Shown here: positions 1 to 64,000 of the stretch, piece after piece
How positions within the stretch are numbered: the first letter of the stretch is position 1
How the letters are laid out: each line of letters begins with the position of its first letter
Assembly (NCBI RefSeq): GCF_032397745.1
Contig: NZ_CP135921.1
Location: 1,984,001 to 2,048,000 of the forward strand
DNA: 64,000 nt
Direction of reading: 5' to 3'
Origin: Bradyrhizobium prioriisuperbiae
GTDB lineage: Bacteria > Pseudomonadota > Alphaproteobacteria > Rhizobiales > Xanthobacteraceae
Made by a program: the position numbers and the translations under genes
The notes under the pieces: generated by a model
The model's database searches: none
What the model saw: the letters and a program-made list of their open reading frames with translations, nothing else
What the model was told of the DNA's origin: nothing

Positions 1-1
1 T

Positions 2-94
2 TTTCCGCGCACCGATAAATTGTTCCTCCAGTTCCGCCATGGACGGCTTGCCGGCTGGAAAGGCGACTGGGGCCGGAACTGGATGTGGGAATAG
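2..94 (+). CDS. C-terminal end of an unidentified protein (partial)
   Basis: An open frame enters from the left edge and stops at a TAG at 92-94. The 30 visible residues end in a tryptophan- and glycine-rich tail (motif GWKGDWGRNWMWE). The family is not recognisable from so little sequence. It could be a chance frame, but the base composition matches the coding regions around it, and the next gene starts a plausible 84 bases downstream on the same strand. Confidence 0.4.
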   Translation, partial: FPRTDKLFLQFRHGRLAGWKGDWGRNWMWE

Positions 95-178
95 CCGTCC
101 GATCGGCGGCCCTTCGACATCACGATCGACTTTCAAAGTCGCCTCACCCAAGTCCTTTCAACAACCATTGGATGAACC

Positions 179-853
179 ATGGGACAAAATATCAAACTGA
201 CCGCCTCCGACGGCTTCCAGCTCGGCGCCTATCGCGCCGACCCCACCACGACGCCCAAAGCGGCCGTGGTGGTGGTCCAGGAAATTTTTGGGGTGAACTC
301 GCACATCCGCAATGTCTGTGACCGCTTCGCGGTGCAGGGCTATACCGCAATCGCCCCGGCGATCTTCGATCGCATCGAGCCGAACTTCCAGTCCGGCTAC
401 TCGCCGGATGAAGTCACGGTCGCCCGCAAGTTCGTCGCAAGCCCCGACTGGGACGCCTTCCTGCGCGACACCCAGGCCGCGATCGATGCCGTGAAGAGTG
501 TCGGCCCGGTCGGCGTGATCGGGTTCTGTCTTGGCGGTAGCGTGGCGTTCCTGGCGGCGACGCGATTAGGCGGCCTGACCTCGGCAATCGGTTATTATGG
601 CGGCGCCGTCACCCGCTTCTCGGACGAGACGCCCAAGGTTCCGACCCTGTTGCACTATGGCGAAAAAGACAGCGGCATCCCGCTCAGCGATGTCGAGATC
701 GTGCGTGCGAAACGGCCTGACGTGGACATTTTCGTCTACGACAACGCCCAGCACGGCTTCAATTGCGACGAGCGCGCGAGTTACGACAAGGCGAGCGCCG
801 ATATCGCGCGCGAGCGCAGCCTCGGGTTCTTCGCCAAGCATCTGGTGCGGTAG
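179..853 (+). CDS. Dienelactone hydrolase family protein
   Basis: A 224-residue cytosolic alpha/beta hydrolase of the dienelactone hydrolase family, close to the usual length. The family hydrolyses carboxymethylenebutenolide-type lactones or related esters. The expected residues are visible: Glu35 in QEIFGVN, the nucleophile Cys117 in GFCLGG, Asp164 in GEKDSG and His192 in QHGF. The ATG at 179 is the first Met of the domain and has only a weak ribosome-binding site. It is followed after 7 bases by a convergent export lipoprotein gene, so the two are probably unrelated. No catechol pathway genes are adjacent, so the true substrate is unknown; a general esterase role is possible. Confidence 0.88.
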   Translation: MGQNIKLTASDGFQLGAYRADPTTTPKAAVVVVQEIFGVNSHIRNVCDRFAVQGYTAIAPAIFDRIEPNFQSGYSPDEVTVARKFVASPDWDAFLRDTQAAIDAVKSVGPVGVIGFCLGGSVAFLAATRLGGLTSAIGYYGGAVTRFSDETPKVPTLLHYGEKDSGIPLSDVEIVRAKRPDVDIFVYDNAQHGFNCDERASYDKASADIARERSLGFFAKHLVR

Positions 854-860
854 CCGGGTC

Positions 861-1520
861 TCAGAACCAGCGTTCGCTGACCACGACCGTGTCGCCGGGC
901 CTCAACAAGGTGCCGAGCGGCACGGTGGCGCGCACGGCACTTCCGCGTTCCGTGCGGGTGAGATCGACAGAACCTTTTTGCGCGCGTGGCGAGAAGCCGC
1001 CGGCGATCGCCACCGCGCTCTCGACCGTCATGTTCGGCACGTAGGGATACTGTCCGGGTGCTGCGACCTCCCCGAGAATAAAGAAGGGGCGATAAGCCTC
1101 GACCTCGGCGGCAACATAGGGCTCGCGGATATAGCCGCCGCGCAACTTGACGGTGATGGCCTGGGCGAGTTCGGCCGGCGTCAGGCCGCGGGCGCGCACC
1201 GCGCCGATCAGCGGCATGGTGATCGCGCCGCCGGCATCGACCCCATAGGAATTGGTGAGGCCTTCCTGGCCATAAACCACGATGCGCAACCGATCTCCGG
1301 CATCGAGGCGATAGGCCGGATCGGAGGCATGGGCGACCAGTGTCACGGATCCGGTGACAACCGGTCCGCCATAGGCGAGCGCGTCGAGATCACCGCGCAC
1401 GGACGGCGGCGCGCCGGCACCGACGACGGCGACTGGTGGAGGCAGCGTCATGCAACCCGACAGCGCGAGCGCAGTGAGTGCAATGGCACAACAAATTTGA
1501 AACGCGCGCCAAAAACGCAC
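861..1520 (-). CDS. Polysaccharide export outer-membrane lipoprotein (Wza-like)
   Basis: About 219 residues, resembling the Wza/KpsD/GumB export family. The N-terminus is a lipoprotein signal with lipobox LSGC (Cys near residue 23). It is followed by a poly-export domain (motif YRLDAGDRLRIVVYGQ) and an SLBB-like repeat (GEVAAPGQYPYVPNMTV). The family forms the outer-membrane channel for capsule or exopolysaccharide. I chose the GTG at 1520 because it places the signal peptide directly at the N-terminus; a TTG at 1538 would add six residues. The gene stands alone here. The polysaccharide genes at 56-64 kb in this window could be functional partners, but that is inference. Confidence 0.85.
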   Translation of the reverse strand: MRFWRAFQICCAIALTALALSGCMTLPPPVAVVGAGAPPSVRGDLDALAYGGPVVTGSVTLVAHASDPAYRLDAGDRLRIVVYGQEGLTNSYGVDAGGAITMPLIGAVRARGLTPAELAQAITVKLRGGYIREPYVAAEVEAYRPFFILGEVAAPGQYPYVPNMTVESAVAIAGGFSPRAQKGSVDLTRTERGSAVRATVPLGTLLRPGDTVVVSERWF

Positions 1521-1620
1521 CGGACCTATCCCATCCAAGAGATAGATCCGGTGTGCACCGATTATGGTTAATAAACGGTATCTTCAGTACCGCCGATCAG
1601 ACGTTCCCGCACCATTCGCC

Positions 1621-1674
1621 GCATCCAAAGGTTCGTGTCAGAGGGGGCTGCGAAGTCTCACGAACTTTGGATGC
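1621..1674. repeat. Imperfect inverted repeat between two minus-strand genes
   Basis: The arms 1621-1637 and 1659-1674 are reverse complements apart from one extra G in the left arm, around a 21-base loop. There is no T-run on either side, so it does not look like a simple intrinsic terminator. It lies between msrA and the export lipoprotein gene. Its inner bases (TTCGTG/CACGAA) are only loosely like the cores of the elements near 54.6 kb. Confidence 0.6.
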
Positions 1675-1699
1675 GGGGCACCAGTCTGTTTTGGCGCGA

Positions 1700-2356
1700 T
1701 CAGGCGCTGACCCCGACGCCGATCGGGCAGCTCACGCCGGTTCCACCGAGACCGCAATAACCGGCGGGATTCTTCGCCAGATATTGCTGGTGGTAGCCCT
1801 CGGCAAAGTAGAAGTCGCCCGCAGGGGCGATCTCGGTGGTGATCTTGTCCAGCCCCTTCGCGGCCAGTGCCTTGTCATAGGCGACCTTCGAGGCCAGCGC
1901 GGCCTTGGCCTGGGCCTCGCCGAAGGTGTAGATCGCCGAGCGATATTGCGTGCCGATGTCGTTGCCCTGGCGCATGCCCTGGGTCGGATCGTGATTTTCC
2001 CAGAATGTCTTCAGCAGCTTTTCGTAAGAGATCTTTTTGGGATCGAACACCACCAGCACCACTTCGGTGTGGCCGGTGCGCCCCGAGCAAGTCTCTTCAT
2101 AAGTCGGGTTGGGCGTGATGCCGCCGGCATAACCGACCGCCGTCACATAGACCCCGTCGCCCAGCTCCCAGAACTTGCGCTCCGCGCCCCAGAAACAGCC
2201 CAAGGCGAACACCGCCTGCTCCAGGCCTTCGGGATACGGCGCCTGCAGCTTGTGGCCGTTGATGAAATGAGTGGTGGCCGTCGGGATCGGCGTCGCGCGG
2301 CCCGGCAGAGCGGTCGCGGCAGTCGGCAGTTCCGGGGATTTGCGCATGAACAGCAT
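1700..2356 (-). CDS. msrA: Peptide-methionine (S)-S-oxide reductase MsrA
   Basis: A 218-residue MsrA, which repairs methionine-S-sulfoxide in proteins with thioredoxin as reductant. The catalytic motif GCFWGAE carries Cys54. The core motifs GYAGG, TGHTE, YHQQYL and two C-terminal candidate resolving cysteines (Cys201, Cys210) are present. The ATG at 2356 is preceded by a near-perfect ribosome-binding site (AGGAGGTGATC), which fixes the start. The N-terminal extension of about 45 residues before the core is common in alphaproteobacterial MsrA. It appears to be transcribed alone. Confidence 0.97.
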
Positions 2357-2463
2357 GGATCACCTCCTGAATGGGATGGATGACATATAAGTATGTGTCT
2401 ACGCAGAAAACAGCGGCGCGTTACGAAAGCGGGCCTGACGCAGCCACCTTGAAGGTCGTCCGA

Positions 2464-2781
2464 TCAATCGCGGCCGTAACCGATCAGCCGCCGCTTGGGA
2501 CGGAACACCAGCATCAGCAAAATGCCGACGACGCCAAGCACCGCCCAGGTCGGCTGATCGAGCACGAACTTGCCGGCGCCATTCCAGAGCCAGGGCGACA
2601 CGCCTTCGATCATGACACGGACCGCCTGCTGGCTACCCTGATTGACGTCGTTCCAGAATTCGCCGAGCCGGGTCAGCCGCACGGTCTGGTCGGCGATCGA
2701 ACGCGCGCCGTCATAAACCAGGAAAATGAAGCCGCCGGCCAAGAGCAAAAGCCCGACCAGACGGAAAAAACCGCGGATCAT
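2464..2781 (-). CDS. Small two-span membrane protein, function unknown
   Basis: A 105-residue protein with a hydrophobic segment at residues 8-24, a polar middle with WND and SPW motifs, and a second hydrophobic segment at about 78-94 ending in a basic tail (FRPKRR). This predicts two transmembrane helices in the inner membrane. The ATG at 2781 has an AGGGTG ribosome-binding site at a suitable distance. I do not recognise a characterised family. The gene has its own intergenic regions on both sides and shows no operon partner. Confidence 0.7.
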   Translation of the reverse strand: MIRGFFRLVGLLLLAGGFIFLVYDGARSIADQTVRLTRLGEFWNDVNQGSQQAVRVMIEGVSPWLWNGAGKFVLDQPTWAVLGVVGILLMLVFRPKRRLIGYGRD

Positions 2782-3283
2782 TCGTCACCCTGTCCCGTAT
2801 CGCCCGAAAGCCTTTTGACCCAAGCATGATCTCCGCGCAAACGCTTCACGTCTGTCGCGAGGGGAAACCGATACCCTCTATTCCGGATCATGTTTGATGT
2901 CCCCGCCCGGCAATACCGGGAGCATGGTGCGAATTCAACCTCGGCCGCCGCCGGTTCCGGCGGCACGCTGCGGGGCCGGAGCCGGGAAAATCCCTGGTTT
3001 TGACTGGATTTAGGGGCCGTAAGGTGGCGATTTCGGCCGAAAATGACCCCACCAGCCCCCTCGCCAGCGTTGACGGTGGGACCCCACGCCATTATAAGAC
3101 GGCCAACTGGCGGCGGGTCCATCCTGCCGCCGCTGTTCTTTGAGCGGCTCCGCAAATCCGATATCGACCGGATCCGGGTATTTCAGGAACACACGAAATT
3201 CATTCAGGCGTCGGACGCAAGACCGCGGACGACATTAACCAGCCCGGCTCGGGATCGAGTCGTCGCTGCAGGATCTTGAGACC
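2782..3283. other. Intergenic region upstream of rpsT
   Basis: About 500 bases with no protein I can support. A minus-strand open frame (2778-3155) has unnatural composition and no ribosome-binding site. The stretch contains the probable rpsT promoter at 3070-3098, giving an rpsT leader of roughly 180 bases. Nothing else stands out. Confidence 0.6.
3070..3098 (+). promoter_or_regulatory. Sigma-70-type promoter of rpsT
   Basis: TTGACG at 3070-3075 and TATAAG at 3093-3098 are separated by exactly 17 bases. They point toward rpsT, whose start is about 185 bases downstream. Read by eye only. Confidence 0.6.
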
Positions 3284-3550
3284 ATGGCCAATACGACTTC
3301 CGCCAAGAAGGCGGCCCGCAAGATTGCCCGCCGCACCATCGTCAACAAGTCGCGCCGGACCCAGATGCGCAACTCGGTTCGTCTCGTCGAAGCGGCGATC
3401 GAAAAGGGTGACCGCGATGCAGCACTCGTCGCGCTCAAGAGCGCCGAACCGGAACTGATGAAGGCAGCGCAGCGCAACATCGTTCACAAGAACAACGCGA
3501 GCCGCAAGGTGTCGCGCCTCGCACACCAGATCGCGAAGCTCGCCAAGTAA
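3284..3550 (+). CDS. rpsT: 30S ribosomal protein S20
   Basis: An 88-residue, strongly basic protein of the standard S20 length, beginning [13 protein letters not shown] and containing the conserved [13 protein letters not shown] and [12 protein letters not shown] segments. S20 binds 16S rRNA in the small ribosomal subunit. The ATG at 3284 has an AGGA upstream. It is monocistronic: a good promoter lies at 3070-3098 and an intrinsic terminator at 3640-3667. Its position just upstream of dnaA is usual in this bacterial family. Confidence 0.98.
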
Positions 3551-3639
3551 GTTTGCGAGCAAGCTTCGAGGCAGATCTTCGAAGCGTCTCTTCGAGATAA
3601 ATTTTCGAGAGACCGTCGCCTCAAAACGAAGTTGTCACG

Positions 3640-3667
3640 AAGCCCGGCATTGCCGGGCTTTTTCTTT
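3640..3667 (+). terminator. Intrinsic terminator of rpsT
   Basis: AGCCCGGC and GCCGGGCT form an 8-bp perfect stem with a 3-base loop, followed by a T-rich run. It lies 90 bases past the rpsT stop. Confidence 0.93.
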
Positions 3668-4879
3668 TGCCCGCGTCGATAGCAAAAGAAAAAATCATCG
3701 CGCGCAAGTGTAACCCCGCAAGCGCAGCATCAACCGGGTGCAGCACCAATCAAGTCATTGTCGCTGACGCGATCGAGAATCGGCTAGCACTGTTTTTCAG
3801 ATTTGCAAGTGACACACCGTTTTCATGATGCCTTGCGCGACGAGGGCTACCCTCATGAAATGCTCAAAAATATACGCGTTTCAATAATCACTTATCGGCA
3901 ATGGCGCGCAGGTACTTTCAAAACCAAGATGCGCCGAGATGGTTGGTGAATTATTTATGAACTTTTTTTTTGCTCACCTGCCGAATGTGACAGCACACGC
4001 TCTCATCGATTCCCCGCGCTGAATCAAAACGTTGTGCACAGGGTTGAAACACATCCCGTCGCGTTCGAGGTCCGCGAGCCGTTCGTCGTCACTCAAGCGG
4101 AGAATCATTTGATTGCAGCAATTGTGGCGTCGTGTATTTCTTAGATCGTTCGCGGCACCCGCGGCTCTGCAGATCAGAGCGATCTGAGACCCACGGGAGA
4201 CGCGCAAATCAGTGATGGTGCGCGCGTTAGCGAAGTTTCCCAAGCAATGGCCGGCTCGCTCATAGCAATATGAGAACGGTATTGTGCGCTCAAATTTCTC
4301 GAATGTCCTGGACCTTCGTCCGGCATTCACAAGAAGGAATGGGGCGCAGCAATCCGAGAGCCGTCAGCGGACGGAGATGGGACTGAATGTATGAGGGCTT
4401 TCAGTACGCGGCGTAAATCCGGGTTGGCGAGCAGTTCCAAGCTGCTCACACGACTGGGTTTTTAAAAGACTTGAACTTAACCATCGACGTACAACTTGCC
4501 GCGACATGCGCGCGGCGAGCGGGGGGTTATTGACGATGACACAGCGAACAACCATGGCCATCCAACGCGCATCGCGCTCGATCGACAGCTCCTGCAACCT
4601 CTCCTCTTGCACCTGCTCTTCTGACGCTGTCCGGATCCGCCTGGTTGTGAACACGCTCACCCCCGCCTTCGGCCCTATTTCCAGTACCAGCTGATCCTGC
4701 AGGACAGCCTTCTTCCGTTTCCTAGCAACGCCTGCCGGCGGCATCCTGGATGCCGAACGAAGAGGTGTGACTGAACGGATCGCAAGGCTTGGCCCCGGGG
4801 TCGACTTGCCGCGGCAACGCGGCGTGCCTTTCCGTCGGCGAAAGCCGCCACGCAACTCAATCAGAAAAGTCTCGAGTCA
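3668..4879. other. 1.2-kb non-coding stretch before dnaA, possible oriC region
   Basis: No protein is supported here. The left half is AT-richer than the surroundings, notably around 3840-3970 with a run of nine or more T. Its position between rpsT and dnaA suits a chromosomal origin. By eye I find only one sequence close to a DnaA box (4032-4040, TTGTGCACA, one mismatch to TTATNCACA). A cluster of boxes is not evident, so the origin call is positional inference. The dnaA promoter should lie at the right end. Confidence 0.35.
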
Positions 4880-6310
4880 ATGACAAGCATGGAACACGAT
4901 CGTTGGGCAAAGGTGCAGGGCCGGCTGCGTTCGAGCGTCGGAGAAGACGTCTACAGCAGCTGGTTCGCCCGCATGGACCTGGAAAGCGTCCAGGGAGAGA
5001 GCGTTCACATGTCGGTGCCGACCCGCTTTCTCAAGAGCTGGATCCAGGCCCACTATGCGGATCGCGTGCTGTCATGCTGGCAGGCAGAAGTGCCGGAGGT
5101 GCATCGGATCGATCTGACGGTGCGCTCGGCGATGCGCTGCGCCGCGCCGGTCAAGGAAGTCAAACCGCCGGTCGACCAGCGCCGCCCCGAGCGCAGCAAC
5201 ACTCACGCCACGCCCGAACTGCGCACCACGGCGCTGGCACCGGTGTCCGCGGGCCATGACGCGCTCGGCGGCTCACCGCTCGATCCGCGCCTCACGTTTG
5301 AGAGTTTCGTGATGGGCCGCTCCAACACGTTGGCGCATGCCGCCGCGCGCCAGGTCGCGGAAGGACGCCGCGGCGATCCCGTGATGTTCAACCCGCTCTA
5401 CATTCATGCCGGCGTCGGCCTGGGCAAAACCCATCTGCTGCAGGCGGTAACCTGGGCCGGCAATGCCGGCGGCGAACGCAAGGTGCTTTATCTCACCGCC
5501 GAGAAATTCATGTACGGCTTCGTCGCCGCGTTGAAGACCCAGACCGCGCTCGCTTTCAAGGAAGCGCTGCGCGGCATCGACGTGCTGGTGATCGACGACA
5601 TGCAGTTCCTGCAGGGCAAGTCGACCCAGGCGGAGTTCTGCCACACCCTCAATGCGCTGATCGACGCCGGCCGCCAGGTGGTGATCGCAGCGGACCGCCC
5701 GCCGTCCGATCTCGAGACGCTCGATGATCGCGTGCGTTCCCGCCTTGCCGGTGGTCTTGTGGTGGAGATGGGATCGCTCGGCGAAGAGCTGCGGCTGGAG
5801 ATTCTCAAAACCCGCGTCGCCGCCGCCCGGACCCATCACGCTGGCTTCGACGTGCCGCTACCGGTGCTGGAGTATCTGGCCAAGACCATCACCCACAACG
5901 GCCGCGACCTCGAAGGCGCGGTGAACCGGTTGCTCGCCCACAGCAAGCTCAACGCCCAGCCGGTGACCCTGGAGATGGCCGAACGCGAAGTTCGCGATCT
6001 GGTGCGTCCGCAGGAACCGAAGCGGGTCAAGATCGAGGACATCCAGCGCGTGGTGGCGAGGCAGTATAATGTCAGCCGCTCGGACCTTCTGTCCTCGCGC
6101 CGGACGGCCAATGTGGTGCGGCCGCGCCAGGTGGCGATGTATCTGGCCAAGACGCTGACACTGCGCTCGCTGCCGGAAATCGGCCGCCGCTTCGGAGGCC
6201 GCGACCACACCACGGTGCTGCATGCCGTGCGCAAGATCGAGGCACTGGTGTCGAAGGACACCTCGCTGGCCGACGAGGTCGAGCTGCTGAAGCGCCAGCT
6301 GCAGGACTGA
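4880..6310 (+). CDS. dnaA: Chromosomal replication initiator protein DnaA
   Basis: A 476-residue DnaA, the AAA+ ATPase that binds DnaA boxes and opens the origin. Domain I is at about 5-80 and a variable linker follows. The AAA+ domain has Walker A GVGLGKT (Lys183) and Walker [10 protein letters not shown]. The C-terminal domain carries the DnaA signature [12 protein letters not shown]. Length and order match the family. The start at 4880 is the first ATG; a second in-frame ATG three codons later is equally possible, and neither has a strong ribosome-binding site. dnaN, recF and gyrB follow in the same direction. Confidence 0.98.
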
Positions 6311-6598
6311 CGCAGAGGACAGACTTGGCGACTGACGCAGCGGACTAACCGTTCCGGATTCGGCCGGCCCCAGGGCCCGGCCGGACGAACGGGCCGGATG
6401 TGACGGAAAACACCGGGGAAACCCCGGCGGACGACGGTCGCCCACTTGCGTTGAAGCGCCGTCCACGGCACCTTGCGGTCCCCCGCAAGCCCTTAAGCCG
6501 CCTGCGGGTATCCACTCGCCGGACCGGCTCCACCGAGCCGCTCGGCACTTCCAATGCCTGAATGGGCAAAGCCCGAATGGAATCGGACGGATATTGCG

Positions 6599-7717
6599 AT
6601 GAAGGTCACCGTCGAGCGTGCGCAACTCCTGAAATCACTTGGCCACGTCCACCGCGTGGTCGAACGCCGCAACACCATTCCGATATTGGGCAACGTGCTG
6701 GTCCGGGCGGAAAACGCCAAACTCAGCCTGAAGGCCACCGACCTCGATCTCGAGGTCACCGAAACTCTGCCGGCGGAAGTGTCGGGCGCGGGCTCCACCA
6801 CGGTTCCCGCCCACATGTTCTATGACATCGTGCGCAAGCTGCCGGATGGTTCGCAGATCGTGCTGGAAGCCGATGGCGACCGCTCCGTGCTGGCGATCCG
6901 CGCCGGGCGTTCGCGCTTCACGCTGCAGACCCTGCCGGAAAGCGATTTCCCGGATCTCGCCGCCGGCGAGATGTCCCACGCGTTCAAGCTGACCGCCAGC
7001 GACGTCAAACGGCTGATCGACCGCACTCAATTCGCGATCTCGACGGAAGAGACCCGCTACTATCTGAACGGCATCTACCTGCACAGCGCCGGCACCGCCA
7101 AGGCCGCGACGCTCCGCGGCGTCGCCACCGACGGCCACCGCCTGGCCCAGGTCGATCTGGTGCTGCCGAACGGCGCCGACGGCATGCCCGGCGTGATCGT
7201 GCCCCGCAAGACGGTCGGCGAAGTACAGCGGCTGATCGAAGACAATGACGCCGAAATCCTGATCGAGCTGTCGACCGGCAAGATCCGCCTGACGCTGGGC
7301 AATGTGGTGCTGACCTCGAAACTGATCGACGGCACCTTCCCCGACTACGGCCGGGTGATCCCGCAGAACAACGACAAGGAACTGGTGGTCGACAAGAAGG
7401 ACTTCGAAGCCGCGGTCGACCGCGTCTCGACCATCTCCAGCGAACGCGGCCGCGCGGTGAAGCTCGCGCTCTCCGCTGGCAAGCTGGTGCTGAGCGTGAC
7501 CAATCCGGATTCCGGTAGCGCCACCGAGGAACTCGAAGTCGAGTACGCCTCCGACCCGCTCGATATCGGCTTCAACTCGCGTTACCTGCTCGACATCGCC
7601 GCCCAGATCGAGGGCGAGGTCGCGGTGCTCAAGCTCGCCGACCCGGGATCGCCGACCCTGATGCAGGACAAGGATTCCAAGGGCGCGCTCTACGTTCTGA
7701 TGCCGATGCGGGTGTGA
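6599..7717 (+). CDS. dnaN: DNA polymerase III beta subunit (sliding clamp)
   Basis: A 372-residue beta clamp that tethers DNA polymerase III to its template. It starts MKVTVERAQLLKSL and ends in the conserved YVLMPMRV tail. Other typical motifs are ERRNTIPILGN, ATDGHRLA, and DGTFPDYGRVIP. I placed the start at 6599 because clamps normally begin at this Met; an in-frame ATG at 6554 would add 15 residues without similarity to the family. The 288-base gap after dnaA holds a GC-rich palindrome near 6360-6382 that may act as a terminator or attenuator. Confidence 0.97.
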   Translation: MKVTVERAQLLKSLGHVHRVVERRNTIPILGNVLVRAENAKLSLKATDLDLEVTETLPAEVSGAGSTTVPAHMFYDIVRKLPDGSQIVLEADGDRSVLAIRAGRSRFTLQTLPESDFPDLAAGEMSHAFKLTASDVKRLIDRTQFAISTEETRYYLNGIYLHSAGTAKAATLRGVATDGHRLAQVDLVLPNGADGMPGVIVPRKTVGEVQRLIEDNDAEILIELSTGKIRLTLGNVVLTSKLIDGTFPDYGRVIPQNNDKELVVDKKDFEAAVDRVSTISSERGRAVKLALSAGKLVLSVTNPDSGSATEELEVEYASDPLDIGFNSRYLLDIAAQIEGEVAVLKLADPGSPTLMQDKDSKGALYVLMPMRV

Positions 7718-7784
7718 GGTTTTTTTAGCCAAGCGCGCGACATGCAGCTATAGCGTCACATCGTTCGGTCTGAACAGAATCTAA

Positions 7785-7906
7785 CCGTCATCCTGAGGTG
7801 GCCGTGCGCAGCGCGGCCCTCGAAGGACGACAGCCCGGGCCGTGCATCCTTCGAGGCTCGCCCTGTGGTGCGAGTGCACCACAAGGCTCGCACCTCAGGA
7901 TGACGG
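7785..7906. repeat. Nested intergenic inverted repeat (Bradyrhizobiaceae-type)
   Basis: Outer arms CCGTCATCCTGAGGTG (7785-7800) and its exact complement (7891-7906) enclose further nested arms: CTCGAAGGA/TCCTTCGAG and GTGGTGC/GCACCAC. The whole 122 bases can fold as a long cruciform. From general knowledge, this sequence type occurs in many copies between genes in this bacterial family. It extends the recF frame upstream artificially. Confidence 0.85.
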
Positions 7907-7935
7907 GTCGGGAGGGGCGACAGCCAAAACAGCCC

Positions 7936-9081
7936 ATGACCGCCTGCCACGTCCGCCGCCTCAGCCTGACCCAGTTCCGCAGTTATCGCGCGGCGAGCGT
8001 GACCACGCGCGGCGACCTGGTGGTGCTGGCGGGGCCGAACGGCGCCGGCAAGACCAATTGCTTGGAGGCGATCTCGTTTCTGTCTCCGGGACGCGGCCTG
8101 CGCCGCGCCACTCTCGAAGACGTCGCCGACAACCAGGGCAATGGCGCCTGGGCGGTGTCGGCGGAAGTTGAGGGCGCGCTCGGCCTTGCCACGCTGGGCA
8201 CCGGGATCGAGGCGCCTGCTCCGGACGGCTCATCCACACCGCGACGCTGCCGCATCGACCGCGAACCGGTCGGCTCGGCCGCGGCCTTCGGCGACCATCT
8301 GCGCATGGTGTGGCTGACGCCGGCGATGGACGGATTGTTCATGGGCGCGGCCTCCGAGCGGCGTCGCTTTTTTGACCGGCTGGTGCTCGCGGTCGACAGC
8401 GGCCATACGGGGCGGGTGTCGGCGCTGGAACGATCGCTGCGCTCGCGCAACCGCCTGCTGGAGGAGCGCAATTACGACAGTCATTGGCTGGATGCGATCG
8501 AGCGGGAAACCGCCGAGCTCGCGGTCGCGGTCGCCGCCCTGCGCGGCGAAACGCTGACCCGGCTTGCGGCGATGCTGCGGACGCGGGGTGCGGTGTCGGC
8601 CTTCCCGTCGGCGCAGATCGCGCTCGACGGCTGGATCGAAAACGCACTGCGCGATGAGCCGGCCACGGCGGTCGAAGACCACTATCGCAAGCAGTTGCGC
8701 GACAACCGCGCCCGCGATGCCGCCGCCGGCCGCACGCTCGACGGCCCGCATCTGACCGACCTGCAGGTGGTCTACGCGCCCAAACAGATGCCGGCGAAGG
8801 ACGCGTCCACCGGCGAGCAGAAGGCGCTGCTGATCGGCCTGGTGCTGGCGCACGCCACGCTGGTGTCGGAGATGACCGGCATCACGCCGCTGCTGCTGCT
8901 CGACGAGGTGGCGGCGCATCTTGATCCGCAGCGGCGCGCCGCGCTGTTCAAGGAGCTCTCCGATCTCGGCGCGCAGGTCTGGATGACCGGCGCCGACCCT
9001 TCGCAGTTTGTCGATGTCGGCCCCAGCGCCGACGTTTTTAATGTAGACGCCGGGCAGATCACGCGCCGTGAGGGAGCCTGA
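7936..9081 (+). CDS. recF: DNA replication and repair protein RecF
   Basis: A 381-residue RecF, an SMC-like ATPase that helps load RecA at gaps. Walker A is GPNGAGKT near residue 35-40. The signature region is STGEQKALLIGL, and the Walker B-like LLLLDEVAAHLD is near the C-terminus. I set the start at the ATG at 7936 (MTACHVRRLSLTQFRSY) because RecF proteins begin just before this LxxFRxY motif. An earlier in-frame start at 7798 would translate part of the intergenic repeat. It sits in the conserved dnaA-dnaN-recF-gyrB order. Confidence 0.95.
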   Translation: MTACHVRRLSLTQFRSYRAASVTTRGDLVVLAGPNGAGKTNCLEAISFLSPGRGLRRATLEDVADNQGNGAWAVSAEVEGALGLATLGTGIEAPAPDGSSTPRRCRIDREPVGSAAAFGDHLRMVWLTPAMDGLFMGAASERRRFFDRLVLAVDSGHTGRVSALERSLRSRNRLLEERNYDSHWLDAIERETAELAVAVAALRGETLTRLAAMLRTRGAVSAFPSAQIALDGWIENALRDEPATAVEDHYRKQLRDNRARDAAAGRTLDGPHLTDLQVVYAPKQMPAKDASTGEQKALLIGLVLAHATLVSEMTGITPLLLLDEVAAHLDPQRRAALFKELSDLGAQVWMTGADPSQFVDVGPSADVFNVDAGQITRREGA

Positions 9082-9170
9082 ACGGCGGCATTCTTTCAGC
9101 CTCGAAACATTGCGTTAAAAACGGCTGAATCGACGCTTTTGCGAAGCCTTTCACGGGGCCTTTTCCGGCC

Positions 9171-9199
9171 TTGAAAAAGCGCTAAAAAATACCATTTAT
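9171..9199 (+). promoter_or_regulatory. Candidate gyrB promoter
   Basis: TTGAAA (9171-9176) and ATTTAT (9194-9199) are 17 bases apart in the AT-rich recF-gyrB gap, about 115 bases before the gyrB start. The -10 match is imperfect. Confidence 0.35.
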
Positions 9200-9260
9200 T
9201 CAAAGGCTTGAAGGACCCTGTTTAGTCCTGTACGCCCCCTTGAATTCATGGCATAAATGA

Positions 9261-11768
<2,508 letters not shown>

Positions 11769-12313
11769 CTTTGGACATATCTGAAAGAAAGCATTTCATT
11801 GCGGAATGAAAGCAATTAGGCAGTCAGAGAAAGCAATTAGCACGTGAAGCTAAGCGCCGTTGCCGGCGCGGGACTTTGATGCTGGCAGCCGAGGGGCAAG
11901 AACTTCGCTCCAGTGCGAAGCCAGCGGAGCGCTGCCGAATCGATGGCAGCCCGGTGTGGCACCTAACCAGCATCTCGCAATCTTACTGGCGCCATCGCCA
12001 GTGCGCCTAGCCAGCCCTCCGGTCGGTCGGGGACGGATGCTACCTGACAATGTCGCGGTCTGCCGAAGTCTCCCCGACTAGACCGCAGTCCCGGCACTGT
12101 GCCCTCTCCCCCCATACACACGGCGCCCACCCAAGCTGGAGCGGGCATCCGGCTTCGTTCGGCCGATTGGAGAAATGACTCCGGCACGACCGGCCCGTCC
12201 TGCTTGCTGAGGATGTGATCGCAAATCACCAAAAGCTGGGATAAATGGTCGGGGCAGGGTGAGTCTCGCCACCCCGAATGACGAGTGTACCCCAAAATCG
12301 AGCCGGAGGACGC
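11769..12313. other. Left junction of the accessory island, no gene seen
   Basis: About 545 bases without a supportable gene. A 12-base direct repeat GAAAGCAATTAG occurs twice near 11805-11841. There are small hairpins: TTTCATT/AATGAAA near 11796-11812, and ACTGGCG/CGCCAGT near 11985-12003. Neither is followed by a T-run, so a strong gyrB terminator is missing. Promoter elements for the lipase-CHAT pair should lie in the last 150 bases. Confidence 0.5.
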
Positions 12314-13687
12314 ATGGCGTGGAAATACCCCGACATCGTGGTCGTGGTCCCAGGTCTGATCGGTACCGCGCTCTTGAAGGACGGGAGGCCGCTATGGGGA
12401 ACTTCTCCTGGCGCATTGTGGGGCATCGTCGGGGGAAAGGCGCTAAAGGAGCTCTCCCTAACCGGGGCCGACAACGAAGACGAAGATCTCGGCGATGGGA
12501 TCGTCGCGACGGCGCTGATTGACAATATCGAGGTTGTTCCAGGCCTTTGGAAGCAGTTCGGGTACTCGCGCCTAACCGCCAGTCTATCCAAGGGCGTCGG
12601 TCTGATCCCCGGGGAGAACTATTTCACTTTTCCGTACGACTGGCGTCGAAACAACCGGGTTTCGGCTCGCAAGCTTGCCGCCGTGGTGCCCCGATGGCTG
12701 GAAAACTGGCGCCGCAACAGCGGCAATGCGGGCGCGAAGGTGGTCTTTGTAGTGCATTCTATGGGCGGGCTAGTAGCTCGGTACTACGTCGAGTGCCTTG
12801 AGGGCTGGAAGACAACCAGGACGATCCTGAGCTTCGGTACGCCGTATAAGGGATCCGGTAACGCGCTTGGGTTCCTATGCAACGGGTTCACCTGGAAGAT
12901 TGGCCCGATGAAGGCTTTCGACGGAACGGAAGCTTTGAGAACCTTCGACTCCGTTTACCAACTACTGCCGACCTATCCATTCGTAAAGGAGCCGGGCCCG
13001 GCGACGCTAAAACGTGTCGTCGAACTCGAACTGCCAAATCTAGATGCAGCACGGGCGAAGCGCGCACATTCGTTTCATGAAGAGATCCGGATCGCTCAGG
13101 AGCGTAACGCGCAGTCCGCTGAATACCATCAGGCGGGTCCCCGCGTACGCCCCGTGATCGGGACCGAGCAACCGACCGTGCAATCCGCGGCTTGGGACGG
13201 CAACAGCTTGACGCCGCTGATGGTGCGCGACGACGAGGATCATTCCGGAGACGGGACTGTGCCGCGCGTATCCGCACTCCCTCTGGAATTAGATTTTTCG
13301 AGCGCCACATACATTCCGAATACGCATTCAGCGCTACAGAGCGACGAAGCCGCGTTTGGACATATGCGGGGCGTGCTCACCGAGGCCGATGTGGATCCAA
13401 GAACCTATCGAGCCTCTTTGGGAGAAAGTTTCTCGCTTTACGTTGAAGACGCGTACCGCTCCGGGCAACCTGTTCACATCGAAGCGATGGCCAGCGACTA
13501 TCTTCAGGCGATCGACGGAGTTGTCGAGCGCATTGATGAGCCGGCTGTGCAGACGAACATGAAACTGAGGCTGGCCGGCGATCACTATCGTGTGGATATG
13601 TCGCTCGAGCCGGGCGCATATCGCGTACGGTTGTTTGCTGACCGATTCCACACTGTGGAAGACGTTTTCCTTGTCGTCGCTGACTGA
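12314..13687 (+). CDS. LCAT-like alpha/beta hydrolase (lipase/acyltransferase)
   Basis: A 457-residue protein of the lecithin:cholesterol acyltransferase/PGAP1-like hydrolase group. It opens with a beta strand and oxyanion turn (VVVVPGLIGT). The nucleophile is Ser149 in VVHSMGG, the probable acid is Asp313 in SGDGTVP, and the probable base is His338 in NTHSAL; SGDGTVP-like turns are typical of LCAT relatives. About 80 C-terminal residues look like a separate beta-rich domain. No signal peptide is seen, so it is probably cytosolic. The start at 12314 has GGAGG at the right distance; an ATG at 12278 lacks one. A CHAT protease gene follows after 18 bases, so the two are probably co-expressed. 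The lipid substrate is unknown. Confidence 0.82.
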   Translation: MAWKYPDIVVVVPGLIGTALLKDGRPLWGTSPGALWGIVGGKALKELSLTGADNEDEDLGDGIVATALIDNIEVVPGLWKQFGYSRLTASLSKGVGLIPGENYFTFPYDWRRNNRVSARKLAAVVPRWLENWRRNSGNAGAKVVFVVHSMGGLVARYYVECLEGWKTTRTILSFGTPYKGSGNALGFLCNGFTWKIGPMKAFDGTEALRTFDSVYQLLPTYPFVKEPGPATLKRVVELELPNLDAARAKRAHSFHEEIRIAQERNAQSAEYHQAGPRVRPVIGTEQPTVQSAAWDGNSLTPLMVRDDEDHSGDGTVPRVSALPLELDFSSATYIPNTHSALQSDEAAFGHMRGVLTEADVDPRTYRASLGESFSLYVEDAYRSGQPVHIEAMASDYLQAIDGVVERIDEPAVQTNMKLRLAGDHYRVDMSLEPGAYRVRLFADRFHTVEDVFLVVAD

Positions 13688-13705
13688 TCATTGGAAGCCG
13701 AAACA

Positions 13706-15541
13706 ATGGTTGTATCTCCAATATGGGCATGGTGGATGGCGCGCCACAAACCGATCCGCGCTAGAGAATTTCTTCGGAGCGACCAGACCACCGATTCGGA
13801 TGACGAATGGCGCTACGCGGTCGAGAAACTCCACCGGCTTCAAGATCTAGTTTTCGAGATTATGGTGGAGCGCGCCGACGAGTTGATCGTGATCTCCGGC
13901 AATGTCGCATCTGAACAGGTCAAGCGTCTTATCGCGGAAATCCTGACCGACTATGACCCTAAGGCACAGCTGTCGAACGAGCTCGAGGTCACGGCACCAT
14001 TCAGGTCGGCCGAGGACGACGACTTCACCATCGAGATGAAGGGCGGGCTAACGCTTGATGCCATCACGCCCGCTCCGATAATCTCCGTCGAGCGGTATCC
14101 GTCTTTCTCGAGCAACGAAAAGCCTGCAGTCGGGCGAAAGTTTCAGTTCGAAGTGGACTTGTCTACAATTCAGGGAGGTCGCGAGGCGATAAAGTTCGAC
14201 CTCCCGTCGGATTGGCAGATGGTTGCTATTGACGTCGATGTGTATTCCGCTCAGCTCGTTATGGAAGAAAAAATGAAGAGGCGAAAGGTCGCCTTATTCG
14301 AAGATGGTCGCTCACTACCCGCTCGCTTCCAAGGCGAGGTGGTTGGCGTGACCGAGGAAGGCACAGTCGACGTGCTGGTAAAGTTCACTTGCGAGGGACG
14401 GGCCAGCGGGATGGCGCGGGTGTCATTTAAAGTCGAAGAAGGAAATGAAACCGAAGTCGCCGGATCGAGCCCGGCGCAGCTTGGCGTAGCCGCTATGAAT
14501 GCCCAAGTTAGAGCCACTCCTCCTGACATGACGATCAGTATCTACAAAGCAGGTCCGCCGACGTCGTGGATCTGGATGGTCGATGCTCCGCACACTCAGA
14601 ATCTCGGCGCGGCGCAGCGCCACGGAACTATCGATATGCCGGATCCGGAAGCATTCGCCACCGAACTCCTGAAACAGTGTCCAACGCTGACGAAGCCGCG
14701 TCATGCTAGTAGGCTTCGTGGCATCGGCGAGCAGATCTGGGCTCGCGCTCCTGAGATGTTTCGACTCCTGTACAAGGATATGCGTGAAAAGTTCGGGCCA
14801 AGGTTCTCTATCCAGATTATGACGGAGGAGCCTCACGTCCCGTGGGAGATGATGTTCCCTGACGGCCAGTCGGGCATTCAAAATCCTGACCATCTGTTTA
14901 TGACTCACCCCATCTGCCGATGGAGCGCCACGTACGCACGAGACATGCGACCTCAAATAGAGTCCGGGTCGATTGCCAGCTTCGTACCTAATTATCCCGG
15001 CGGACAGGCGTTGCCTGCGGCGATCGCCGAGGGCCGATGGCTCGTCTCGTCCCTCGGCGCGAGAGCCATGGATCCCACCTGGGATAGCTTCACCAAATTC
15101 TGGACGACCGATCTTCCGAAGGAACGGGTGGCCGTTCTTCATTTCGCGGGCCACGGCGAGAATAAACCAGATCCCCGCATCCGGATGCTGGATGCATACG
15201 TATCCAGAGACGATGTCAACGGCGCCGTGAAATTGGGCAGCCGCGATGGAACGTTCGTGGTGCTCAACGCCTGCGAAGTGGGGACTGCCGATATGCGGCT
15301 GGGTCTGGCTTCAGGCTGGACCGAGAGACTAATCAAGCATTCTTTCGGAGGTGTGCTGGCGCCGCTGTGGAAGGTCGAGGACGACTGCGCATCGGAGGCT
15401 GTCAGGACTTATCTCGGGAAGTTCTGCCGTGGAATGCCCATGGGCATGGCCTTGCTGCAGGCCAGGAAGGCGCAGCGCGATCAGTCCGCCACACCCTACG
15501 CCTACATTTGCCACGGCGACGTCAACGCTACGATGCGTTGA
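13706..15541 (+). CDS. CHAT domain protease
   Basis: A 611-residue protein whose C-terminal ~200 residues form a CHAT (caspase-like) peptidase domain. His483 lies in LHFAGHGE and Cys523 in VVLNACEVG, the expected dyad, and the typical GGVLAPLWKVED strand follows. The N-terminal 350 residues are not a family I can name; a segment at about 90-250 looks beta-rich. The ATG at 13706 has GGAAG upstream; a TTG at 13691 is less likely. It lies 18 bases behind the LCAT-like lipase. CHAT proteases often act as regulated effectors in conflict systems, so the lipase could be its partner or target; that is inference. Confidence 0.85.
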   Translation: MVVSPIWAWWMARHKPIRAREFLRSDQTTDSDDEWRYAVEKLHRLQDLVFEIMVERADELIVISGNVASEQVKRLIAEILTDYDPKAQLSNELEVTAPFRSAEDDDFTIEMKGGLTLDAITPAPIISVERYPSFSSNEKPAVGRKFQFEVDLSTIQGGREAIKFDLPSDWQMVAIDVDVYSAQLVMEEKMKRRKVALFEDGRSLPARFQGEVVGVTEEGTVDVLVKFTCEGRASGMARVSFKVEEGNETEVAGSSPAQLGVAAMNAQVRATPPDMTISIYKAGPPTSWIWMVDAPHTQNLGAAQRHGTIDMPDPEAFATELLKQCPTLTKPRHASRLRGIGEQIWARAPEMFRLLYKDMREKFGPRFSIQIMTEEPHVPWEMMFPDGQSGIQNPDHLFMTHPICRWSATYARDMRPQIESGSIASFVPNYPGGQALPAAIAEGRWLVSSLGARAMDPTWDSFTKFWTTDLPKERVAVLHFAGHGENKPDPRIRMLDAYVSRDDVNGAVKLGSRDGTFVVLNACEVGTADMRLGLASGWTERLIKHSFGGVLAPLWKVEDDCASEAVRTYLGKFCRGMPMGMALLQARKAQRDQSATPYAYICHGDVNATMR

Positions 15542-15548
15542 TGGCTCC

Positions 15549-18095
15549 CTAGACGAGGGCCTGGATCCTCTCGGCCAGTAGCTGGGGTGGCACCAGCCTC
15601 GCCGTCTCGGCGAAGAGGTCGTAACCCTTCGATGTCGGAGTTTCGACGGAAACGATCAGCGAGAAGCGCGCAGGCTTTTTGTAATTGAGCGTGCTCGCCA
15701 TGTCGCCCCACCACCCGCGGACAGGGACAACGGAAATCCCATCGCGCTCGGCCAGTTGATAAGCTTTGCCTTCCCATTCGTCCTGAAGGATCGTCCCCAT
15801 CGAACGCTGCGCGCCCAACCAGCCGTCATTGCTGCCGGCGCCCGACATGGATTCTTCCGCCAAGCTATTCATGCGACGTTGGGCTCTCGCGTCGTCTTCA
15901 CCGAACCGCTTCACGTCGAACTTCAATCGGTAGGAGTGATATCGATCCATCCTGTCGCGGGTGACCGCGTGCGGATCTGGCTCGATAAAGTAGGACAGTG
16001 TGCAACGCATCCGAACGTCAACGCCGTTCAAACCCTTCAGTGTCGTTTTGGGCCACGGAAGTTTGAAATACTTCATCTCCCTAAGTCGGATCTCTTTTTC
16101 CTTGCCGTCCTTCAGCTTCCGTTCGTAGGGGTACAATTCGTCTTCGATGACCAAGGTCAGCGCGTTCGACGCGCTGTTGAACAGTCTGCTCTCGTCCGGG
16201 ACGCCCCAACCGAACCTGTCAATGATCGAGCTCCAGCCTTTGTTGCCATTTTCGGCTTCGAAGCTCTTGGCCTGCTCAATCATGGCCAGCGTCCATCGGG
16301 CGGAATGGACCATCATTCCGCGTATCGTTTCCATTCGATACTTCGGGTATCGGGCTGCGAGTCGTGCTGCGAGCCCGGCCGCCAACGCTGTGGCCGCGCT
16401 CGTTTGCCCGGAAACATCGAGAGGCTGTTCCGGAACGTCGCGCGATGTGGTCAGGACGAAGTGCTTCGGCGAAGGACGACAGAAGACACCATCCTCGTCG
16501 ACGATTAGATTGCCACCCTCCATCACGATGTCGGGTTTGCTCGGATGGGGTTTGTGCCATGAACTGGCGGTCCGTGATAACGGCATCAGATCTCCGGGAA
16601 GCGCGACGAGATCCCCGTCGCCTTTCCCTCTCTTGAGGCTGACCGCGCCTACGGCGAGCGCATTAGCTGCCTGGGCCGGAGATTGGATACCGAAACGGAC
16701 GTTGCGGCTCTCATAGTCCGCGTATTGATATGGTCGGTTTCGCGAATGAGGCGCATTACCGACCGCCGCACAGAACAAACGAGTGGTGTCCCCGTCGTTA
16801 TACGCGAGCTTATCCAGCACGGCGGAAGTGCTGGTGGGGCGACCGTCCTCGGACTCTCCGACTGCGGTCTGGGCCAGACAGAAAACGCGGCGCGCGGACT
16901 TTTTCTCGACAAGATCAATGGCGCGCTGCAGCGCATCGCGAGCAGGTACCGTCGCGGGCTGAGTTGGCGACGTCACTACGATCGACTCTAAGTTCGCCTC
17001 GAGAACGATCGGTCCCGGTTTCAGTATCGCAGCTTCGAGATCGCCATATAGCGCCAAGCCGGCCATCTTGGTGCCGTGGCCGGAGTGATCGTCGATCCCC
17101 CACTTCCCCTCCACCGTTCTGCAGTCGGCAGCGGCGAGCGATCCTCTGAGCAGGGGATTGTTGCGATTCACTCCAGTGTCGAGGATGGTAACCTTCGGGG
17201 CGGCCGGAGGCGCGCGTTCAATGCGGCGCGAAATCGCGTCGAGCGCGATTATGCGCTCGTCATCGGGCATGTTGAAGAAACCGGAAGCGAACGAAGACGC
17301 GCCTCGAAGTTCTATGACCGCGGCACTCTGCCGCACCAGCCGCTGTAACTCGAGAGGGGTTGCCACGACGCCGTGGATGACCGTCTCGATGAACTCCGTC
17401 GGCCTTCCGAAGAGCTCGACGCCCAGCTTCTTCGCCGCACTGAGAAAGTATGGCTGGAGCTGCAACTGCGTCCACACTTCCCATCGAGCCTTCTTGAGGC
17501 GGCTCGTCGGAAATTCCTCGACGTCGTCGGTCCAAAGATCGCGGAGAGTGGTCTCCCGGATGGTGGCGCCGCTCTCGAACAACCCAAAATTTTCGGGGCG
17601 GTTGACCTTGCGGGTGGTGTTAGAATCGGGATCTTTTTGGGGCTTTTGGCCGTATTCGGAGTATTCGTCGAGGTTCGACTTCAACCCCGCCAATCTGGTC
17701 TTGGTGACGAAGAACGTTGCCTGGTCTGGACCACCGTTACTGTCGTCTTCCGATTCCGCCGCGTCCGATCGCCGGACGTTCAGGATCTTCAGTCCCACTT
17801 TCGAGGAAGGCCTGCCCCTCCCGACCTTCAGTTCGACGTCCGGACGCCCCAATACGGTAAGCGGCATCCCTCTATGCTGGGCAGGAATTCCGGTATCGGC
17901 CTGTTCGCCAACGTAGTCCGCAAACTTTTCGGTCGCGATGTCGAGCTCAAGGCGGAGGCGGCGGCCATGGGCGGCACGATCATTTACCGGCTTGATGTCT
18001 TTTTCAGAACCGCCGCCGACCGCCCTGAAGCTCTTGGGCGCCGTTCCCAGTCCCCGAAGATGGATGTGCCGATAGCGCTTGTTGTCGTCAGCCAT
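15549..18095 (-). CDS. ietS: Large subtilisin-like (S8) protease, IetS-like
   Basis: An 848-residue protein with a long N-terminal region and a central subtilase domain. The triad is Asp306 (TILDTGV), His340 (SGHGTKMAG) and Ser566 (SGQTSAATALAAG); Asn447 (AVGN) is a candidate oxyanion residue. About 270 further residues follow. There is no signal peptide, so it probably works in the cytosol. It lies 38 bases behind an AAA ATPase gene with an XRE gene before it. This ATPase-subtilase pairing matches IetAS, described as a toxin-antitoxin pair on a Ti plasmid and later as anti-phage. The symbol rests on architecture, not on alignment. A TTG at 18110 would add five residues. Confidence 0.8.
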   Translation of the reverse strand: MADDNKRYRHIHLRGLGTAPKSFRAVGGGSEKDIKPVNDRAAHGRRLRLELDIATEKFADYVGEQADTGIPAQHRGMPLTVLGRPDVELKVGRGRPSSKVGLKILNVRRSDAAESEDDSNGGPDQATFFVTKTRLAGLKSNLDEYSEYGQKPQKDPDSNTTRKVNRPENFGLFESGATIRETTLRDLWTDDVEEFPTSRLKKARWEVWTQLQLQPYFLSAAKKLGVELFGRPTEFIETVIHGVVATPLELQRLVRQSAAVIELRGASSFASGFFNMPDDERIIALDAISRRIERAPPAAPKVTILDTGVNRNNPLLRGSLAAADCRTVEGKWGIDDHSGHGTKMAGLALYGDLEAAILKPGPIVLEANLESIVVTSPTQPATVPARDALQRAIDLVEKKSARRVFCLAQTAVGESEDGRPTSTSAVLDKLAYNDGDTTRLFCAAVGNAPHSRNRPYQYADYESRNVRFGIQSPAQAANALAVGAVSLKRGKGDGDLVALPGDLMPLSRTASSWHKPHPSKPDIVMEGGNLIVDEDGVFCRPSPKHFVLTTSRDVPEQPLDVSGQTSAATALAAGLAARLAARYPKYRMETIRGMMVHSARWTLAMIEQAKSFEAENGNKGWSSIIDRFGWGVPDESRLFNSASNALTLVIEDELYPYERKLKDGKEKEIRLREMKYFKLPWPKTTLKGLNGVDVRMRCTLSYFIEPDPHAVTRDRMDRYHSYRLKFDVKRFGEDDARAQRRMNSLAEESMSGAGSNDGWLGAQRSMGTILQDEWEGKAYQLAERDGISVVPVRGWWGDMASTLNYKKPARFSLIVSVETPTSKGYDLFAETARLVPPQLLAERIQALV

Positions 18096-18133
18096 TTCCG
18101 CCCGGTCCAAACGGGCGTACGCCGATTCGCCCC

Positions 18134-19114
18134 TTAATTCGGCTGTATATTAGCCCGATCCTGCAACGCGCGAAACATTAGTTCCGTCGTCAGCACGCCT
18201 TGGTTGTCGAGAACCGCCTCGCGCGCCGCGTCTTCCGCGGCGGCGACAAGGTCCGCCTGGCTGAGCTTCGGGGCGACCTGATCAATCTTCGGCCAGTCCA
18301 TCCGGGAAATGTCGAAAGCGAGCAGGTTATTGGCTATCACCCGTCGGGCCTCATCGATGCCCGGCTTCGCGTACACGAACGCGGAATGAAAGCGCCTGAA
18401 AAGGGCTGCGTCTAACAGCGACCGATGATTGGTCGCGGCAATGATGACGCTCCTGGATTGATCATCCTCTAAAAACTGCAGGAACGAATTCAACATGCGG
18501 CGCGCCTCGCCGATGTCGTTCTCCATGCTGCGGCTGGCCGCAAGCGCGTCGACTTCGTCAAAAAAATACACTGCGCGCGTAGCGTTCATGGCGTCGAAAA
18601 TCAGTCGGAGCTTCGCTGCTGTCTCCCCCATATATTTCGTGATCACGCTGTCCAACATGATCGTAAACAGCGGCAGATTCAGCTCTTTCGCAAGAGCGGC
18701 TGCGGTCATGCCTTTGCCAGTCCCCGGAGGTCCAGAGAACAGAAACTTCCGGCTTGGCTTCAGTCCACGCTCCTCGAGTGCCCCGGCCGATTGATGCTCA
18801 CGAACCAACCTCTCGATCCTACGGCGCAGATCGTCCGCCAGGACAACGTCCGACAGTTTTGTTTCCGGATACGACGCTCTGACTAGGTTGGCGAGCTCTC
18901 CTCGCGGAGTGACCAGCGGGATTGCTGCTGCAGCCTCGTTTCGCGCGGCATGATCCTTCGCCCGCGTAACGATGTCTCTGATCTCGCCTGCGACCTTGTT
19001 CTTCCCAGACTTATGGGCGTCGCTGGCGATGTGTTCCGCGATGGAAAAGAACTGCTGACTATCGCCGGCGGCGTGGCTCCGGATCATTGCTATGATCTGC
19101 TTGGAATTCGTCAC
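18134..19114 (-). CDS. ietA: AAA+ ATPase, IetA-like
   Basis: A 326-residue AAA+ ATPase of the FtsH/spastin-like type. Walker A is GPPGTGKG near residue 130, Walker B is VYFFDEVDAL, followed by sensor 1 (IIAATNH) and an arginine-rich FRRFH segment. There is no membrane segment or fused protease. It starts at GTG 19114, overlapping the stop of the XRE gene by four bases (GTGA) with a GGAGGGGTGA ribosome-binding site, so translation is probably coupled. In IetAS pairs the ATPase counteracts or regulates the subtilase. The symbol is assigned by analogy. Confidence 0.8.
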   Translation of the reverse strand: MTNSKQIIAMIRSHAAGDSQQFFSIAEHIASDAHKSGKNKVAGEIRDIVTRAKDHAARNEAAAAIPLVTPRGELANLVRASYPETKLSDVVLADDLRRRIERLVREHQSAGALEERGLKPSRKFLFSGPPGTGKGMTAAALAKELNLPLFTIMLDSVITKYMGETAAKLRLIFDAMNATRAVYFFDEVDALAASRSMENDIGEARRMLNSFLQFLEDDQSRSVIIAATNHRSLLDAALFRRFHSAFVYAKPGIDEARRVIANNLLAFDISRMDWPKIDQVAPKLSQADLVAAAEDAAREAVLDNQGVLTTELMFRALQDRANIQPN

Positions 19115-19458
19115 GATTTCACCCCTCCAGCGCGCCGCACCAGGGCCTCCTTCAATATTCGCTCTGCCCTTGGAATTAGGTTAACGAATTTATGCAATAA
19201 ACGCAAATCTTTTGCGGAAATCCCATCCACTGACAGGCCAGCAAGCCCGACAGAACCTCCCTCCGCATCCAACAGCCCGCAGATGCGCCCTCGCAAATCC
19301 GCCGAGAAACTGTCTGTTTCTAGCGATCTAGTGAGAGTGGAGGTAGCAACCCCCAACTGCTCAGCAACAGACGAATGGGTAAGCCCTGAGTCCTGGCGCC
19401 ACCTGCGAAGGCACGCCGCTAACTCAGGATCCACACTACGCTTGGGTCGCCCAGCCAT
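19111..19458 (-). CDS. XRE-type helix-turn-helix regulator
   Basis: A 115-residue protein with a helix-turn-helix at about residues 14-50 (LRRWRQDSGLTHSSVAEQLGV). It is the first gene of a three-gene operon with the AAA ATPase and the subtilase. The ATG at 19458 has no ribosome-binding site, so the message may be leaderless or the start poorly defined. A repeated TTGCAT motif right at the start codon (19460-19474) could be its own operator. An autoregulator of the toxin-like pair downstream is the simplest role. Confidence 0.75.
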   Translation of the reverse strand: MAGRPKRSVDPELAACLRRWRQDSGLTHSSVAEQLGVATSTLTRSLETDSFSADLRGRICGLLDAEGGSVGLAGLSVDGISAKDLRLLHKFVNLIPRAERILKEALVRRAGGVKS

Positions 19459-19459
19459 T

Positions 19460-19474
19460 TTGCATTTATTGCAT
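19460..19474 (-). promoter_or_regulatory. Candidate operator/promoter of the XRE-AAA-subtilase operon
   Basis: Two TTGCAT copies three bases apart (19460-19465 and 19469-19474) lie immediately upstream of the XRE start. They overlap an AT-rich stretch that reads like a -10 region on the minus strand. Autoregulation is inferred from position only. Confidence 0.35.
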
Positions 19475-19887
19475 AAAATACCCGACTGATCAACTCAGCG
19501 GGAAGGCGATTCGTTCCAAATGCGGCTGGAAGCGCCCTCGGCGCCGCGCAAACGCATCGAAACAGCACCGTATGTTCTTATTTTGTTCTATTATCGCAGA
19601 GATCCACTTCACCGCCAGTGCGGCGCCCGGCAATTGGTCGCTCTCATAAAACGAAACCACGCCGCTAGTGCGCTTGCAGCGACCAAAAGGCTGTGGTGGC
19701 GCTAGTGGCATTACACGTGGCAAATCGGGCGGCGCCAAGCCTCCGACACAGCAGCCGCAGAAGCAAGGCCCGCAGGTCGAGGGCATTGAATTGGCTAATC
19801 GGCCGTCGAACAACGGCCGGCGCTGAATCGCAGGCCACACCAATGCTATCTTCGGCCAACGCAGTTCGATCGAACTAACTCGCCAAT

Positions 19888-19913
19888 CACGCGGCCACCG
19901 CGTGGTTTTTTTT
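19888..19913 (+). terminator. Intrinsic terminator without an assigned gene
   Basis: CACGCGG (19888-19894) and CCGCGTG (19898-19904) form a 7-bp GC-rich stem with a 3-base loop, followed by G and eight T. The T-run is on the plus strand, so it ends a transcript coming from 19.5-19.9 kb. Confidence 0.75.
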
Positions 19914-19965
19914 GCAAACGAAGAACTGACTTTCGCGAACCGGAATGTAATTTGAGAGAGAGACG

Positions 19966-20523
19966 ATGATACGAAAACTATTTCTGGTATTTCTTCAGGC
20001 TGCGGCAGCGGTTTCACCTGCTTTTGCCGGAATGCCAAACCCTCATGTCGAGCGATGGGCAGATCATCGACATATCGTCATAGGGTCCGATCTCGAGCCT
20101 CAGCACTATGCAACTGCGGAGATTTCTGCGCCGGACAGCAACAGCGTGATCACCGTCGTGATCACATGCGAAAACGGCGCAAGGGGATCCAGTTGGACCG
20201 GGTATTTTACGCTTCTCTTCCGTCAAGGAGAAAATGTGCTCGCTTCTACCGTAGAGCACTGCCAACTTAGCAGGGGTAGGTCCGAATATAGTCATAAAAA
20301 GTACAGCAGGATCGTAACAATCGATCTTTCGAAGATCATCTGTCGGGTCGATAACGTTCAAACGAGCATCACGGCTGCGCCTCTCGCAATCAAACCGCTA
20401 CCGAACGACGAGCCTTTGTGCTCCGCCAGTGCAAGTCTGAACACCACGAGTCCGCAGTTCAATTCGGCGGATCGCGCCAGGCACCGCGCGTCTCACTCGC
20501 GGCGAGAGTCTCCATCATCGTGA
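19966..20523 (+). CDS. Predicted secreted protein, function unknown
   Basis: A 185-residue protein beginning with a typical Sec signal peptide (MIRKLFLVFLQAAAAV, cleavage probably after SPAFA). The mature part has four cysteines that could form periplasmic disulfides and a low-complexity Ser/Arg-rich tail. The ATG at 19966 has a GAGAGAG purine stretch upstream. I do not recognise the family. Its last 31 bases overlap the end of the convergent membrane protease gene (20493-21944), so the tail may be eroded or recently changed. A role next to the protease pair is possible but unsupported. Confidence 0.6.
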   Translation: MIRKLFLVFLQAAAAVSPAFAGMPNPHVERWADHRHIVIGSDLEPQHYATAEISAPDSNSVITVVITCENGARGSSWTGYFTLLFRQGENVLASTVEHCQLSRGRSEYSHKKYSRIVTIDLSKIICRVDNVQTSITAAPLAIKPLPNDEPLCSASASLNTTSPQFNSADRARHRASHSRRESPSS

Positions 20524-21944
20524 GCGCGACCGGATGCTGGCACCAACCTGGAATTTCCTAGCACTTTCTTGCGAAACCGAGGCAGGAATGTTCGCAAAAG
20601 AGCTCCGATTTGGATCAAGACCGCCACGAGAGCAAAGCCTTGCAGAGCGAGCGGCTGAACAATAGGAAAGAACGTGACGGTAGTCCCATTCGTGTCTCCT
20701 CCGTAGTGATAGGCGTTGTCCCGATAGCCACCAGTCGCCGGAGGCCTCGGCTTCACCGTGGAATAGAGTCCTGCATCCGGATGCAGGCAAAGCGGAGTAT
20801 CGCGCGGGATACAGCCCTTCAGCTCGTCCGCTCTAAATCCGAATTGCTCGGGGTAAATGTAAACCTTTCCTCGGTTGTAGAGCACATCAACGAAACGCGC
20901 TTCGATCACCAGAGGAATAAGCATGAAAAAAAGCAAGGTAAGCAAAGCAGATACCTTCGCCGCAAATGTCCCACGCTCGACAGGAATGGCGAGGAATCGA
21001 GGCACTCTCGACGTCCAATCATGAAGCTTGAAATCCTTTGCATGCATAAACCAGAGACAACTTACGGCCGTAGCAAGAACAGCGTAAACGTGCAGACCCA
21101 AGAATGGTGATAGGATATCTGGCTGACCTTCTATCGTACGGCGGTTAGCCAAGAAGAGATAGAACATGGATGCGAGCAGAACCGACGATAACGCAGTCCA
21201 AATGATATCGAACGAACGCGGCAATCGTCTCGTTTCTGTCGGAAGCTCCGGCCAAGCCTCCAGTAACCTCGCAGCCGGAATCATATATGCGATATCTTCG
21301 ACAGCATTATTGTAGGCTGTCACCATTCCGATGGCGGCGTCGTGGAAGATATTCCATACGGCAGCGCCGCTGAATCCTCCTTTGATCAGATCCGCGTGCG
21401 CCGCGAATTTTGGAGTAACATCCCTCTTGATGTTCCTTACGTGCCGGCTCAGTTGGGCTTGCGAGCCCATCGTCGGACCGACGAAGTTGGTGCTAACGTA
21501 GTTGTGGCCAGCCTGTCCTCCCAGCGTTCCGAACACTGAGAGCTCGTCGCCGTCGAGCCGCGACCAGATCAAGCCAAAAACGGCGATACCCGCGCTGCTC
21601 GGCGCATCCACGTCAAGTTGAAGCACCGCCACGTCTGAAGCGGTTGAGTGGCCCACCTCGCACCACACAATAACGCGGGCCGGCACGATCGCCCCCGGGC
21701 CCGAGGATAGGGGAAAGACCACATTCACGGATCGAGTGGGTTTTTTGGTGTTGGTCTTTGCTTCTCCCAGAGCGACGTTTACAACGTGAGCACAGGTGAT
21801 CACATGCCGTGGTGAGACGAGAGCACCCATACCCGCGTGTCTTGAGTTTTTGATCGACCCGCCCAAAGGATCTCGTTGATCCAACCGCGATGCGTCTTCG
21901 TTGACGAGAATCTTGGCGACACCGGCATCCTTACCAACTCTCAT
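20493..21944 (-). CDS. Trypsin-like serine protease with C-terminal membrane segments
   Basis: A 483-residue fusion. Residues 35-230 resemble a trypsin/HtrA-fold protease: His53 in TCAHVV, Asp104 in SDVAVLQL and Ser192 in GGFSGAAVW. Residues 240-465 hold about four hydrophobic spans (near 245-268, 285-305, 328-352 and 435-460). No signal peptide precedes the protease, so it probably faces the cytosol and is tethered to the inner membrane. The ATG at 21944 has GAGGAG upstream. A second protease, a subtilase, ends 55 bases upstream on the same strand, so the two are probably one operon. I know no named system with exactly this arrangement. Confidence 0.75.
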   Translation of the reverse strand: MRVGKDAGVAKILVNEDASRLDQRDPLGGSIKNSRHAGMGALVSPRHVITCAHVVNVALGEAKTNTKKPTRSVNVVFPLSSGPGAIVPARVIVWCEVGHSTASDVAVLQLDVDAPSSAGIAVFGLIWSRLDGDELSVFGTLGGQAGHNYVSTNFVGPTMGSQAQLSRHVRNIKRDVTPKFAAHADLIKGGFSGAAVWNIFHDAAIGMVTAYNNAVEDIAYMIPAARLLEAWPELPTETRRLPRSFDIIWTALSSVLLASMFYLFLANRRTIEGQPDILSPFLGLHVYAVLATAVSCLWFMHAKDFKLHDWTSRVPRFLAIPVERGTFAAKVSALLTLLFFMLIPLVIEARFVDVLYNRGKVYIYPEQFGFRADELKGCIPRDTPLCLHPDAGLYSTVKPRPPATGGYRDNAYHYGGDTNGTTVTFFPIVQPLALQGFALVAVLIQIGALLRTFLPRFRKKVLGNSRLVPASGRAHDDGDSRRE

Positions 21945-21999
21945 GTTTACTCCTCAGGAAAGGTATCGCGCAGACATCGTCGCTGGTCGAAGTCCATCG

Positions 22000-23211
22000 T
22001 CACTTTTGTGGCGCCTGCACAAGGCCCAGGCCGACGTGCCTGCGGTGACCGGGCAGTGAGACCGCGTTTGCCTCAAGCTTACGCCGAACGTCGTTCCCCC
22101 AATGGTCTGGCCTTTCCCCATTTGGAAAAAGATTCTGCAACCATAGGGCAGCGACACCGGCGACATGAGGAGTCGCCATGCTGGTGCCGCTCATCGCTAT
22201 CAACCCTCCATTTCGCTTAGCGGAAAGCACCGATTGTCCGGGTGCCACGAGCAGACAACCGGTGTTCGAAAAGGAAGAAATGGTAAAGCCTGACTTCTCG
22301 CCCTTGATCGACGAGATCGCTCCAACCGAGATGAATCCTTTGGCGGCTGCCGGTGGGGCTATTGCGACGGTGAAACGGGGATCAATTTCCCTTTGGCTTT
22401 CATTACCCGATGCCGCAATTAGAATTGCCCCACACCCTTTACGCGCCAGGGGGTCGAAATATGAATGAAGCTCGTCGAAGAAGAGCAGCGTTGATCGGTA
22501 CGCTTCGAGCGCTCTGGAAGTAGCGATCTTGATCGGATAATCCTTTTCGATGAGGCGCCCCACCAGGGCCGGAAAGTCGATTCCCAACGACATCGAAACG
22601 ATATCGGCCTTCCGTTTGAGCGCCCACTCCAACCCGAGGGTCACAGCTTCGGTCGAAGCGCCCTCCGGTCCAACCACTTTTACGATCAGCCCCCTGTCGA
22701 TGCCCGGAGCGACTCCGATCCGCTTCCCGTCAACCGTACAACCGAAAGCCGTGCCAGCGACGTGAGTACCATGCCCGCTAGGCTCGTCCGGTGCACTGCC
22801 CTCCACACCTTCCGGATGAGCCACGAAATCAATAAGCTCCAGCTTAGTCTTGGTGAACGCGACGTGATTGTGGTCGATTCCAGTATCGAGAATGGCGATC
22901 GTAACGCCGCGACCAACCTCATCGCAGCGATTGGCGCCGACCGCTTCAACTCCCCATACTTCGCCAGCTCCGGCATCCGGAGATTGCGACGACAGCTCTA
23001 GCGGAGCGATCAAGCTCAAGTTCACGGATGGAATTACGTCTTTGACTAGCCCTTCTCGTCGCAGATCAGCAGCTTCGCTGTCAGTCAACTCCTCAGTGAC
23101 CACCTCGAATGGAAAGCCACGGTACTCCTCGTCGGGTGAAGCGAGCTCAATACCCGCTTCCACTTCCGGCCGTCGTTTTATGACGAGATGCGTTTCCGCG
23201 CGTCTTTCCAT
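22000..23211 (-). CDS. Subtilisin-like (S8) protease, short form
   Basis: A 403-residue subtilase with the full triad: Asp109 (ILDTGID), His147 (SGHGTHVAGT) and Ser344 (SGTSMATPHVAG); Asn270 (AASGN) is the oxyanion residue. The first 90 residues could be an inhibitor-like propeptide or a binding domain. No signal peptide is visible, which is unusual for subtilases and points to action inside the cell. The ATG at 23211 has GAGGG upstream. It is followed after 55 bases by the membrane-anchored trypsin-like protease. It is distinct from the large subtilase at 15.5-18.1 kb. Confidence 0.85.
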   Translation of the reverse strand: MERRAETHLVIKRRPEVEAGIELASPDEEYRGFPFEVVTEELTDSEAADLRREGLVKDVIPSVNLSLIAPLELSSQSPDAGAGEVWGVEAVGANRCDEVGRGVTIAILDTGIDHNHVAFTKTKLELIDFVAHPEGVEGSAPDEPSGHGTHVAGTAFGCTVDGKRIGVAPGIDRGLIVKVVGPEGASTEAVTLGLEWALKRKADIVSMSLGIDFPALVGRLIEKDYPIKIATSRALEAYRSTLLFFDELHSYFDPLARKGCGAILIAASGNESQREIDPRFTVAIAPPAAAKGFISVGAISSIKGEKSGFTISSFSNTGCLLVAPGQSVLSAKRNGGLIAMSGTSMATPHVAGVAALWLQNLFPNGERPDHWGNDVRRKLEANAVSLPGHRRHVGLGLVQAPQK

Positions 23212-23417
23212 TTAGTCCCTCATTTGGGCTTCCAATCGAACGAATTCCTCGTTCGATGGTGGACGGAGGTCCAGGCGGCCATCGCTACGTGGGCTTCCGA
23301 TGCGATTTCCTCTACTTGCAGGCGCGAACGGCTAGTACACAACTCGACCTGCAAATTCGTCGTCCCCGATAACTTCATCGTACATCCGTGAACTTCGCCA
23401 GTAAAAAGGCACGATCG

Positions 23418-24683
23418 TCAACGAAGATCCGCCAAGTCGGCAGGCCGTAGAAACACCGCACCATTCCTTTCCACTTGGCCTCGCCTTTGTTTCTGAAAAG
23501 CGAGTTGACGCAGCGAATGCTTACGCCGCTCGAACGCTCTGAGGATTTCTGACGACCCGCGGGTGAGACTGCGTTTCTCGATATCCTCGAGTGTATCTCG
23601 GTGCACACGAGCCACCACACTTTTCTGGTCAACCAAAATTCCAAACTCGATTTCGTCCTCGGATACGATCCTGGTCATTTCATCGAGAAACAACTCTGGC
23701 CGCTGCTCGCGCTCCTTACTTGGCTCGGTCAACGGAAACGTCGCCAACACGGCAAGAGCTGCCTCCTCGGAAGGAAACAGGTTCAGATTCGGATAGAAGC
23801 GGATGGAATGATGCAGCTCGTCACGCTCGTAGGTCTTCTCCGACACGATCCCGAGAAAGTGGACACGTTCGCGAAAGTGCCTCGCGGCTTTAGTCGGGTT
23901 CCCAGGATCAAATGCACCTCGGATTGGATGCTGCCTCCCGTCACCAGTCACAAACCGACTCTCGATGCATTCCGGAACAGCGTTAGCTCCGTACGCGATC
24001 AAATGACCATCAATCCGGTCAGCGCCCATGACACCGAACGCTCGCGCGTCGACTACCAGCATAGAGAAGCGCGAGCCATCCGGACTCGGAAATTTCGCGG
24101 GCTGCCCCGCCTGAGCTGCTTTCCGCACCATGCGCTCAATGGCTTTTACAACCTCGCCCGCCGGGCTTTGTTTGGCCAACCTCTCCAGTCGTTGGCGCTC
24201 TTGATGGGCCTCCGCAACAATCTCTCGCCGGATCGCTTGTTTAAGCGCATCGTGTTCGCTACTCGCGTCCAACATCGCCAAGTCTCGTTCGCGCTTCTGG
24301 TCGGCTTCCTCGATCTCCCCAGGGCTTGGCGGTTGGTACGTAACTAAGAAGCGGCCAGAAACCGGCCCCTCTTGCCAGGTCGCGGCTTTGAGTGCGTCGC
24401 TTTCGTCCAGGGAGTAGAGTTCAACCAGCCAATGCCCAAAGCGAAAATCGACCGTCGTGTTGCCCACCCCTGCGGCATGCTCGTACTCTGGCGTAATTCC
24501 CCGGTCATGCAGCGCCAGCCCAAAGCGGCCCTCGAAAAGTGACGCCATGTTGTCGGTAGACAGCCCCCCTGTCTTCGCGATCCGCGCCACCAGTTGAGCG
24601 GCCCAAGACACGCCGCGGAGAGTGTCGAGAGCGCTCCGTGTCGCCTCGGCCTCGGCTTGGGACAAGTTGAAGAACTGTGTCAT
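23418..24683 (-). CDS. Uncharacterised protein, possible PD-(D/E)XK-like N-terminus
   Basis: A 421-residue soluble protein without a recognised family. Residues 50-95 read as a conserved-looking block, FEGRFG then GNTTVDFRF then HWLVELYS. This resembles the G...D...ExK pattern of restriction-like nucleases but lacks the lysine (ELY), so the assignment is speculative. Residues 115-190 are rich in Glu, Arg and Ala and probably form a coiled coil. The ATG at 23.68 kb follows a TTG and has no strong ribosome-binding site. A gap of 206 bases separates it from the downstream subtilase; it may be the first gene of the same operon. Confidence 0.6.
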   Translation of the reverse strand: MTQFFNLSQAEAEATRSALDTLRGVSWAAQLVARIAKTGGLSTDNMASLFEGRFGLALHDRGITPEYEHAAGVGNTTVDFRFGHWLVELYSLDESDALKAATWQEGPVSGRFLVTYQPPSPGEIEEADQKRERDLAMLDASSEHDALKQAIRREIVAEAHQERQRLERLAKQSPAGEVVKAIERMVRKAAQAGQPAKFPSPDGSRFSMLVVDARAFGVMGADRIDGHLIAYGANAVPECIESRFVTGDGRQHPIRGAFDPGNPTKAARHFRERVHFLGIVSEKTYERDELHHSIRFYPNLNLFPSEEAALAVLATFPLTEPSKEREQRPELFLDEMTRIVSEDEIEFGILVDQKSVVARVHRDTLEDIEKRSLTRGSSEILRAFERRKHSLRQLAFQKQRRGQVERNGAVFLRPADLADLR

Positions 24684-24918
24684 CAATTAGTCGCGGGAAA
24701 AGACCGATTTCGTCCTTTATCGCATGAGCTTATCCCACGGCGGTCCTAAGATTCAACGGCTCGGCCAGGTAAGGCATGCCCACCAGTCATGCCGCGGGCC
24801 AATCCCTCTCATCGGCACCAGATCCACCATGGTTTGGACAAATATGGCCTCAAGTGTTGGACGTATTCGGGTCAGCCCCTACATGTATTTGCCCGTCCCC
24901 CTTTTGTGAGACCGCTCC

Positions 24919-25671
24919 ATGAGCGACGATCTTTGGCACCAACTGCCTTGCGGCTTCCTCAAAAAGACGTCCAAAGGCTGGATGCGTCTGGACCGGGACT
25001 TGAGACTGTTGATCGTGAAACTAGCCAGTGCGCAGAAATTTCGATGCGCATTCTGTGACCGAACCAAAGGTCTTATTGTCGAGCACGACCATTCGCCGGT
25101 GCGCGGCAGCGGCGACAAGCCCACGATCTACAACGTCCGTGGCCTCGCGTGCCATCGATGCAACTGGCATCTAGGTATGTACGAAGCCGACGCGCGAGGC
25201 GATTATCTCGCCTGGAACGATGTGTACATCCGCATCTCTGAATGCGATTTTGATCCATATAACTACGCCTACGAGTGCCGCGTACTTACATTGCTGGAAA
25301 ATGAGCTTGAACAGCAGCTTGAGCCAAGAAATTACTGGCGTAGGCGCCAATTCCTACAGAAGTTCGACGATTGGAATGAATGGGGCCGCGGCTGTTACCC
25401 ATGGCGGTCGTATTTCGCCGAGATCAAGGAACGGCAGCGCCGAAAAATCCGAACACCCGAGCAATTCTGGAACAATCTGGCGGATATCGTCCGTTTCTTC
25501 ATCGAACAGCGGCAGAAGAATCCGGATGCCGAATTACCGGATTCGTTTGCAAAGCTTCTCGTCCGCCTGAAACCGATTTTGGACAATGCACGACCGATTA
25601 TTGAGGAACGATATCGCGAAATTCAAGCGAGCCAGCTGACCATCGCGACTGACCTTCTTCCGCACCGCTGA
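24919..25671 (+). CDS. HNH nuclease of the recombination endonuclease VII type
   Basis: A 250-residue protein with an endonuclease VII-like HNH core at residues 40-90. It has a CAFC zinc knuckle, an EHDHS segment with the catalytic histidines, then RGLACHRCNWHLG with the second zinc knuckle. Phage T4 endonuclease VII resolves branched DNA and similar domains occur in defence and mobile elements. The C-terminal 150 residues are helical and unassigned. It has a weak ribosome-binding site and stands alone on the plus strand. Its base composition is like the island, not the chromosome core. Confidence 0.7.
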   Translation: MSDDLWHQLPCGFLKKTSKGWMRLDRDLRLLIVKLASAQKFRCAFCDRTKGLIVEHDHSPVRGSGDKPTIYNVRGLACHRCNWHLGMYEADARGDYLAWNDVYIRISECDFDPYNYAYECRVLTLLENELEQQLEPRNYWRRRQFLQKFDDWNEWGRGCYPWRSYFAEIKERQRRKIRTPEQFWNNLADIVRFFIEQRQKNPDAELPDSFAKLLVRLKPILDNARPIIEERYREIQASQLTIATDLLPHR

Positions 25672-25828
25672 AATGCGGAGGTGCGTGGGAGGAGTTCAGC
25701 CCATCACTCAGGACGGCCATCGGAAGCACCAACAACCTCCTCCACCTCGCTCGCGAGCACCCCACCGAGACAACGCAAACGAGTGCGGCGCCAGTCGAAG
25801 TGCGTCCCTAACGGACTATTCATCAGCG

Positions 25829-25920
25829 ATGATCTGCATTTGGTGTCAAAAAGAGTTCGAGCGTCTCTCAGTTGAGCATGGGATCCCCCAGGCTCTTGGG
25901 TGCCCTGATGCCTTGGTCAT
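25829..25920 (+). pseudogene. 5' fragment of an HNH-like gene at the island's inner right edge
   Basis: About 30 codons starting MICIWCQKEFERLSVEH and ending near GCPDALV look like the N-terminal zinc-knuckle part of an HNH-type protein (CxxC, then a ...SxEHxIPxxLG pattern). The frame then runs without a stop into the middle of a flavin monooxygenase. The natural continuation of the HNH protein is absent, so this is a truncated gene at a recombination junction. Confidence 0.55.
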
Positions 25921-26740
25921 GCGCAGGCCGGCGCACTTCGCGTCCGCGGCGGCCACGCTGGACAACCTGACCGGCGGCCGCGTGCGGATCAACATCGTGT
26001 CGGGCAAGGACAACCTCGCTGCGTACGGCGACAGCGAGGGTGATCAGGCCCACCGCTATGCCCGCACCAAGGAGTTCATGCGGCTGGTTCGCCGATTGTG
26101 GACCGAAGAGAACGTGACTTACGCCGGCGAGCACTTCCGCCTGACCGGGTCCACCGCGATGCCGCGCATTCCACTTCGCGGCGACCGCCGACACCCCCGG
26201 CTCTATTTCGGCGGAGCCTCGGAAGCAGCCGAACGGGTGTCCGCCACCGAAGCCGACGTACAGCTGTTCTGGGGCGAGCCGCGCGAGGGCGTCCGGGAAC
26301 GGATCGCGCGACTCAACGCGTTGAGCAGGGAACTGGACCGCGACCTGCCTGCGCTGGAGTTCGGGTTGCGGATCACCACGCTGGTCCGCGACACCACGGA
26401 GCAGGCCTGGGCCGATGCCGAGGCGAAGGTCGCCGAGATGGCCAAGAGCAACGGCGCCGGCTGGAGCGACCACCGCGAGGCGGTCGCGGAGGGACAGCGG
26501 CGGCTGCTCGACCTGCACACGCGCGGCGAGGTGCTCGACGACAACCTCTATACCGCGCCGGGCAAGTTCGGCGGCGGCGGGGCCGGCACCACCTGGCTGG
26601 TCGGCTCAGCAGAGGACGTCGCCCGCTCCCTGCGCAAGTATCAGGATCTGGGCATCACGCACTTCGTGCTGTCCGACACGCCCTACCTGTCCGAGATCAA
26701 GCGTCAGGGCGACCAGTTGCTTCCGTTGCTGCGCAACTGA
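25921..26740 (+). pseudogene. 5'-truncated LLM-class flavin-dependent monooxygenase
   Basis: About 273 residues match the middle and C-terminus of SsuD-like luciferase-family monooxygenases, with blocks AATLDNLTGGRVRINIVSG, HRYARTKEFMRLVRRLW, RLYFGGASEAAERV and LVGSAEDVARSLRKYQDLG. Roughly 90 N-terminal residues normally present, including the start, are missing and replaced in frame by the HNH fragment. Base composition rises sharply at the junction, in line with separate origins. The fused reading frame could be translated, but it would lack part of the TIM barrel and is probably non-functional. Confidence 0.8.
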
Positions 26741-26774
26741 AACTCGGGGCATTGAACGCGGTCCTTGGTCTTTG

Positions 26775-27679
26775 TCATTCCGCGCGGAACTTGACCCCGA
26801 GCAGGTCCTCGAACGGCAACACCATCGCGCCTTTGTCCTTGTCGCCGTGCCCCTGGCGCAAGGCGGTCTGGTAGGTCGCGGTGGCGGCCGCCGTGACCGG
26901 CATCGGGAAATTGCCCTCAACCGCGACTGCGGCAGCGCTGACGAGATCCTTGTAGGCCTTGCCCATGGGATAGCCCTCATCGAACAGACCCTTGAGGATG
27001 CGCGGCACGAAGTACTGCGAGGCATAGCTGCGGCTCGTGCCTGATGTCACGACCTGCCCGAACTTTTCCGGATCAAGCCCCATCGCCACCGCCATCGGCA
27101 GCACTTCGGCAAGCGCAGCGATATTGATGTCGTAGAGCACGTTGTTGAGCGTCTTGGTCAGCTGCCCCGAGCCGCTCGGCCCCATGTGCAATACGTTTGT
27201 GCCGATGCGCGCGAGCAGCGGGCGCACGGCCTCGAACGCCGCCGCGTCGCCCCCGCACATCACCGTCAACGTGCCGGCCGCCGCTCCCGCGGGCGCGCCG
27301 GAGACCGGCGCATCGACGAACTTTTTTCCCTGTGCCGCCAGTGCCCGGCCGATCTCCAGCGCCTTGCCGTGCGCGGGGTGCTGAGGTCGACCACGATTGC
27401 GCCGTCGGCAAGCCTCGCCGCGACTCCGTCCGCACCGAACAGGACCGTCTCGACCACGTCCCCATCGGGCAGGCAGAGGAACAACACCTCCGCCCCCGCG
27501 ATCCTCTCGCGGTCCGTTGTGGCGACGAGCCCCGGCGCAACAAGACCTTCAAGGCGGGCAGGGTCGGCATCCAGCGCCACGACCTTTTCGGAGTCCGCTT
27601 CGCGCTTGTTGGCGAGGTGGAGAGCGACCGAGCGCCCCATCGCACCGAGGCCGATGAGTGCGATGTGTTCCGTCGTCAT
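26775..27679 (-). pseudogene. 3-hydroxyisobutyrate dehydrogenase-like gene with frameshift
   Basis: An NAD(P)-dependent beta-hydroxyacid dehydrogenase. The N-terminal part (from the ATG at 27679) has the Rossmann motif LIGLGAMGRSVALHLANK and the conserved VVDLSTP. The reading frame then shifts: the expected continuation HGKALEIGRALAAQGKKFVD lies in another frame, joined near 27380 by a one-base deletion or two-base insertion. The rest (GSGQLTKTLNN, AYKDLVSAA) stays intact to 26775. The family oxidises short 3-hydroxy acids. A sequencing error cannot be excluded, but the decayed surroundings support real inactivation. Confidence 0.8.
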
Positions 27680-27867
27680 GCGCTTCTCCGGTGATCTTGT
27701 CGGGGCAGGCAGACGTTTCCGGGAACGCATTCAGCCCGCCAGCAGGATGGTGAGCCGCAGTATAAGGGGGAAAACAGCAAGCGACAGCGCCATGTCGTGA
27801 TATTCGGAGACCACATCGCCGCTATGCGGAGCGAAGCGGCCGGCCCTGCTCCGGGCCACCTTTATGT

Positions 27868-27957
27868 GCTGCAGGTGAAGGTCAAGGGGGCGATGTGGTG
27901 GAACCGCGCCGCGACGTCATTCGAGACAACGCGCTGACCACAAGCGTGGACGTCTGA
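27868..27957 (+). pseudogene. Decayed copy of the gyrB 3' end
   Basis: The bases reproduce the last part of gyrB (11641-11768). The segment around CTGCAGGTGAAGGTCAA is kept, about 39 bases are missing, and then the sequence resumes through GTGGTGGAACCGCGCCGCGA to GCGTGGACGTCTGA with scattered substitutions. It even ends at an equivalent stop codon. A good intrinsic terminator follows at 27990-28030, which the intact gyrB lacks. The simplest reading is that this is the displaced original end of gyrB, left behind when the island entered. No gene is seen in the remaining 27680-28079. Confidence 0.8.
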
Positions 27958-27989
27958 CGCGGTGACATTCCATGCGCTGGTTCGTTGCC

Positions 27990-28030
27990 GGAGCCCGATC
28001 TCGTTGAAACCGAAATCGGGCTCCAATTTT
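27990..28030 (+). terminator. Intrinsic terminator behind the gyrB remnant
   Basis: GGAGCCCGAT (27990-27999) pairs perfectly with ATCGGGCTCC (28015-28024), followed by AATTTT. The long GC-rich stem suits the original gyrB terminator. Confidence 0.75.
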
Positions 28031-28079
28031 GGGCGTAACGCGTTTTGTCCGCGCGACACAATGCCGAGATCAGTCCCGA

Positions 28080-28928
28080 TCACCGCCGCTGGAAGATCGC
28101 CTTGGCGACGTCGCCGATGGCTTCGACATCTTCGTCCATCCCCTCGAAGCAGACGATCCGGCAGGGACAGGCCTCGAGGCCTTCGTAGCGCCAGGGGAAC
28201 GCGCCGATGATGGCGCGCTTGTTCAGCATCTTCTCGATGTCGCCGCCGACGTTCTCGGCGTGGATCAGTCCTTCCTGGAAGGCGTAGGAGTGGAAGGGAA
28301 ACATGTCCTCGGTGACCTCGCGGCCGGACTTCTTGTGGATGTAGTTGTACTCGCCGAAGAAATGGTCGCAGCTCATCCCCACCTTGGCCTCGAAACGCTT
28401 GGTGAGATCGGGGCGCATCAGGCGGATCGAGGTGTTCATGGAGTGGTCGCCGGACCCGCAGTCGATTCCGAACCACTTGATCTTCTTCTTCAGCATCCAT
28501 TCCAGCAGCTCGATCTTGCCGCCGGGATGCATACAGAAATAGCGCACGAGATCCTGCTGCGGCTGGCCCTCCCAATAGCGATGCCAGCCGGTGTGGAGGA
28601 TCAGGATGTCGCCCTCCTTCACCTCGACGGGCGCGGCCTCGATCATCTCCGGCGTGATCACCGCCCAGTCGTCCATGTGGGCCGAGACATCGACCACGGC
28701 ACCGGGACCGACGAGGAAATCGAGCGGATAGGAGGCCATGTCGCCCATGCCGTCGGTGCCGTGCATCGCGCCGTCGATATGGGTGCCGACATGAAGCGCG
28801 GTGTCGATGCGCTGCGCGACGATCATCTTGGTCTGCAGATTCTGCGCATAGTACATCTTGTTGCCGGCGTACCCGACCCAGCCCGGGGTATGCACGTTCA
28901 TCAGGTGGGTCATGTCAACGATCTTCAT
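28080..28928 (-). CDS. Cyclase family (kynurenine formamidase-like) metal hydrolase
   Basis: A 282-residue protein of the cyclase/arylformamidase family, with the metal-binding signature HVGTHID near residues 46-52 and a further GIDCGSGDHSMN segment. Members hydrolyse N-formylkynurenine, isatin or other cyclic amides. The ATG at 28928 has AGGAAG seven bases upstream. It is the last gene of a minus-strand group with a CoxG-like protein and two cupins, all reading away from the XRE-cupin regulator. A ring-opening or amide-cleaving step fits the catabolic neighbourhood; the substrate is not determined. Confidence 0.85.
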   Translation of the reverse strand: MKIVDMTHLMNVHTPGWVGYAGNKMYYAQNLQTKMIVAQRIDTALHVGTHIDGAMHGTDGMGDMASYPLDFLVGPGAVVDVSAHMDDWAVITPEMIEAAPVEVKEGDILILHTGWHRYWEGQPQQDLVRYFCMHPGGKIELLEWMLKKKIKWFGIDCGSGDHSMNTSIRLMRPDLTKRFEAKVGMSCDHFFGEYNYIHKKSGREVTEDMFPFHSYAFQEGLIHAENVGGDIEKMLNKRAIIGAFPWRYEGLEACPCRIVCFEGMDEDVEAIGDVAKAIFQRR

Positions 28929-28961
28929 AGCCGCTTCCTTCGGTCGGATGTGGGTTAGCTC

Positions 28962-29552
28962 TCACGCAGCCCGGCGAAACCAGGATTTGAAAAGTCCCTT
29001 CAAGGCCACCAGGAGCAGTGCAGCCCCGCCGATCGGCTGGACAGCAGGGCTGTCGACCTCGCGCGCCGCGTCCGTGCCACCCGTCACCGCTGCTGCGGAC
29101 GTCCGGTCGGCGACAAGGGCGGCCTCCGCATTCCTGACAAAATCGGCGACCAGGGCGTTGGCGATTTCAGCGATCAGGCCGGTGCGGCCGAACTGCGCGA
29201 TCGTGCCGGACAACTGGATGTCGGAATCGACAACGACACAGGTAGCCGCGCCGGAGGCCTGCAGGGCGCAGACCATCGTCATCTTGCCGCGACTGGCGCC
29301 CTTGCGATCGACGCCCTTGCCGTCCAGCGCCACCGACTTCTGCTGGTCGTCGTAGCGAACACCCGCCTCGCCCTCGAAGCTCGCCTGAAACGGACCGACC
29401 TTCGCCGAGACCCTGCCCTCGTGCCGGCCGTCTTCCTTGAGGCCGGTGTATTCGGCGCCCGGCAGGCACGCCGCGACACGGGGCACGTCGTGAAAGAAAT
29501 CCCACACCGCGTCGAGCGGTTGCGCAATGGTGAATTCCTGATGCAGCTTCAT
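28962..29552 (-). CDS. SRPBCC/CoxG-like protein with C-terminal hydrophobic tail
   Basis: A 196-residue protein. Residues 1-150 form an SRPBCC (CoxG, carbon-monoxide-dehydrogenase subunit G) domain starting MKLHQEFTIAQPLDAVWDFF, with the typical CLPGAE and GKVDRKG-like segments. The end (PIGGAALLLVALKGLFKSWF) is a hydrophobic anchor. CoxG proteins are linked to maturation or membrane attachment of molybdenum hydroxylases, and two such enzymes lie nearby. I chose the start at 29552 because the domain begins there. It is between the cyclase and cupin genes, with small gaps, in one probable operon. Confidence 0.85.
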   Translation of the reverse strand: MKLHQEFTIAQPLDAVWDFFHDVPRVAACLPGAEYTGLKEDGRHEGRVSAKVGPFQASFEGEAGVRYDDQQKSVALDGKGVDRKGASRGKMTMVCALQASGAATCVVVDSDIQLSGTIAQFGRTGLIAEIANALVADFVRNAEAALVADRTSAAAVTGGTDAAREVDSPAVQPIGGAALLLVALKGLFKSWFRRAA

Positions 29553-29622
29553 GGTGCGGCTCGTTGCGGAGGGATCGCCGTTTTGCCTGAACGATGACGA
29601 CGCGCGTCGCGGGGATTTGCGG

Positions 29623-30024
29623 CTATTGCGAGGGCGGCGCGGCATCCGGCGGCAATGCACCCGCGGCCTTCAGTAGCGGCACGTCCGCGGGACTGGGACC
29701 ACCGACACTGACAACGCCGGTGCCGCGGTCCGCCTTGACGGCGTGTTTGACGCCGACCGGCACATGGACGATGCATCCGGCGTGGAACGGCAGCGAGATG
29801 TCGTTGGTGTAGTCGTGGATCGTCCCCTCGCCTTCAAGGATGAAGATCGTGTCCTCGGACAGCGTGTGGATGTGGGGCACGTTGCCCTCACCCGCCTCGA
29901 GGCGGACATAATTGAGGTTCGCGTCCCAGGCGCCGACTCCCGGCCAGATCACGAAACGCGCATCCTTCGAGATCAGCGGCAGCCGCAGCGTGGGATGGTC
30001 GCGATGAAACAGACGAATTGCCAT
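29623..30024 (-). CDS. Cupin domain protein
   Basis: A 133-residue single cupin domain. Motif 1 is at about residues 48-68 (GNVPHIHTLSEDTIFILEGEG) and motif 2 at about 80-95 (AGCIVHVPVGVKHAV), with the His/Glu/His metal ligands in place. Such small cupins can be dioxygenases, isomerases or ligand sensors. AGGAGGG lies about 12 bases before the ATG. It is seven bases from a second cupin gene, so the pair probably works together. The substrate cannot be inferred. Confidence 0.8.
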   Translation of the reverse strand: MAIRLFHRDHPTLRLPLISKDARFVIWPGVGAWDANLNYVRLEAGEGNVPHIHTLSEDTIFILEGEGTIHDYTNDISLPFHAGCIVHVPVGVKHAVKADRGTGVVSVGGPSPADVPLLKAAGALPPDAAPPSQ

Positions 30025-30031
30025 CTGGAAA

Positions 30032-30430
30032 TCAGCCCTCCTTCGATATCAGGCCTGCATAAAGGCCGGCGTCAGGCGGGCACGGCCCGCCGACGACCGT
30101 GATGCCGCCGTCGCCCGCCTCGATGCGATAGCCGTCGCCGGCGTCGATGTGGACCATGTGGCCTTCGGCGAACGCGAGGCGGGCGCCGCCATTTTCGTCG
30201 ACGATGCAGCCTGTTCCCGCGATCACGTAGTAGACGCAGTCCGATCCATGGCAAAGGCTGACGGTGCGGGCGCCTTGCTGCAGCGAGATCAACTGGAAAC
30301 TGCGAAACGTCCCGCCATTGTGCGGCGACAGCACGACCTTCGCGTTGCCCTCACCCTCAACGATGGGTATCTCTGGACATCCGGCCGCGCTGTCGATGAC
30401 CCGGACACGGGAATGGGGGACGCTGCTCAT
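30032..30430 (-). CDS. Cupin-fold protein
   Basis: A 132-residue beta-rich protein with cupin-like features: a TVSLCHGSDCVYYVIAGTG strand pair followed by an AEGHMVHIDAGDGYRI motif. The usual metal-binding histidines of motif 1 are incomplete, so it may bind a ligand without catalysing a reaction. I use the ATG at 30430, with AAGG six bases upstream; a GTG two codons earlier is possible. It is the promoter-proximal gene of the minus-strand group running to the cyclase and is divergent from the XRE-cupin regulator. Confidence 0.7.
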   Translation of the reverse strand: MSSVPHSRVRVIDSAAGCPEIPIVEGEGNAKVVLSPHNGGTFRSFQLISLQQGARTVSLCHGSDCVYYVIAGTGCIVDENGGARLAFAEGHMVHIDAGDGYRIEAGDGGITVVGGPCPPDAGLYAGLISKEG

Positions 30431-30492
30431 GGCCACCTTGAATTTGAATATAAATCAACTATTTTTAATACAGTAAAAAAAGGCGACCTGCA
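30431..30492. promoter_or_regulatory. Divergent AT-rich promoter/operator region
   Basis: These 62 bases are far more AT-rich than the flanking genes (runs such as CTATTTTTAATAC and AGTAAAAAAAGG). They must hold the promoters of the cupin operon and of the regulator. They are the likely binding site of that regulator. Confidence 0.5.
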
Positions 30493-31179
30493 ATGTCCTC
30501 GTCACCCAAGCGAAAAACATCCCTGCGAGGCAAGCGCGAGGAGCGTTCGGAGCTCGGCAGTTCCCGCCCCGTCCCTCTCGGCGGCGGCGCCGAGGCTGCC
30601 GCATCGGAGGAGATCGCGGAGACAACCGCGAGCACCCTCGCCGCGATCGGCGTCCGAATCCGGGAGCTGCGGCAGTTGCGCGGCCTGAAACTGCAGGAGC
30701 TGGCTGATACGTCCGGCCTCAGCCCGTCCATGCTCAGCCTGGTCGAACGCGGGCGCGCGTCGCCCTCGATCGGCTCGCTGATCGTCATCGCCAGCGCGCT
30801 CGGCGTGGCGATGTCGGACCTGCTGGTCAACGGCGACGACAGCGAGGAGAAGATCGTGGTGCGCGCCTCGGAGGCCCGCATTGTCGAGACCGCCCAGCAC
30901 GTCGTGCGCCGGCTGCTGCGCGAGGATCGCGCGCGCGGAGTGTCGGTCGCCGTCAACGAATACGCGCCTCACACCGGGAGCGCCGAGCATCCGATCACCC
31001 ATGACGGCTTCGAATACGGCTTCGTGCTGGAAGGCGAGCTGACCGTGGAGGTCGACGGCTCCAAGCACGTGCTGCAGCAGGGCGATCTCATTGCCTACAG
31101 TTCCCGCCGCCGGCACAAGATCTGGAACCACGCCAGGAAGAAAGTCCGGACGTTGTGGTTCAATCTCGACAGAGAATAA
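30493..31179 (+). CDS. XRE-family regulator with cupin sensor domain
   Basis: A 228-residue transcription factor. A disordered, basic N-terminus of about 50 residues is followed by a helix-turn-helix (IRELRQLRGLKLQELAD, then GLSPSMLSLVERGRASPS) and a C-terminal cupin domain at about 150-225 (HDGFEYGFVLEGELTVEVDG). This architecture is common in regulators of amine, amino-acid or purine catabolism. It sits between two catabolic groups: divergent from the cupin/cyclase genes and convergent with the hydroxylase operon that ends at 31212. It probably controls the former. The effector is unknown. Confidence 0.9.
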   Translation: MSSSPKRKTSLRGKREERSELGSSRPVPLGGGAEAAASEEIAETTASTLAAIGVRIRELRQLRGLKLQELADTSGLSPSMLSLVERGRASPSIGSLIVIASALGVAMSDLLVNGDDSEEKIVVRASEARIVETAQHVVRRLLREDRARGVSVAVNEYAPHTGSAEHPITHDGFEYGFVLEGELTVEVDGSKHVLQQGDLIAYSSRRRHKIWNHARKKVRTLWFNLDRE

Positions 31180-31211
31180 AGGCCGGCACCGCGGCGCGCG
31201 ATCGGCAGGGA

Positions 31212-33491
31212 TCATGCGCACCGTCCCGCGAGAATGGCATGCAGGCGGTCGGGCGTGATCGGCAGCCGATCCACCGCACCGGGCCTTTGAATCGCGGCAT
31301 CGATCGCCGCCGCAAGCGCCGCGCCCACCGCGGTGATGCCACCCTCGCCCGCGCCCTTGACCCCGAGCGGATTCAAGGGACTTGGCGCATCCTCGCGCAG
31401 CAGGACCTCGACATCGGGCACCTCGCGGCATGACGGCATCAGATAATCGGCAAAGCTGGTCGCCAGCGGCTGTCCGTTGTCGTCGTAGACGAACTCCTCC
31501 AGCAGGGCTCCACCGATGCCCTGCGCCGCGGCGCCGACGATCTGCCCCTCGATCAGCATCGGATTGATGGCCCGCCCCATATCATAGGCGACCAGATAAC
31601 GCTCGATGGTGATGCCGCAGGTGGACGGATCGACGCTCACCTGGGCGAAATGAACGCCATAGGGATAAGTCATGTGATCGGCGCTGAACCGGCCCTCGCC
31701 GGTGAGCCCGCCGGCTCCGGCGAGATGGGCCGCGATCTCCGCCAGCGACAGCGAAGCGCCGCCCGTCGCGACGCCGATGCTGCCGTTCGACAGGCTGAGA
31801 TCATCGACCCTCGCCTGCAGCAGATCGGCGGCCACGCCCATCGCCCGCGCGCGCAGCGCTTCGGCGGCGATCTTCACCGCGGAGCCGGTCATCACGGTGA
31901 CGCGGGAGGCAAAGGCGCCGAAGCCAGTTTCGATCCGCACGGTCTGGCCATGGATGACCCGTATCCGCTCGATCGGAACATCGATCACCTCGGCACAGAT
32001 CTGCGCCAGCACCGTCTCCACGCCCTGACCGACGGAGGCGACGCCGGTGACGATCTCGATGGTGCCCAAGGCATCGACGCTGATGCGGACGAGGTCATGC
32101 GGACCGAGGCCGCTCTTCTCGATGAAAAAAGCAACACCCGCTCCGACCATCTCGCCATCGGCCCGTCGTGCGGCGAGCTGGGCCTGCAGCCGGTCATAAT
32201 CCAGATGGCCAAGCATGCGCTCGAACAGGTCGCGATACTTCCCGGAATCGTAGACCACATGGGTGCCGAGCGTCTCGGTGCCGCGGTCGAACGGCATCGC
32301 CTCCTCGCCGATGAGGTTGACCCGGCGCACATCGACCGGCGAGAGCGCGAGCGCGCTGGCGATGGCGTCGATCAGGCGCTCGCGGGCGAAGGTCGACTCA
32401 TAGCGGCCGGGTGCCCGGTAGGTACCGGCCGGCGTCTTGTTGGTCAGCCGGATGTGGCCTTCCACGCGATAGGCCGGAACGAGATAAGGGCCGGGCAACA
32501 GGCCGGCGGAGAGATCGGTCACCGTGGTGCCATGGGTGCGTACATAGGCGCCCTGATCGGTGAAGAATTCCGCCTTGAGGCCGAGGATAAAGCCGCGGCG
32601 GTCGACGGCGGCCTGCAAACGATAAGCCTGGTCGCGCGAGTGGTTGGCGGCCAGCAGATGTTCCTTCCTGTCCTCGATCCATTTCACCGGCCGGCGCAGC
32701 CGCAGCGCTGCGGCACACACCAGCACATCCTCCGGATAAAGCTCGCCCCTGATGCCGAAGCCGCCGCCGACATGCCCCTCGCTCAGTTCGAGCCGGCCGG
32801 CGGCGAGGCCCAGCATCCGGCTGATGGCATCGCGGTTGTAGTGAGGGACCTTGGCTGCGCCATACATGGTGACGCCGTCGCGCCCGGCCTCGTAGACAGC
32901 CAGCACGCCACGGGTTTCCAGCGGAACCCCGGTATGGCGTCCGACTCGCGCCTCGCACGCGACAATGCGGTGGGCGGCGGCGAACGCCGTGTCCACATCT
33001 CCGTAAGCGCGCCGGATCACCGCCGGCTCGGACATCAGGCCGGGATGAACCTCGGGCATGAAGGCCACCGGCTCGGCGGTGGCATCGAGATGGGCGTCGA
33101 GTTCGTCGATGTCGCAGAACACGAGCTCGGCCGCGTCTTCCGCCACATAGGGATCGACGGCGAAAACGACCGCGACCGGCTCGCCGACATAACGCACATA
33201 GTCACGGGCGAGGACCCATTGCCGATAGGGCGCGAGCCGATCGAGGCCCATCTGCCGGAAATCGATCGGGGGCAAATCCTGGATGTCATCGATCGTCCAG
33301 ATGGCGACGACCCCTTCGAGCGCAGTGGCCTCGTCGCACTCGATTCCGCGGATCCGCCCGAAGGCGAGCGGGGACCGCACCAGGCGCATGTGGAGTTGAT
33401 CCGGCCAATTGCAGTCGGCGGCAAACACGCCGCGCCCGAGAAGCAGCGGATGATCCTCGATCCGCTTCAGCGACCGGCCGATATAGCTCAT
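31212..33491 (-). CDS. Molybdenum hydroxylase large subunit (second copy in operon)
   Basis: A 759-residue xanthine dehydrogenase/CoxL-type molybdopterin-binding subunit. Typical blocks are SEGHVGGGFGIRGE, the TYRAPGRYE active-site loop and the catalytic-Glu motif KGAGEGG near the C-terminus. The start MSYIGRSLKRIEDHPLL at 33491 overlaps the stop of the 2Fe-2S gene by four bases (ATGA), so translation is coupled. It is the last gene in an operon that already contains another large subunit. The two may form alternative holoenzymes with one shared set of small and FAD subunits, or a heteromer. The substrate is unknown. Confidence 0.9.
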   Translation of the reverse strand: MSYIGRSLKRIEDHPLLLGRGVFAADCNWPDQLHMRLVRSPLAFGRIRGIECDEATALEGVVAIWTIDDIQDLPPIDFRQMGLDRLAPYRQWVLARDYVRYVGEPVAVVFAVDPYVAEDAAELVFCDIDELDAHLDATAEPVAFMPEVHPGLMSEPAVIRRAYGDVDTAFAAAHRIVACEARVGRHTGVPLETRGVLAVYEAGRDGVTMYGAAKVPHYNRDAISRMLGLAAGRLELSEGHVGGGFGIRGELYPEDVLVCAAALRLRRPVKWIEDRKEHLLAANHSRDQAYRLQAAVDRRGFILGLKAEFFTDQGAYVRTHGTTVTDLSAGLLPGPYLVPAYRVEGHIRLTNKTPAGTYRAPGRYESTFARERLIDAIASALALSPVDVRRVNLIGEEAMPFDRGTETLGTHVVYDSGKYRDLFERMLGHLDYDRLQAQLAARRADGEMVGAGVAFFIEKSGLGPHDLVRISVDALGTIEIVTGVASVGQGVETVLAQICAEVIDVPIERIRVIHGQTVRIETGFGAFASRVTVMTGSAVKIAAEALRARAMGVAADLLQARVDDLSLSNGSIGVATGGASLSLAEIAAHLAGAGGLTGEGRFSADHMTYPYGVHFAQVSVDPSTCGITIERYLVAYDMGRAINPMLIEGQIVGAAAQGIGGALLEEFVYDDNGQPLATSFADYLMPSCREVPDVEVLLREDAPSPLNPLGVKGAGEGGITAVGAALAAAIDAAIQRPGAVDRLPITPDRLHAILAGRCA

Positions 33492-33976
33492 CCGCGTGGC
33501 TTCATCCGCAGCTCCCGCGCCGCGAGCCGCACCGCCTTGACGATGTTCTGATAGCCGGTGCACCGGCACAAATTCGAGGACAGCACCTCCTTGATCTCGT
33601 CGTCGGACATCTCGGGATCCTCCTGCAACGCACCGGCCGCGAGCATCAGGAAACCCGGCGTGCAGAAGCCGCATTGCAGGCCATGGTTTTCCCAGAATGC
33701 CCGCTGCAATGGATGCAGGGTGTCGCCATCGGCCAGCCCCTCGACGGTACGGATCGCCTGGCCCTGCGCCTGGACGCCGAACATCAGGCAGGAGCGCACC
33801 GGCTTGTCGTCGACCAGCACGGTGCAGGCGCCGCAGACGCCGTGCTCGCAGCCGAGATGGGTTCCGGTCAGGCGGCAGTCGTCGCGCAGCACGTCCGCCA
33901 GCGTCCGCCGCGGCTCCACGCATACCGCATGGACCTGGCCGTTGACGGTGAGATTGAAGTTGAGCTTGCTAGGCAT
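33488..33976 (-). CDS. Molybdenum hydroxylase 2Fe-2S small subunit
   Basis: A 162-residue CoxS/XdhA-type subunit with two iron-sulfur clusters. The plant-ferredoxin-type ligands are Cys43, Cys48, Cys51 and Cys63 (GCEHGVCGAC). The second-cluster ligands are Cys102, Cys105, Cys137 and Cys139 (CGFC, CRC). It transfers electrons from the molybdenum centre to the FAD subunit. The start at 33976 (MPSKLNFNLTVNG) overlaps the end of the upstream large-subunit gene by eight bases. It serves as the only small subunit for the two large subunits in this operon. Confidence 0.95.
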   Translation of the reverse strand: MPSKLNFNLTVNGQVHAVCVEPRRTLADVLRDDCRLTGTHLGCEHGVCGACTVLVDDKPVRSCLMFGVQAQGQAIRTVEGLADGDTLHPLQRAFWENHGLQCGFCTPGFLMLAAGALQEDPEMSDDEIKEVLSSNLCRCTGYQNIVKAVRLAARELRMKPRG

Positions 33977-36284
33977 GGACTGGTGCTCCCGCGCGGCGCA
34001 GCTGGTCGCGAATCCGCTGGGGCGTCGCCGGCATCTCGAACATCTCGATGCCGAACGGCGACAGCGCATCGACGACGGCGTTGATCACCGCCGCCGGCGC
34101 GCCGATCGCACCGCCTTCGCCAACGCCTTTCGCCCTGGTAACGCTTTCGGGCGACACGGTTTCCATATGGACGATCTCGATGTCGGGCATCTCGGCCGCC
34201 GTCGGCGGCAGATAATCGGCGAACGATGCGGTCAGCAGATTGCCGGCTTCGTCGTAGATCATCTCCTCGAACAGCGCATTGGCGATGCCCTGGGCAACGC
34301 CACCGGCGATCTGGCCGTCGACGATCATCGGATTGATCAGCACGCCCGCGTCCTCGACCACGAGAAACCGTTCGATGGTGACGCCACCGGTCTCGATATC
34401 GACCTCGACAATGGCGACGTGGCAGGCATTGGAAAAGGTTCCGCCCGGATCATAGACGGCGTTCTCATGCAGTCCGGGAGACAACTCCGCAAACCGATGG
34501 CTCTGGTGATAGGCCGCCCGTGCCAAAGCGCCGATCTCCATCGCCTTGTTGGAATTGGCGACGCGCGCCCAGCCGCTGTCCAGCGTGATGTTGTCGGGAT
34601 CCGCATCCATCAATTGCGCGGCGATGACCTTCAGCTTGACGGCGATCTTTCCCGCCGCGAGCTTCGACGCCCCGCCGGCGATCACCATGGAGCGGCTGGC
34701 GAAGGTGCCCCAGCCATAGGGCGTGGCATCGGTATCGCCGGACACGATCCGGATGGTGTGCGGATCGATGCCCAGTTCGTCCGAGACGAGTTGGGCAAGG
34801 CTGGTCTTCAGACCCTGGCCATGGGGCGAGGAGCCGATGCGCAGCACGACATGACCCGAGGGATCCATCGTGCAGTCGACGATCTCGTAGCCGGGCACGA
34901 TCTCCATGCCGCGGGCGGCGTAGGCCGGCGTGCCGTATCCGGTGCGCTCGCTGAAGACCGACAGGCCAACGCCGAGATAGCGCCCCTGCCGGCGCATCGC
35001 GGCCTGCCGCAGCCGGAATGCCGGGAGATCGATGGTGTCGACGGCCACCTCCATCGCCTGCCGATAGGAGCCCTGGTCATAGAGCAGCCCGGTGGGCGAG
35101 CGATGCGGAAACGTCTCGATCAGATTGCGGCGCCGGATCTCCACCGAATCGATGTTCAGGCGCTTCGCCGCGACCTCCATCAGGCGTTCCATGGTGAAGG
35201 TCAGCATCGGACGCGACACGCCCCGGTAAGGCGCCATCATGCAGGTGTTGGTCGCAACGCCGCGCGAACGGGCGCCATACTCCGCAAACGCGTAAGGGCC
35301 GGGCAGTTCGGCGAACGCCATCAGCGGCTCGACGCCGCAGGTGACGGGATAACAGGAGAAGGCGCCGACATTGGCGCGCAGATCGGCATCGAGGCCGAGC
35401 AGCCGCCCCTCCTGCGAAAACGCGCCGCGAACGGTGAAGGCCTGGTCGCGGCCATGGGCCGAAGCGAGAAAATTCTCCCGGCGATCCTCGATCCAGGCGA
35501 CACTGCGCTTGAGCTTGCGCGCCAGCCAGACCAGGACGACATATTCGGGAAACAGCGACATCTTCTGGCCAAAGCCGCCGCCGACGTCGGGCGCGATGAC
35601 GCGCAGATCGGCCTCGACGATGCCGAGCGTATCGGCGATGCCGGTGCGCAGCATGTGCGGCATCTGAACCGACGCCGTCAGCGTCACCCGTCCCGTCGCG
35701 GCGTCGTAGGTCGCAAGCCCCGCGCGCGCCTCCATCGGTGCCGCCGATTGACGATGCGACCGCAGCTCAAGCGTCACGATCTCGGCTGCGGCGGCGAACG
35801 CCGCATCAAAGCCCGCCGTCTTCATCCGCCCCTCGACCAGCACGTTCGAGGGCGCCTCGGGATGCACCGCCTCGGCACCGGAGACGAGCGCCAGGTCGAG
35901 ATCGACGATCGCGTCCGTCGTGTCGATATCGACGAACACCGCGTCGGCGATGTCCTCCGCAAGCGCCGGATCGTCGGCGACGACGACGGCCACCGCCTGT
36001 CCACTGAAACTGATGCGATCGACCGGCAGCACGGGCTGGCCAATCGCAACATAATCCGGACGATGCAGGATCGGCCGGATCGGCTTCACCTCGGGCAGAT
36101 CGCGCCCGGTGAAGACGGTCGCGCCCGGCGGAATCTCGATAGCGAGGATCGTGCCCCGCGCGATTGGACTGCGCACGAAACGGACGGCGGCGGCGCCGCT
36201 GATGCGATCGGCGACATAGCTGCCGCCGCCTTTCAACAAGGCGGGGTCCTCGAGCCGCGGCAGCGATCGCCCGATCCAGTTCAT
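33969..36284 (-). CDS. Molybdenum hydroxylase large subunit (first copy in operon)
   Basis: A 771-residue molybdopterin-binding subunit starting MNWIGRSLPRLEDPALLKG. It has APDVGGGFGQKMS, the PYRGVSRP active-site loop and the catalytic-Glu motif KGVGEGG. The gene overlaps the FAD-subunit gene upstream by four bases and the 2Fe-2S gene downstream by eight. Compared with the large subunit at 31.2-33.5 kb it is clearly a separate paralogue, not a recent duplicate: the loops differ. Together with the other genes it forms a CoxMLS-type enzyme that hydroxylates an aromatic or heterocyclic ring. Confidence 0.92.
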   Translation of the reverse strand: MNWIGRSLPRLEDPALLKGGGSYVADRISGAAAVRFVRSPIARGTILAIEIPPGATVFTGRDLPEVKPIRPILHRPDYVAIGQPVLPVDRISFSGQAVAVVVADDPALAEDIADAVFVDIDTTDAIVDLDLALVSGAEAVHPEAPSNVLVEGRMKTAGFDAAFAAAAEIVTLELRSHRQSAAPMEARAGLATYDAATGRVTLTASVQMPHMLRTGIADTLGIVEADLRVIAPDVGGGFGQKMSLFPEYVVLVWLARKLKRSVAWIEDRRENFLASAHGRDQAFTVRGAFSQEGRLLGLDADLRANVGAFSCYPVTCGVEPLMAFAELPGPYAFAEYGARSRGVATNTCMMAPYRGVSRPMLTFTMERLMEVAAKRLNIDSVEIRRRNLIETFPHRSPTGLLYDQGSYRQAMEVAVDTIDLPAFRLRQAAMRRQGRYLGVGLSVFSERTGYGTPAYAARGMEIVPGYEIVDCTMDPSGHVVLRIGSSPHGQGLKTSLAQLVSDELGIDPHTIRIVSGDTDATPYGWGTFASRSMVIAGGASKLAAGKIAVKLKVIAAQLMDADPDNITLDSGWARVANSNKAMEIGALARAAYHQSHRFAELSPGLHENAVYDPGGTFSNACHVAIVEVDIETGGVTIERFLVVEDAGVLINPMIVDGQIAGGVAQGIANALFEEMIYDEAGNLLTASFADYLPPTAAEMPDIEIVHMETVSPESVTRAKGVGEGGAIGAPAAVINAVVDALSPFGIEMFEMPATPQRIRDQLRRAGAPVHA

Positions 36285-37135
36285 GCCACGGCCTCCACGA
36301 GCGCACGCCTGACCGCCGTTGCGATCAGGTCGCGGCGATACTCGGGCGACGCGTGAATGTCGCCGGTCGGCGTGATGGACTCGCGCGCCTCGCGCGCAAT
36401 GGCGTCGATGACGTCCGGCGACGCGGGCCCACCGATCAATCGGCCTTCCAGCTGCCCGAGCCGGATCGCACGGTCCGCAACGCCGCCTATTCCGAGCCTT
36501 GCGTCCTTGATGATTCCGTTGTCGATCCGCAGCGCCGCCAGCGCCATGCCCAGCGCGAAATCGCCGGCGCGCCGCGAGAACTCGTAGAACCCCACCCGCC
36601 AGTCCCGCGACAGCGCTGGCAGGCGGATCTCGGTCAGCAGTTCGTCCGTCGCGAGCGCAGTCGAAAACGTGCCCCTGAAGAAATCCCGGCTGCCGATCAC
36701 CCGTTCGCCGCGCACGCTGGTGACGACAAGATCGGCGCCGAGCGTAGCAGCGACAAGACACCATTCCGACGCCGGATCGGCGTGCGCCAGGCTGCCGCCG
36801 AAGGTGCCGCGCTGCCGGATCGGATAATGCGCGATGTGCCGCACCACCCTGGACAACAACAGTCCCAGCGGGCCGTCGACCACGGGGCGATGGAACGCGG
36901 CATGGCGCGTCAACGCGCCGATCGAGAGCCTGTCGCCATCCGGCCTGACATAACTCAGGTCCGGAAGGCGGTTGATGTCGATCAGAATCGACGGCCGCGC
37001 CAGCCGGAAATTCATGGCCGGAACGAGACTTTGCCCGCCCGCAAGAATCTTGCCGGCATCACCATGCGCCGCCAGCACCGAAATCGCCTCGGACAGGCTG
37101 GCTGGCTGGACATAGTCGAACGGCGCTGGCTTCAA
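36281..37135 (-). CDS. Molybdenum hydroxylase FAD-binding medium subunit
   Basis: A 284-residue CoxM/XdhB-type subunit. The FAD motifs AGGQSLVPAMNFR and RQRGTFGGSLAHADPASEW are both present, with a C-terminal CO-dehydrogenase flavoprotein domain. It is the first gene of the four-gene hydroxylase operon. The start MKPAPFDYVQP matches the family but uses a TTG codon at 37135 in an AT-rich leader without a visible ribosome-binding site; there is no nearby in-frame ATG. A short palindrome ATCTT-TAAC-AAGAT lies just upstream and may be regulatory. Confidence 0.9.
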   Translation of the reverse strand: MKPAPFDYVQPASLSEAISVLAAHGDAGKILAGGQSLVPAMNFRLARPSILIDINRLPDLSYVRPDGDRLSIGALTRHAAFHRPVVDGPLGLLLSRVVRHIAHYPIRQRGTFGGSLAHADPASEWCLVAATLGADLVVTSVRGERVIGSRDFFRGTFSTALATDELLTEIRLPALSRDWRVGFYEFSRRAGDFALGMALAALRIDNGIIKDARLGIGGVADRAIRLGQLEGRLIGGPASPDVIDAIAREARESITPTGDIHASPEYRRDLIATAVRRALVEAVA

Positions 37136-37259
37136 TTTTTTAATCTTGTTAAAGATGATTGAATTTTACTAACATGGAGAAATGGCGATGTCCACATCGG
37201 TCCTCCTGTTTCGGCTCCTGCCCGTTTCCGCACGGGCCGCGATTGCCATGACGGCGCAT

Positions 37260-37934
37260 TCAGCGCCTGCTCCAGCTGTCCAGCAGATCGGAGGCGTCCA
37301 TCACCAGGCCGAGATGCAGCGACACCATCCTCAGCGCCGCCTCTTCCATCTCATCGTCGGTGCCACGCACCAGGTCGCGCAGCACGATCACCCGATAGCT
37401 CAGATTGCTGGCATCGAAGGCCGCATTCAGAACGCAGCAGTCGGTCATGCCGCCGTTCAGGATCACAGCGCGGGCGCCCATCTGGCGCAGCAGGAAATCG
37501 AGATCGGTGGCGAAGAACGGCGACAACCGCTTCTTGCCGGCGACCACCAGGTCCTGCGGCTCGACGCGGGTCACGAATTCAGTCCAGCGCGAGCCTTCGA
37601 TGGCATGGGCATCGGAGTTGGGAATGGCGCCGACATGGAGCGGGAACGTGCGGCGCCATGCGGAGGGAATGCCCGCGATGTCGTCGACACCGCCCTTCCG
37701 CAACACCGATTTGACATGGATGATCGGCACGCCCAGGGCGCGGGCCGCCGCGTGAAATTTGTCGATCGGCTCCACGATGTCACGTGCGCGCGGCGCCGGG
37801 CAGGGGCAATCCGGCGTATCCGCAAGATGCCCCTGGTGCATGTCGATGGATATGATCGCGGATCGCGCGGCGTCGGTGAAATCCTCGAACCCATTCGGAA
37901 GATCACGCCGGGTGCCGTAAACGTAGGTCTTCAT
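37260..37934 (-). CDS. Isochorismatase-family cysteine hydrolase
   Basis: A 224-residue isochorismatase-like hydrolase. The catalytic triad candidates are Asp in SIDMHQGH, Lys in AGKKRLSPF and Cys in GGMTDCCVLNAAF. The family includes nicotinamidases, ureidoacrylate hydrolases and N-carbamoyl amidases, so a deaminating or decarbamoylating step is likely. The start MKTYVYGTRRD at 37934 has AGGAGG at good spacing; a longer upstream frame has no similarity. It lies 124 bases before the hydroxylase operon in the same direction and may be transcribed with it. It is divergent from the ABC transporter genes. Confidence 0.87.
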   Translation of the reverse strand: MKTYVYGTRRDLPNGFEDFTDAARSAIISIDMHQGHLADTPDCPCPAPRARDIVEPIDKFHAAARALGVPIIHVKSVLRKGGVDDIAGIPSAWRRTFPLHVGAIPNSDAHAIEGSRWTEFVTRVEPQDLVVAGKKRLSPFFATDLDFLLRQMGARAVILNGGMTDCCVLNAAFDASNLSYRVIVLRDLVRGTDDEMEEAALRMVSLHLGLVMDASDLLDSWSRR

Positions 37935-38282
37935 CACGCCTCCTGTCATCGCCTCGGTTGTATCGGAACGGCGCTTCGCGCTCCCGGCAAACCACGCATG
38001 TTCGAGTGCAAGGCAATATCCAGGCCGCACGTCGATGCCGTCAGGCACGCCAGGCCGCGGTCTGGCCGCGACATCTTTCTTCAACACGAGCTGGAGGCCA
38101 CATCCAGCAATCGGCACGAAACCATGATCGGTCTCGTACCAAGCAGGGAGGGGAAGTTGCCCATCGATTGGCTCGACGGTGACTAAACAATTGGCGTGCT
38201 ATTTTTCCCAACAATGCGAAGATTTTTCGCCGCGCCCTTTGCGCCGACCGAAAAACCCCGCACAGCAAAAGGACTTTGCGTC
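37935..38282. other. Divergent intergenic region before the transporter operon
   Basis: About 350 bases without a supported gene. It must contain promoters for the isochorismatase-family gene to the left and for the substrate-binding protein to the right. An AT-rich patch around 38180-38230 is the best place for the latter. No clear operator is visible by eye. Confidence 0.5.
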
Positions 38283-39362
38283 ATGCGATGGACTGCCATC
38301 CCCGTTCTTGCGGCTGCCCTGACCGGCGGTGCCGCGATCGCCTATGCAGCAGGCTTCACGCTGCCGGCTCCGCCGAAAATCGCCTTCCTGTACTTCATGG
38401 ACAAATCCGACGGCGGCTGGACGCAGGCCTTCGAAGAGGCTCGCGTGAAGGTCGAAAAGTCGATGGGGCTGCAGATGCCTTTCGTTGAAGGCGTTCCGGA
38501 AGTCGCAGGCCAGATCACGCCGGCGGCCGAGCGTTTCATCCAGCGCGGCTACAATGTGATCATCGGCACCGCCTTCGGCTATTCCGACACCTTCAAGGAG
38601 CTCTCGCAAAAGTATCCGAAGGTGGCGTTCCTCAATGCGTCCGGCACCACCAACGGCTCCAACCTCGAATCCTTCTACGGCCGCACCTATGAGAGCCAGT
38701 ATCTGTGCGGCATGGTGGCCGGCGGAATGTCGAAGACCGGCAAGCTCGGCTTCGTGGCGGCGCATCCGATCGGCCCGGTGAACTGGACCATCAACGCCTA
38801 TGAGATGGGCGCGCAGAAGATGAACCCGAAAGCCACGGTGACCGTGGTCTTTACCGGCGCCTGGAACGATCCGGTCAAGGAACGCGCGGCGGCGCAGGCG
38901 ATGGCCGACCAGGGCATCGACGTCATCGGCCAGCATGTCGACACCCCGACGCCGCAGATCGTGGCGCAGGAGCGCGGTATTTACGGCACCGGACATCACC
39001 GCGATTTCCGCGAGTTCGCACCGAAGGCGACGCTGTGTTCGTCGGTCTGGACCTGGGATCACTTCCTGACGCCGGAACTGAAGAAGGTCGCGGCCGGCAA
39101 CTGGGAACCGAACCCCTATGGCGCGTTCCCCGGCATCAAGGATGGCGGCACCGATATCGCCTGCTGCAACACGGTGGTTCCGAAGGATGTGGTCGACAAG
39201 GTGATGGCCGAGCGCGATGCCATCATCGCCGGAAAGAAGATCTTCACCGGGCCGATCAAGGACGCGGCGGGCACCGAGCGCGTTGCGGCCAACGCATCGC
39301 TTGACGATGCCGGCCTCTGGAAGATGGACTGGTATATTCCAGGCGTGATCACCCAGAAATAA
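38283..39362 (+). CDS. BMP-family ABC transporter substrate-binding protein
   Basis: A 359-residue periplasmic binding protein of the basic membrane protein (BMP/PnrA/Med) family, which mostly binds nucleosides or purine-like ligands. A Sec signal peptide covers residues 1-24 (cleavage probably at AYA). Typical motifs are FMDKSDGGWTQAFEE, IGTAFGYSDTF, GFVAAHPIGPVNWTIN and VWTWDHFLTPEL. The start at 38283 is chosen because it begins the signal peptide; a longer frame upstream is not needed. It heads a four-gene importer operon with an ATPase and two permeases. Confidence 0.93.
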   Translation: MRWTAIPVLAAALTGGAAIAYAAGFTLPAPPKIAFLYFMDKSDGGWTQAFEEARVKVEKSMGLQMPFVEGVPEVAGQITPAAERFIQRGYNVIIGTAFGYSDTFKELSQKYPKVAFLNASGTTNGSNLESFYGRTYESQYLCGMVAGGMSKTGKLGFVAAHPIGPVNWTINAYEMGAQKMNPKATVTVVFTGAWNDPVKERAAAQAMADQGIDVIGQHVDTPTPQIVAQERGIYGTGHHRDFREFAPKATLCSSVWTWDHFLTPELKKVAAGNWEPNPYGAFPGIKDGGTDIACCNTVVPKDVVDKVMAERDAIIAGKKIFTGPIKDAAGTERVAANASLDDAGLWKMDWYIPGVITQK

Positions 39363-39380
39363 CCACTGGACCGTTCACGC

Positions 39381-40883
39381 ATGACCATGGCGTTGCAACT
39401 CGTCGGCATTCGCAAGTCGTTCGACGGTGCACTGGCTCTCGATGGCGCGTCCTTCGAGAGCCGGGCCGGCGAGGTGCATGCGCTGCTCGGCGAGAATGGC
39501 GCCGGCAAATCATCGCTGATGAATGTCGCGGCCGGACTCTATGCCCCCGATGCGGGATCGATCGTCATCAACGGCAGCGACGTTGCCCTGAACGGCCCGG
39601 CCGATGCCCGACGGCACGGCATCGGCATGGTCCACCAGCATTTCAAGCTGGTGAGGCCCTTCACCGTGGCGGAGAACGTGCTGCTGGCGAACCCGCGACC
39701 GCATTTCTCTTCCGGGATTCGCGATATCCGCGCCGCCATCCGCAAGCAGGCGGCCGACCTGGCCTTCGACATCGATCCGGACCGCCGCATCGACGCCATG
39801 ACGGTCGCCGAGCAGCAGCAGGTCGAGATCATCAAGGTGCTGGTCGGCGGCGCGACCATCCTGGTTCTGGACGAACCGACGGCTGTGCTGACCGATGCGG
39901 AGTCCGAGAGCCTGCTCACGACGGTTCGCCGGCTGGCCGCGGCCGGCACCGCGGTGGTGCTGGTGACGCACAAGTTGCACGAGGTCAAGCGCTTCGCCGA
40001 CGCCGTCACGATCATGCGCGGCGGCAGGACCGTCGCCAGCCTCGACCCGCGCCGCGCCAGCGCGGAGGAGCTGACCGAGCTGACGGTGGGGCAGACCGCG
40101 GCGCTGCCCGAGCGCACGCCGCATGAAGGCGGACCGACGCGCCTCAATGTCGGCGCCCTGACCTATGCGCGCGGCGATGGCCGCACCATGCTGAACAACA
40201 CCAGTTTCCATGTCCGCGCCGGCGAGATCTACGGCATCGCCGGTGTCAGCGGCAACGGCCAGTCGGAACTCGCCGAGGCGCTGATCGGCGCGATCGAACC
40301 GAATTCGGGCGAAATCTGGCTCGACACCATCGGCAACATCAGCCATGCGGACCGCAGCAAGCGCCGCGATGCCGCGATCGCCGCCGTGCCCGCCGACCGT
40401 TATGCCTACGCGCTGGCGGGCAGCCTGTCGCTGGCCGACAACTTCGCGGTCGCGCATATCCGTTCCGGCCGTTACGGCGGCGTCGCCCGCCTCAACCGAT
40501 CGGCGATGCGGCGCGAGGCGCGCGACGCCGTCAAGGACTATGATGTGCAGGGCGTGCGCAGCGTCGGGCAGAAGGCATCGCTATTGTCCGGCGGCAACGC
40601 ACAGAAGCTGGTGATCGCGCGGGAGTTCAGCCGAGATCCGCAGGTCGTGGTGGCGCACAGCCCGAGCCGCGGGCTCGACGTGCGCGCCTGCGCCGCGGTT
40701 CACCAGCGCCTGATCGCCGCGCGCGAGCGCGGCGCCGCCATTGTGTTGATCAGCGAGGACCTCGATGAAATTCTCAGCCTGTCGGACCGCATCGGCGTGA
40801 TGACCAAAGGCGCCATTGTCGCGGAGTTCAAGCGTCCCGCGGATCGCCAGGCGATTGGGCGCGCGATGGTGGATCATGCATGA
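39381..40883 (+). CDS. ABC transporter ATPase with two nucleotide-binding domains
   Basis: A 500-residue double ATPase of the nucleoside/sugar importer type. Domain 1 has Walker A GENGAGKSS and Walker B LVLDEPTAVLT. Domain 2 (from about residue 255) has the family-typical altered Walker A GVSGNGQSE, the signature LSGGNAQK and a degenerate Walker B-like SPSRGLD. This matches YufO/NupO-like proteins that pair with BMP binding proteins. It follows the binding-protein gene by 18 bases and overlaps the first permease gene by eight, so the operon is tight. Confidence 0.93.
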   Translation: MTMALQLVGIRKSFDGALALDGASFESRAGEVHALLGENGAGKSSLMNVAAGLYAPDAGSIVINGSDVALNGPADARRHGIGMVHQHFKLVRPFTVAENVLLANPRPHFSSGIRDIRAAIRKQAADLAFDIDPDRRIDAMTVAEQQQVEIIKVLVGGATILVLDEPTAVLTDAESESLLTTVRRLAAAGTAVVLVTHKLHEVKRFADAVTIMRGGRTVASLDPRRASAEELTELTVGQTAALPERTPHEGGPTRLNVGALTYARGDGRTMLNNTSFHVRAGEIYGIAGVSGNGQSELAEALIGAIEPNSGEIWLDTIGNISHADRSKRRDAAIAAVPADRYAYALAGSLSLADNFAVAHIRSGRYGGVARLNRSAMRREARDAVKDYDVQGVRSVGQKASLLSGGNAQKLVIAREFSRDPQVVVAHSPSRGLDVRACAAVHQRLIAARERGAAIVLISEDLDEILSLSDRIGVMTKGAIVAEFKRPADRQAIGRAMVDHA

Positions 40884-41988
40884 CCGTCTGCGCCAGCCGG
40901 CGATTCCCATGACGCCTCCCGCCGTCACCACTACGCCGCGCCGGTTCGGCCGCCTCACGCTCGACGTGCGTCAGAACGTGTCGCCATGGAAGCAGGCCGC
41001 GTTCGTCGGCGGCTCGCTGCTGATCGGGCTGGTGGTGTCCGTCGCCATTCTCGCTGTCACCGGCATCCCGCCGCTGACGCTGGGAAGCGAACTCGCCGGC
41101 GTGCTGGTCGCCGAGAACCTGCGCGGCGTGCTGATCCAGGCCGCTCCGCTGATCCTGGTCGGGCTGGGGGCGAGCCTCGCGTTCCGGATCGGCTTCTGGA
41201 ATCTCGGGATCGAAGGCCAGATGGTCTTCGGCGGCATCTTCGCCGCCGCGATCTCGATCTACGACATCGGCCCGCCCGCCACACGGCTGGTGCTGATGGG
41301 AACGGCCGCCGCGATCGGCGGCATGCTCTGGGTGCTGCTGGCGGCCTTTCTCAAGACGCGATTCCGGGTCAACGAGATCATCGCGACATTGCTGCTGAAC
41401 TACATCGCGATGTATTTCCTGTTTCACCTGCTGTACGGCACCTGGCAGGATGCCAAGACGGCGTTTCCGCAATCGTCGCCGTTCCGCCCGTTCGAGCGGC
41501 TCACCGACATCGCAGGCGGCGTCAACAGCGGTCTCTTGATCGCGATCGCCGGCGTGCTGGCCGCGGGCTGGCTGATTCATCTCAGCCGGATCGGCTTCTA
41601 CACCCGTTTCATCAGCGCCAACCCGCGCATGGCGAGGATCGTCAACATTCCGGTGCAGGCAGTGACGATGAGCATCATCGCGGCCTCCGGCGCCTGCGCC
41701 GGCCTTGCCGGCTTCATCAACATCGCGAGCCAGGAGGGCCGGCTGACGCAGTCCTTCTCCAACGGCTATGTGTTTTCCGGCGTGCTGATCGCCTTCCTGT
41801 CGCGCAACGATCCGATCGTGGTCGCGGTGGTCGGCTTTTTGATCGCGGTGCTGTTCATCACCGGCCAGACGCTGCAGGTGTTCTACCAGATCCCGTTCAC
41901 GATGGTGCAGATGATCGAAGCGATCATCGTCATCGCCGTCGCATCCTCGGAATTCCTGATCCGCCATCGCATTCGCTGGATACGTTAG
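40876..41988 (+). CDS. ABC transporter permease (BMP-type importer, subunit 1)
   Basis: A 370-residue BPD_transp_2-family inner-membrane permease with about 8-10 hydrophobic spans and the conserved FRIGFWNLGIEGQ and NEIIATLLLNYIAMYFL segments. The start ATG at 40876 overlaps the end of the ATPase gene; the first 45 residues are a cytoplasmic lead. It pairs with the second permease (42075-43010) to form the import channel. Confidence 0.92.
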   Translation: MHDRLRQPAIPMTPPAVTTTPRRFGRLTLDVRQNVSPWKQAAFVGGSLLIGLVVSVAILAVTGIPPLTLGSELAGVLVAENLRGVLIQAAPLILVGLGASLAFRIGFWNLGIEGQMVFGGIFAAAISIYDIGPPATRLVLMGTAAAIGGMLWVLLAAFLKTRFRVNEIIATLLLNYIAMYFLFHLLYGTWQDAKTAFPQSSPFRPFERLTDIAGGVNSGLLIAIAGVLAAGWLIHLSRIGFYTRFISANPRMARIVNIPVQAVTMSIIAASGACAGLAGFINIASQEGRLTQSFSNGYVFSGVLIAFLSRNDPIVVAVVGFLIAVLFITGQTLQVFYQIPFTMVQMIEAIIVIAVASSEFLIRHRIRWIR

Positions 41989-41989
41989 G

Positions 41990-42060
41990 GCATGACCCGG
42001 ACCCGGAGGGCCGCGTTAGCGCAAAGTGGGGACCGGTTCTCCGAAGAGGTCATGCTCAAG
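41990..42060. repeat. Palindromic intergenic repeat between the two permease genes
   Basis: GCATGACC and GGTCATGC bracket a GC-rich inner part containing AAGTGGGGACCGGTTCTCCG. From general knowledge this is one of the common extragenic palindromes of the Bradyrhizobium/Rhodopseudomonas group. It starts right after the first permease stop and ends just before the second permease's ribosome-binding site. Confidence 0.8.
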
Positions 42061-42074
42061 CAGAAGGCACCATC

Positions 42075-43010
42075 GTGAACGATTTCCTGATCAACTGGAT
42101 GGCCAATGCACCGGTGACCGCGGTGCCCTACGCGCTGGCGGCGCTCGGCCTGATCGTGTCGGAACGTTCCGGCGTGCTCAACCTCACCGCGGAAGGCCTG
42201 ATGCTGATCGGCGCGCTGGCGGGGGCGGGGACCTGCCTGACCCTCGGCGGTCATCCCGCGATTGCGCTGCTGGCCGCGATGGCCGCCGCCAGCCTCGTCT
42301 CGCTGCTGTTCGCGGGCCTCGTGGTGGTGCTGCGGATCAACCAGGTGATCGCGGGACTGGCCGTGGTGTTCTTCTGCCAGGGCTTCACCGGCCTGATCGG
42401 CACACTGGCGAAATGGCAGAACAAGCAGCTGACCGGCCTCGCCCCGCTGAAGCTCTGGCCGTTGTCCGAGATTCCCGCGGTCGGCCGGATCCTGTTCACG
42501 CAGGATCCCATCGTCTACCTCACCGTCCTGATCTTCATTGCGGTGAGCTTCCTGCTGTTCCGGACCATGCTGGGACTGCGCATCCGCGCGGTCGGCGAAA
42601 ACCCGGCGGCCGCCGACGCCGCCGGCACCAGCGTCGTGCTGCACCGGATCCTCGCGATCGTCGCCGGCTCGTCCCTGATTGGTCTCGCCGGCGGCTACAT
42701 CTCGGTTGTCAGCGTCAAACTGTGGGTGACGGGAATGACCGGCGGCCGCGGCTGGATTGCGGTCGCGCTGGTGGTGTTCGCGCGCTGGGCGCCGTGGCCG
42801 GCGCTCTGGGGCGCGCTGCTGTTCGGCTGCATCGAGGCGCTGATCCCGCATGTGGCCGCCGCCGGCATTCGCGTGCCGCAGTATCTGATGCTGATGACGC
42901 CTTATCTGGCGACCCTTGCCGTCATGATCTGGGTCGGCGCCAAGGACCGCAGCGGTGGCCGCGAGCCGGGCGCGCTGGGGCAGCCGCATGTGCGCGAGGA
43001 GCGGCGGTAG
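42075..43010 (+). CDS. ABC transporter permease (BMP-type importer, subunit 2)
   Basis: A 311-residue permease with about eight hydrophobic spans and the family motif GLIVSERSGVLNLTAEGLM. It starts at a GTG (42075) with AGAAGG upstream; this start gives the standard N-terminus, whereas a much longer open frame reaching back to 41 kb is an artefact over the first permease gene. It ends the importer operon, with a palindromic repeat just before it. The imported ligand is probably a nucleoside, purine or similar ring compound. Confidence 0.92.
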   Translation: MNDFLINWMANAPVTAVPYALAALGLIVSERSGVLNLTAEGLMLIGALAGAGTCLTLGGHPAIALLAAMAAASLVSLLFAGLVVVLRINQVIAGLAVVFFCQGFTGLIGTLAKWQNKQLTGLAPLKLWPLSEIPAVGRILFTQDPIVYLTVLIFIAVSFLLFRTMLGLRIRAVGENPAAADAAGTSVVLHRILAIVAGSSLIGLAGGYISVVSVKLWVTGMTGGRGWIAVALVVFARWAPWPALWGALLFGCIEALIPHVAAAGIRVPQYLMLMTPYLATLAVMIWVGAKDRSGGREPGALGQPHVREERR

Positions 43011-43091
43011 TGCAACGAGTCGTTCCCCCCTGTGGGGAGCGAGCCGCGCAGCAGCAACGTCCTGCCATGGGCAATGTCGAAGATCTCAATC

Positions 43092-45485
43092 TCAGTGCCC
43101 GGCCTGCGCGAGCGCGCCGGAGATCATGTCGGGCGACAGCGGCACATGGTGGAATTTGGGCGCACCGAGCGATCGCAGCGCATCTTCCACCCCCGAGGCG
43201 ATCACCGCGCCCACCGCGATGCAGCCGGCCTCGCCGACGCCTTTGACGCCGAGCGGATTCAGCGGCGACGGCGTTTCCAGATGCAGGATCGAGATGTTGG
43301 GAATCTCGGTGGCGTAAGGCACCAGGAAATCCATCAGGCTGGCGTTGGCGAGATTGCCGTCGGGCTGATAGTCGAGATGCTCGTACAGCGCGCCGCCGAT
43401 GCCCTGGGCGATGCCGCCGAGCACCTGGCCCTCGACGATCATCGGATTGATCATGTTGCCGCAGTCGTGGATGCAGACATATTTTCTGATCTTGACGGTG
43501 CACAGGCCGGGATCGACCTCGATGATCGCGGCGTGGACGCCATAGGCCCAGGTGGATTGCGACGGGCTGTAGTAATCGGTCGCCTCCAGCCCCGGCGCCT
43601 GCCCCTCCGCCAGCGGCGGGCCATCATGCTTGCTGGCCGGCGCGAACTGGGTCGCCGCCTGCGCGGCCTTGTTGAAGGCATAGCGCAGGGGATTGCTGGC
43701 GGTGGCGATCGCCGCCAGCGGCACAAAGCGGTTCGAGCCCTTCACCCAGGCGGCTGAGTCGCGCAGCTCGATGCTGTCGATGTCCACGTCCAGCATGTTG
43801 GCGGCGGCCTGCAGCACCTTGTTGCGCACGGTGATCGCGGTTTTGTGGATCGCGTTGCCGCTGACCACGGCGGCGCGGCTGGCGAAGGTCGCCACGCCCC
43901 AGTCGAACGCCTTGGTGTCGCCCTCGACCACGATGACATCCTGCGGGCTGACGCCGAGCTGATCGGCGACGATCTGCGCGAACACCGTGTCATGCCCCTG
44001 CCCCTGGTTGCTGAGACCGGTGTTGACATAGACCTTGCCTGTGATGGGGTGAATCTTGACATGGCCGCCCTCGTACGGACCGAGCCCCGTGCCCTCCACA
44101 TAGCAGGCGAGGCCGAGCCCGAGATAACGCCCCTCGGACAGCGCCTTCGCCTGCGCGGCCGTGAAATCGCCGGCGCCGACTTCGGCGGCGGCCATGCCCA
44201 GCGCCCTGGCGTACTGGCCGCTGTCGAGCGTGACTTTCAGCCCGTCGGCGAACAGCAGGCCTTCGCGCTCGTACGGAAACTGGTTTTCGCCGATCAGATT
44301 GCGCCGGCGGATCTCGAAGCGATCGAGGCCAAGCTCCTCGGCCAACTGATCCATCGCGCGCTCGATGGCGAAGCAGGCCTGCGGGCGGCCGCAGCCGCGA
44401 TAGGGCGTCACCTGCACCGTCGGGGTGTAGACCGCCTTGAACTCGACGAAGATGTTGGGAATCCGGTACGGACCGGCGATCGAGGTGGAAGCGACCTGCG
44501 CCACCGCGATGCCGTAGGGAATGAATGCGCCGGTGTCGTGCAGGAACACATCGCGCAGGCCGATCACCTCGCCGGTCTTCAGCGCGGCGAGCTCGATGGT
44601 GTGGATCTGGGTCCGCTCCTGGGAGGAGCCGATGAAATTCTCGCGGCGATCCTCGATGTACTTGACCGGCCGTCCCAGCCTCATCGCGGCCATCGGCACC
44701 AGCAGCTCATCGGGATAGAACAGCAGCACCTTCTGCCCGAAGCCGCCGCCGACATCGGGCGCGATGACGCGGACCTTGTCCTCGTCGAGCTGGAACACCG
44801 AGGCGAGGCCGCCACGCACCGAGATCGGCGCCTGCGTTCCATCCCACACCGTCAGTTCGCCGGACACCGCATCCCAGCGTGCCGCCACGGCGCGGCATTC
44901 CATCGGCGCCGCGGTGGAGCGATCCACCTGCACGGTGATCCTGGTGACGTGCTCGGCCCCCCTGAATGCGCCCTCCGGATCGCCGCTGGTCTGGACGAAG
45001 TGCGCCGCGAGATTATTCGGCACCGCCGCATGCACCGGCGGCGCGCCGTCAAGCAGGGCCTTCTCCAGATCCATTTCGACCGGCAGCGGGTCGTAGTCGA
45101 CCTCGATCATGGCGGCGGCGTCCTCGGCGGTGTAGCGATCGACCGCCACCACCATCGCAATGGTCTGCCCGACATAATGGACGTCGCCCCGTGCCAGCGG
45201 GCGCTGGGTCTGCGGATTGGTCATCGACGGATGTGGAATCAACAGCGGCATCTCGACGTCGAGCGCACCGATATCGTCGCAGGTGTAGATCGCCACCACG
45301 CCGGGATGGCGCATAGCCGCCGCGGCGTCGAGACCACGCATGCGCGCGCGTGCATGCGGGCTGCGCAGGAAGGCGACGTGCAGCGCCTCCGGCAGCGGGA
45401 TATCGTCGACGAAGGCGCCTTCGCCGCGCAACAGCTTCGGATCGACATTGCGCTCGACGCGTGCCCCAAACATCCGTGTCGACAT
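43092..45485 (-). CDS. Molybdenum hydroxylase large subunit (second enzyme)
   Basis: A 797-residue CoxL/xanthine-dehydrogenase-type subunit with APDVGGGFGQKVLL, the active-site loop PYRGCGRPQ and the catalytic-Glu motif KGVGEAG. It is the last gene of a second hydroxylase set (FAD, 2Fe-2S, large) on the minus strand. The gene is complete, starting MSTRMFGARVERN. It differs clearly from the two large subunits at 31-36 kb, so it probably acts on another substrate or another ring position. Confidence 0.92.
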   Translation of the reverse strand: MSTRMFGARVERNVDPKLLRGEGAFVDDIPLPEALHVAFLRSPHARARMRGLDAAAAMRHPGVVAIYTCDDIGALDVEMPLLIPHPSMTNPQTQRPLARGDVHYVGQTIAMVVAVDRYTAEDAAAMIEVDYDPLPVEMDLEKALLDGAPPVHAAVPNNLAAHFVQTSGDPEGAFRGAEHVTRITVQVDRSTAAPMECRAVAARWDAVSGELTVWDGTQAPISVRGGLASVFQLDEDKVRVIAPDVGGGFGQKVLLFYPDELLVPMAAMRLGRPVKYIEDRRENFIGSSQERTQIHTIELAALKTGEVIGLRDVFLHDTGAFIPYGIAVAQVASTSIAGPYRIPNIFVEFKAVYTPTVQVTPYRGCGRPQACFAIERAMDQLAEELGLDRFEIRRRNLIGENQFPYEREGLLFADGLKVTLDSGQYARALGMAAAEVGAGDFTAAQAKALSEGRYLGLGLACYVEGTGLGPYEGGHVKIHPITGKVYVNTGLSNQGQGHDTVFAQIVADQLGVSPQDVIVVEGDTKAFDWGVATFASRAAVVSGNAIHKTAITVRNKVLQAAANMLDVDIDSIELRDSAAWVKGSNRFVPLAAIATASNPLRYAFNKAAQAATQFAPASKHDGPPLAEGQAPGLEATDYYSPSQSTWAYGVHAAIIEVDPGLCTVKIRKYVCIHDCGNMINPMIVEGQVLGGIAQGIGGALYEHLDYQPDGNLANASLMDFLVPYATEIPNISILHLETPSPLNPLGVKGVGEAGCIAVGAVIASGVEDALRSLGAPKFHHVPLSPDMISGALAQAGH

Positions 45486-45499
45486 CCGCGCCTCGTTCT

Positions 45500-46027
45500 T
45501 CAGGTTCGCCCGAGCAATTCGGCGGCGCGGCGCACCGCGGCGATGATATTGAGATATCCGGTGCAGCGGCAGAGATTGCCTGACAGCAGCTCCCGGATGC
45601 CGTCATCGGACAGATCGAGCGCTTGCGGCTCCTCGAAGCGTCCGACGATGTTCATCACCATCCCGGGCGTGCAGTAGCCGCACTGCAGGCCGTGGCATTC
45701 CTTGAAAGCCTGCTGGACCGGATGCAGCGTGCCGTCCGCGGCGGCGACGGATTCGATGGTGCGGATGCTGTATCCGTTCGCCTGCGCGGCCAGCGTCAGG
45801 CAGGCGCGGCCGGGCTTGCCGTCGATCAGGACGGTGCAGCAGCCGCACACGCCGTGCTCGCAGCCCACATGGGTCCCGGTCAGGCCGAGCTCATGGCGCA
45901 GGAAGTCGCTCAGCAGCATGCGCACGCTGACAGTGCGGCGCACCGTTTCGCCGTTGACGGTCAACGCCACATCGACGGTGGCATCGGCCGAGCGATCGGC
46001 ACTGGCGGGCTTCATGGTCCGCGTCAT
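45500..46027 (-). CDS. Molybdenum hydroxylase 2Fe-2S small subunit (second enzyme)
   Basis: A 175-residue two-cluster iron-sulfur subunit. The first-cluster ligands are Cys56, Cys61, Cys64 and Cys76 (GCEHGVCGCC) and the second-cluster ligands are Cys116, Cys119, Cys153 and Cys155. It has a 20-residue N-terminal extension. It overlaps the FAD-subunit gene by four bases and precedes the large-subunit gene by 14, so the three are translated together. Confidence 0.95.
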   Translation of the reverse strand: MTRTMKPASADRSADATVDVALTVNGETVRRTVSVRMLLSDFLRHELGLTGTHVGCEHGVCGCCTVLIDGKPGRACLTLAAQANGYSIRTIESVAAADGTLHPVQQAFKECHGLQCGYCTPGMVMNIVGRFEEPQALDLSDDGIRELLSGNLCRCTGYLNIIAAVRRAAELLGRT

Positions 46028-46902
46028 TGCATCGTCCCCGTTCGCGCACGTTGCGCCGCTTTGGCGACCATTCTGCGGATCAGCGTGCCGAGCGCCCGGC
46101 GGCGATAGCTTGCCGACACGTGCATCTCGTCGGGCTGCGTCACCGCCGGCAGCGACGCCGCCACCGCGGCATCAAGGTCGGAGACGCCGAGCGCCGTGCC
46201 GTTCAGGAGCGCCTCGGCGGCTTTCAGGCGGACCGGCCGGTCGGCGATGCCGCAGGCCGCGAGCCGCACACCGGTGACGCGGCCATCGTCGTCCAGCGCC
46301 AGAACACAACCGACACCGACGATGGCGTAGTCGCCATGCCGCCGCGTCACCTCGTCGAAGGCCCAGCCCGCGCCGGGCGGCAACGGCGGGAAGCGCGCCT
46401 CGACCACGATCTCGTCCTGGCGGCGCGCGGTGGTGAGGAACGACTGGAAGAAATCCTCCGCGGCGATCTCGCGCTGGCCAGCGGGTCCCTGCGCGATCAC
46501 CGAGCCGCCGAGCAGCACCAGCAGCAGCGGCATTTCCGCCGAGGGATCGCCATGGCAGAGGCTGCCGACCACGGTGCCCCGGGTGCGGATCGGAATATGC
46601 GCGACATGCTGCATCACCTCGGCGACCAGCGGATTGACCCGCAGCACCGCTGCATCGAGCTCGAGCTCGCGGTGCCGCACCATCGCCTTCACAACGACGC
46701 CGTCATCTCCGACCGCGATGCCGCGCAGGCCTGCGACATGCTGAATGTCCACCAGCAGCGTCGGGTTCGCGGCACGAAAATTCATGGCCGGCAGCAGGGT
46801 CTGCCCGCCGGCGAGCACGACGGCGTCGGCGTCGCCGGCCAGCAGGCGGACCGCGTCCGCGATGGTGACAGGCGCCTGATAATCGAAGATGGGAGGCTTC
46901 AT
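46024..46902 (-). CDS. Molybdenum hydroxylase FAD-binding medium subunit (second enzyme)
   Basis: A 292-residue FAD subunit with AGGQTLLPAMNFR and RTRGTVVGSLCHGDPSAE, plus the C-terminal flavoprotein domain. It starts at an ordinary ATG (MKPPIFDYQAP) at 46902. It opens the second hydroxylase set and lies 25 bases behind the alpha/beta hydrolase gene, so the run from the amidohydrolase (50097) to the large subunit (43092) may be one long transcription unit. Confidence 0.93.
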   Translation of the reverse strand: MKPPIFDYQAPVTIADAVRLLAGDADAVVLAGGQTLLPAMNFRAANPTLLVDIQHVAGLRGIAVGDDGVVVKAMVRHRELELDAAVLRVNPLVAEVMQHVAHIPIRTRGTVVGSLCHGDPSAEMPLLLVLLGGSVIAQGPAGQREIAAEDFFQSFLTTARRQDEIVVEARFPPLPPGAGWAFDEVTRRHGDYAIVGVGCVLALDDDGRVTGVRLAACGIADRPVRLKAAEALLNGTALGVSDLDAAVAASLPAVTQPDEMHVSASYRRRALGTLIRRMVAKAAQRARTGTMQ

Positions 46903-46927
46903 CGCGTATCTTCAGGTCGCCGGGCGA

Positions 46928-47692
46928 TCATACCGACCTCGCATGTTCAGCCACCGCTGTCATGAACAGCGCGACCAGCCCGTCGGGATCCGAGAGCTGC
47001 GGCGCGTGATCGCTGTCGAGACCGTAGACCGCGCGGCAGGGCGACATCTCCTGCATCTTGCGTTGCAGTGGCAGATGCACCGAGCGATCCGATTGCGCTT
47101 CGATATAGACCCGCGGAACGGTGTCGAACCGATCGGCGGAGAGCTGCAGCCGCGAGCGGCGGCCGCCTTCGGGCTGCGGCGTCAGACGCCGCGCGGCCGC
47201 CTCCGCCAGCGCGCGATCCGCCTTGTGATAGAAGACCTCCACGGCAGACACTGGATCAATGCGCGACAACAGCCCCGCGGCGTCATGGGTGACGCGGGCA
47301 TGGGCGCCACGCATCCATGGCTCCAGATGCAAATCATAGAACTGCAGCACCGACATGCCGTTCGGCAGCAGGAACGCGGCGAGGAAGATCGCGAGCGCGA
47401 TCCGCTCGGGGCGCAGCTCGCAGGCCTGAGCCGCCGCGGTGCCGCCCATGCTGTGCCCGACCATGACGATGGGACCGGGCGTCGCATCGATGATATCGAC
47501 CACATGCGCCGCATAGCGCGCGAGATCGACTTCGGCCGGCGGCATCGGGTTGTGGCCGTTGCCCGGCAGGTCGACGGCGATGGCGTCGTGCCCCGCGGCC
47601 TTCAGGCGCGGAACGATGGTCTCCCAGGCCCAGGCGCCCTGCCATGCGCCATGGATGAGGATGAAAGTCAGGCGAGAGGGCGCGGCGGTCAT
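46928..47692 (-). CDS. Alpha/beta hydrolase (esterase/hydroxynitrile-lyase-like)
   Basis: A 254-residue alpha/beta hydrolase resembling plant methylesterases and hydroxynitrile lyases. It has an oxyanion motif ILIHGAWQGAWAW, nucleophile Ser in GHSMGG, and a C-terminal His in DSDHAPQLS. The start MTAAPSRLTF at 47692 is the first one compatible with the family. It lies 13 bases behind the 2-oxoglutarate oxygenase gene, and 25 bases before the second hydroxylase set. An ester-cleaving role in the same pathway is likely; the substrate is unknown. Confidence 0.85.
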   Translation of the reverse strand: MTAAPSRLTFILIHGAWQGAWAWETIVPRLKAAGHDAIAVDLPGNGHNPMPPAEVDLARYAAHVVDIIDATPGPIVMVGHSMGGTAAAQACELRPERIALAIFLAAFLLPNGMSVLQFYDLHLEPWMRGAHARVTHDAAGLLSRIDPVSAVEVFYHKADRALAEAAARRLTPQPEGGRRSRLQLSADRFDTVPRVYIEAQSDRSVHLPLQRKMQEMSPCRAVYGLDSDHAPQLSDPDGLVALFMTAVAEHARSV

Positions 47693-47705
47693 GCGAGGGC
47701 CAGAC

Positions 47706-48686
47706 CTATTTGTACGTGCGCCGGTACATCGCCCGCATGTGCTCCTCCACCGTGATCGGCGGATATTTCGGCTGCTCGCCGGGCGCAAGGCAGGTTGGAA
47801 TGCATTCGACCTTGTGGGCGTAGTTGCCGGTATAGAAGAACGGCACCGAATAACGCTGCTGGCCGGAGGCATTGACCACGCGATGCAGGGTCGAGCGGTA
47901 ACGATCGTTGGTCCAGCGCGCGATCATGTCGCCGAGATTGACCACGAAGGTGCCGGGCACCGGATCGGCATGGATCCAGCCACTGGTCCCCTGATCCCAG
48001 ACCTGCAGTCCGCCGATATCGCCCTGCCGCAACAGCGTGAGGCCGCCGAAATCGGTATGGGCGCCGGCGCCTTTCTGGTTGGGAACGCCCTGCGCCGGCT
48101 GCGGCGGATAGTGCAGCAACCGCACAGTGGCCATCGCATCCGTGCAATAGCCGGTGAAATAGTCTTCGGACAGGCTCAGCGACAGCGCGATGCCGCTCAT
48201 CATCCGCTCCGACAGCGCCAGCATCACCTCGAGATAGGCCTCCATCACCGGCTTGAACCGCGGCCGCGAGGCCGGCCACTGGTTGGCGCCGTGATTGAAC
48301 ATGCCGGCAAGAACCCGGGGATCGGCCGCGGCGTGCTCGGGGCCGATGTAATATCCCTCCTTCAGGTCGGGCGGCGCGCCGGGCTCCAGCGTCTGCCCCT
48401 GCAGCGGCTCATAACCGCGATTGGCCTTGGAGCGGGACTTGTCGACCTCCGCCTTGCGCTCGGGCGGCAGCTCGAAAAACGACGCCGCCTCGGCGAAGAC
48501 GTCGGCGACGAGCTGGTCCGACACGCCATGATGGCTGATGTAGAAGAAACCGTTGTGCAGGCACGCCGCGCGCAGCCGGGCACCGACCGCCTCGCGATCG
48601 GACAATTTGTCCGACGACAGGCCTCCGATATCGATCACCGGCAGACTGGCCGACTGCACTCTTGCCGCTTCAAGCACGTTGCTCAT
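47706..48686 (-). CDS. 2-oxoglutarate/Fe(II) oxygenase, isopenicillin N synthase-like
   Basis: A 326-residue non-haem iron oxygenase. It has the N-terminal DIOX_N domain (LPVIDIGGL), then the iron ligands HTD in AGAHTDFGGLTLL and His in STLHRVVN, and the 2-oxoglutarate-binding RYSVPFF motif. Bacterial homologues take part in oxidation of heterocyclic and other small molecules, including pyrimidine and xanthine-like compounds. The start MSNVLEAARVQ at 48686 was chosen over a longer frame. It lies in the probable unit with the amidohydrolase and hydrolase genes. Confidence 0.9.
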   Translation of the reverse strand: MSNVLEAARVQSASLPVIDIGGLSSDKLSDREAVGARLRAACLHNGFFYISHHGVSDQLVADVFAEAASFFELPPERKAEVDKSRSKANRGYEPLQGQTLEPGAPPDLKEGYYIGPEHAAADPRVLAGMFNHGANQWPASRPRFKPVMEAYLEVMLALSERMMSGIALSLSLSEDYFTGYCTDAMATVRLLHYPPQPAQGVPNQKGAGAHTDFGGLTLLRQGDIGGLQVWDQGTSGWIHADPVPGTFVVNLGDMIARWTNDRYRSTLHRVVNASGQQRYSVPFFYTGNYAHKVECIPTCLAPGEQPKYPPITVEEHMRAMYRRTYK

Positions 48687-48849
48687 GTCGCATCCCCGTT
48701 CCGATGGTGTTTTGCCTGACGTGTCTTGAGGGCCCGCGCCGACGATAGCGCCTGGCGCCACGGTTCCCCGCGCTCAAAGTTTCGGCAGGCTTCGGATTTT
48801 CTGAGCAGCCCGGCTCCAAACAACTCATGTCTGACCACCGCGGCAGCCA

Positions 48850-50097
48850 TCAGGTCCTGCCACCGACATTGGCGAGGCCGCGCATGTGCTCGGTATTAAC
48901 CACTCGTCCATGGCTGATCACCACGCGCGGCGGTGCGTGAAAGCGAAGCGCCTCGGTCACGCTCGGCTGATCCAGCACGACGAGACTGGCCGGATGGCCG
49001 ACGTCGAGGCCGTATCCCCTGACGTTCATGGCCGTCGCCGCATTGGTCGTGATCATGTCATAGAGCGCATCGATCTCGCGCTCGCGCGTCATCCACAAAA
49101 GGTGCGAGGCGAGGAAGGCGATCTCCAGCATGTTGTTGCGGCCGAATGGATAGTAGGCGTCCGAAATATCGTCCTGCCCGAGGCAGACATTGACGCGCTG
49201 CCCCAGCAGTTCCTTGACCCGCGCATGCAGGGGGCCGGTGTGCGGATCGCTGACGATGCTGATGCGCGCCCGCCGCAGCAGATCCGCGAGCTCCTCGAAA
49301 TAAGTATTGGAATAGAGCGCCATCGCCCGACAGTGATGCGCCAGCGCGCGTCCCTCGAAGCCGCGCGCCAGCGCCTGCCGGGACATCAGATCCAGCGTCG
49401 TCATATCGGCGTTGCCGACATCATCCAGCAGCATCGAGACATCGGCATCGAACTCGGTGGCGAGATCGAAGCAGAAGTCGATGTGCGCCCTGGCGGCAGC
49501 GTCCGTCGGCTCGATCCACGGGATGCCGCCGACGACGTCGGCTCCCATTTCCATCGCCTGGCGCATCAACGCATCGGTACCGGGTTCGCGGACAATGCCG
49601 TCCTGCGCAAAGGCCACGACCTGGATGTCGACGATGCCACGAAACTCCTCGCGCACCGCAAGCAGCGCCTTGACGCCTTGCAGGCGCGCCTTGGTATCGA
49701 CGTCGGCGAAGGCGCGGATGTGCAGATTGCCGTGAAGCGCGGCCAGCGCCACCGCGCGCCGCGCGTTCGGGATGATCCACGACGCGTCGTATTTCTCCTT
49801 GACGCCCGCCGCGAGATCGATGGCGCTGAGCGCCTCGCTCATCCCGGCGCCGTGATAGGCCGCGAGCGCCGCCTCGGACATCATCGGCAGCGTCCAGACC
49901 TTGCAGAGATGCAAATGCGGATTGACGAAGGCCGGCGTGACGAGGTTTGCCCCGGCATCAATCGTCGTGCGGGCGTCCACGGCAAGGCTCTCTCCGATTC
50001 CGGTGATCAAGCCATCGGCAACGGCGATATCCACGACCGCATCGGCACATCCACGCAGCCGGGCATTGCGGATCAGGATATCAGCGTCGTCCGGCAT
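48850..50097 (-). CDS. Cytosine deaminase-like amidohydrolase
   Basis: A 415-residue metal-dependent amidohydrolase like CodA. The metal motif HLH is at residues 61-63 (NPHLHLCK). It is followed by the HHCRAM segment (equivalent to HxxxM of CodA), SDPH and the metal-binding Asp in GQDDISDAYYPFGRNNML, which is highly typical of cytosine-deaminase relatives. Homologues deaminate cytosine, isoguanine, creatinine or N-acyl compounds. The start MPDDADILIRN at 50097 is set by similarity. It supports a nitrogen-heterocycle substrate for this locus. Confidence 0.9.
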   Translation of the reverse strand: MPDDADILIRNARLRGCADAVVDIAVADGLITGIGESLAVDARTTIDAGANLVTPAFVNPHLHLCKVWTLPMMSEAALAAYHGAGMSEALSAIDLAAGVKEKYDASWIIPNARRAVALAALHGNLHIRAFADVDTKARLQGVKALLAVREEFRGIVDIQVVAFAQDGIVREPGTDALMRQAMEMGADVVGGIPWIEPTDAAARAHIDFCFDLATEFDADVSMLLDDVGNADMTTLDLMSRQALARGFEGRALAHHCRAMALYSNTYFEELADLLRRARISIVSDPHTGPLHARVKELLGQRVNVCLGQDDISDAYYPFGRNNMLEIAFLASHLLWMTREREIDALYDMITTNAATAMNVRGYGLDVGHPASLVVLDQPSVTEALRFHAPPRVVISHGRVVNTEHMRGLANVGGRT

Positions 50098-50283
50098 GGC
50101 CGCGCTTCTCCGTCTCGGATTCAGCAAAATGCGCGCGTAGCGTTGAATATCTGGGTGCCATACCGATGAACCGCAGTGCAAGCGGCATCAGTATGTCTGC
50201 CATGATCGCGCCAAGTCAAAAATCGAATCGCGATGCGACTATCGGAAAAGCCGATAGCGCGGCAACGCCAAAACACGACGACG

Positions 50284-51261
50284 TTACAGCTTCGTCCCGA
50301 GCCTGATCGAGAAGGTCTCGCCGCCGGTCTGGTAGGCGCCATACACCGAGATCAGGCTTTTGACGGTAACGGTGAACGGGTGCTCGTCGACCTTGAAGGT
50401 GTAGGAGACCGCCGGACCGAGGGCGAGCAATTCGGCGCGCCGGCCATCCGGCGGAACACGGATGCCATTGCGCGTGTCGTCATTAAGCTGGGCCACGTAC
50501 AACCCCACGAGCCCGACCTGATAGCTATCGAACCGCTCCGACACCGCGAAATTGATATTGACCACGTTGCCGTTGTGATAGCCGGTGGCGTCGTTGCGGC
50601 TGTAGGTATTGTAGAAAGTGCGAGCGCTGATCTCGGTGGCACGCCCCAACATCCCGCCGAAAATGCTGGGCACGGTGTAGGTCAGCGCCATATTGGGCGT
50701 GACGTCGAACACATGTCCGCTGTTATTGACCGACCGCTGTGCCGAATAGGCACCGGTCGGAAAGACCGTGCCGAGCCCGAACTGAACAGCGAGCCCATAA
50801 GGGATCTGCGGCAGGTCTTTGGGCTGCGCGGCGAAGTGCGCGCTCGGGAACAGCCGGCTCCAGAGCAGCAGATCGGAATACATGTCGCGCAAGCCCTGGA
50901 CGCATTGCGTCGGGCCGGTCACCTTGATGCAGAGTTCCTGGGCACTCACCGAGAGCGTCGAGGCGATGCGGCCACCGAACACCTCGGCGTCATAGACATA
51001 GGCCAACGCGGCACCGCCGGCGAACTGGCTGCCGGACATCTGCGTCTCGGTGGATGTCGACAAATGATATTTGTCGACATTGGCGCCGAACATGCTGAGC
51101 GCGCCGTAAAGACCCGGCGCGGGCAACAGCGCCTGGCGAAAATCGCCGCTGCCGATCACACCAGGAAGCGTCAGCGCTTCCGCGGCAGTCGCGGGGACCC
51201 GTCCGCCGGCAGCGTAAGCCACCAGCAGCCCCAATGCCGCAACACGCCAGCGCGGTCTCAT
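50284..51261 (-). CDS. Outer-membrane channel protein of the phenol-degradation transporter family
   Basis: About 325 residues with a signal peptide (cleavage near ATAAEA) and a beta-barrel-like pattern of alternating residues, ending in a long aromatic-containing strand. It resembles the SphA/phenol MetA-pathway outer-membrane proteins found in aromatic-catabolic clusters, which are thought to admit hydrophobic substrates. I use the ATG at 51261; a GTG at 51276 would add five residues. It lies alone between the amidohydrolase and GMC oxidoreductase genes. Confidence 0.7.
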   Translation of the reverse strand: MRPRWRVAALGLLVAYAAGGRVPATAAEALTLPGVIGSGDFRQALLPAPGLYGALSMFGANVDKYHLSTSTETQMSGSQFAGGAALAYVYDAEVFGGRIASTLSVSAQELCIKVTGPTQCVQGLRDMYSDLLLWSRLFPSAHFAAQPKDLPQIPYGLAVQFGLGTVFPTGAYSAQRSVNNSGHVFDVTPNMALTYTVPSIFGGMLGRATEISARTFYNTYSRNDATGYHNGNVVNINFAVSERFDSYQVGLVGLYVAQLNDDTRNGIRVPPDGRRAELLALGPAVSYTFKVDEHPFTVTVKSLISVYGAYQTGGETFSIRLGTKL

Positions 51262-51389
51262 CCCCTGTGCCCCCACACAAGCCCGGCGACAGCCGGTGAT
51301 CGAGACCTATCACGCCGCTTGCCGCCCGGGCCAGCACGGCCCGGTAGCAAAGACCGTCCTGCTCGCCAGCAGTGACGTCGCTGGCAGGG

Positions 51390-52985
51390 TCAAGCCGTCG
51401 CCGCCCCGCCCAGGATGGCCATCGCGGCACGCTCCGCCACCATCACCACGGTGGCGTTGAGGTTGGCCGAGATCATCTTCGGGAACACCGAGGCGTCGGC
51501 GACCATCAGCCGATCCACGCCATGGACCTGGAACGAGGCGGGATCGACCACCGCCATGGGGTCGGCGCCCATGCGGCAGGTGCTCGACGGATGATAGAGT
51601 GTCATACAGTGGCCCCGGATATGGCTGATAATCTCCTCGTCGCTCTCGCATTCGGCGCTGGGCGACAGCTCATGCGAAATCATGCCGGCGAGCGGTTCGG
51701 CGGCTGCGATCGCCCGGTTGATCCTGATGCCTTCGACCAGGGTCGCCAGATCGGCGCCCGACGGATCGCTCGCGAAATAGCGGGGATCGATTGCCGGATG
51801 CGCGATCGGATCGGCCGAGCGCAGGCGAATCTCGCCGCGGCTTTCGGGCCGCTGCAGCACCGCGAACAGCGAGAAGCCGGAGCCCGGATACAGAAACCGG
51901 GCGTAATCGCGATGCGGGCTGGCGACGCCATAGAGCTGCAGATCGGGCTCCACGCCAGGCCGCGAGCAGACATGCGCGCCGGCGGAGGCCCAGTTCGACG
52001 TCCGCGGGCCGGTCCGCTTGTCGCTCCACTCCATGAATGAGCTGGCGAAATCCTCGTCGGCCATGGCGCCAAGGCCGATCGGCTGCTTCGCGGCAAACGA
52101 CGCCACGACGCAGATGTGATCCTGCAGGTCCTTGCCGACACCGGGGAGATCAACAACCGGCGCGACACCGGCGCCGCGCAGCTCGTCCGCAGGTCCGATG
52201 CCGGACAGCATCAGCAGATGCGGTGACGCGATGGCTCCGGCCGCGAGGATCACTTCGCTCGCAGCGAAGACGCTGACCGGCTGCCCGTTTTCAAGATAGG
52301 AGACGCCCACCGCCCGTCCCTGCTCGATCAGGATGCGGGTCGTCAGCACATGGGTCTTAACGGTCAGGTTTGGCCGCGCCATCGCCGGCGCGAGATAGGC
52401 CTTGGCGGTGCCGAACCGTTCGCCATTGCGAACCGTCAACTGGAACAGGCCGGCGCCCTGCTGCGACGCGCCGTTGAAATCCGTGTTCAGCCGGTGTCCG
52501 GCCGCTTGCGCGGACGCCAGCCACAGCCGTTCGCCGATATCGAGATAGGGGCAATCGTTCACGGCCAGCGGCCCCGTGGCCCCATGATGCGGATCGTCAC
52601 CGAGGCGGCCATTATTTTCCGACCACAGGAAAGTCGGGCGCACGTCGTTCCAGCCCCAGCCGGGGCACCCCATCGCCTCCCAGCCGTCATAATCCGATGG
52701 CAAGCCGCGCATGTAGATCATCGCATTCAGCGAACCGGAGCCGCCGATCATGCGGCCGCGCGGCCAGAAGATCCGGCGGCCGCGGCAGCCGGGCTGCGGC
52801 TCGGTGTGATAGCCCCAATCGACGCCGGTGTTGAACATCGTGGTCCAGTCGGACGGTATGGCGGCGGCCTGCGGCGCGGGTCCTCCAGCCTCCAGCAGCA
52901 GCACCCGCCGCGCCGGATCCGCGCTCAGCCGGTTCGCCAGCACACAGCCAGCCGACCCCGCACCGATGATGATGGTGTCGTACAT
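51390..52985 (-). CDS. GMC-family FAD-dependent oxidoreductase (choline/alcohol dehydrogenase type)
   Basis: A 531-residue GMC oxidoreductase. The FAD-binding motif is DTIIIGAGSAGCVLANRLS, followed by the GMC signatures GGSGSLNAMIYMRG and GAIASPHLLMLSGIGP; a C-terminal HPSSTCRMG segment precedes the catalytic His region. It probably oxidises an alcohol. The start MYDTIIIG at 52985 gives the standard N-terminus; an upstream extension reaching 53288 is unrelated. It is divergent from the 2-hydroxyacid dehydrogenase gene; the 172-base gap between them must hold both promoters. Confidence 0.93.
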   Translation of the reverse strand: MYDTIIIGAGSAGCVLANRLSADPARRVLLLEAGGPAPQAAAIPSDWTTMFNTGVDWGYHTEPQPGCRGRRIFWPRGRMIGGSGSLNAMIYMRGLPSDYDGWEAMGCPGWGWNDVRPTFLWSENNGRLGDDPHHGATGPLAVNDCPYLDIGERLWLASAQAAGHRLNTDFNGASQQGAGLFQLTVRNGERFGTAKAYLAPAMARPNLTVKTHVLTTRILIEQGRAVGVSYLENGQPVSVFAASEVILAAGAIASPHLLMLSGIGPADELRGAGVAPVVDLPGVGKDLQDHICVVASFAAKQPIGLGAMADEDFASSFMEWSDKRTGPRTSNWASAGAHVCSRPGVEPDLQLYGVASPHRDYARFLYPGSGFSLFAVLQRPESRGEIRLRSADPIAHPAIDPRYFASDPSGADLATLVEGIRINRAIAAAEPLAGMISHELSPSAECESDEEIISHIRGHCMTLYHPSSTCRMGADPMAVVDPASFQVHGVDRLMVADASVFPKMISANLNATVVMVAERAAMAILGGAATA

Positions 52986-53157
52986 GCAGCTCCATTCGTC
53001 CTGGGTGTTGAAAATCCGGGGCGCGATCTGGCCCCTGCGTAATAAATTGAAACAAGAATATTTGAAAAGGCAAGCTTCTTTGGCAGGCACCGACGCATGC
53101 GCGAAGGGCGCGAGGCAGGACCGGTGCTCCCGGTTTGACATCGCCGGAGCCGGAGTT

Positions 53158-54171
53158 ATGAGTGCAGCATCACACCCCGACGAGACTCCCATGACATCAT
53201 CCGGGCCGTCATCCGGCGCACTCGCTTTGCTGATCCGCGGCGGCACCGACAACTGGTCGAACGAGCGCTGGAAGGCGCGGTTCACCACGGCCTGTCCCGG
53301 ACGACCGATCGTACAGGTGCCCGAAGAAGGGTTCGATGCCGCATCGATCTCCTATGCGGCGGTCTGGAAACCGAGGCCGGGAGAACTGGCTGGGTTTCCC
53401 AATCTCAAGGTCATTTTCAATCTGGGCGCCGGCGTCGATGCGGTGCTGGCCGACACGCAGATGCCCAATGTGCCGCTGGTCCGTGTCGCCGTCGACGACC
53501 TGACCCAGCGGATGACGGAATACATCGTGATGCATGTGCTGATGCACCATCGCCAGCAAAGTTATTTGGCGGGCTGCCAGCAGCACAAGCAATGGAAGCC
53601 GACGCAGCAGTGGGCGGCCGGCGCCGTGCGGGTCGGGCTGCTCGGACTCGGTGTGCTCGGCCGCGACGCCGCCGATGTGCTGACCCGGCTTGGGTTTCGC
53701 GTGGCGGGCTGGAGCAACAGCCCGAAGACAATGCCCGGCATCGAGTGCTACGCGGGCGCCGCCGGCCTACGCCCCTTCCTCGCGCGCACCGACATCCTGG
53801 TCTGCCTGCTGCCGCTGACGCCGGACACACGGCATATCTTGAATCGCCCGCTGTTCGCGCAGCTGGCGAAAGACGGCCCGCTCGGCGGCCCGATCCTGAT
53901 CAATGCCGGCCGCGGCGGCCTGCAGAACGAAGCCGATATCCTCTCCTGCCTCGAGGACGGCACGCTCAATGCCGCCACCCTTGATGTGTTCGAGACCGAG
54001 CCGCTTCCCGTCACCAGCCCGCTCTGGACCCATCCGCGCGTGACGATCTCGCCGCACAACGCGGCCGACACCGATGCCGACGCCATTTCGATATACGTCG
54101 CGAGACAAATCGCCGATTTCGAACGCGGCCTGCCACTTGCGAATGTTGTCGACCGATCGCGCGGCTACTGA
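53158..54171 (+). CDS. Glyoxylate/hydroxypyruvate reductase A-like 2-hydroxyacid dehydrogenase
   Basis: A 337-residue D-2-hydroxyacid dehydrogenase resembling GhrA. The NAD(P) motif is GLLGLGVLGRDAADVL and the catalytic segments are INAGRGGLQNEADIL (Arg), DVFETEPLP (Glu) and SPHNAA (His). It reduces glyoxylate, hydroxypyruvate or a similar keto acid. I set the start at 53158, which has GGAG six bases upstream; the ATG at 53191 is an alternative. An open frame reaching back to 52828 runs over the GMC gene and is not real. Confidence 0.9.
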   Translation: MSAASHPDETPMTSSGPSSGALALLIRGGTDNWSNERWKARFTTACPGRPIVQVPEEGFDAASISYAAVWKPRPGELAGFPNLKVIFNLGAGVDAVLADTQMPNVPLVRVAVDDLTQRMTEYIVMHVLMHHRQQSYLAGCQQHKQWKPTQQWAAGAVRVGLLGLGVLGRDAADVLTRLGFRVAGWSNSPKTMPGIECYAGAAGLRPFLARTDILVCLLPLTPDTRHILNRPLFAQLAKDGPLGGPILINAGRGGLQNEADILSCLEDGTLNAATLDVFETEPLPVTSPLWTHPRVTISPHNAADTDADAISIYVARQIADFERGLPLANVVDRSRGY

Positions 54172-54213
54172 CTCCAGACCTTACGACGCCGATCGCCCAT
54201 CCCAGCCATGCGG

Positions 54214-54790
54214 TCAGTCAAGCTTCGACGGCACCGCCACATAGGCCTCGACTTCGAGCAGCAGATCCCGCTTGGCGAGCGCCGCCACGCCGACCATGGT
54301 GCTGGCCGGCGGATTGCTCGACGACAGATATTCGGTTCGTACCTTCCGGATCGTCGCAACCGCTTCTTCGGACAAATTCCTCACGAAGAAGGTGAACTTC
54401 AGGATGTCGTCAAATGTCGCGTCGACCGCATCGAGCGCATGCGAGAGGTTCTCCAGAACCTGCCGTGTCTGCCGGGCCAGATCACCGATGCCGACAATGT
54501 TGCCGTCGCTGTCGTAGGCAACCTGTCCGGAAATGAATGCGAGCTCCCGGGCGGAGCCCAACGCGATATGCGAAAAGCCGCTAGTGTCCCGAATTCGAAG
54601 TTCGCATCATTTACCGCACCCCTGAACGAACTTCGAATTCGAAAAGGACACTAGCAACTTTATGATTCTAGTGTGCTTTATGAACGCGAAGTTCCTGAAA
54701 GAGCTAGCCGCATAATCACAGGAACTTCGCGTTCAGCACACTGGGCTTCGACAGTGCTGCGGGATTGATGAAACGCAGTCGATTGGGCAT
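54214..54790 (-). pseudogene. RidA-family gene split by a palindromic insertion
   Basis: The 5' part starts at the ATG at 54790 and reads MPNRLRFINPAALSKPS. The 3' part continues at GFSHIALGSARELAFISGQ and runs to 54214 (KLD end). Joining them gives an ordinary RidA protein of about 138 residues, with the conserved FSGQ-like, ENL and VEAYV segments. A 160-base insert (54583-54742) separates them and brings in-frame stops. RidA proteins hydrolyse reactive enamines and imines. A truncated protein from TTG 54561 is conceivable, but it would lack the N-terminal strand. Confidence 0.85.
54583..54742. mobile_element. 160-bp composite palindromic (MITE-like) element inserted in ridA
   Basis: Two related palindromes stand next to each other. 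The first (54581-54654) has CTAGTGTCC/GGACACTAG ends and 15-base perfect inner arms (54590-54604, 54627-54641). The second (54668-54742) has CTAGTGTGCT/AGCACACT ends and 16-base perfect arms (54682-54697, 54719-54734). Both share CTAGTGT ends and a GAAGTTC core. A CT dinucleotide flanks the insert on both sides (54581-54582, 54741-54742), as expected of a small target duplication. No transposase is encoded. Confidence 0.8.
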
Positions 54791-54943
54791 GTGGCGGTTC
54801 CTGGTAAAACCGGTGCGATTCGTAGATCGTGAAAGCCGACGGGAATGGTAGGCTCGGTACGGTTTTTCCCAAGCGGGAAAAAGCCCACGTGGCATCGGAG
54901 GTCAAATCAGGGCCGCGAGCCGCATGCCAATGGAGTTCAAGGG

Positions 54944-56101
54944 ATGAAAATCACGAAGGTCGAAGGTGTTTTGCTGAGCGCCCCGCTCGCGGAGGAACAC
55001 ATCGTGCGATGGTCCGGCGGCGAGATGACGATCACCAATGCGGCGCTGGTTGTCATCTCCACCGATACCGGTCTTACCGGCATCGGCGACACCTACGCCG
55101 GCGGCTGGTTCTATCCGAAAGCCGCCAAGGCCATGCTCGAACACTTCGCGCCGCTGCTGCTCGGCGAAGATCCCTGCGAGCCCTTGCAGCTGGCCCACAA
55201 GCTGCGCTCGCGAAGCCTCTATTGGGGGCGCGTCGGCGCCTCCATCAACGCGATCAGCGCCATCGAGAACGCACTGTGGGATATCGCCGGGCAGGCGGCC
55301 GGGCTTCCGGTCTGGAAACTGATCGGCGGTCTCGCCCACGACAGGCTGCCGCTCTATGCCTCCGCCGGCCTCGACAAGCCCCGCGACGCCGTCATTAAGG
55401 AGATGGAGATCCATCTCGCCGATGGATTTCGCGCCGTGAAGATCCGGGTCTCGACCGACCTTGCGCGCGCAGTGGACAAAGTCCGGCTGTGCCGCGAGGT
55501 GCTTGGCCCGGGCACCAGGCTGATGGTCGACGCCGTGATGGGATCACACCCCGATCCGTGGGACGCCAAAACCGCCATCGGCTTCGCGCGCGCGATCGAA
55601 CCCTTCGACATTGCCTGGCTCGAGGAACCCTGCGGCGGAGACGACTATGAGGGGTATGCCAGGGTTCGCGCCGCGACATCGATTCCGATCAGCGGTGGCG
55701 AGACATCATTCGGTGTTGGCGAGTTCATGCATTTCCTTCGCGCCGGCGCGCTCGACATCGTTCAGCCGGACGCCTGCACGTCCGGCGGCATCGTCGAAAG
55801 CCAGCGCATTGCCACTGCGGCCGCGGCGCATGGCCTGAAAGTGGCGCCGCATGCGTGGGGCTCGGCGGCGACGGTCACGGCCAATGTGCATTGGGCCTTC
55901 ACCCAGCCGAACGTCGTGATCCAGGAATATCCCGCGTGGGGCTTCCCGTTACGGGACGCGCTTCTGGCCGAACCGCTCGACATCCGCGATGGCTTCATTC
56001 ACCCGCCGCGGCAACCGGGACTTGGCGTCGTTCTGACCGACGACATTCGCCGAAAATTCGCTTGGCGCGAGGGCGGCGGCGCGCGCATGCGCGTCGACTG
56101 A
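54944..56101 (+). CDS. Mandelate racemase/muconate lactonizing enzyme family protein
   Basis: A 385-residue enolase-superfamily enzyme. The acid-base segment reads KIR (Lys166, Arg168) in the KxK position. The metal ligands are Asp196 (MVDAVMG), Glu227 (WLEEPC) and Glu253 (SGGET), and the His303 motif APHAWGS is present. Such enzymes dehydrate or racemise acid sugars or lactonise muconates. The start MKITKVEG at 54944 has GGAG upstream; an earlier frame start is not supported. It lies behind the split ridA gene, on the opposite strand, and ends the catabolic block. Confidence 0.9.
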   Translation: MKITKVEGVLLSAPLAEEHIVRWSGGEMTITNAALVVISTDTGLTGIGDTYAGGWFYPKAAKAMLEHFAPLLLGEDPCEPLQLAHKLRSRSLYWGRVGASINAISAIENALWDIAGQAAGLPVWKLIGGLAHDRLPLYASAGLDKPRDAVIKEMEIHLADGFRAVKIRVSTDLARAVDKVRLCREVLGPGTRLMVDAVMGSHPDPWDAKTAIGFARAIEPFDIAWLEEPCGGDDYEGYARVRAATSIPISGGETSFGVGEFMHFLRAGALDIVQPDACTSGGIVESQRIATAAAAHGLKVAPHAWGSAATVTANVHWAFTQPNVVIQEYPAWGFPLRDALLAEPLDIRDGFIHPPRQPGLGVVLTDDIRRKFAWREGGGARMRVD

Positions 56102-56412
56102 GGACAAGCTGCACGCGCGACCGCGTGTCGCTCGGTGCAGGCGACCCATGGCAGCGCATTTGCTCAGGCTGCGCCACGCGATACGTGACTCGCATCTCGA
56201 TGATGCGTTGCGATCGGACCGCACGCCACACTGGTAAACGACTGCGGGTGCGACAATTGCAAATGATGGCGATGATACCGTCACGCGGTACATACGTCCG
56301 CCAGCTCACGTAGAAACGCATACAAATTAATTGCGTTTTTCGCATTCGCTTATCGTTCTAAACTCTGCGGTGTAGATCGACGTATTCTCGTTGATCGGAG
56401 TTTCCCTGCGTC
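56102..56412. other. Intergenic region before the polysaccharide cluster
   Basis: About 310 bases with no gene. The last 100 bases are AT-rich (for example ACAAATTAATTGCG and CGCTTATCGTTCTAAAC near 56320-56370) and should carry the promoter of the sugar-transferase gene. A clear -35/-10 pair is not obvious by eye. Confidence 0.5.
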
Positions 56413-57900
56413 ATGTCGTTGTTCAGGCACACAGGCAGCTTTCTGGTGTCGCGTCCTGCTACAATCGAGCGAAACAAATTAACGACTGGTAGTTTTTTAC
56501 TCCGCCATTTTAACGCACCGACACTGACCGTCGCCTATGTCACGATTGCCCTGGCCGAATTCCTCTCGCTCGCAATCGCGGCCCTGGTGGCCATCGGATA
56601 TCACGTCGCGGCTGACCCTCGTTTGCAGGTCGGCAAATTCACGATCGCTGCGGCGATCTTCGTCGGTGCAAGCGAGGTTGCGATATCGGTTGCGTCCAGC
56701 CAGTTCCGCCTGATCCAGCAGCCAACGCCGAATCGCTATCTCGGCATGGGCTTCGCGTCCGTCGTGTCCGCTTTCGTGCTGCTTGCAGCGCTCCTGTTCA
56801 TTGGTGGCGTACCCACGATGTATTCTCCAAACATCCTGTTGCTCCAGATGCTGTTGTGCTGCACGGCGGTTCTGGTGTTCCGATTGGTCGCCTATGAGCG
56901 ATTCAAGTCTGCCGCCGCCAGGGGACTGATCCATGGCCGGCGAGTGGTTTTGATCGGCCGGCAAAAGCATTTCGAAGACTATGCCCGCCAGCTCCGCTTC
57001 TCCGGCGCCGGTATCCAGATCATCTGCCGCCAGATCCCGCCCCGCGATGCGGACGGCCAGATCTGCACGACCGTGGACTCGATCGCGTCGACACTGGTCG
57101 AGGAGTGCCGTGCGCTGCAGGCCGACGACGTGGTGCTGCTGGCGGACGAGGCGCGCCAGCACGAGCTGTCACGCATCACGGCATCATTCATGGAGATTCC
57201 CGCCGCTGTCTACGCGGTCCCCCGCCGCAACCTCGGCTGGTGGGCGCAGGCGCATCTCGCAGAAGTCGCAGGCGTCGTCGCCATCGGCCTGTCGCGACCG
57301 CCGATGTCGCCGCTCGGCCTCGCGGTCAAACGCGGTTTCGACATCGTCGCGGCCATACTCGGGCTGATCATTCTCTCCCCCTTGATGCTGCTGATCTCCA
57401 TCGCGATCAAGCTCGACTCCCGGGGACCGATTCTCTTTACGCAGACCCGGCACGGCTACAACAACCAGCCGATCCGCGTCATCAAGTTCCGCTCGATGCG
57501 GACCGCGCCCGACGCCGCGTTCCTGCAGGCAACCAAGGGCGATCCGCGCATCACCCGGCTGGGACGGCTGCTGCGCGTCACCAGCGTCGACGAACTGCCG
57601 CAGCTCATGAACGTGCTGCGCGGCGACATGTCGATCGTCGGGCCGCGCCCCCATGCCATTTCACACAACGCGATGTTCGTTTCGCACATCAAGCTGTTCT
57701 CGCGCCGGCACAACGTGAAACCCGGCCTGACCGGCTGGGCCCAGGTGAACGGCTTCCGCGGCGAGACCGACACCATCGACAAGATGATCCGGCGCATCGA
57801 ATGCGACCTCTACTACGTCGACAACTGGTCGCTGTGGTTCGATCTCCAGATCATCCTGCTCACGCTGTTTTCGAAGAAGACATACACAAACGCGGGATAA
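56413..57900 (+). CDS. Polyprenyl-phosphate sugar-1-phosphate transferase (exopolysaccharide priming enzyme)
   Basis: A 495-residue WbaP/ExoY-type enzyme that starts repeat-unit synthesis on undecaprenyl phosphate. Residues 40-170 have several membrane spans and a CoA-binding-like fold follows. The C-terminal bacterial sugar-transferase domain (from about 305) has KRGFDIVAAILGLIILSP, KFRSMR, TSVDELPQLMNVLRGDMS, GPRP and KPGLTGWAQVNG. It is the first gene of the plus-strand cluster. Confidence 0.95.
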   Translation: MSLFRHTGSFLVSRPATIERNKLTTGSFLLRHFNAPTLTVAYVTIALAEFLSLAIAALVAIGYHVAADPRLQVGKFTIAAAIFVGASEVAISVASSQFRLIQQPTPNRYLGMGFASVVSAFVLLAALLFIGGVPTMYSPNILLLQMLLCCTAVLVFRLVAYERFKSAAARGLIHGRRVVLIGRQKHFEDYARQLRFSGAGIQIICRQIPPRDADGQICTTVDSIASTLVEECRALQADDVVLLADEARQHELSRITASFMEIPAAVYAVPRRNLGWWAQAHLAEVAGVVAIGLSRPPMSPLGLAVKRGFDIVAAILGLIILSPLMLLISIAIKLDSRGPILFTQTRHGYNNQPIRVIKFRSMRTAPDAAFLQATKGDPRITRLGRLLRVTSVDELPQLMNVLRGDMSIVGPRPHAISHNAMFVSHIKLFSRRHNVKPGLTGWAQVNGFRGETDTIDKMIRRIECDLYYVDNWSLWFDLQIILLTLFSKKTYTNAG

Positions 57901-57929
57901 CACGCGTTTCATTCAACAGGTAGGTCGTT

Positions 57930-59207
57930 ATGCGTATCGCTGTGGTCGACTACTCCGGGCATGCATTTGCCGTGCAATTGTCCCGCGCGCTTGCTTCACG
58001 CGGGCACGAGGTGATGCATCTGCACTTCTCCGAATTTCAGAGCCCACATGGCGAGCTGGAAATGAATGCCGACGATCCGGCCAGCCTGACGATCAAACCG
58101 GTTTCGCTGGGCAAGCCGTTTCACAAATATTCGTTCCTGCGCCGGCGCTTTCAGGAGGTGGCGATCGGACGCGTGTTCGCGGCCGAGATCGAGGCTTTCG
58201 CGCCCGAAGTGGTGCTGGCCGGAAACTGCCCGCTGGACAGCGTTGCCGAGATCGGACGCAGCGCGCGCCGCAACGGCCGGAAATTCGTATTCTGGCAGCA
58301 GGACATCTATTCCGCGGCGATCGGCCGGATTCTTGGCCAGCGCATCGGCTGGCTCGGGCGTTTGATCGGGCGGCATTACCGGCGCATCGAGCGCAATGCG
58401 TTGCGCGCCAGTGATGCCATTGTGGTCATCAGCCAGGATTTCGTCGACACCATCCGCCAGGAGCTCTCGCTGTCGGCGCGCAATGTCCATGTGATCGAGA
58501 ACTGGGCGCCGATCGCCAGGCTGCCGCTGCGGCCAAAGGACAACAGCTGGGCCCGCCGCCACGACCTGATCGGCAAAAAAGTAATCCTGTATAGCGGCAC
58601 CATCGGACTGAAGCACGATCCGCATCAACTGCTCGACCTCGCCTTGAATCTGCAGAGCGAGCCCGACACCATGCTGGTGGTGGTCTCGGAAGGCCCCTAC
58701 GCGGACTGGCTGAGCAAGCAGTGCAAACTCCTGGACCTCTCCAGGGTGCTGGTGCTGCCGTTCCAGCGGTTCGAGGATTTTCCCGATGTGCTGGGCAGCG
58801 CCGATATCGCCATCGCGGTTCTCGAGCCAGACGCCGGCGTTTTTTCCGTACCGTCGAAAATCCTGAGCTATCTCTGCGGCGGCCGTCCCATCGTGCTGTC
58901 GTCGCCGCCGGAAAACCTCGCCGCGCGGATCATTCGCGGTTGCGACGCCGGACGCGTCGTCAATGCCGGCGACCGCTCGTCGTTCGTCCAGGCGGTACGG
59001 CTGTTTCTGGGAGATCGCCAGTTACGCGAGGATGCCGGCCGCAATGCCCGCGCCTATGCAGAGGCGGCCTTCGACATCGACCGTGTCGCCGCGCGCTTCG
59101 AGAGCGTTTTCGCTGGCGTCCTCAACGGCCGCCACACCTCGCAATCGGCTGACAAGCCCTTGCCGGAGGAGACGGCGCGCCCCTCCATCAAGCCCGTGCG
59201 TCGGTAG
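57930..59207 (+). CDS. Glycosyltransferase, WbuB-like (GT4)
   Basis: A 425-residue GT-B glycosyltransferase starting MRIAVVDYSGHAFAVQLSRA. The donor-binding domain has LYSGTIGLKHDP and the C-terminal SVPSKILSYLCGGRPIVL motif with an EX7E-like pattern typical of group 1 enzymes. It adds a sugar to a polyprenyl-linked repeat unit in the cytosol. It follows the priming transferase by 29 bases and is probably in one operon with it. Confidence 0.9.
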   Translation: MRIAVVDYSGHAFAVQLSRALASRGHEVMHLHFSEFQSPHGELEMNADDPASLTIKPVSLGKPFHKYSFLRRRFQEVAIGRVFAAEIEAFAPEVVLAGNCPLDSVAEIGRSARRNGRKFVFWQQDIYSAAIGRILGQRIGWLGRLIGRHYRRIERNALRASDAIVVISQDFVDTIRQELSLSARNVHVIENWAPIARLPLRPKDNSWARRHDLIGKKVILYSGTIGLKHDPHQLLDLALNLQSEPDTMLVVVSEGPYADWLSKQCKLLDLSRVLVLPFQRFEDFPDVLGSADIAIAVLEPDAGVFSVPSKILSYLCGGRPIVLSSPPENLAARIIRGCDAGRVVNAGDRSSFVQAVRLFLGDRQLREDAGRNARAYAEAAFDIDRVAARFESVFAGVLNGRHTSQSADKPLPEETARPSIKPVRR

Positions 59208-59361
59208 AACTACGCGCCACACCGGTATCGATCATGCTGCAGAGATCACGTTACTTCAAATCCCGATCGACAACGCGATGCCTGGCGGGCCACGCGCGCC
59301 AGGCCGCCTTAACCGTTCGTAATTGGACGTCGTGCATGCTCTTCGACGGGGCGCGACGCCA

Positions 59362-60495
59362 ATGAGCAAGAAACGCGTTTTGATTATTTATCGATCGTAC
59401 TTTCCGTCGCAGTCGCATCTGGGCCCGGCAACCGCGATCAAGAATCTCGTCGACAACATGAGCGCCGATTACGATTTTCATATCCTGACGCTGAACCACG
59501 ACTTCGCGACCGGATCCCGGCTGTTCGCGCAGCCGCATTTGCGCGTTGTGATGCCGCATGTGGTGATCGAATACGTGCCCAGGGGAATAAAGGGCCTTCG
59601 CATCCTCGCCGCCCGGCTGGCCGAGGAATTCGACGTGGTCGATATCCAGTGCGCCTTCGATCCGCTGCTGGCGATCCCGGCGCTGCTGTTGTGCAAGCTG
59701 GGCCTGAGCGGCAACAGCCGAATCTTCCACACGCCGCACGGCATCTTCATGGACGTCATCATGGGGACGCGGCGGCCGCGCAAGACGCTCTACTGCCGGT
59801 TCTCGGATCTGATCGGCCTGTACCGCAACGTGGTTCATCTCGCTGGATCTCCCGGCGAGAAAAGCGACATCGACCGCAACCATCGGCGATCCCAGAATGT
59901 CGCCGTGGTCTCGCAGTTCGTTGAGCCGCTGCCCGCCGCCCAGCCACGCAACGCAAAGCCCCGCAACCGGCTGAAGATCGCCTTTGTGGGGCGGGTCACC
60001 GAACAGAAGAACCTGATCGCCGCCATCGAGATGCTGCGCCATCTGCCGGTTCCCGCCATCCTGGACGTGTTCGGCGACACCGCGGACACCGCCTATTACG
60101 AGCGCTGCGTCGCCATGATGCAGGCCGGCACCGGGCCCTGCGAGATTCGCTTCAAGGGCAATGTCAGCAAGGACGCCCTGCTGCAGGCCCTTCCCAGTTA
60201 CGACGTGCTGCTCCATCCGACGCTGGGCGAGAACTTCGGCCACTCGATCGTAGAAGCGCTGCATCTCGGCGTGCCGGTGCTGATCAGCGACCGCAGCCCG
60301 TGGACTGATGTCGAAGCGAGCCATGCCGGCTGGGCGCTGTCGCTGTCGAACACCTCGGCTTTCGTCGACAAGCTCGCCACCATCTATGCGATGGGCGAGG
60401 AATGGTCGCAGCTGAGCGCCGGCGCCATCCAGTACGCACGCAAGACCTTCGACAAATCGCAGACCGTGCAGAGATACCGAGGCGCCTATGGCTGA
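59362..60495 (+). CDS. Glycosyltransferase family 4 protein
   Basis: A 377-residue GT-B enzyme beginning MSKKRVLIIYRSYFP. It has the group 1 motifs KIAFVGRVTEQKNL, IRFKGNVSKDALLQ and LHPTLGENFGHSIVEALHLG with the EX7E-like glutamates. I start at the ATG at 59362; the TTG upstream at 59323 is unlikely. A gap of 154 bases precedes it, so it may have its own promoter. Acceptor and sugar are unknown. Confidence 0.9.
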   Translation: MSKKRVLIIYRSYFPSQSHLGPATAIKNLVDNMSADYDFHILTLNHDFATGSRLFAQPHLRVVMPHVVIEYVPRGIKGLRILAARLAEEFDVVDIQCAFDPLLAIPALLLCKLGLSGNSRIFHTPHGIFMDVIMGTRRPRKTLYCRFSDLIGLYRNVVHLAGSPGEKSDIDRNHRRSQNVAVVSQFVEPLPAAQPRNAKPRNRLKIAFVGRVTEQKNLIAAIEMLRHLPVPAILDVFGDTADTAYYERCVAMMQAGTGPCEIRFKGNVSKDALLQALPSYDVLLHPTLGENFGHSIVEALHLGVPVLISDRSPWTDVEASHAGWALSLSNTSAFVDKLATIYAMGEEWSQLSAGAIQYARKTFDKSQTVQRYRGAYG

Positions 60496-60531
60496 GTCTC
60501 GGCAATATCCGGCCGGCAGGGAACAGACGCC

Positions 60532-61275
60532 ATGCAATGGATGACCCTGAAGAAAGGCGCCTACTGCATGCTGCGCCCACGGCTGTGGCCGCAGATGCTG
60601 CACGGGGTAGCGCCTGCGATCGAGCACACCCGTGCACTCGGGCGCTTCACGTTCCGCACCGTCGTCGACGTTGGCGCCAATCGCGGCCAGTTTGCCACCT
60701 TCGCACGGTCGATGTTCCCGCAGTCGCAGATCTATTCGTTCGAGCCACTGGACGGGCCGGCACAACTGTTCAAGCGTTATCTTGGAAGCGAGGATCGCGT
60801 CCATCTGTTCAACAGTGCGATCGGAGACCATGCCGGCGACAAGACCATCTTCGTGGCGAGCAGCGACGATTCCTCCTCGCTGCTGCGTCCCACCGATGCG
60901 CAGAACCAGATCTTCGGCATCACCGTGGCGCGCACCGAGCAGGTGTCGGTGCGGCGGCTGTCGGAATGCCTGAGCGGCAGGCAGTTGCAGGGGCCTGCGC
61001 TGCTGAAGATCGACGTCCAGGGCGCCGAACTCGACGTGCTGCGCGGCTCGGCGGACCTCCTGAACCTGTTCGACGTGGTCTATGTCGAATGCTCGTACCT
61101 GCCGTTGTATGAAGGGCAGCCGTTGTATCCGGAAATCGCGCGCTGGATGGACGGCCACGGCTTCCACCTGGCCGGGGTCTACAACCAGCACGAAGACGCC
61201 ACCCACGGGCCGATCCAGGCCGATTTCCTGTTTGCGCAGTCGTCGGGCGCCGCCATACGCAGGGGCGCGGCATGA
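60532..61275 (+). CDS. FkbM-family methyltransferase
   Basis: A 247-residue S-adenosylmethionine-dependent methyltransferase of the FkbM type. The SAM motif VVDVGANRGQFATFA is near residue 42, and the FkbM blocks IYSFEPLDGP and LLKIDVQGAELDVL follow. In polysaccharide clusters FkbM enzymes O-methylate sugars. It overlaps the next gene by four bases, so it is in the operon. Confidence 0.92.
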   Translation: MQWMTLKKGAYCMLRPRLWPQMLHGVAPAIEHTRALGRFTFRTVVDVGANRGQFATFARSMFPQSQIYSFEPLDGPAQLFKRYLGSEDRVHLFNSAIGDHAGDKTIFVASSDDSSSLLRPTDAQNQIFGITVARTEQVSVRRLSECLSGRQLQGPALLKIDVQGAELDVLRGSADLLNLFDVVYVECSYLPLYEGQPLYPEIARWMDGHGFHLAGVYNQHEDATHGPIQADFLFAQSSGAAIRRGAA

Positions 61276-62663
61276 ACAACCTGCTCAATCCGATCGTCGT
61301 CAATATCGTGCTGCTGCGCAATCTGCTGATGGGCGGCTTCCTGAATTCGGCCGGGATCGGCTTCGTCGTCTATATCGGCGTGATTTTCCTTCCCGGCGTC
61401 CGCGGCACACCCGCGATGCTGGAGAGCCTGCGCGCCGGCGACACCACCATGGTCGACGTCGGCGGGGCCGGCCTGTTTGTCGCCGTGCCGGCCCTGCTGA
61501 TCGGTCTTCTGGTGTTCGCGCGCCATGGCGCCATGACAGTGATCACCCACTTTCAGGCCGCGCTGGTGTTTCTCTGGGTGTTCTCCTGCCTGGTTATGCT
61601 GTTTACAGTCCTGCTCGGCGATTATCCGGACTCGATATCCCAAGTCACCCAGTACATCGTCACACTCGGTGGCTTCGTGCTGTGCATATGCTTCTGGCAG
61701 GCGGCCGAGCACGATGTCGACAACGCACTGACCATGGCGTTCGTCGCCCTCAGCGCCGGACTAATCATCGCGGCACTGGTGCAGGGCTTTCACGATTATC
61801 GATGGGTCGGGCTGATCCATCCCAACCATTACGGACGCTACGCCTACATCGCCCTTGTCGTGCACAGCATCTTGATTCGTCGGGTCAGCCTGCCGGTGTT
61901 CGTGCTCTGCCTCGCCGCCACTTATATGGTGAGCGCCCGCACCATCATGATCGGTTTGTTGCTGTTCTATGCCGGATACATATGCTGTACGTTCCCCGGT
62001 ATTCCGGCGAGCCGTACCGGTCGCGATAAACTGCTGCGGCTGCTCGCCGCAGCCCTGATCGGACTGCCGATCGGGCTCGGCGTGATGATGCTGGTGTTCG
62101 ACGGCAGCCGGCTGGTGAGCCGGCTGAGCGAGCAACTCGCGATCCTGGATCCCGATCGCGGCATCTTCTCCGGCTTCACCGGCCGGTCCGATTCCTGGAA
62201 CGCGTTTTTCGATTCGATGGATAAGTTCGCGTTCTTTGGCTACGGCTTCCGCTCCAGCCGATACAACATGCATTCCGTGCACAGTGGCATTCTGTCCTAT
62301 TTCATGGACTTCGGGCTGCTGCTCGGCGGCTTGCTGCTTACAGCCGTTCTGATTCGAACGACCTATCTGATCTGGTTCGGCCTCAAATTTCCGGACCGGC
62401 GATCGCTGATCTGCGGACTGGCGCTCGCCAGCACCCTGGTCATCCAGTGCCTGGAGCCCGACAATTTCAACATCGGCTTCATCGGCGCATTCTTCTTCAT
62501 GATGATCCTCGCTTACGCCAAACGACCGCTGTCCGGCACCGCGATGCGGCCGCTGGTCTGGCGAGCGACGGATCCCGCGAACGACAATGCCAATCTCATC
62601 CGGCGGTATCGCGGCCTGGAATGGCTGCCTCCTTCGACGCCGGGATCTGCACGGATGACCTGA
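61272..62663 (+). CDS. O-antigen ligase/polymerase-like membrane protein
   Basis: A 463-residue membrane protein with about ten or eleven hydrophobic spans. It has a periplasmic loop with the motif NHYGRYAYIALVVHS and the late HSGILSYFMDFGLLLGG segment that is typical of the Wzy/WaaL/RfaL O-antigen ligase family. It probably polymerises or ligates the repeat units in the periplasm. Its start overlaps the end of the methyltransferase gene by four bases. Confidence 0.85.
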   Translation: MNNLLNPIVVNIVLLRNLLMGGFLNSAGIGFVVYIGVIFLPGVRGTPAMLESLRAGDTTMVDVGGAGLFVAVPALLIGLLVFARHGAMTVITHFQAALVFLWVFSCLVMLFTVLLGDYPDSISQVTQYIVTLGGFVLCICFWQAAEHDVDNALTMAFVALSAGLIIAALVQGFHDYRWVGLIHPNHYGRYAYIALVVHSILIRRVSLPVFVLCLAATYMVSARTIMIGLLLFYAGYICCTFPGIPASRTGRDKLLRLLAAALIGLPIGLGVMMLVFDGSRLVSRLSEQLAILDPDRGIFSGFTGRSDSWNAFFDSMDKFAFFGYGFRSSRYNMHSVHSGILSYFMDFGLLLGGLLLTAVLIRTTYLIWFGLKFPDRRSLICGLALASTLVIQCLEPDNFNIGFIGAFFFMMILAYAKRPLSGTAMRPLVWRATDPANDNANLIRRYRGLEWLPPSTPGSARMT

Positions 62664-62775
62664 CGATGCACGACACTTGAGACGACGATATTGAAGACGC
62701 GGATATTCAGACGACCGATACTGAAGACCTGAGTATTGAAGACCTGGAGAAAGCGGGAAAGCTTTTGGTGACACC

Positions 62776-63447
62776 ATGATCAAGCTGGCAATTCAAATAT
62801 TGGGGTTCATTTTACCGTGGTCGTTGCGCCGTCGCCTGCTTGCGGCCTGCTTTGGATACCAGTTGCACCCGGACTGCCGCATCGGCCTGTCCTTTGTCTT
62901 CGCCGATGCGGTGGAGATGGCGAAGGGAGCGCGGCTCGGCCACCTGAATTATGTCGGGCGCCTCAACAAGCTGCAGATGGACGAAGACTCCTTTATCGGC
63001 AACTTCAACTGGATCGGCGGATTCTCGACGCAGATCGAGACGCCATTTTTCAAGAGCGCAAAGAACCGCTACTCCCAGCTCACCATGGGAAAATGCAGCA
63101 TGATGGGACACCAGCACTACATCGATTGCACTGACAGAGTGACATTCGGCCCGTTTTCGGGGCTCGCCGGATTTCGCTCCCAACTGGTGACGCACGGTGT
63201 CGAGATCATCCGGTCCAGACAATCCTGCGGACCGATCTCGGTCGGCGACTATACGATGATCGGCGCCGGCTCCCTGATCATGAAGGGCGTCAACATTCCG
63301 AACTGCTGCATCGTCAGTGCCGGTTCGGTGATCAATTATATCCACGCCGAACCCTATTCGCTGATCGCGGGCAACCCGGCCGAATGCACCCGCAAGGTGC
63401 CGGAAAAGGCGAAATTCTTCTCGCGGACCGGCAATGTCATTTACTGA
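62776..63447 (+). CDS. Hexapeptide-repeat acyltransferase (left-handed beta helix)
   Basis: A 223-residue acetyltransferase-like protein. The N-terminal hydrophobic segment (QILGFILPWSLRRRLL) is followed by loose hexapeptide repeats and the C-terminal ISVGDYTMIGAGSLIMKGVNIP and VINYIHAEPYSLIAGNPA segments of the LbH fold. It probably acetylates a sugar. A gap of 112 bases separates it from the polymerase gene. A decayed copy of part of this gene follows directly (63496-63814). Confidence 0.87.
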   Translation: MIKLAIQILGFILPWSLRRRLLAACFGYQLHPDCRIGLSFVFADAVEMAKGARLGHLNYVGRLNKLQMDEDSFIGNFNWIGGFSTQIETPFFKSAKNRYSQLTMGKCSMMGHQHYIDCTDRVTFGPFSGLAGFRSQLVTHGVEIIRSRQSCGPISVGDYTMIGAGSLIMKGVNIPNCCIVSAGSVINYIHAEPYSLIAGNPAECTRKVPEKAKFFSRTGNVIY

Positions 63448-63495
63448 GCACCGGCGGCACCATGATGGTGGGGTGGCCAGGGGCACGCGCCGGAA

Positions 63496-63814
63496 GGACG
63501 AAGATACCATCATCGACACTTTCAACTGGGTAGTTGATCAATTTTCAACTAGATAGTTGAACCTCGACGCCGGTCGATAGACCATTCTTAGGAAGCGCAA
63601 AACACGAGCACTCCGAACTCACCATGGGACGATGCAGCATGATGGGGCACCAGCACGATATCGAACGCGCCGACGATATCTCAAGCCACGACGTTGGCAT
63701 CGGCTCGGTCATCAGCGGCGAATCCTGTTCGCCGATCGCGAGCGATCCAGCGGAATGCACGCGCAAGTTATCCAAAAGGGCAAATCCTTCTCTCGGACCG
63801 ACAGTATCATCTAG
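63496..63814 (+). pseudogene. Decayed partial duplicate of the acyltransferase gene
   Basis: Blocks of the preceding gene reappear in order with changes and losses. GGACGAAGA then TTTCAACTGG at 63496-63528 matches the region near 62980-63010. CTCACCATGG then GCAGCATGATGGG then ACCAGCAC near 63618-63657 matches that near 63079-63116. The C-terminal block (NPAECTRKV becomes DPAECTRKL) lies near 63740-63770, and it ends at TAG 63812-63814. The internal hexapeptide region is largely deleted. It cannot encode a working enzyme. Confidence 0.8.
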
Positions 63815-63835
63815 TACAGAGGATCGGTGGCTCCA

Positions 63836-64000
63836 ATGAAATCGATCATCGTCACCGCCCTCGTCGCGTGGCTGGCCCGCGCCCTCGCCATCGTCCTCAA
63901 TCTCGTGGGGTTGCCTTTCGCGCTCGACAAGCTCGGACAATCGCGCTTCGGCCTGTTCCTGGTCGTCCTGAGCATCGGATCCTGGGTGGGCTTTGCCAAC
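63836..64000 (+). CDS. Probable polysaccharide flippase, N-terminus only
   Basis: Fifty-five codons run from the ATG at 63836 off the right edge. The residues (MKSIIVTALVAWLARALAIV, then LNLVGLPFALDKLGQSRFGLFLVVLSIGSW) have two hydrophobic spans and the GQSRFGLFLV pattern of Wzx/RfbX-type oligosaccharide flippases. This role fits the cluster, which otherwise lacks a flippase in this window. The call rests on a short fragment. Confidence 0.65.
   Translation, partial: MKSIIVTALVAWLARALAIVLNLVGLPFALDKLGQSRFGLFLVVLSIGSWVGFAN

What the first reader, a model, noticed from the sequence alone, without database searches (positions are those of the whole stretch)
12314..15541. LCAT-like lipase paired with a CHAT protease
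Two genes 18 bases apart encode a cytosolic alpha/beta hydrolase with an LCAT-type triad (Ser149, Asp313, His338) and a CHAT protease with an intact His483/Cys523 dyad and a long unassigned N-terminus. A lipase that could attack the cell's own membrane, next to a caspase-like protease, suggests a regulated suicide module in which the protease activates or releases the lipase or senses the trigger. CHAT proteases as conflict effectors are established; this exact pairing as a system is my inference.
Basis: partly seen in the sequence, partly recalled or inferred. Interest (0 to 1): 0.78.

Follow-up and report, generated by a model that had tools for sequence, protein, structure and literature searches.

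The report
Protease-linked suicide lipase defence module
A bacterial lipase gene sits in a conserved cassette with a caspase-like protease and a toxin-like protease/ATPase pair, and sister cassettes carry an enzyme of a DNA-cutting family in the lipase's place, which suggests a swappable, protease-switched self-destruct defence against phages or plasmids.

Summary
The two genes are as described: an LCAT/lysosomal-phospholipase-A2-type lipase (12314-13687) and a CHAT protease (13706-15541), catalytic residues intact. They are half of a larger unit: convergent, 7 bp away, lie a subtilase and an AAA ATPase of the IetS/IetA type, a known toxin-antitoxin/defence pair. All 8 loci with a close CHAT relative, window included, have such a subtilase facing it; those subtilases form one clade (100/99), while 23 ordinary IetAS loci examined have no CHAT or lipase. 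In 6 of the 8 the first gene is the lipase, in 2 a metallo-beta-lactamase (MBL) hydrolase matching PADLOC's LmuA, Avs1a and RTasMBL; MBL hydrolases of such systems were shown to be pro-nucleases activated by a partner protease (Tuck 2025). Relatives of the lipase adjoin a thiol protease (CHAT, caspase-like or transglutaminase-like, often on a STAND NTPase) in 26 of 29 loci; distant lipases in 0 of 45. Most likely the lipase is a protease-switched, membrane-damaging effector. Protease-effector pairs and caspase/hydrolase neighbours (Kaur 2020) are known kinds; the lipase as exchangeable partner and its coupling to an IetAS clade are new as far as my searches show. Cleavage, lipase activity and defence are untested.

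The parts
12314..13687 (+). LCAT/LPLA2-type alpha/beta-hydrolase (lipase), 457 aa; catalytic core about 1-360, C-terminal beta-sandwich about 370-457
   Evidence: Pfam LCAT 2.5e-12; triad invariant; model and fold search
12758..12760 (+). codon of nucleophile Ser149 (HSMGG)
   Evidence: invariant
13250..13252 (+). codon of Asp313
   Evidence: invariant
13325..13327 (+). codon of His338
   Evidence: invariant
13394..13423 (+). residues 361-370, lowest-confidence linker between the core and the C-terminal beta domain (candidate for regulation; no site shown)
   Evidence: mean pLDDT 49 in the block 361-370
13706..15541 (+). CHAT (caspase-superfamily) cysteine protease, 611 aa, CHAT domain about 423-596
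   Evidence: Pfam CHAT 1e-7; family alignment
15152..15154 (+). codon of His483 of the CHAT dyad
   Evidence: 12 of 12 sequences
15272..15274 (+). codon of Cys523 of the CHAT dyad
   Evidence: 12 of 12 sequences
15549..18110 (-). S8 subtilase of a CHAT-linked IetS clade; D305/H339/S565 (numbered from 18092) invariant in 10 sequences
   Evidence: PADLOC IetS 1.9e-32; Pfam S8 7e-40; invariants; tree
18134..19114 (-). AAA ATPase, IetA type, with Walker A and Walker B
   Evidence: PADLOC IetA 8.7e-70; invariants; tree
19111..19458 (-). small helix-turn-helix protein heading the AAA-S8 operon, probable regulator
   Evidence: Pfam HTH_31 9.8e-7; homologues in the same place in L025, L026, L017 and L119

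Best explanation
This is a mobile self-destruct (abortive-infection type) module. The lipase is a phospholipase-like effector held inactive or off its substrate in the cytosol; the CHAT protease next to it is its dedicated switch and activates or releases it by limited cleavage. The IetS-like subtilase and IetA-like ATPase are the trigger stage: the ATPase restrains the subtilase, as in known IetAS toxin-antitoxin pairs, and when infection or an incoming plasmid upsets that restraint the subtilase acts on the CHAT protein (or joins it), so that a proteolytic cascade ends in membrane damage. Shown here: the conserved catalytic residues, the predicted fold, the conserved gene order, the link of this subtilase/ATPase clade to CHAT, the exchange of the lipase for an MBL hydrolase of a defence family, and the thiol-protease neighbours of the wider lipase family. 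Inferred: latency, cleavage, order of the cascade, membrane target, trigger and defence.
For: Lipase-CHAT adjacency in the window and all five lipases at least 42% identical to it. CHAT and S8 convergent, their stops between an 11-bp overlap and 27 bp apart, in 8 of 8 loci. The eight CHAT-linked S8 proteins are monophyletic at 100/99, in 100% of 200 bootstrap trees (L119's truncated S8 was too short for that tree); 23 of 23 ordinary IetAS loci without a CHAT or lipase relative nearby. Slot exchange: the first gene of L020 and L123 is an MBL hydrolase (37% identical to each other; PADLOC LmuA 1e-62 and 1e-64, Avs1a 2e-41 and 2e-38); in the S8 and AAA trees L020 groups with lipase loci L017 and L024 at 100/99, in the CHAT tree at 85/92, and the two MBL loci group together in 0% of 200 bootstrap CHAT trees. 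MBL hydrolases are pro-nucleases activated by a partner trypsin-like or caspase protease in Hachiman, AVAST and Canu (PMC12799240). Lipase relatives of 200 bits or more: thiol protease within 300 bp in 26 of 29; below 100 bits: 0 of 45.
Against: No cleavage site or blocking insertion was demonstrated; the lipase model has less certain stretches (31-40, 71-80, 361-370) but they were not shown to cover the active site. IetAS elsewhere works as two genes alone, so the CHAT/lipase half may be an independent neighbour. L016 keeps lipase and CHAT with an N-terminally shortened S8 and no AAA, so the halves can part; L119 keeps HTH, AAA and a truncated S8 of this clade without CHAT. Neither P0001 nor P0002 matches any PADLOC model. 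On the lipase tree partner classes are inherited, not freely shuffled (2 changes for 3 classes). Viral contigs hold only weak lipase relatives (4, at 24-35% identity). The MBL hydrolases of L020 and L123 were not aligned to HamM itself.
Confidence: 0.5

Rival explanations
1. Two independent systems sharing a cassette: a lipase-CHAT abortive pair and a separate IetAS toxin-antitoxin pair that stabilises the plasmid or island, inherited together but not wired to each other.
For: IetAS-type pairs act alone as toxin-antitoxin (PMC8562856 and PMC5006074 passages); L016 lacks the AAA gene; L119 keeps HTH, AAA and a truncated S8 without CHAT; separate, convergent transcription units.
Against: The eight S8 proteins of this clade that I could place all face a CHAT gene, whereas 0 of 23 ordinary IetAS loci do; near-touching stop codons in 8 of 8.
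Confidence: 0.22
2. The CHAT protease is the killer and the hydrolase (lipase, MBL or phosphoesterase) makes or destroys the signal that controls it; the lipase is not the effector.
For: CHAT is the constant member while the hydrolase varies; two more distant CHAT relatives follow calcineurin-like phosphoesterase genes (L023, L124).
Against: For MBL hydrolases paired with proteases, experiments in other systems show the hydrolase is the effector and the protease its activator; across phyla the lipase is constant and the protease class varies.
Confidence: 0.15
3. A non-defence role: the lipase works in envelope lipid turnover and CHAT/IetAS are incidental island passengers.
For: LCAT/LPLA2-like enzymes have ordinary lipid roles (recalled); the distant relatives have no such protease neighbour (0 of 45).
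Against: Patchy (3 close copies in 296 family genomes, own included), plasmid-borne in 4 of 8 loci of the cassette, no signal peptide, hydrolase slot exchanged with a defence MBL family, AbiE, TIR or caspase genes near two loci.
Confidence: 0.08

Closest known systems
Gated pro-nuclease/protease pairs (Hachiman HamM, AVAST type I, Lamassu, DRT; Tuck et al. 2025, PMC12799240)
   Same: A separate hydrolase gene directly upstream of a protease gene; in sister loci L020 and L123 the hydrolase matches PADLOC's LmuA, Avs1a and RTasMBL models
   Different: In the window the hydrolase is an LCAT-type lipase, the protease is a stand-alone CHAT, and the further partner is an IetS/IetA-like pair. The paper uses the names Avs1a and LmuA for the protease-bearing protein, PADLOC's models of those names match the MBL protein
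Canu caspase-nuclease systems (same paper)
   Same: Caspase-superfamily protease coupled to a hydrolase effector
   Different: CHAT instead of MALT1-like caspase, lipase instead of nuclease, different further components and gene order
VMAP ternary systems with caspase and alpha/beta-hydrolase neighbours (Kaur et al. 2020, PMC7159879)
   Same: Predicted caspase-superfamily plus alpha/beta-hydrolase partnership
   Different: No MoxR, vWA or VMAP gene among the ten scanned window proteins; S8 plus AAA instead
IetAS (IetS subtilase / IetA AAA ATPase)
   Same: Gene pair, Pfam/PADLOC families, catalytic residues
   Different: Separate clade, 32-37% (S8) and 43-51% (AAA) identical to the 23 ordinary loci compared, far below the NCBIfam equivalog cut-offs, and coupled to CHAT and a hydrolase
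Lysosomal phospholipase A2 (PLA2G15) and LCAT
   Same: Fold, HSM nucleophile elbow, Ser-Asp-His residues
   Different: About 19% identical by Foldseek, no signal peptide, C-terminal beta-sandwich

Membership tests
LCAT / lysosomal phospholipase A2 family | Pfam LCAT above its gathering score | tested here: met
   47.2 against 21 bits
LCAT / lysosomal phospholipase A2 family | Ser-Asp-His triad on the shared fold | tested here: met
   invariant residues; fold match to 4x92; triad geometry not measured
LCAT / lysosomal phospholipase A2 family | phospholipase or transacylase activity | not testable with these tools
   -
CHAT proteases | Pfam CHAT and His/Cys dyad | tested here: met
   32.1 against 24 bits; 12 of 12 dyads
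IetAS | adjacent AAA and S8 genes matching IetA and IetS models | tested here: met
   PADLOC 8.7e-70 and 1.9e-32
IetAS | NCBIfam equivalog cut-offs (IteA 510, IteS 900 bits) | tested here: not met
   193.4 and 35 bits: relatives, not equivalogs
IetAS | toxin-antitoxin or anti-phage activity | not testable with these tools
   -
Gated pro-nuclease/protease pair | MBL-fold hydrolase upstream of the protease | tested here: not met
   lipase in the window; met in sister loci L020 and L123
Gated pro-nuclease/protease pair | active-site-blocking insertion cut by the partner | tested here: inconclusive
   less certain stretches only; no coordinates available to measure blockage
Canu | MALT1-like caspase with Ig domain plus MBL nuclease | tested here: not met
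   CHAT and lipase in the window
VMAP ternary system | VMAP-MoxR-vWA gene triplet | tested here: not met
   none among the ten window proteins between 12314 and 26740 scanned; the rest of the window was not scanned for it
AVAST type I | MBL gene plus protease-STAND protein | tested here: not met
   no STAND match over its cut-off among the ten scanned proteins

The most novel reading that the evidence does not exclude
A second class of protease-activated immune zymogen: an LCAT/LPLA2-fold pro-lipase that bacteria couple to three kinds of thiol protease (CHAT, caspase-like, transglutaminase-like) and plug into different sensors (STAND NTPases, or an IetS/IetA-type protease/ATPase pair), exchangeable with an Avs1a-type MBL pro-nuclease in the same slot; in this genome it forms a three-tier cascade, subtilase to CHAT to lipase, ending in attack on the cell's own membrane.
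Probability: 0.35. Interest if true: 0.87.

Novelty: new variant of a known kind. Interest (0 to 1): 0.72.

Why it matters
Tuck et al. [quoted passage not shown] This locus names a concrete candidate class, a lipase, with one hallmark they propose (coevolution with a protease) and a natural experiment in which lipase and MBL hydrolase occupy the same slot of one chassis. It would widen protease-switched bacterial cell death from DNA cutting to membrane hydrolysis, beside protease-gated membrane death such as bacterial gasdermin (recalled), and would give IetAS-type toxin-antitoxin pairs a downstream effector.

Tried and rejected
BON-like (lipid-binding) domain in CHAT residues about 40-100: suggested by pattern and a weak NCBIfam hit (ArfA_OmpATb_N, E 0.1); no support in Pfam or in a PDB sequence search; dropped. 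TCAD7 in the CHAT N-terminus: present in L038 and L041 but not found in the window family; profile comparison aligns only from about residue 215 on. Genome-contig scan with single P0002: nothing. CHAT profile over 397 genomes of the order: 5 matches, the own one full length, the other four in the C-terminal part only, so no further cassette there. Lipase scan of viral contigs: 4 weak relatives, no close one. Promoter/terminator scan: about as many sites as in shuffles. Structures of the transglutaminase-like domain (not completed) and of the CHAT protein (not submitted) were not obtained, so 'transglutaminase-like' rests on invariant Cys103/His129 (L052 numbering, 10 sequences) and Pfam Transglut_core in 5 of 10 members, best 7e-4; a PDB sequence search with that profile found nothing meaningful. 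Caspase-like N-termini: Peptidase_C14 in 5 of 11, best 1.7e-4. Empty-site analysis: blastn found only the gyrB end itself in 40 kb downstream of gyrB in two relatives, so the island's borders are not defined.

Limits of the counts: the caspase and transglutaminase HMMs were built from neighbours of these same loci, so hits at those loci are partly circular; the 0 of 45 control and the Pfam results are independent of that. The window itself is not among the 29. Rows left out: L001-L015 and L042 (own genome, duplicates, or short extracts of loci fetched longer; L010 was never fetched longer), L020, L023 (no lipase), L117, L118 (partial viral-contig hits). Of the 26, 24 come from HMMs and L043, L037 from Pfam CHAT hits; misses: L036 (4.1 kb contig; a convergent S8 subtilase), L039 (a CHAT gene two genes upstream), L040 (contig ends inside the lipase). 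At 100-200 bits 14 of 24, three of them (L069, L070, L074) on weak hits in opposite-strand frames that overlap the lipase. The lipase tree holds 39 rows, 37 of them labelled; weaker and duplicate loci (for example L063, L065, L066, L069, L070, L074, the second L068 copy) were left out. For one search I fetched 20 of about 40 ordinary S8 places plus three plasmid loci; flanks are about 4 kb and shorter at contig ends or cuts (L127, L132, L133), and only the window's own CHAT and lipase served as queries. The plasmid S8 search has 455 records, of which only the best 40 by coverage and identity were listed; the truncated M. extorquens copy was not among them. In one search aligned stretches under 250 (AAA) or 550 (S8) residues were dropped.
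Full report
WHAT IS THERE. Downstream of recF and gyrB (gyrB ends at 11768; both named by me from the translations) lie two co-directional genes, a lipase (12314-13687) and a CHAT protease (13706-15541), 18 bp apart. Pfam gives LCAT 2.5e-12 and CHAT 1e-7, both over the curated cut-offs. Facing them, with 7 bp between the stop codons, is an operon of a small HTH protein, an AAA ATPase and an S8 subtilase (19458 down to 15549), which match PADLOC's IetA (8.7e-70) and IetS (1.9e-32). IetS/IetA pairs are described as toxin-antitoxin systems with the subtilase as toxin and the ATPase as antitoxin (passages of PMC8562856 and PMC5006074), and NCBI and PADLOC list them as anti-phage. Our pair lies far under NCBI's equivalog cut-offs (193 of 510 and 35 of 900 bits).

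THE LIPASE. Ser149, Asp313 and His338 are invariant in 9 and 17 sequences. By sequence the nearest solved structure is Group XV (lysosomal) phospholipase A2, E 9e-10; LCAT follows at about 1e-3, after several bacterial lipases. The AlphaFold2 model (pLDDT 87.6, pTM 0.90) has a hydrolase core and a C-terminal beta-sandwich joined by a poorly predicted linker (361-370); Foldseek's best hits are lysosomal phospholipase A2 (8.6e-14) and LCAT, and the lipase BlEst2 in propeptide form also appears (4.1e-5). A cytosolic phospholipase is the natural reading; the substrate is inferred.

THE CASSETTE IS REAL AND LARGER THAN THE FINDING. Plasmid searches found the lipase-CHAT pair in Bradyrhizobium 27S5 (L016), Rhizobium acidisoli (L017) and Agrobacterium S7/73 (L024), and genome searches in two relatives of the same family, G179 (L025) and G197 (L026). 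Among 296 genomes of the family 13 have some LCAT match: three (own, G179, G197) at 57-100% identity, all with the CHAT gene; the other ten at 35% or less. In plasmids the subtilase has 455 matching records, of which the best 40 were listed: four are 48-58% identical and all four carry this CHAT gene next to it; the other 36 listed are at 34.3% or less. In the family genomes the subtilase has 22 of 296 matches: three at 56-100%, again the same three genomes, the rest at 41% or less. In 397 genomes of the order, 18 match and all but the own are at 46% or less. A tree of 31 subtilases puts the eight CHAT-linked ones in one clade (100/99; 100% of 200 bootstrap trees). The seven CHAT-linked ATPases form one group (100/99) that also holds a remnant in Methylorubrum extorquens AM1 (L119) with HTH, AAA, a truncated subtilase and no CHAT. 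None of 23 ordinary IetAS loci examined shows a CHAT or lipase relative nearby. The stop codons of CHAT and subtilase lie between an 11-bp overlap and 27 bp apart in 8 of 8 loci (window, L016, L017, L020, L024, L025, L026, L123). L016 lacks the ATPase and has an N-terminally shortened subtilase.

THE HYDROLASE SLOT IS EXCHANGED. Six of the eight loci have the lipase first. The other two, Agrobacterium CG920 (L020) and an IMG/VR contig (L123), have instead a metallo-beta-lactamase-fold hydrolase: Pfam Lactamase_B 1.2e-11 for L123, only weak Pfam hits (0.015 and 0.051) for L020, but the two are 37% identical and match PADLOC LmuA at 1e-64 and 1e-62, Avs1a at 2e-38 and 2e-41, and RTasMBL of DRT systems at 1e-41 and 3e-32. 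In the subtilase and ATPase trees L020 groups with the lipase loci L017 and L024 at 100/99; in the CHAT tree the same fork has 85/92, the two MBL loci are together in 0% of 200 bootstrap trees, and the label needs two changes, though the best-supported branches alone force only one. So the slot most likely changed at least twice within one chassis. Two more distant CHAT proteins (L023, L124) follow a calcineurin-like phosphoesterase gene.

THE LIPASE'S OTHER PARTNERS. Among 29 loci with a lipase of 200 bits or more (window not counted; plasmid and family-genome loci included), 26 have a thiol-protease gene within 300 bp: CHAT, a caspase-like domain with GH and C motifs on a STAND-type NTPase, or a transglutaminase-like domain with invariant Cys and His, mostly on a STAND-type NTPase. 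The rate is 14 of 24 at 100-200 bits and 0 of 45 below 100 bits. A lipase tree needs two changes of partner class for three classes, the least possible, against 18 for shuffled labels; so partner classes are inherited with the lipase, and exchange is rare on that side. This counts against free shuffling of proteases, but for long-term coupling.

WHAT IT MOST LIKELY DOES. Tuck et al. 2025 (PMC12799240; abstract, passages and sections 5, 8 and 9 read) report that MBL hydrolases of Hachiman, AVAST and Canu systems are inactive pro-nucleases which a partner trypsin-like or caspase protease activates, and suggest that other enzyme classes may be switched in the same way. The paper calls the protease-bearing proteins HamA, Avs1a and LmuA, whereas PADLOC's Avs1a and LmuA models match our MBL protein; I take those models for the MBL members of these systems and did not align them to HamM. 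A lipase in the same slot before a caspase-superfamily protease is such a candidate. Kaur et al. 2020 (PMC7159879; passages and section 9) had noted that caspase-superfamily domains in VMAP systems always have an alpha/beta-hydrolase neighbour. I therefore read the window as a cassette in which the IetA-like ATPase restrains the IetS-like subtilase, subtilase and CHAT form a cascade, and the lipase is the final, membrane-directed effector. The anatomy, linkage and slot exchange are shown; latency, cleavage, the order of the steps, the trigger and the defence are inferred.

NOVELTY. Searches of the open-access library listed no paper that I recognised as describing an LCAT-type lipase paired with CHAT, caspase or transglutaminase-like proteases in defence, nor CHAT coupled to IetAS; only the papers named above and PMC8195603 (passages) were opened, supplements were not, and subscription papers and preprints are not covered. 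Since protease-effector pairs and caspase/hydrolase neighbours are known kinds, I file it as a new variant of a known kind.

Noticed in passing
window 20493-23211 (-): A trypsin-like protease (Pfam Trypsin_2 1.5e-6) and a second subtilase (S8 9.8e-41) lie upstream of the IetAS-like operon on the same strand: a possible second protease-based conflict system in the same region.
   Followed up: no
window 23418-24686 (-) and 24919-25671 (+): A 422-aa protein with a weak DUF1488 match and a gene with a recombination endonuclease VII match (3.7e-8) lie further into the region.
   Followed up: no
window 11769-64000: blastn found no similarity to the 40 kb downstream of gyrB in two relatives (G043, G005): the flank of gyrB is variable or rearranged.
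   Followed up: partly
L018, L019, L021, L044, L047, L049, L051-L054, L056, L057, L059: Lipase homologues followed by proteins with an N-terminal transglutaminase-like domain (C...H...D/E), 10 of 13 with a P-loop behind it and L044 with TPRs; of the 10 scanned alone, 5 show Pfam Transglut_core at E 1 or better.
   Followed up: partly
L017 5586-10593: TniQ, TniB and a DDE transposase (Tn7/Tn5053-like, recalled) upstream of the cassette in Rhizobium acidisoli: possible transposon cargo.
   Followed up: no
L023 3929-7179; L124 5839-9170: Calcineurin-like phosphoesterase gene overlapping a distant CHAT gene in a Ti plasmid and in an IMG/VR contig: a further hydrolase-CHAT pairing.
   Followed up: partly
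L119 9640-12612: Methylorubrum extorquens AM1 megaplasmid keeps the HTH and AAA genes of the CHAT-linked clade with a truncated subtilase and no CHAT: a decayed copy.
   Followed up: partly
L027 9412-15301: A more distant lipase followed by a lipoprotein-like gene, facing a subtilase and a trypsin-like protease: a similar layout with other proteases.
   Followed up: no
G000:C1:4824053-4825000 (L001): The genome's only other CHAT match found, 2.8 Mb away in a 1001-aa open frame.
   Followed up: no
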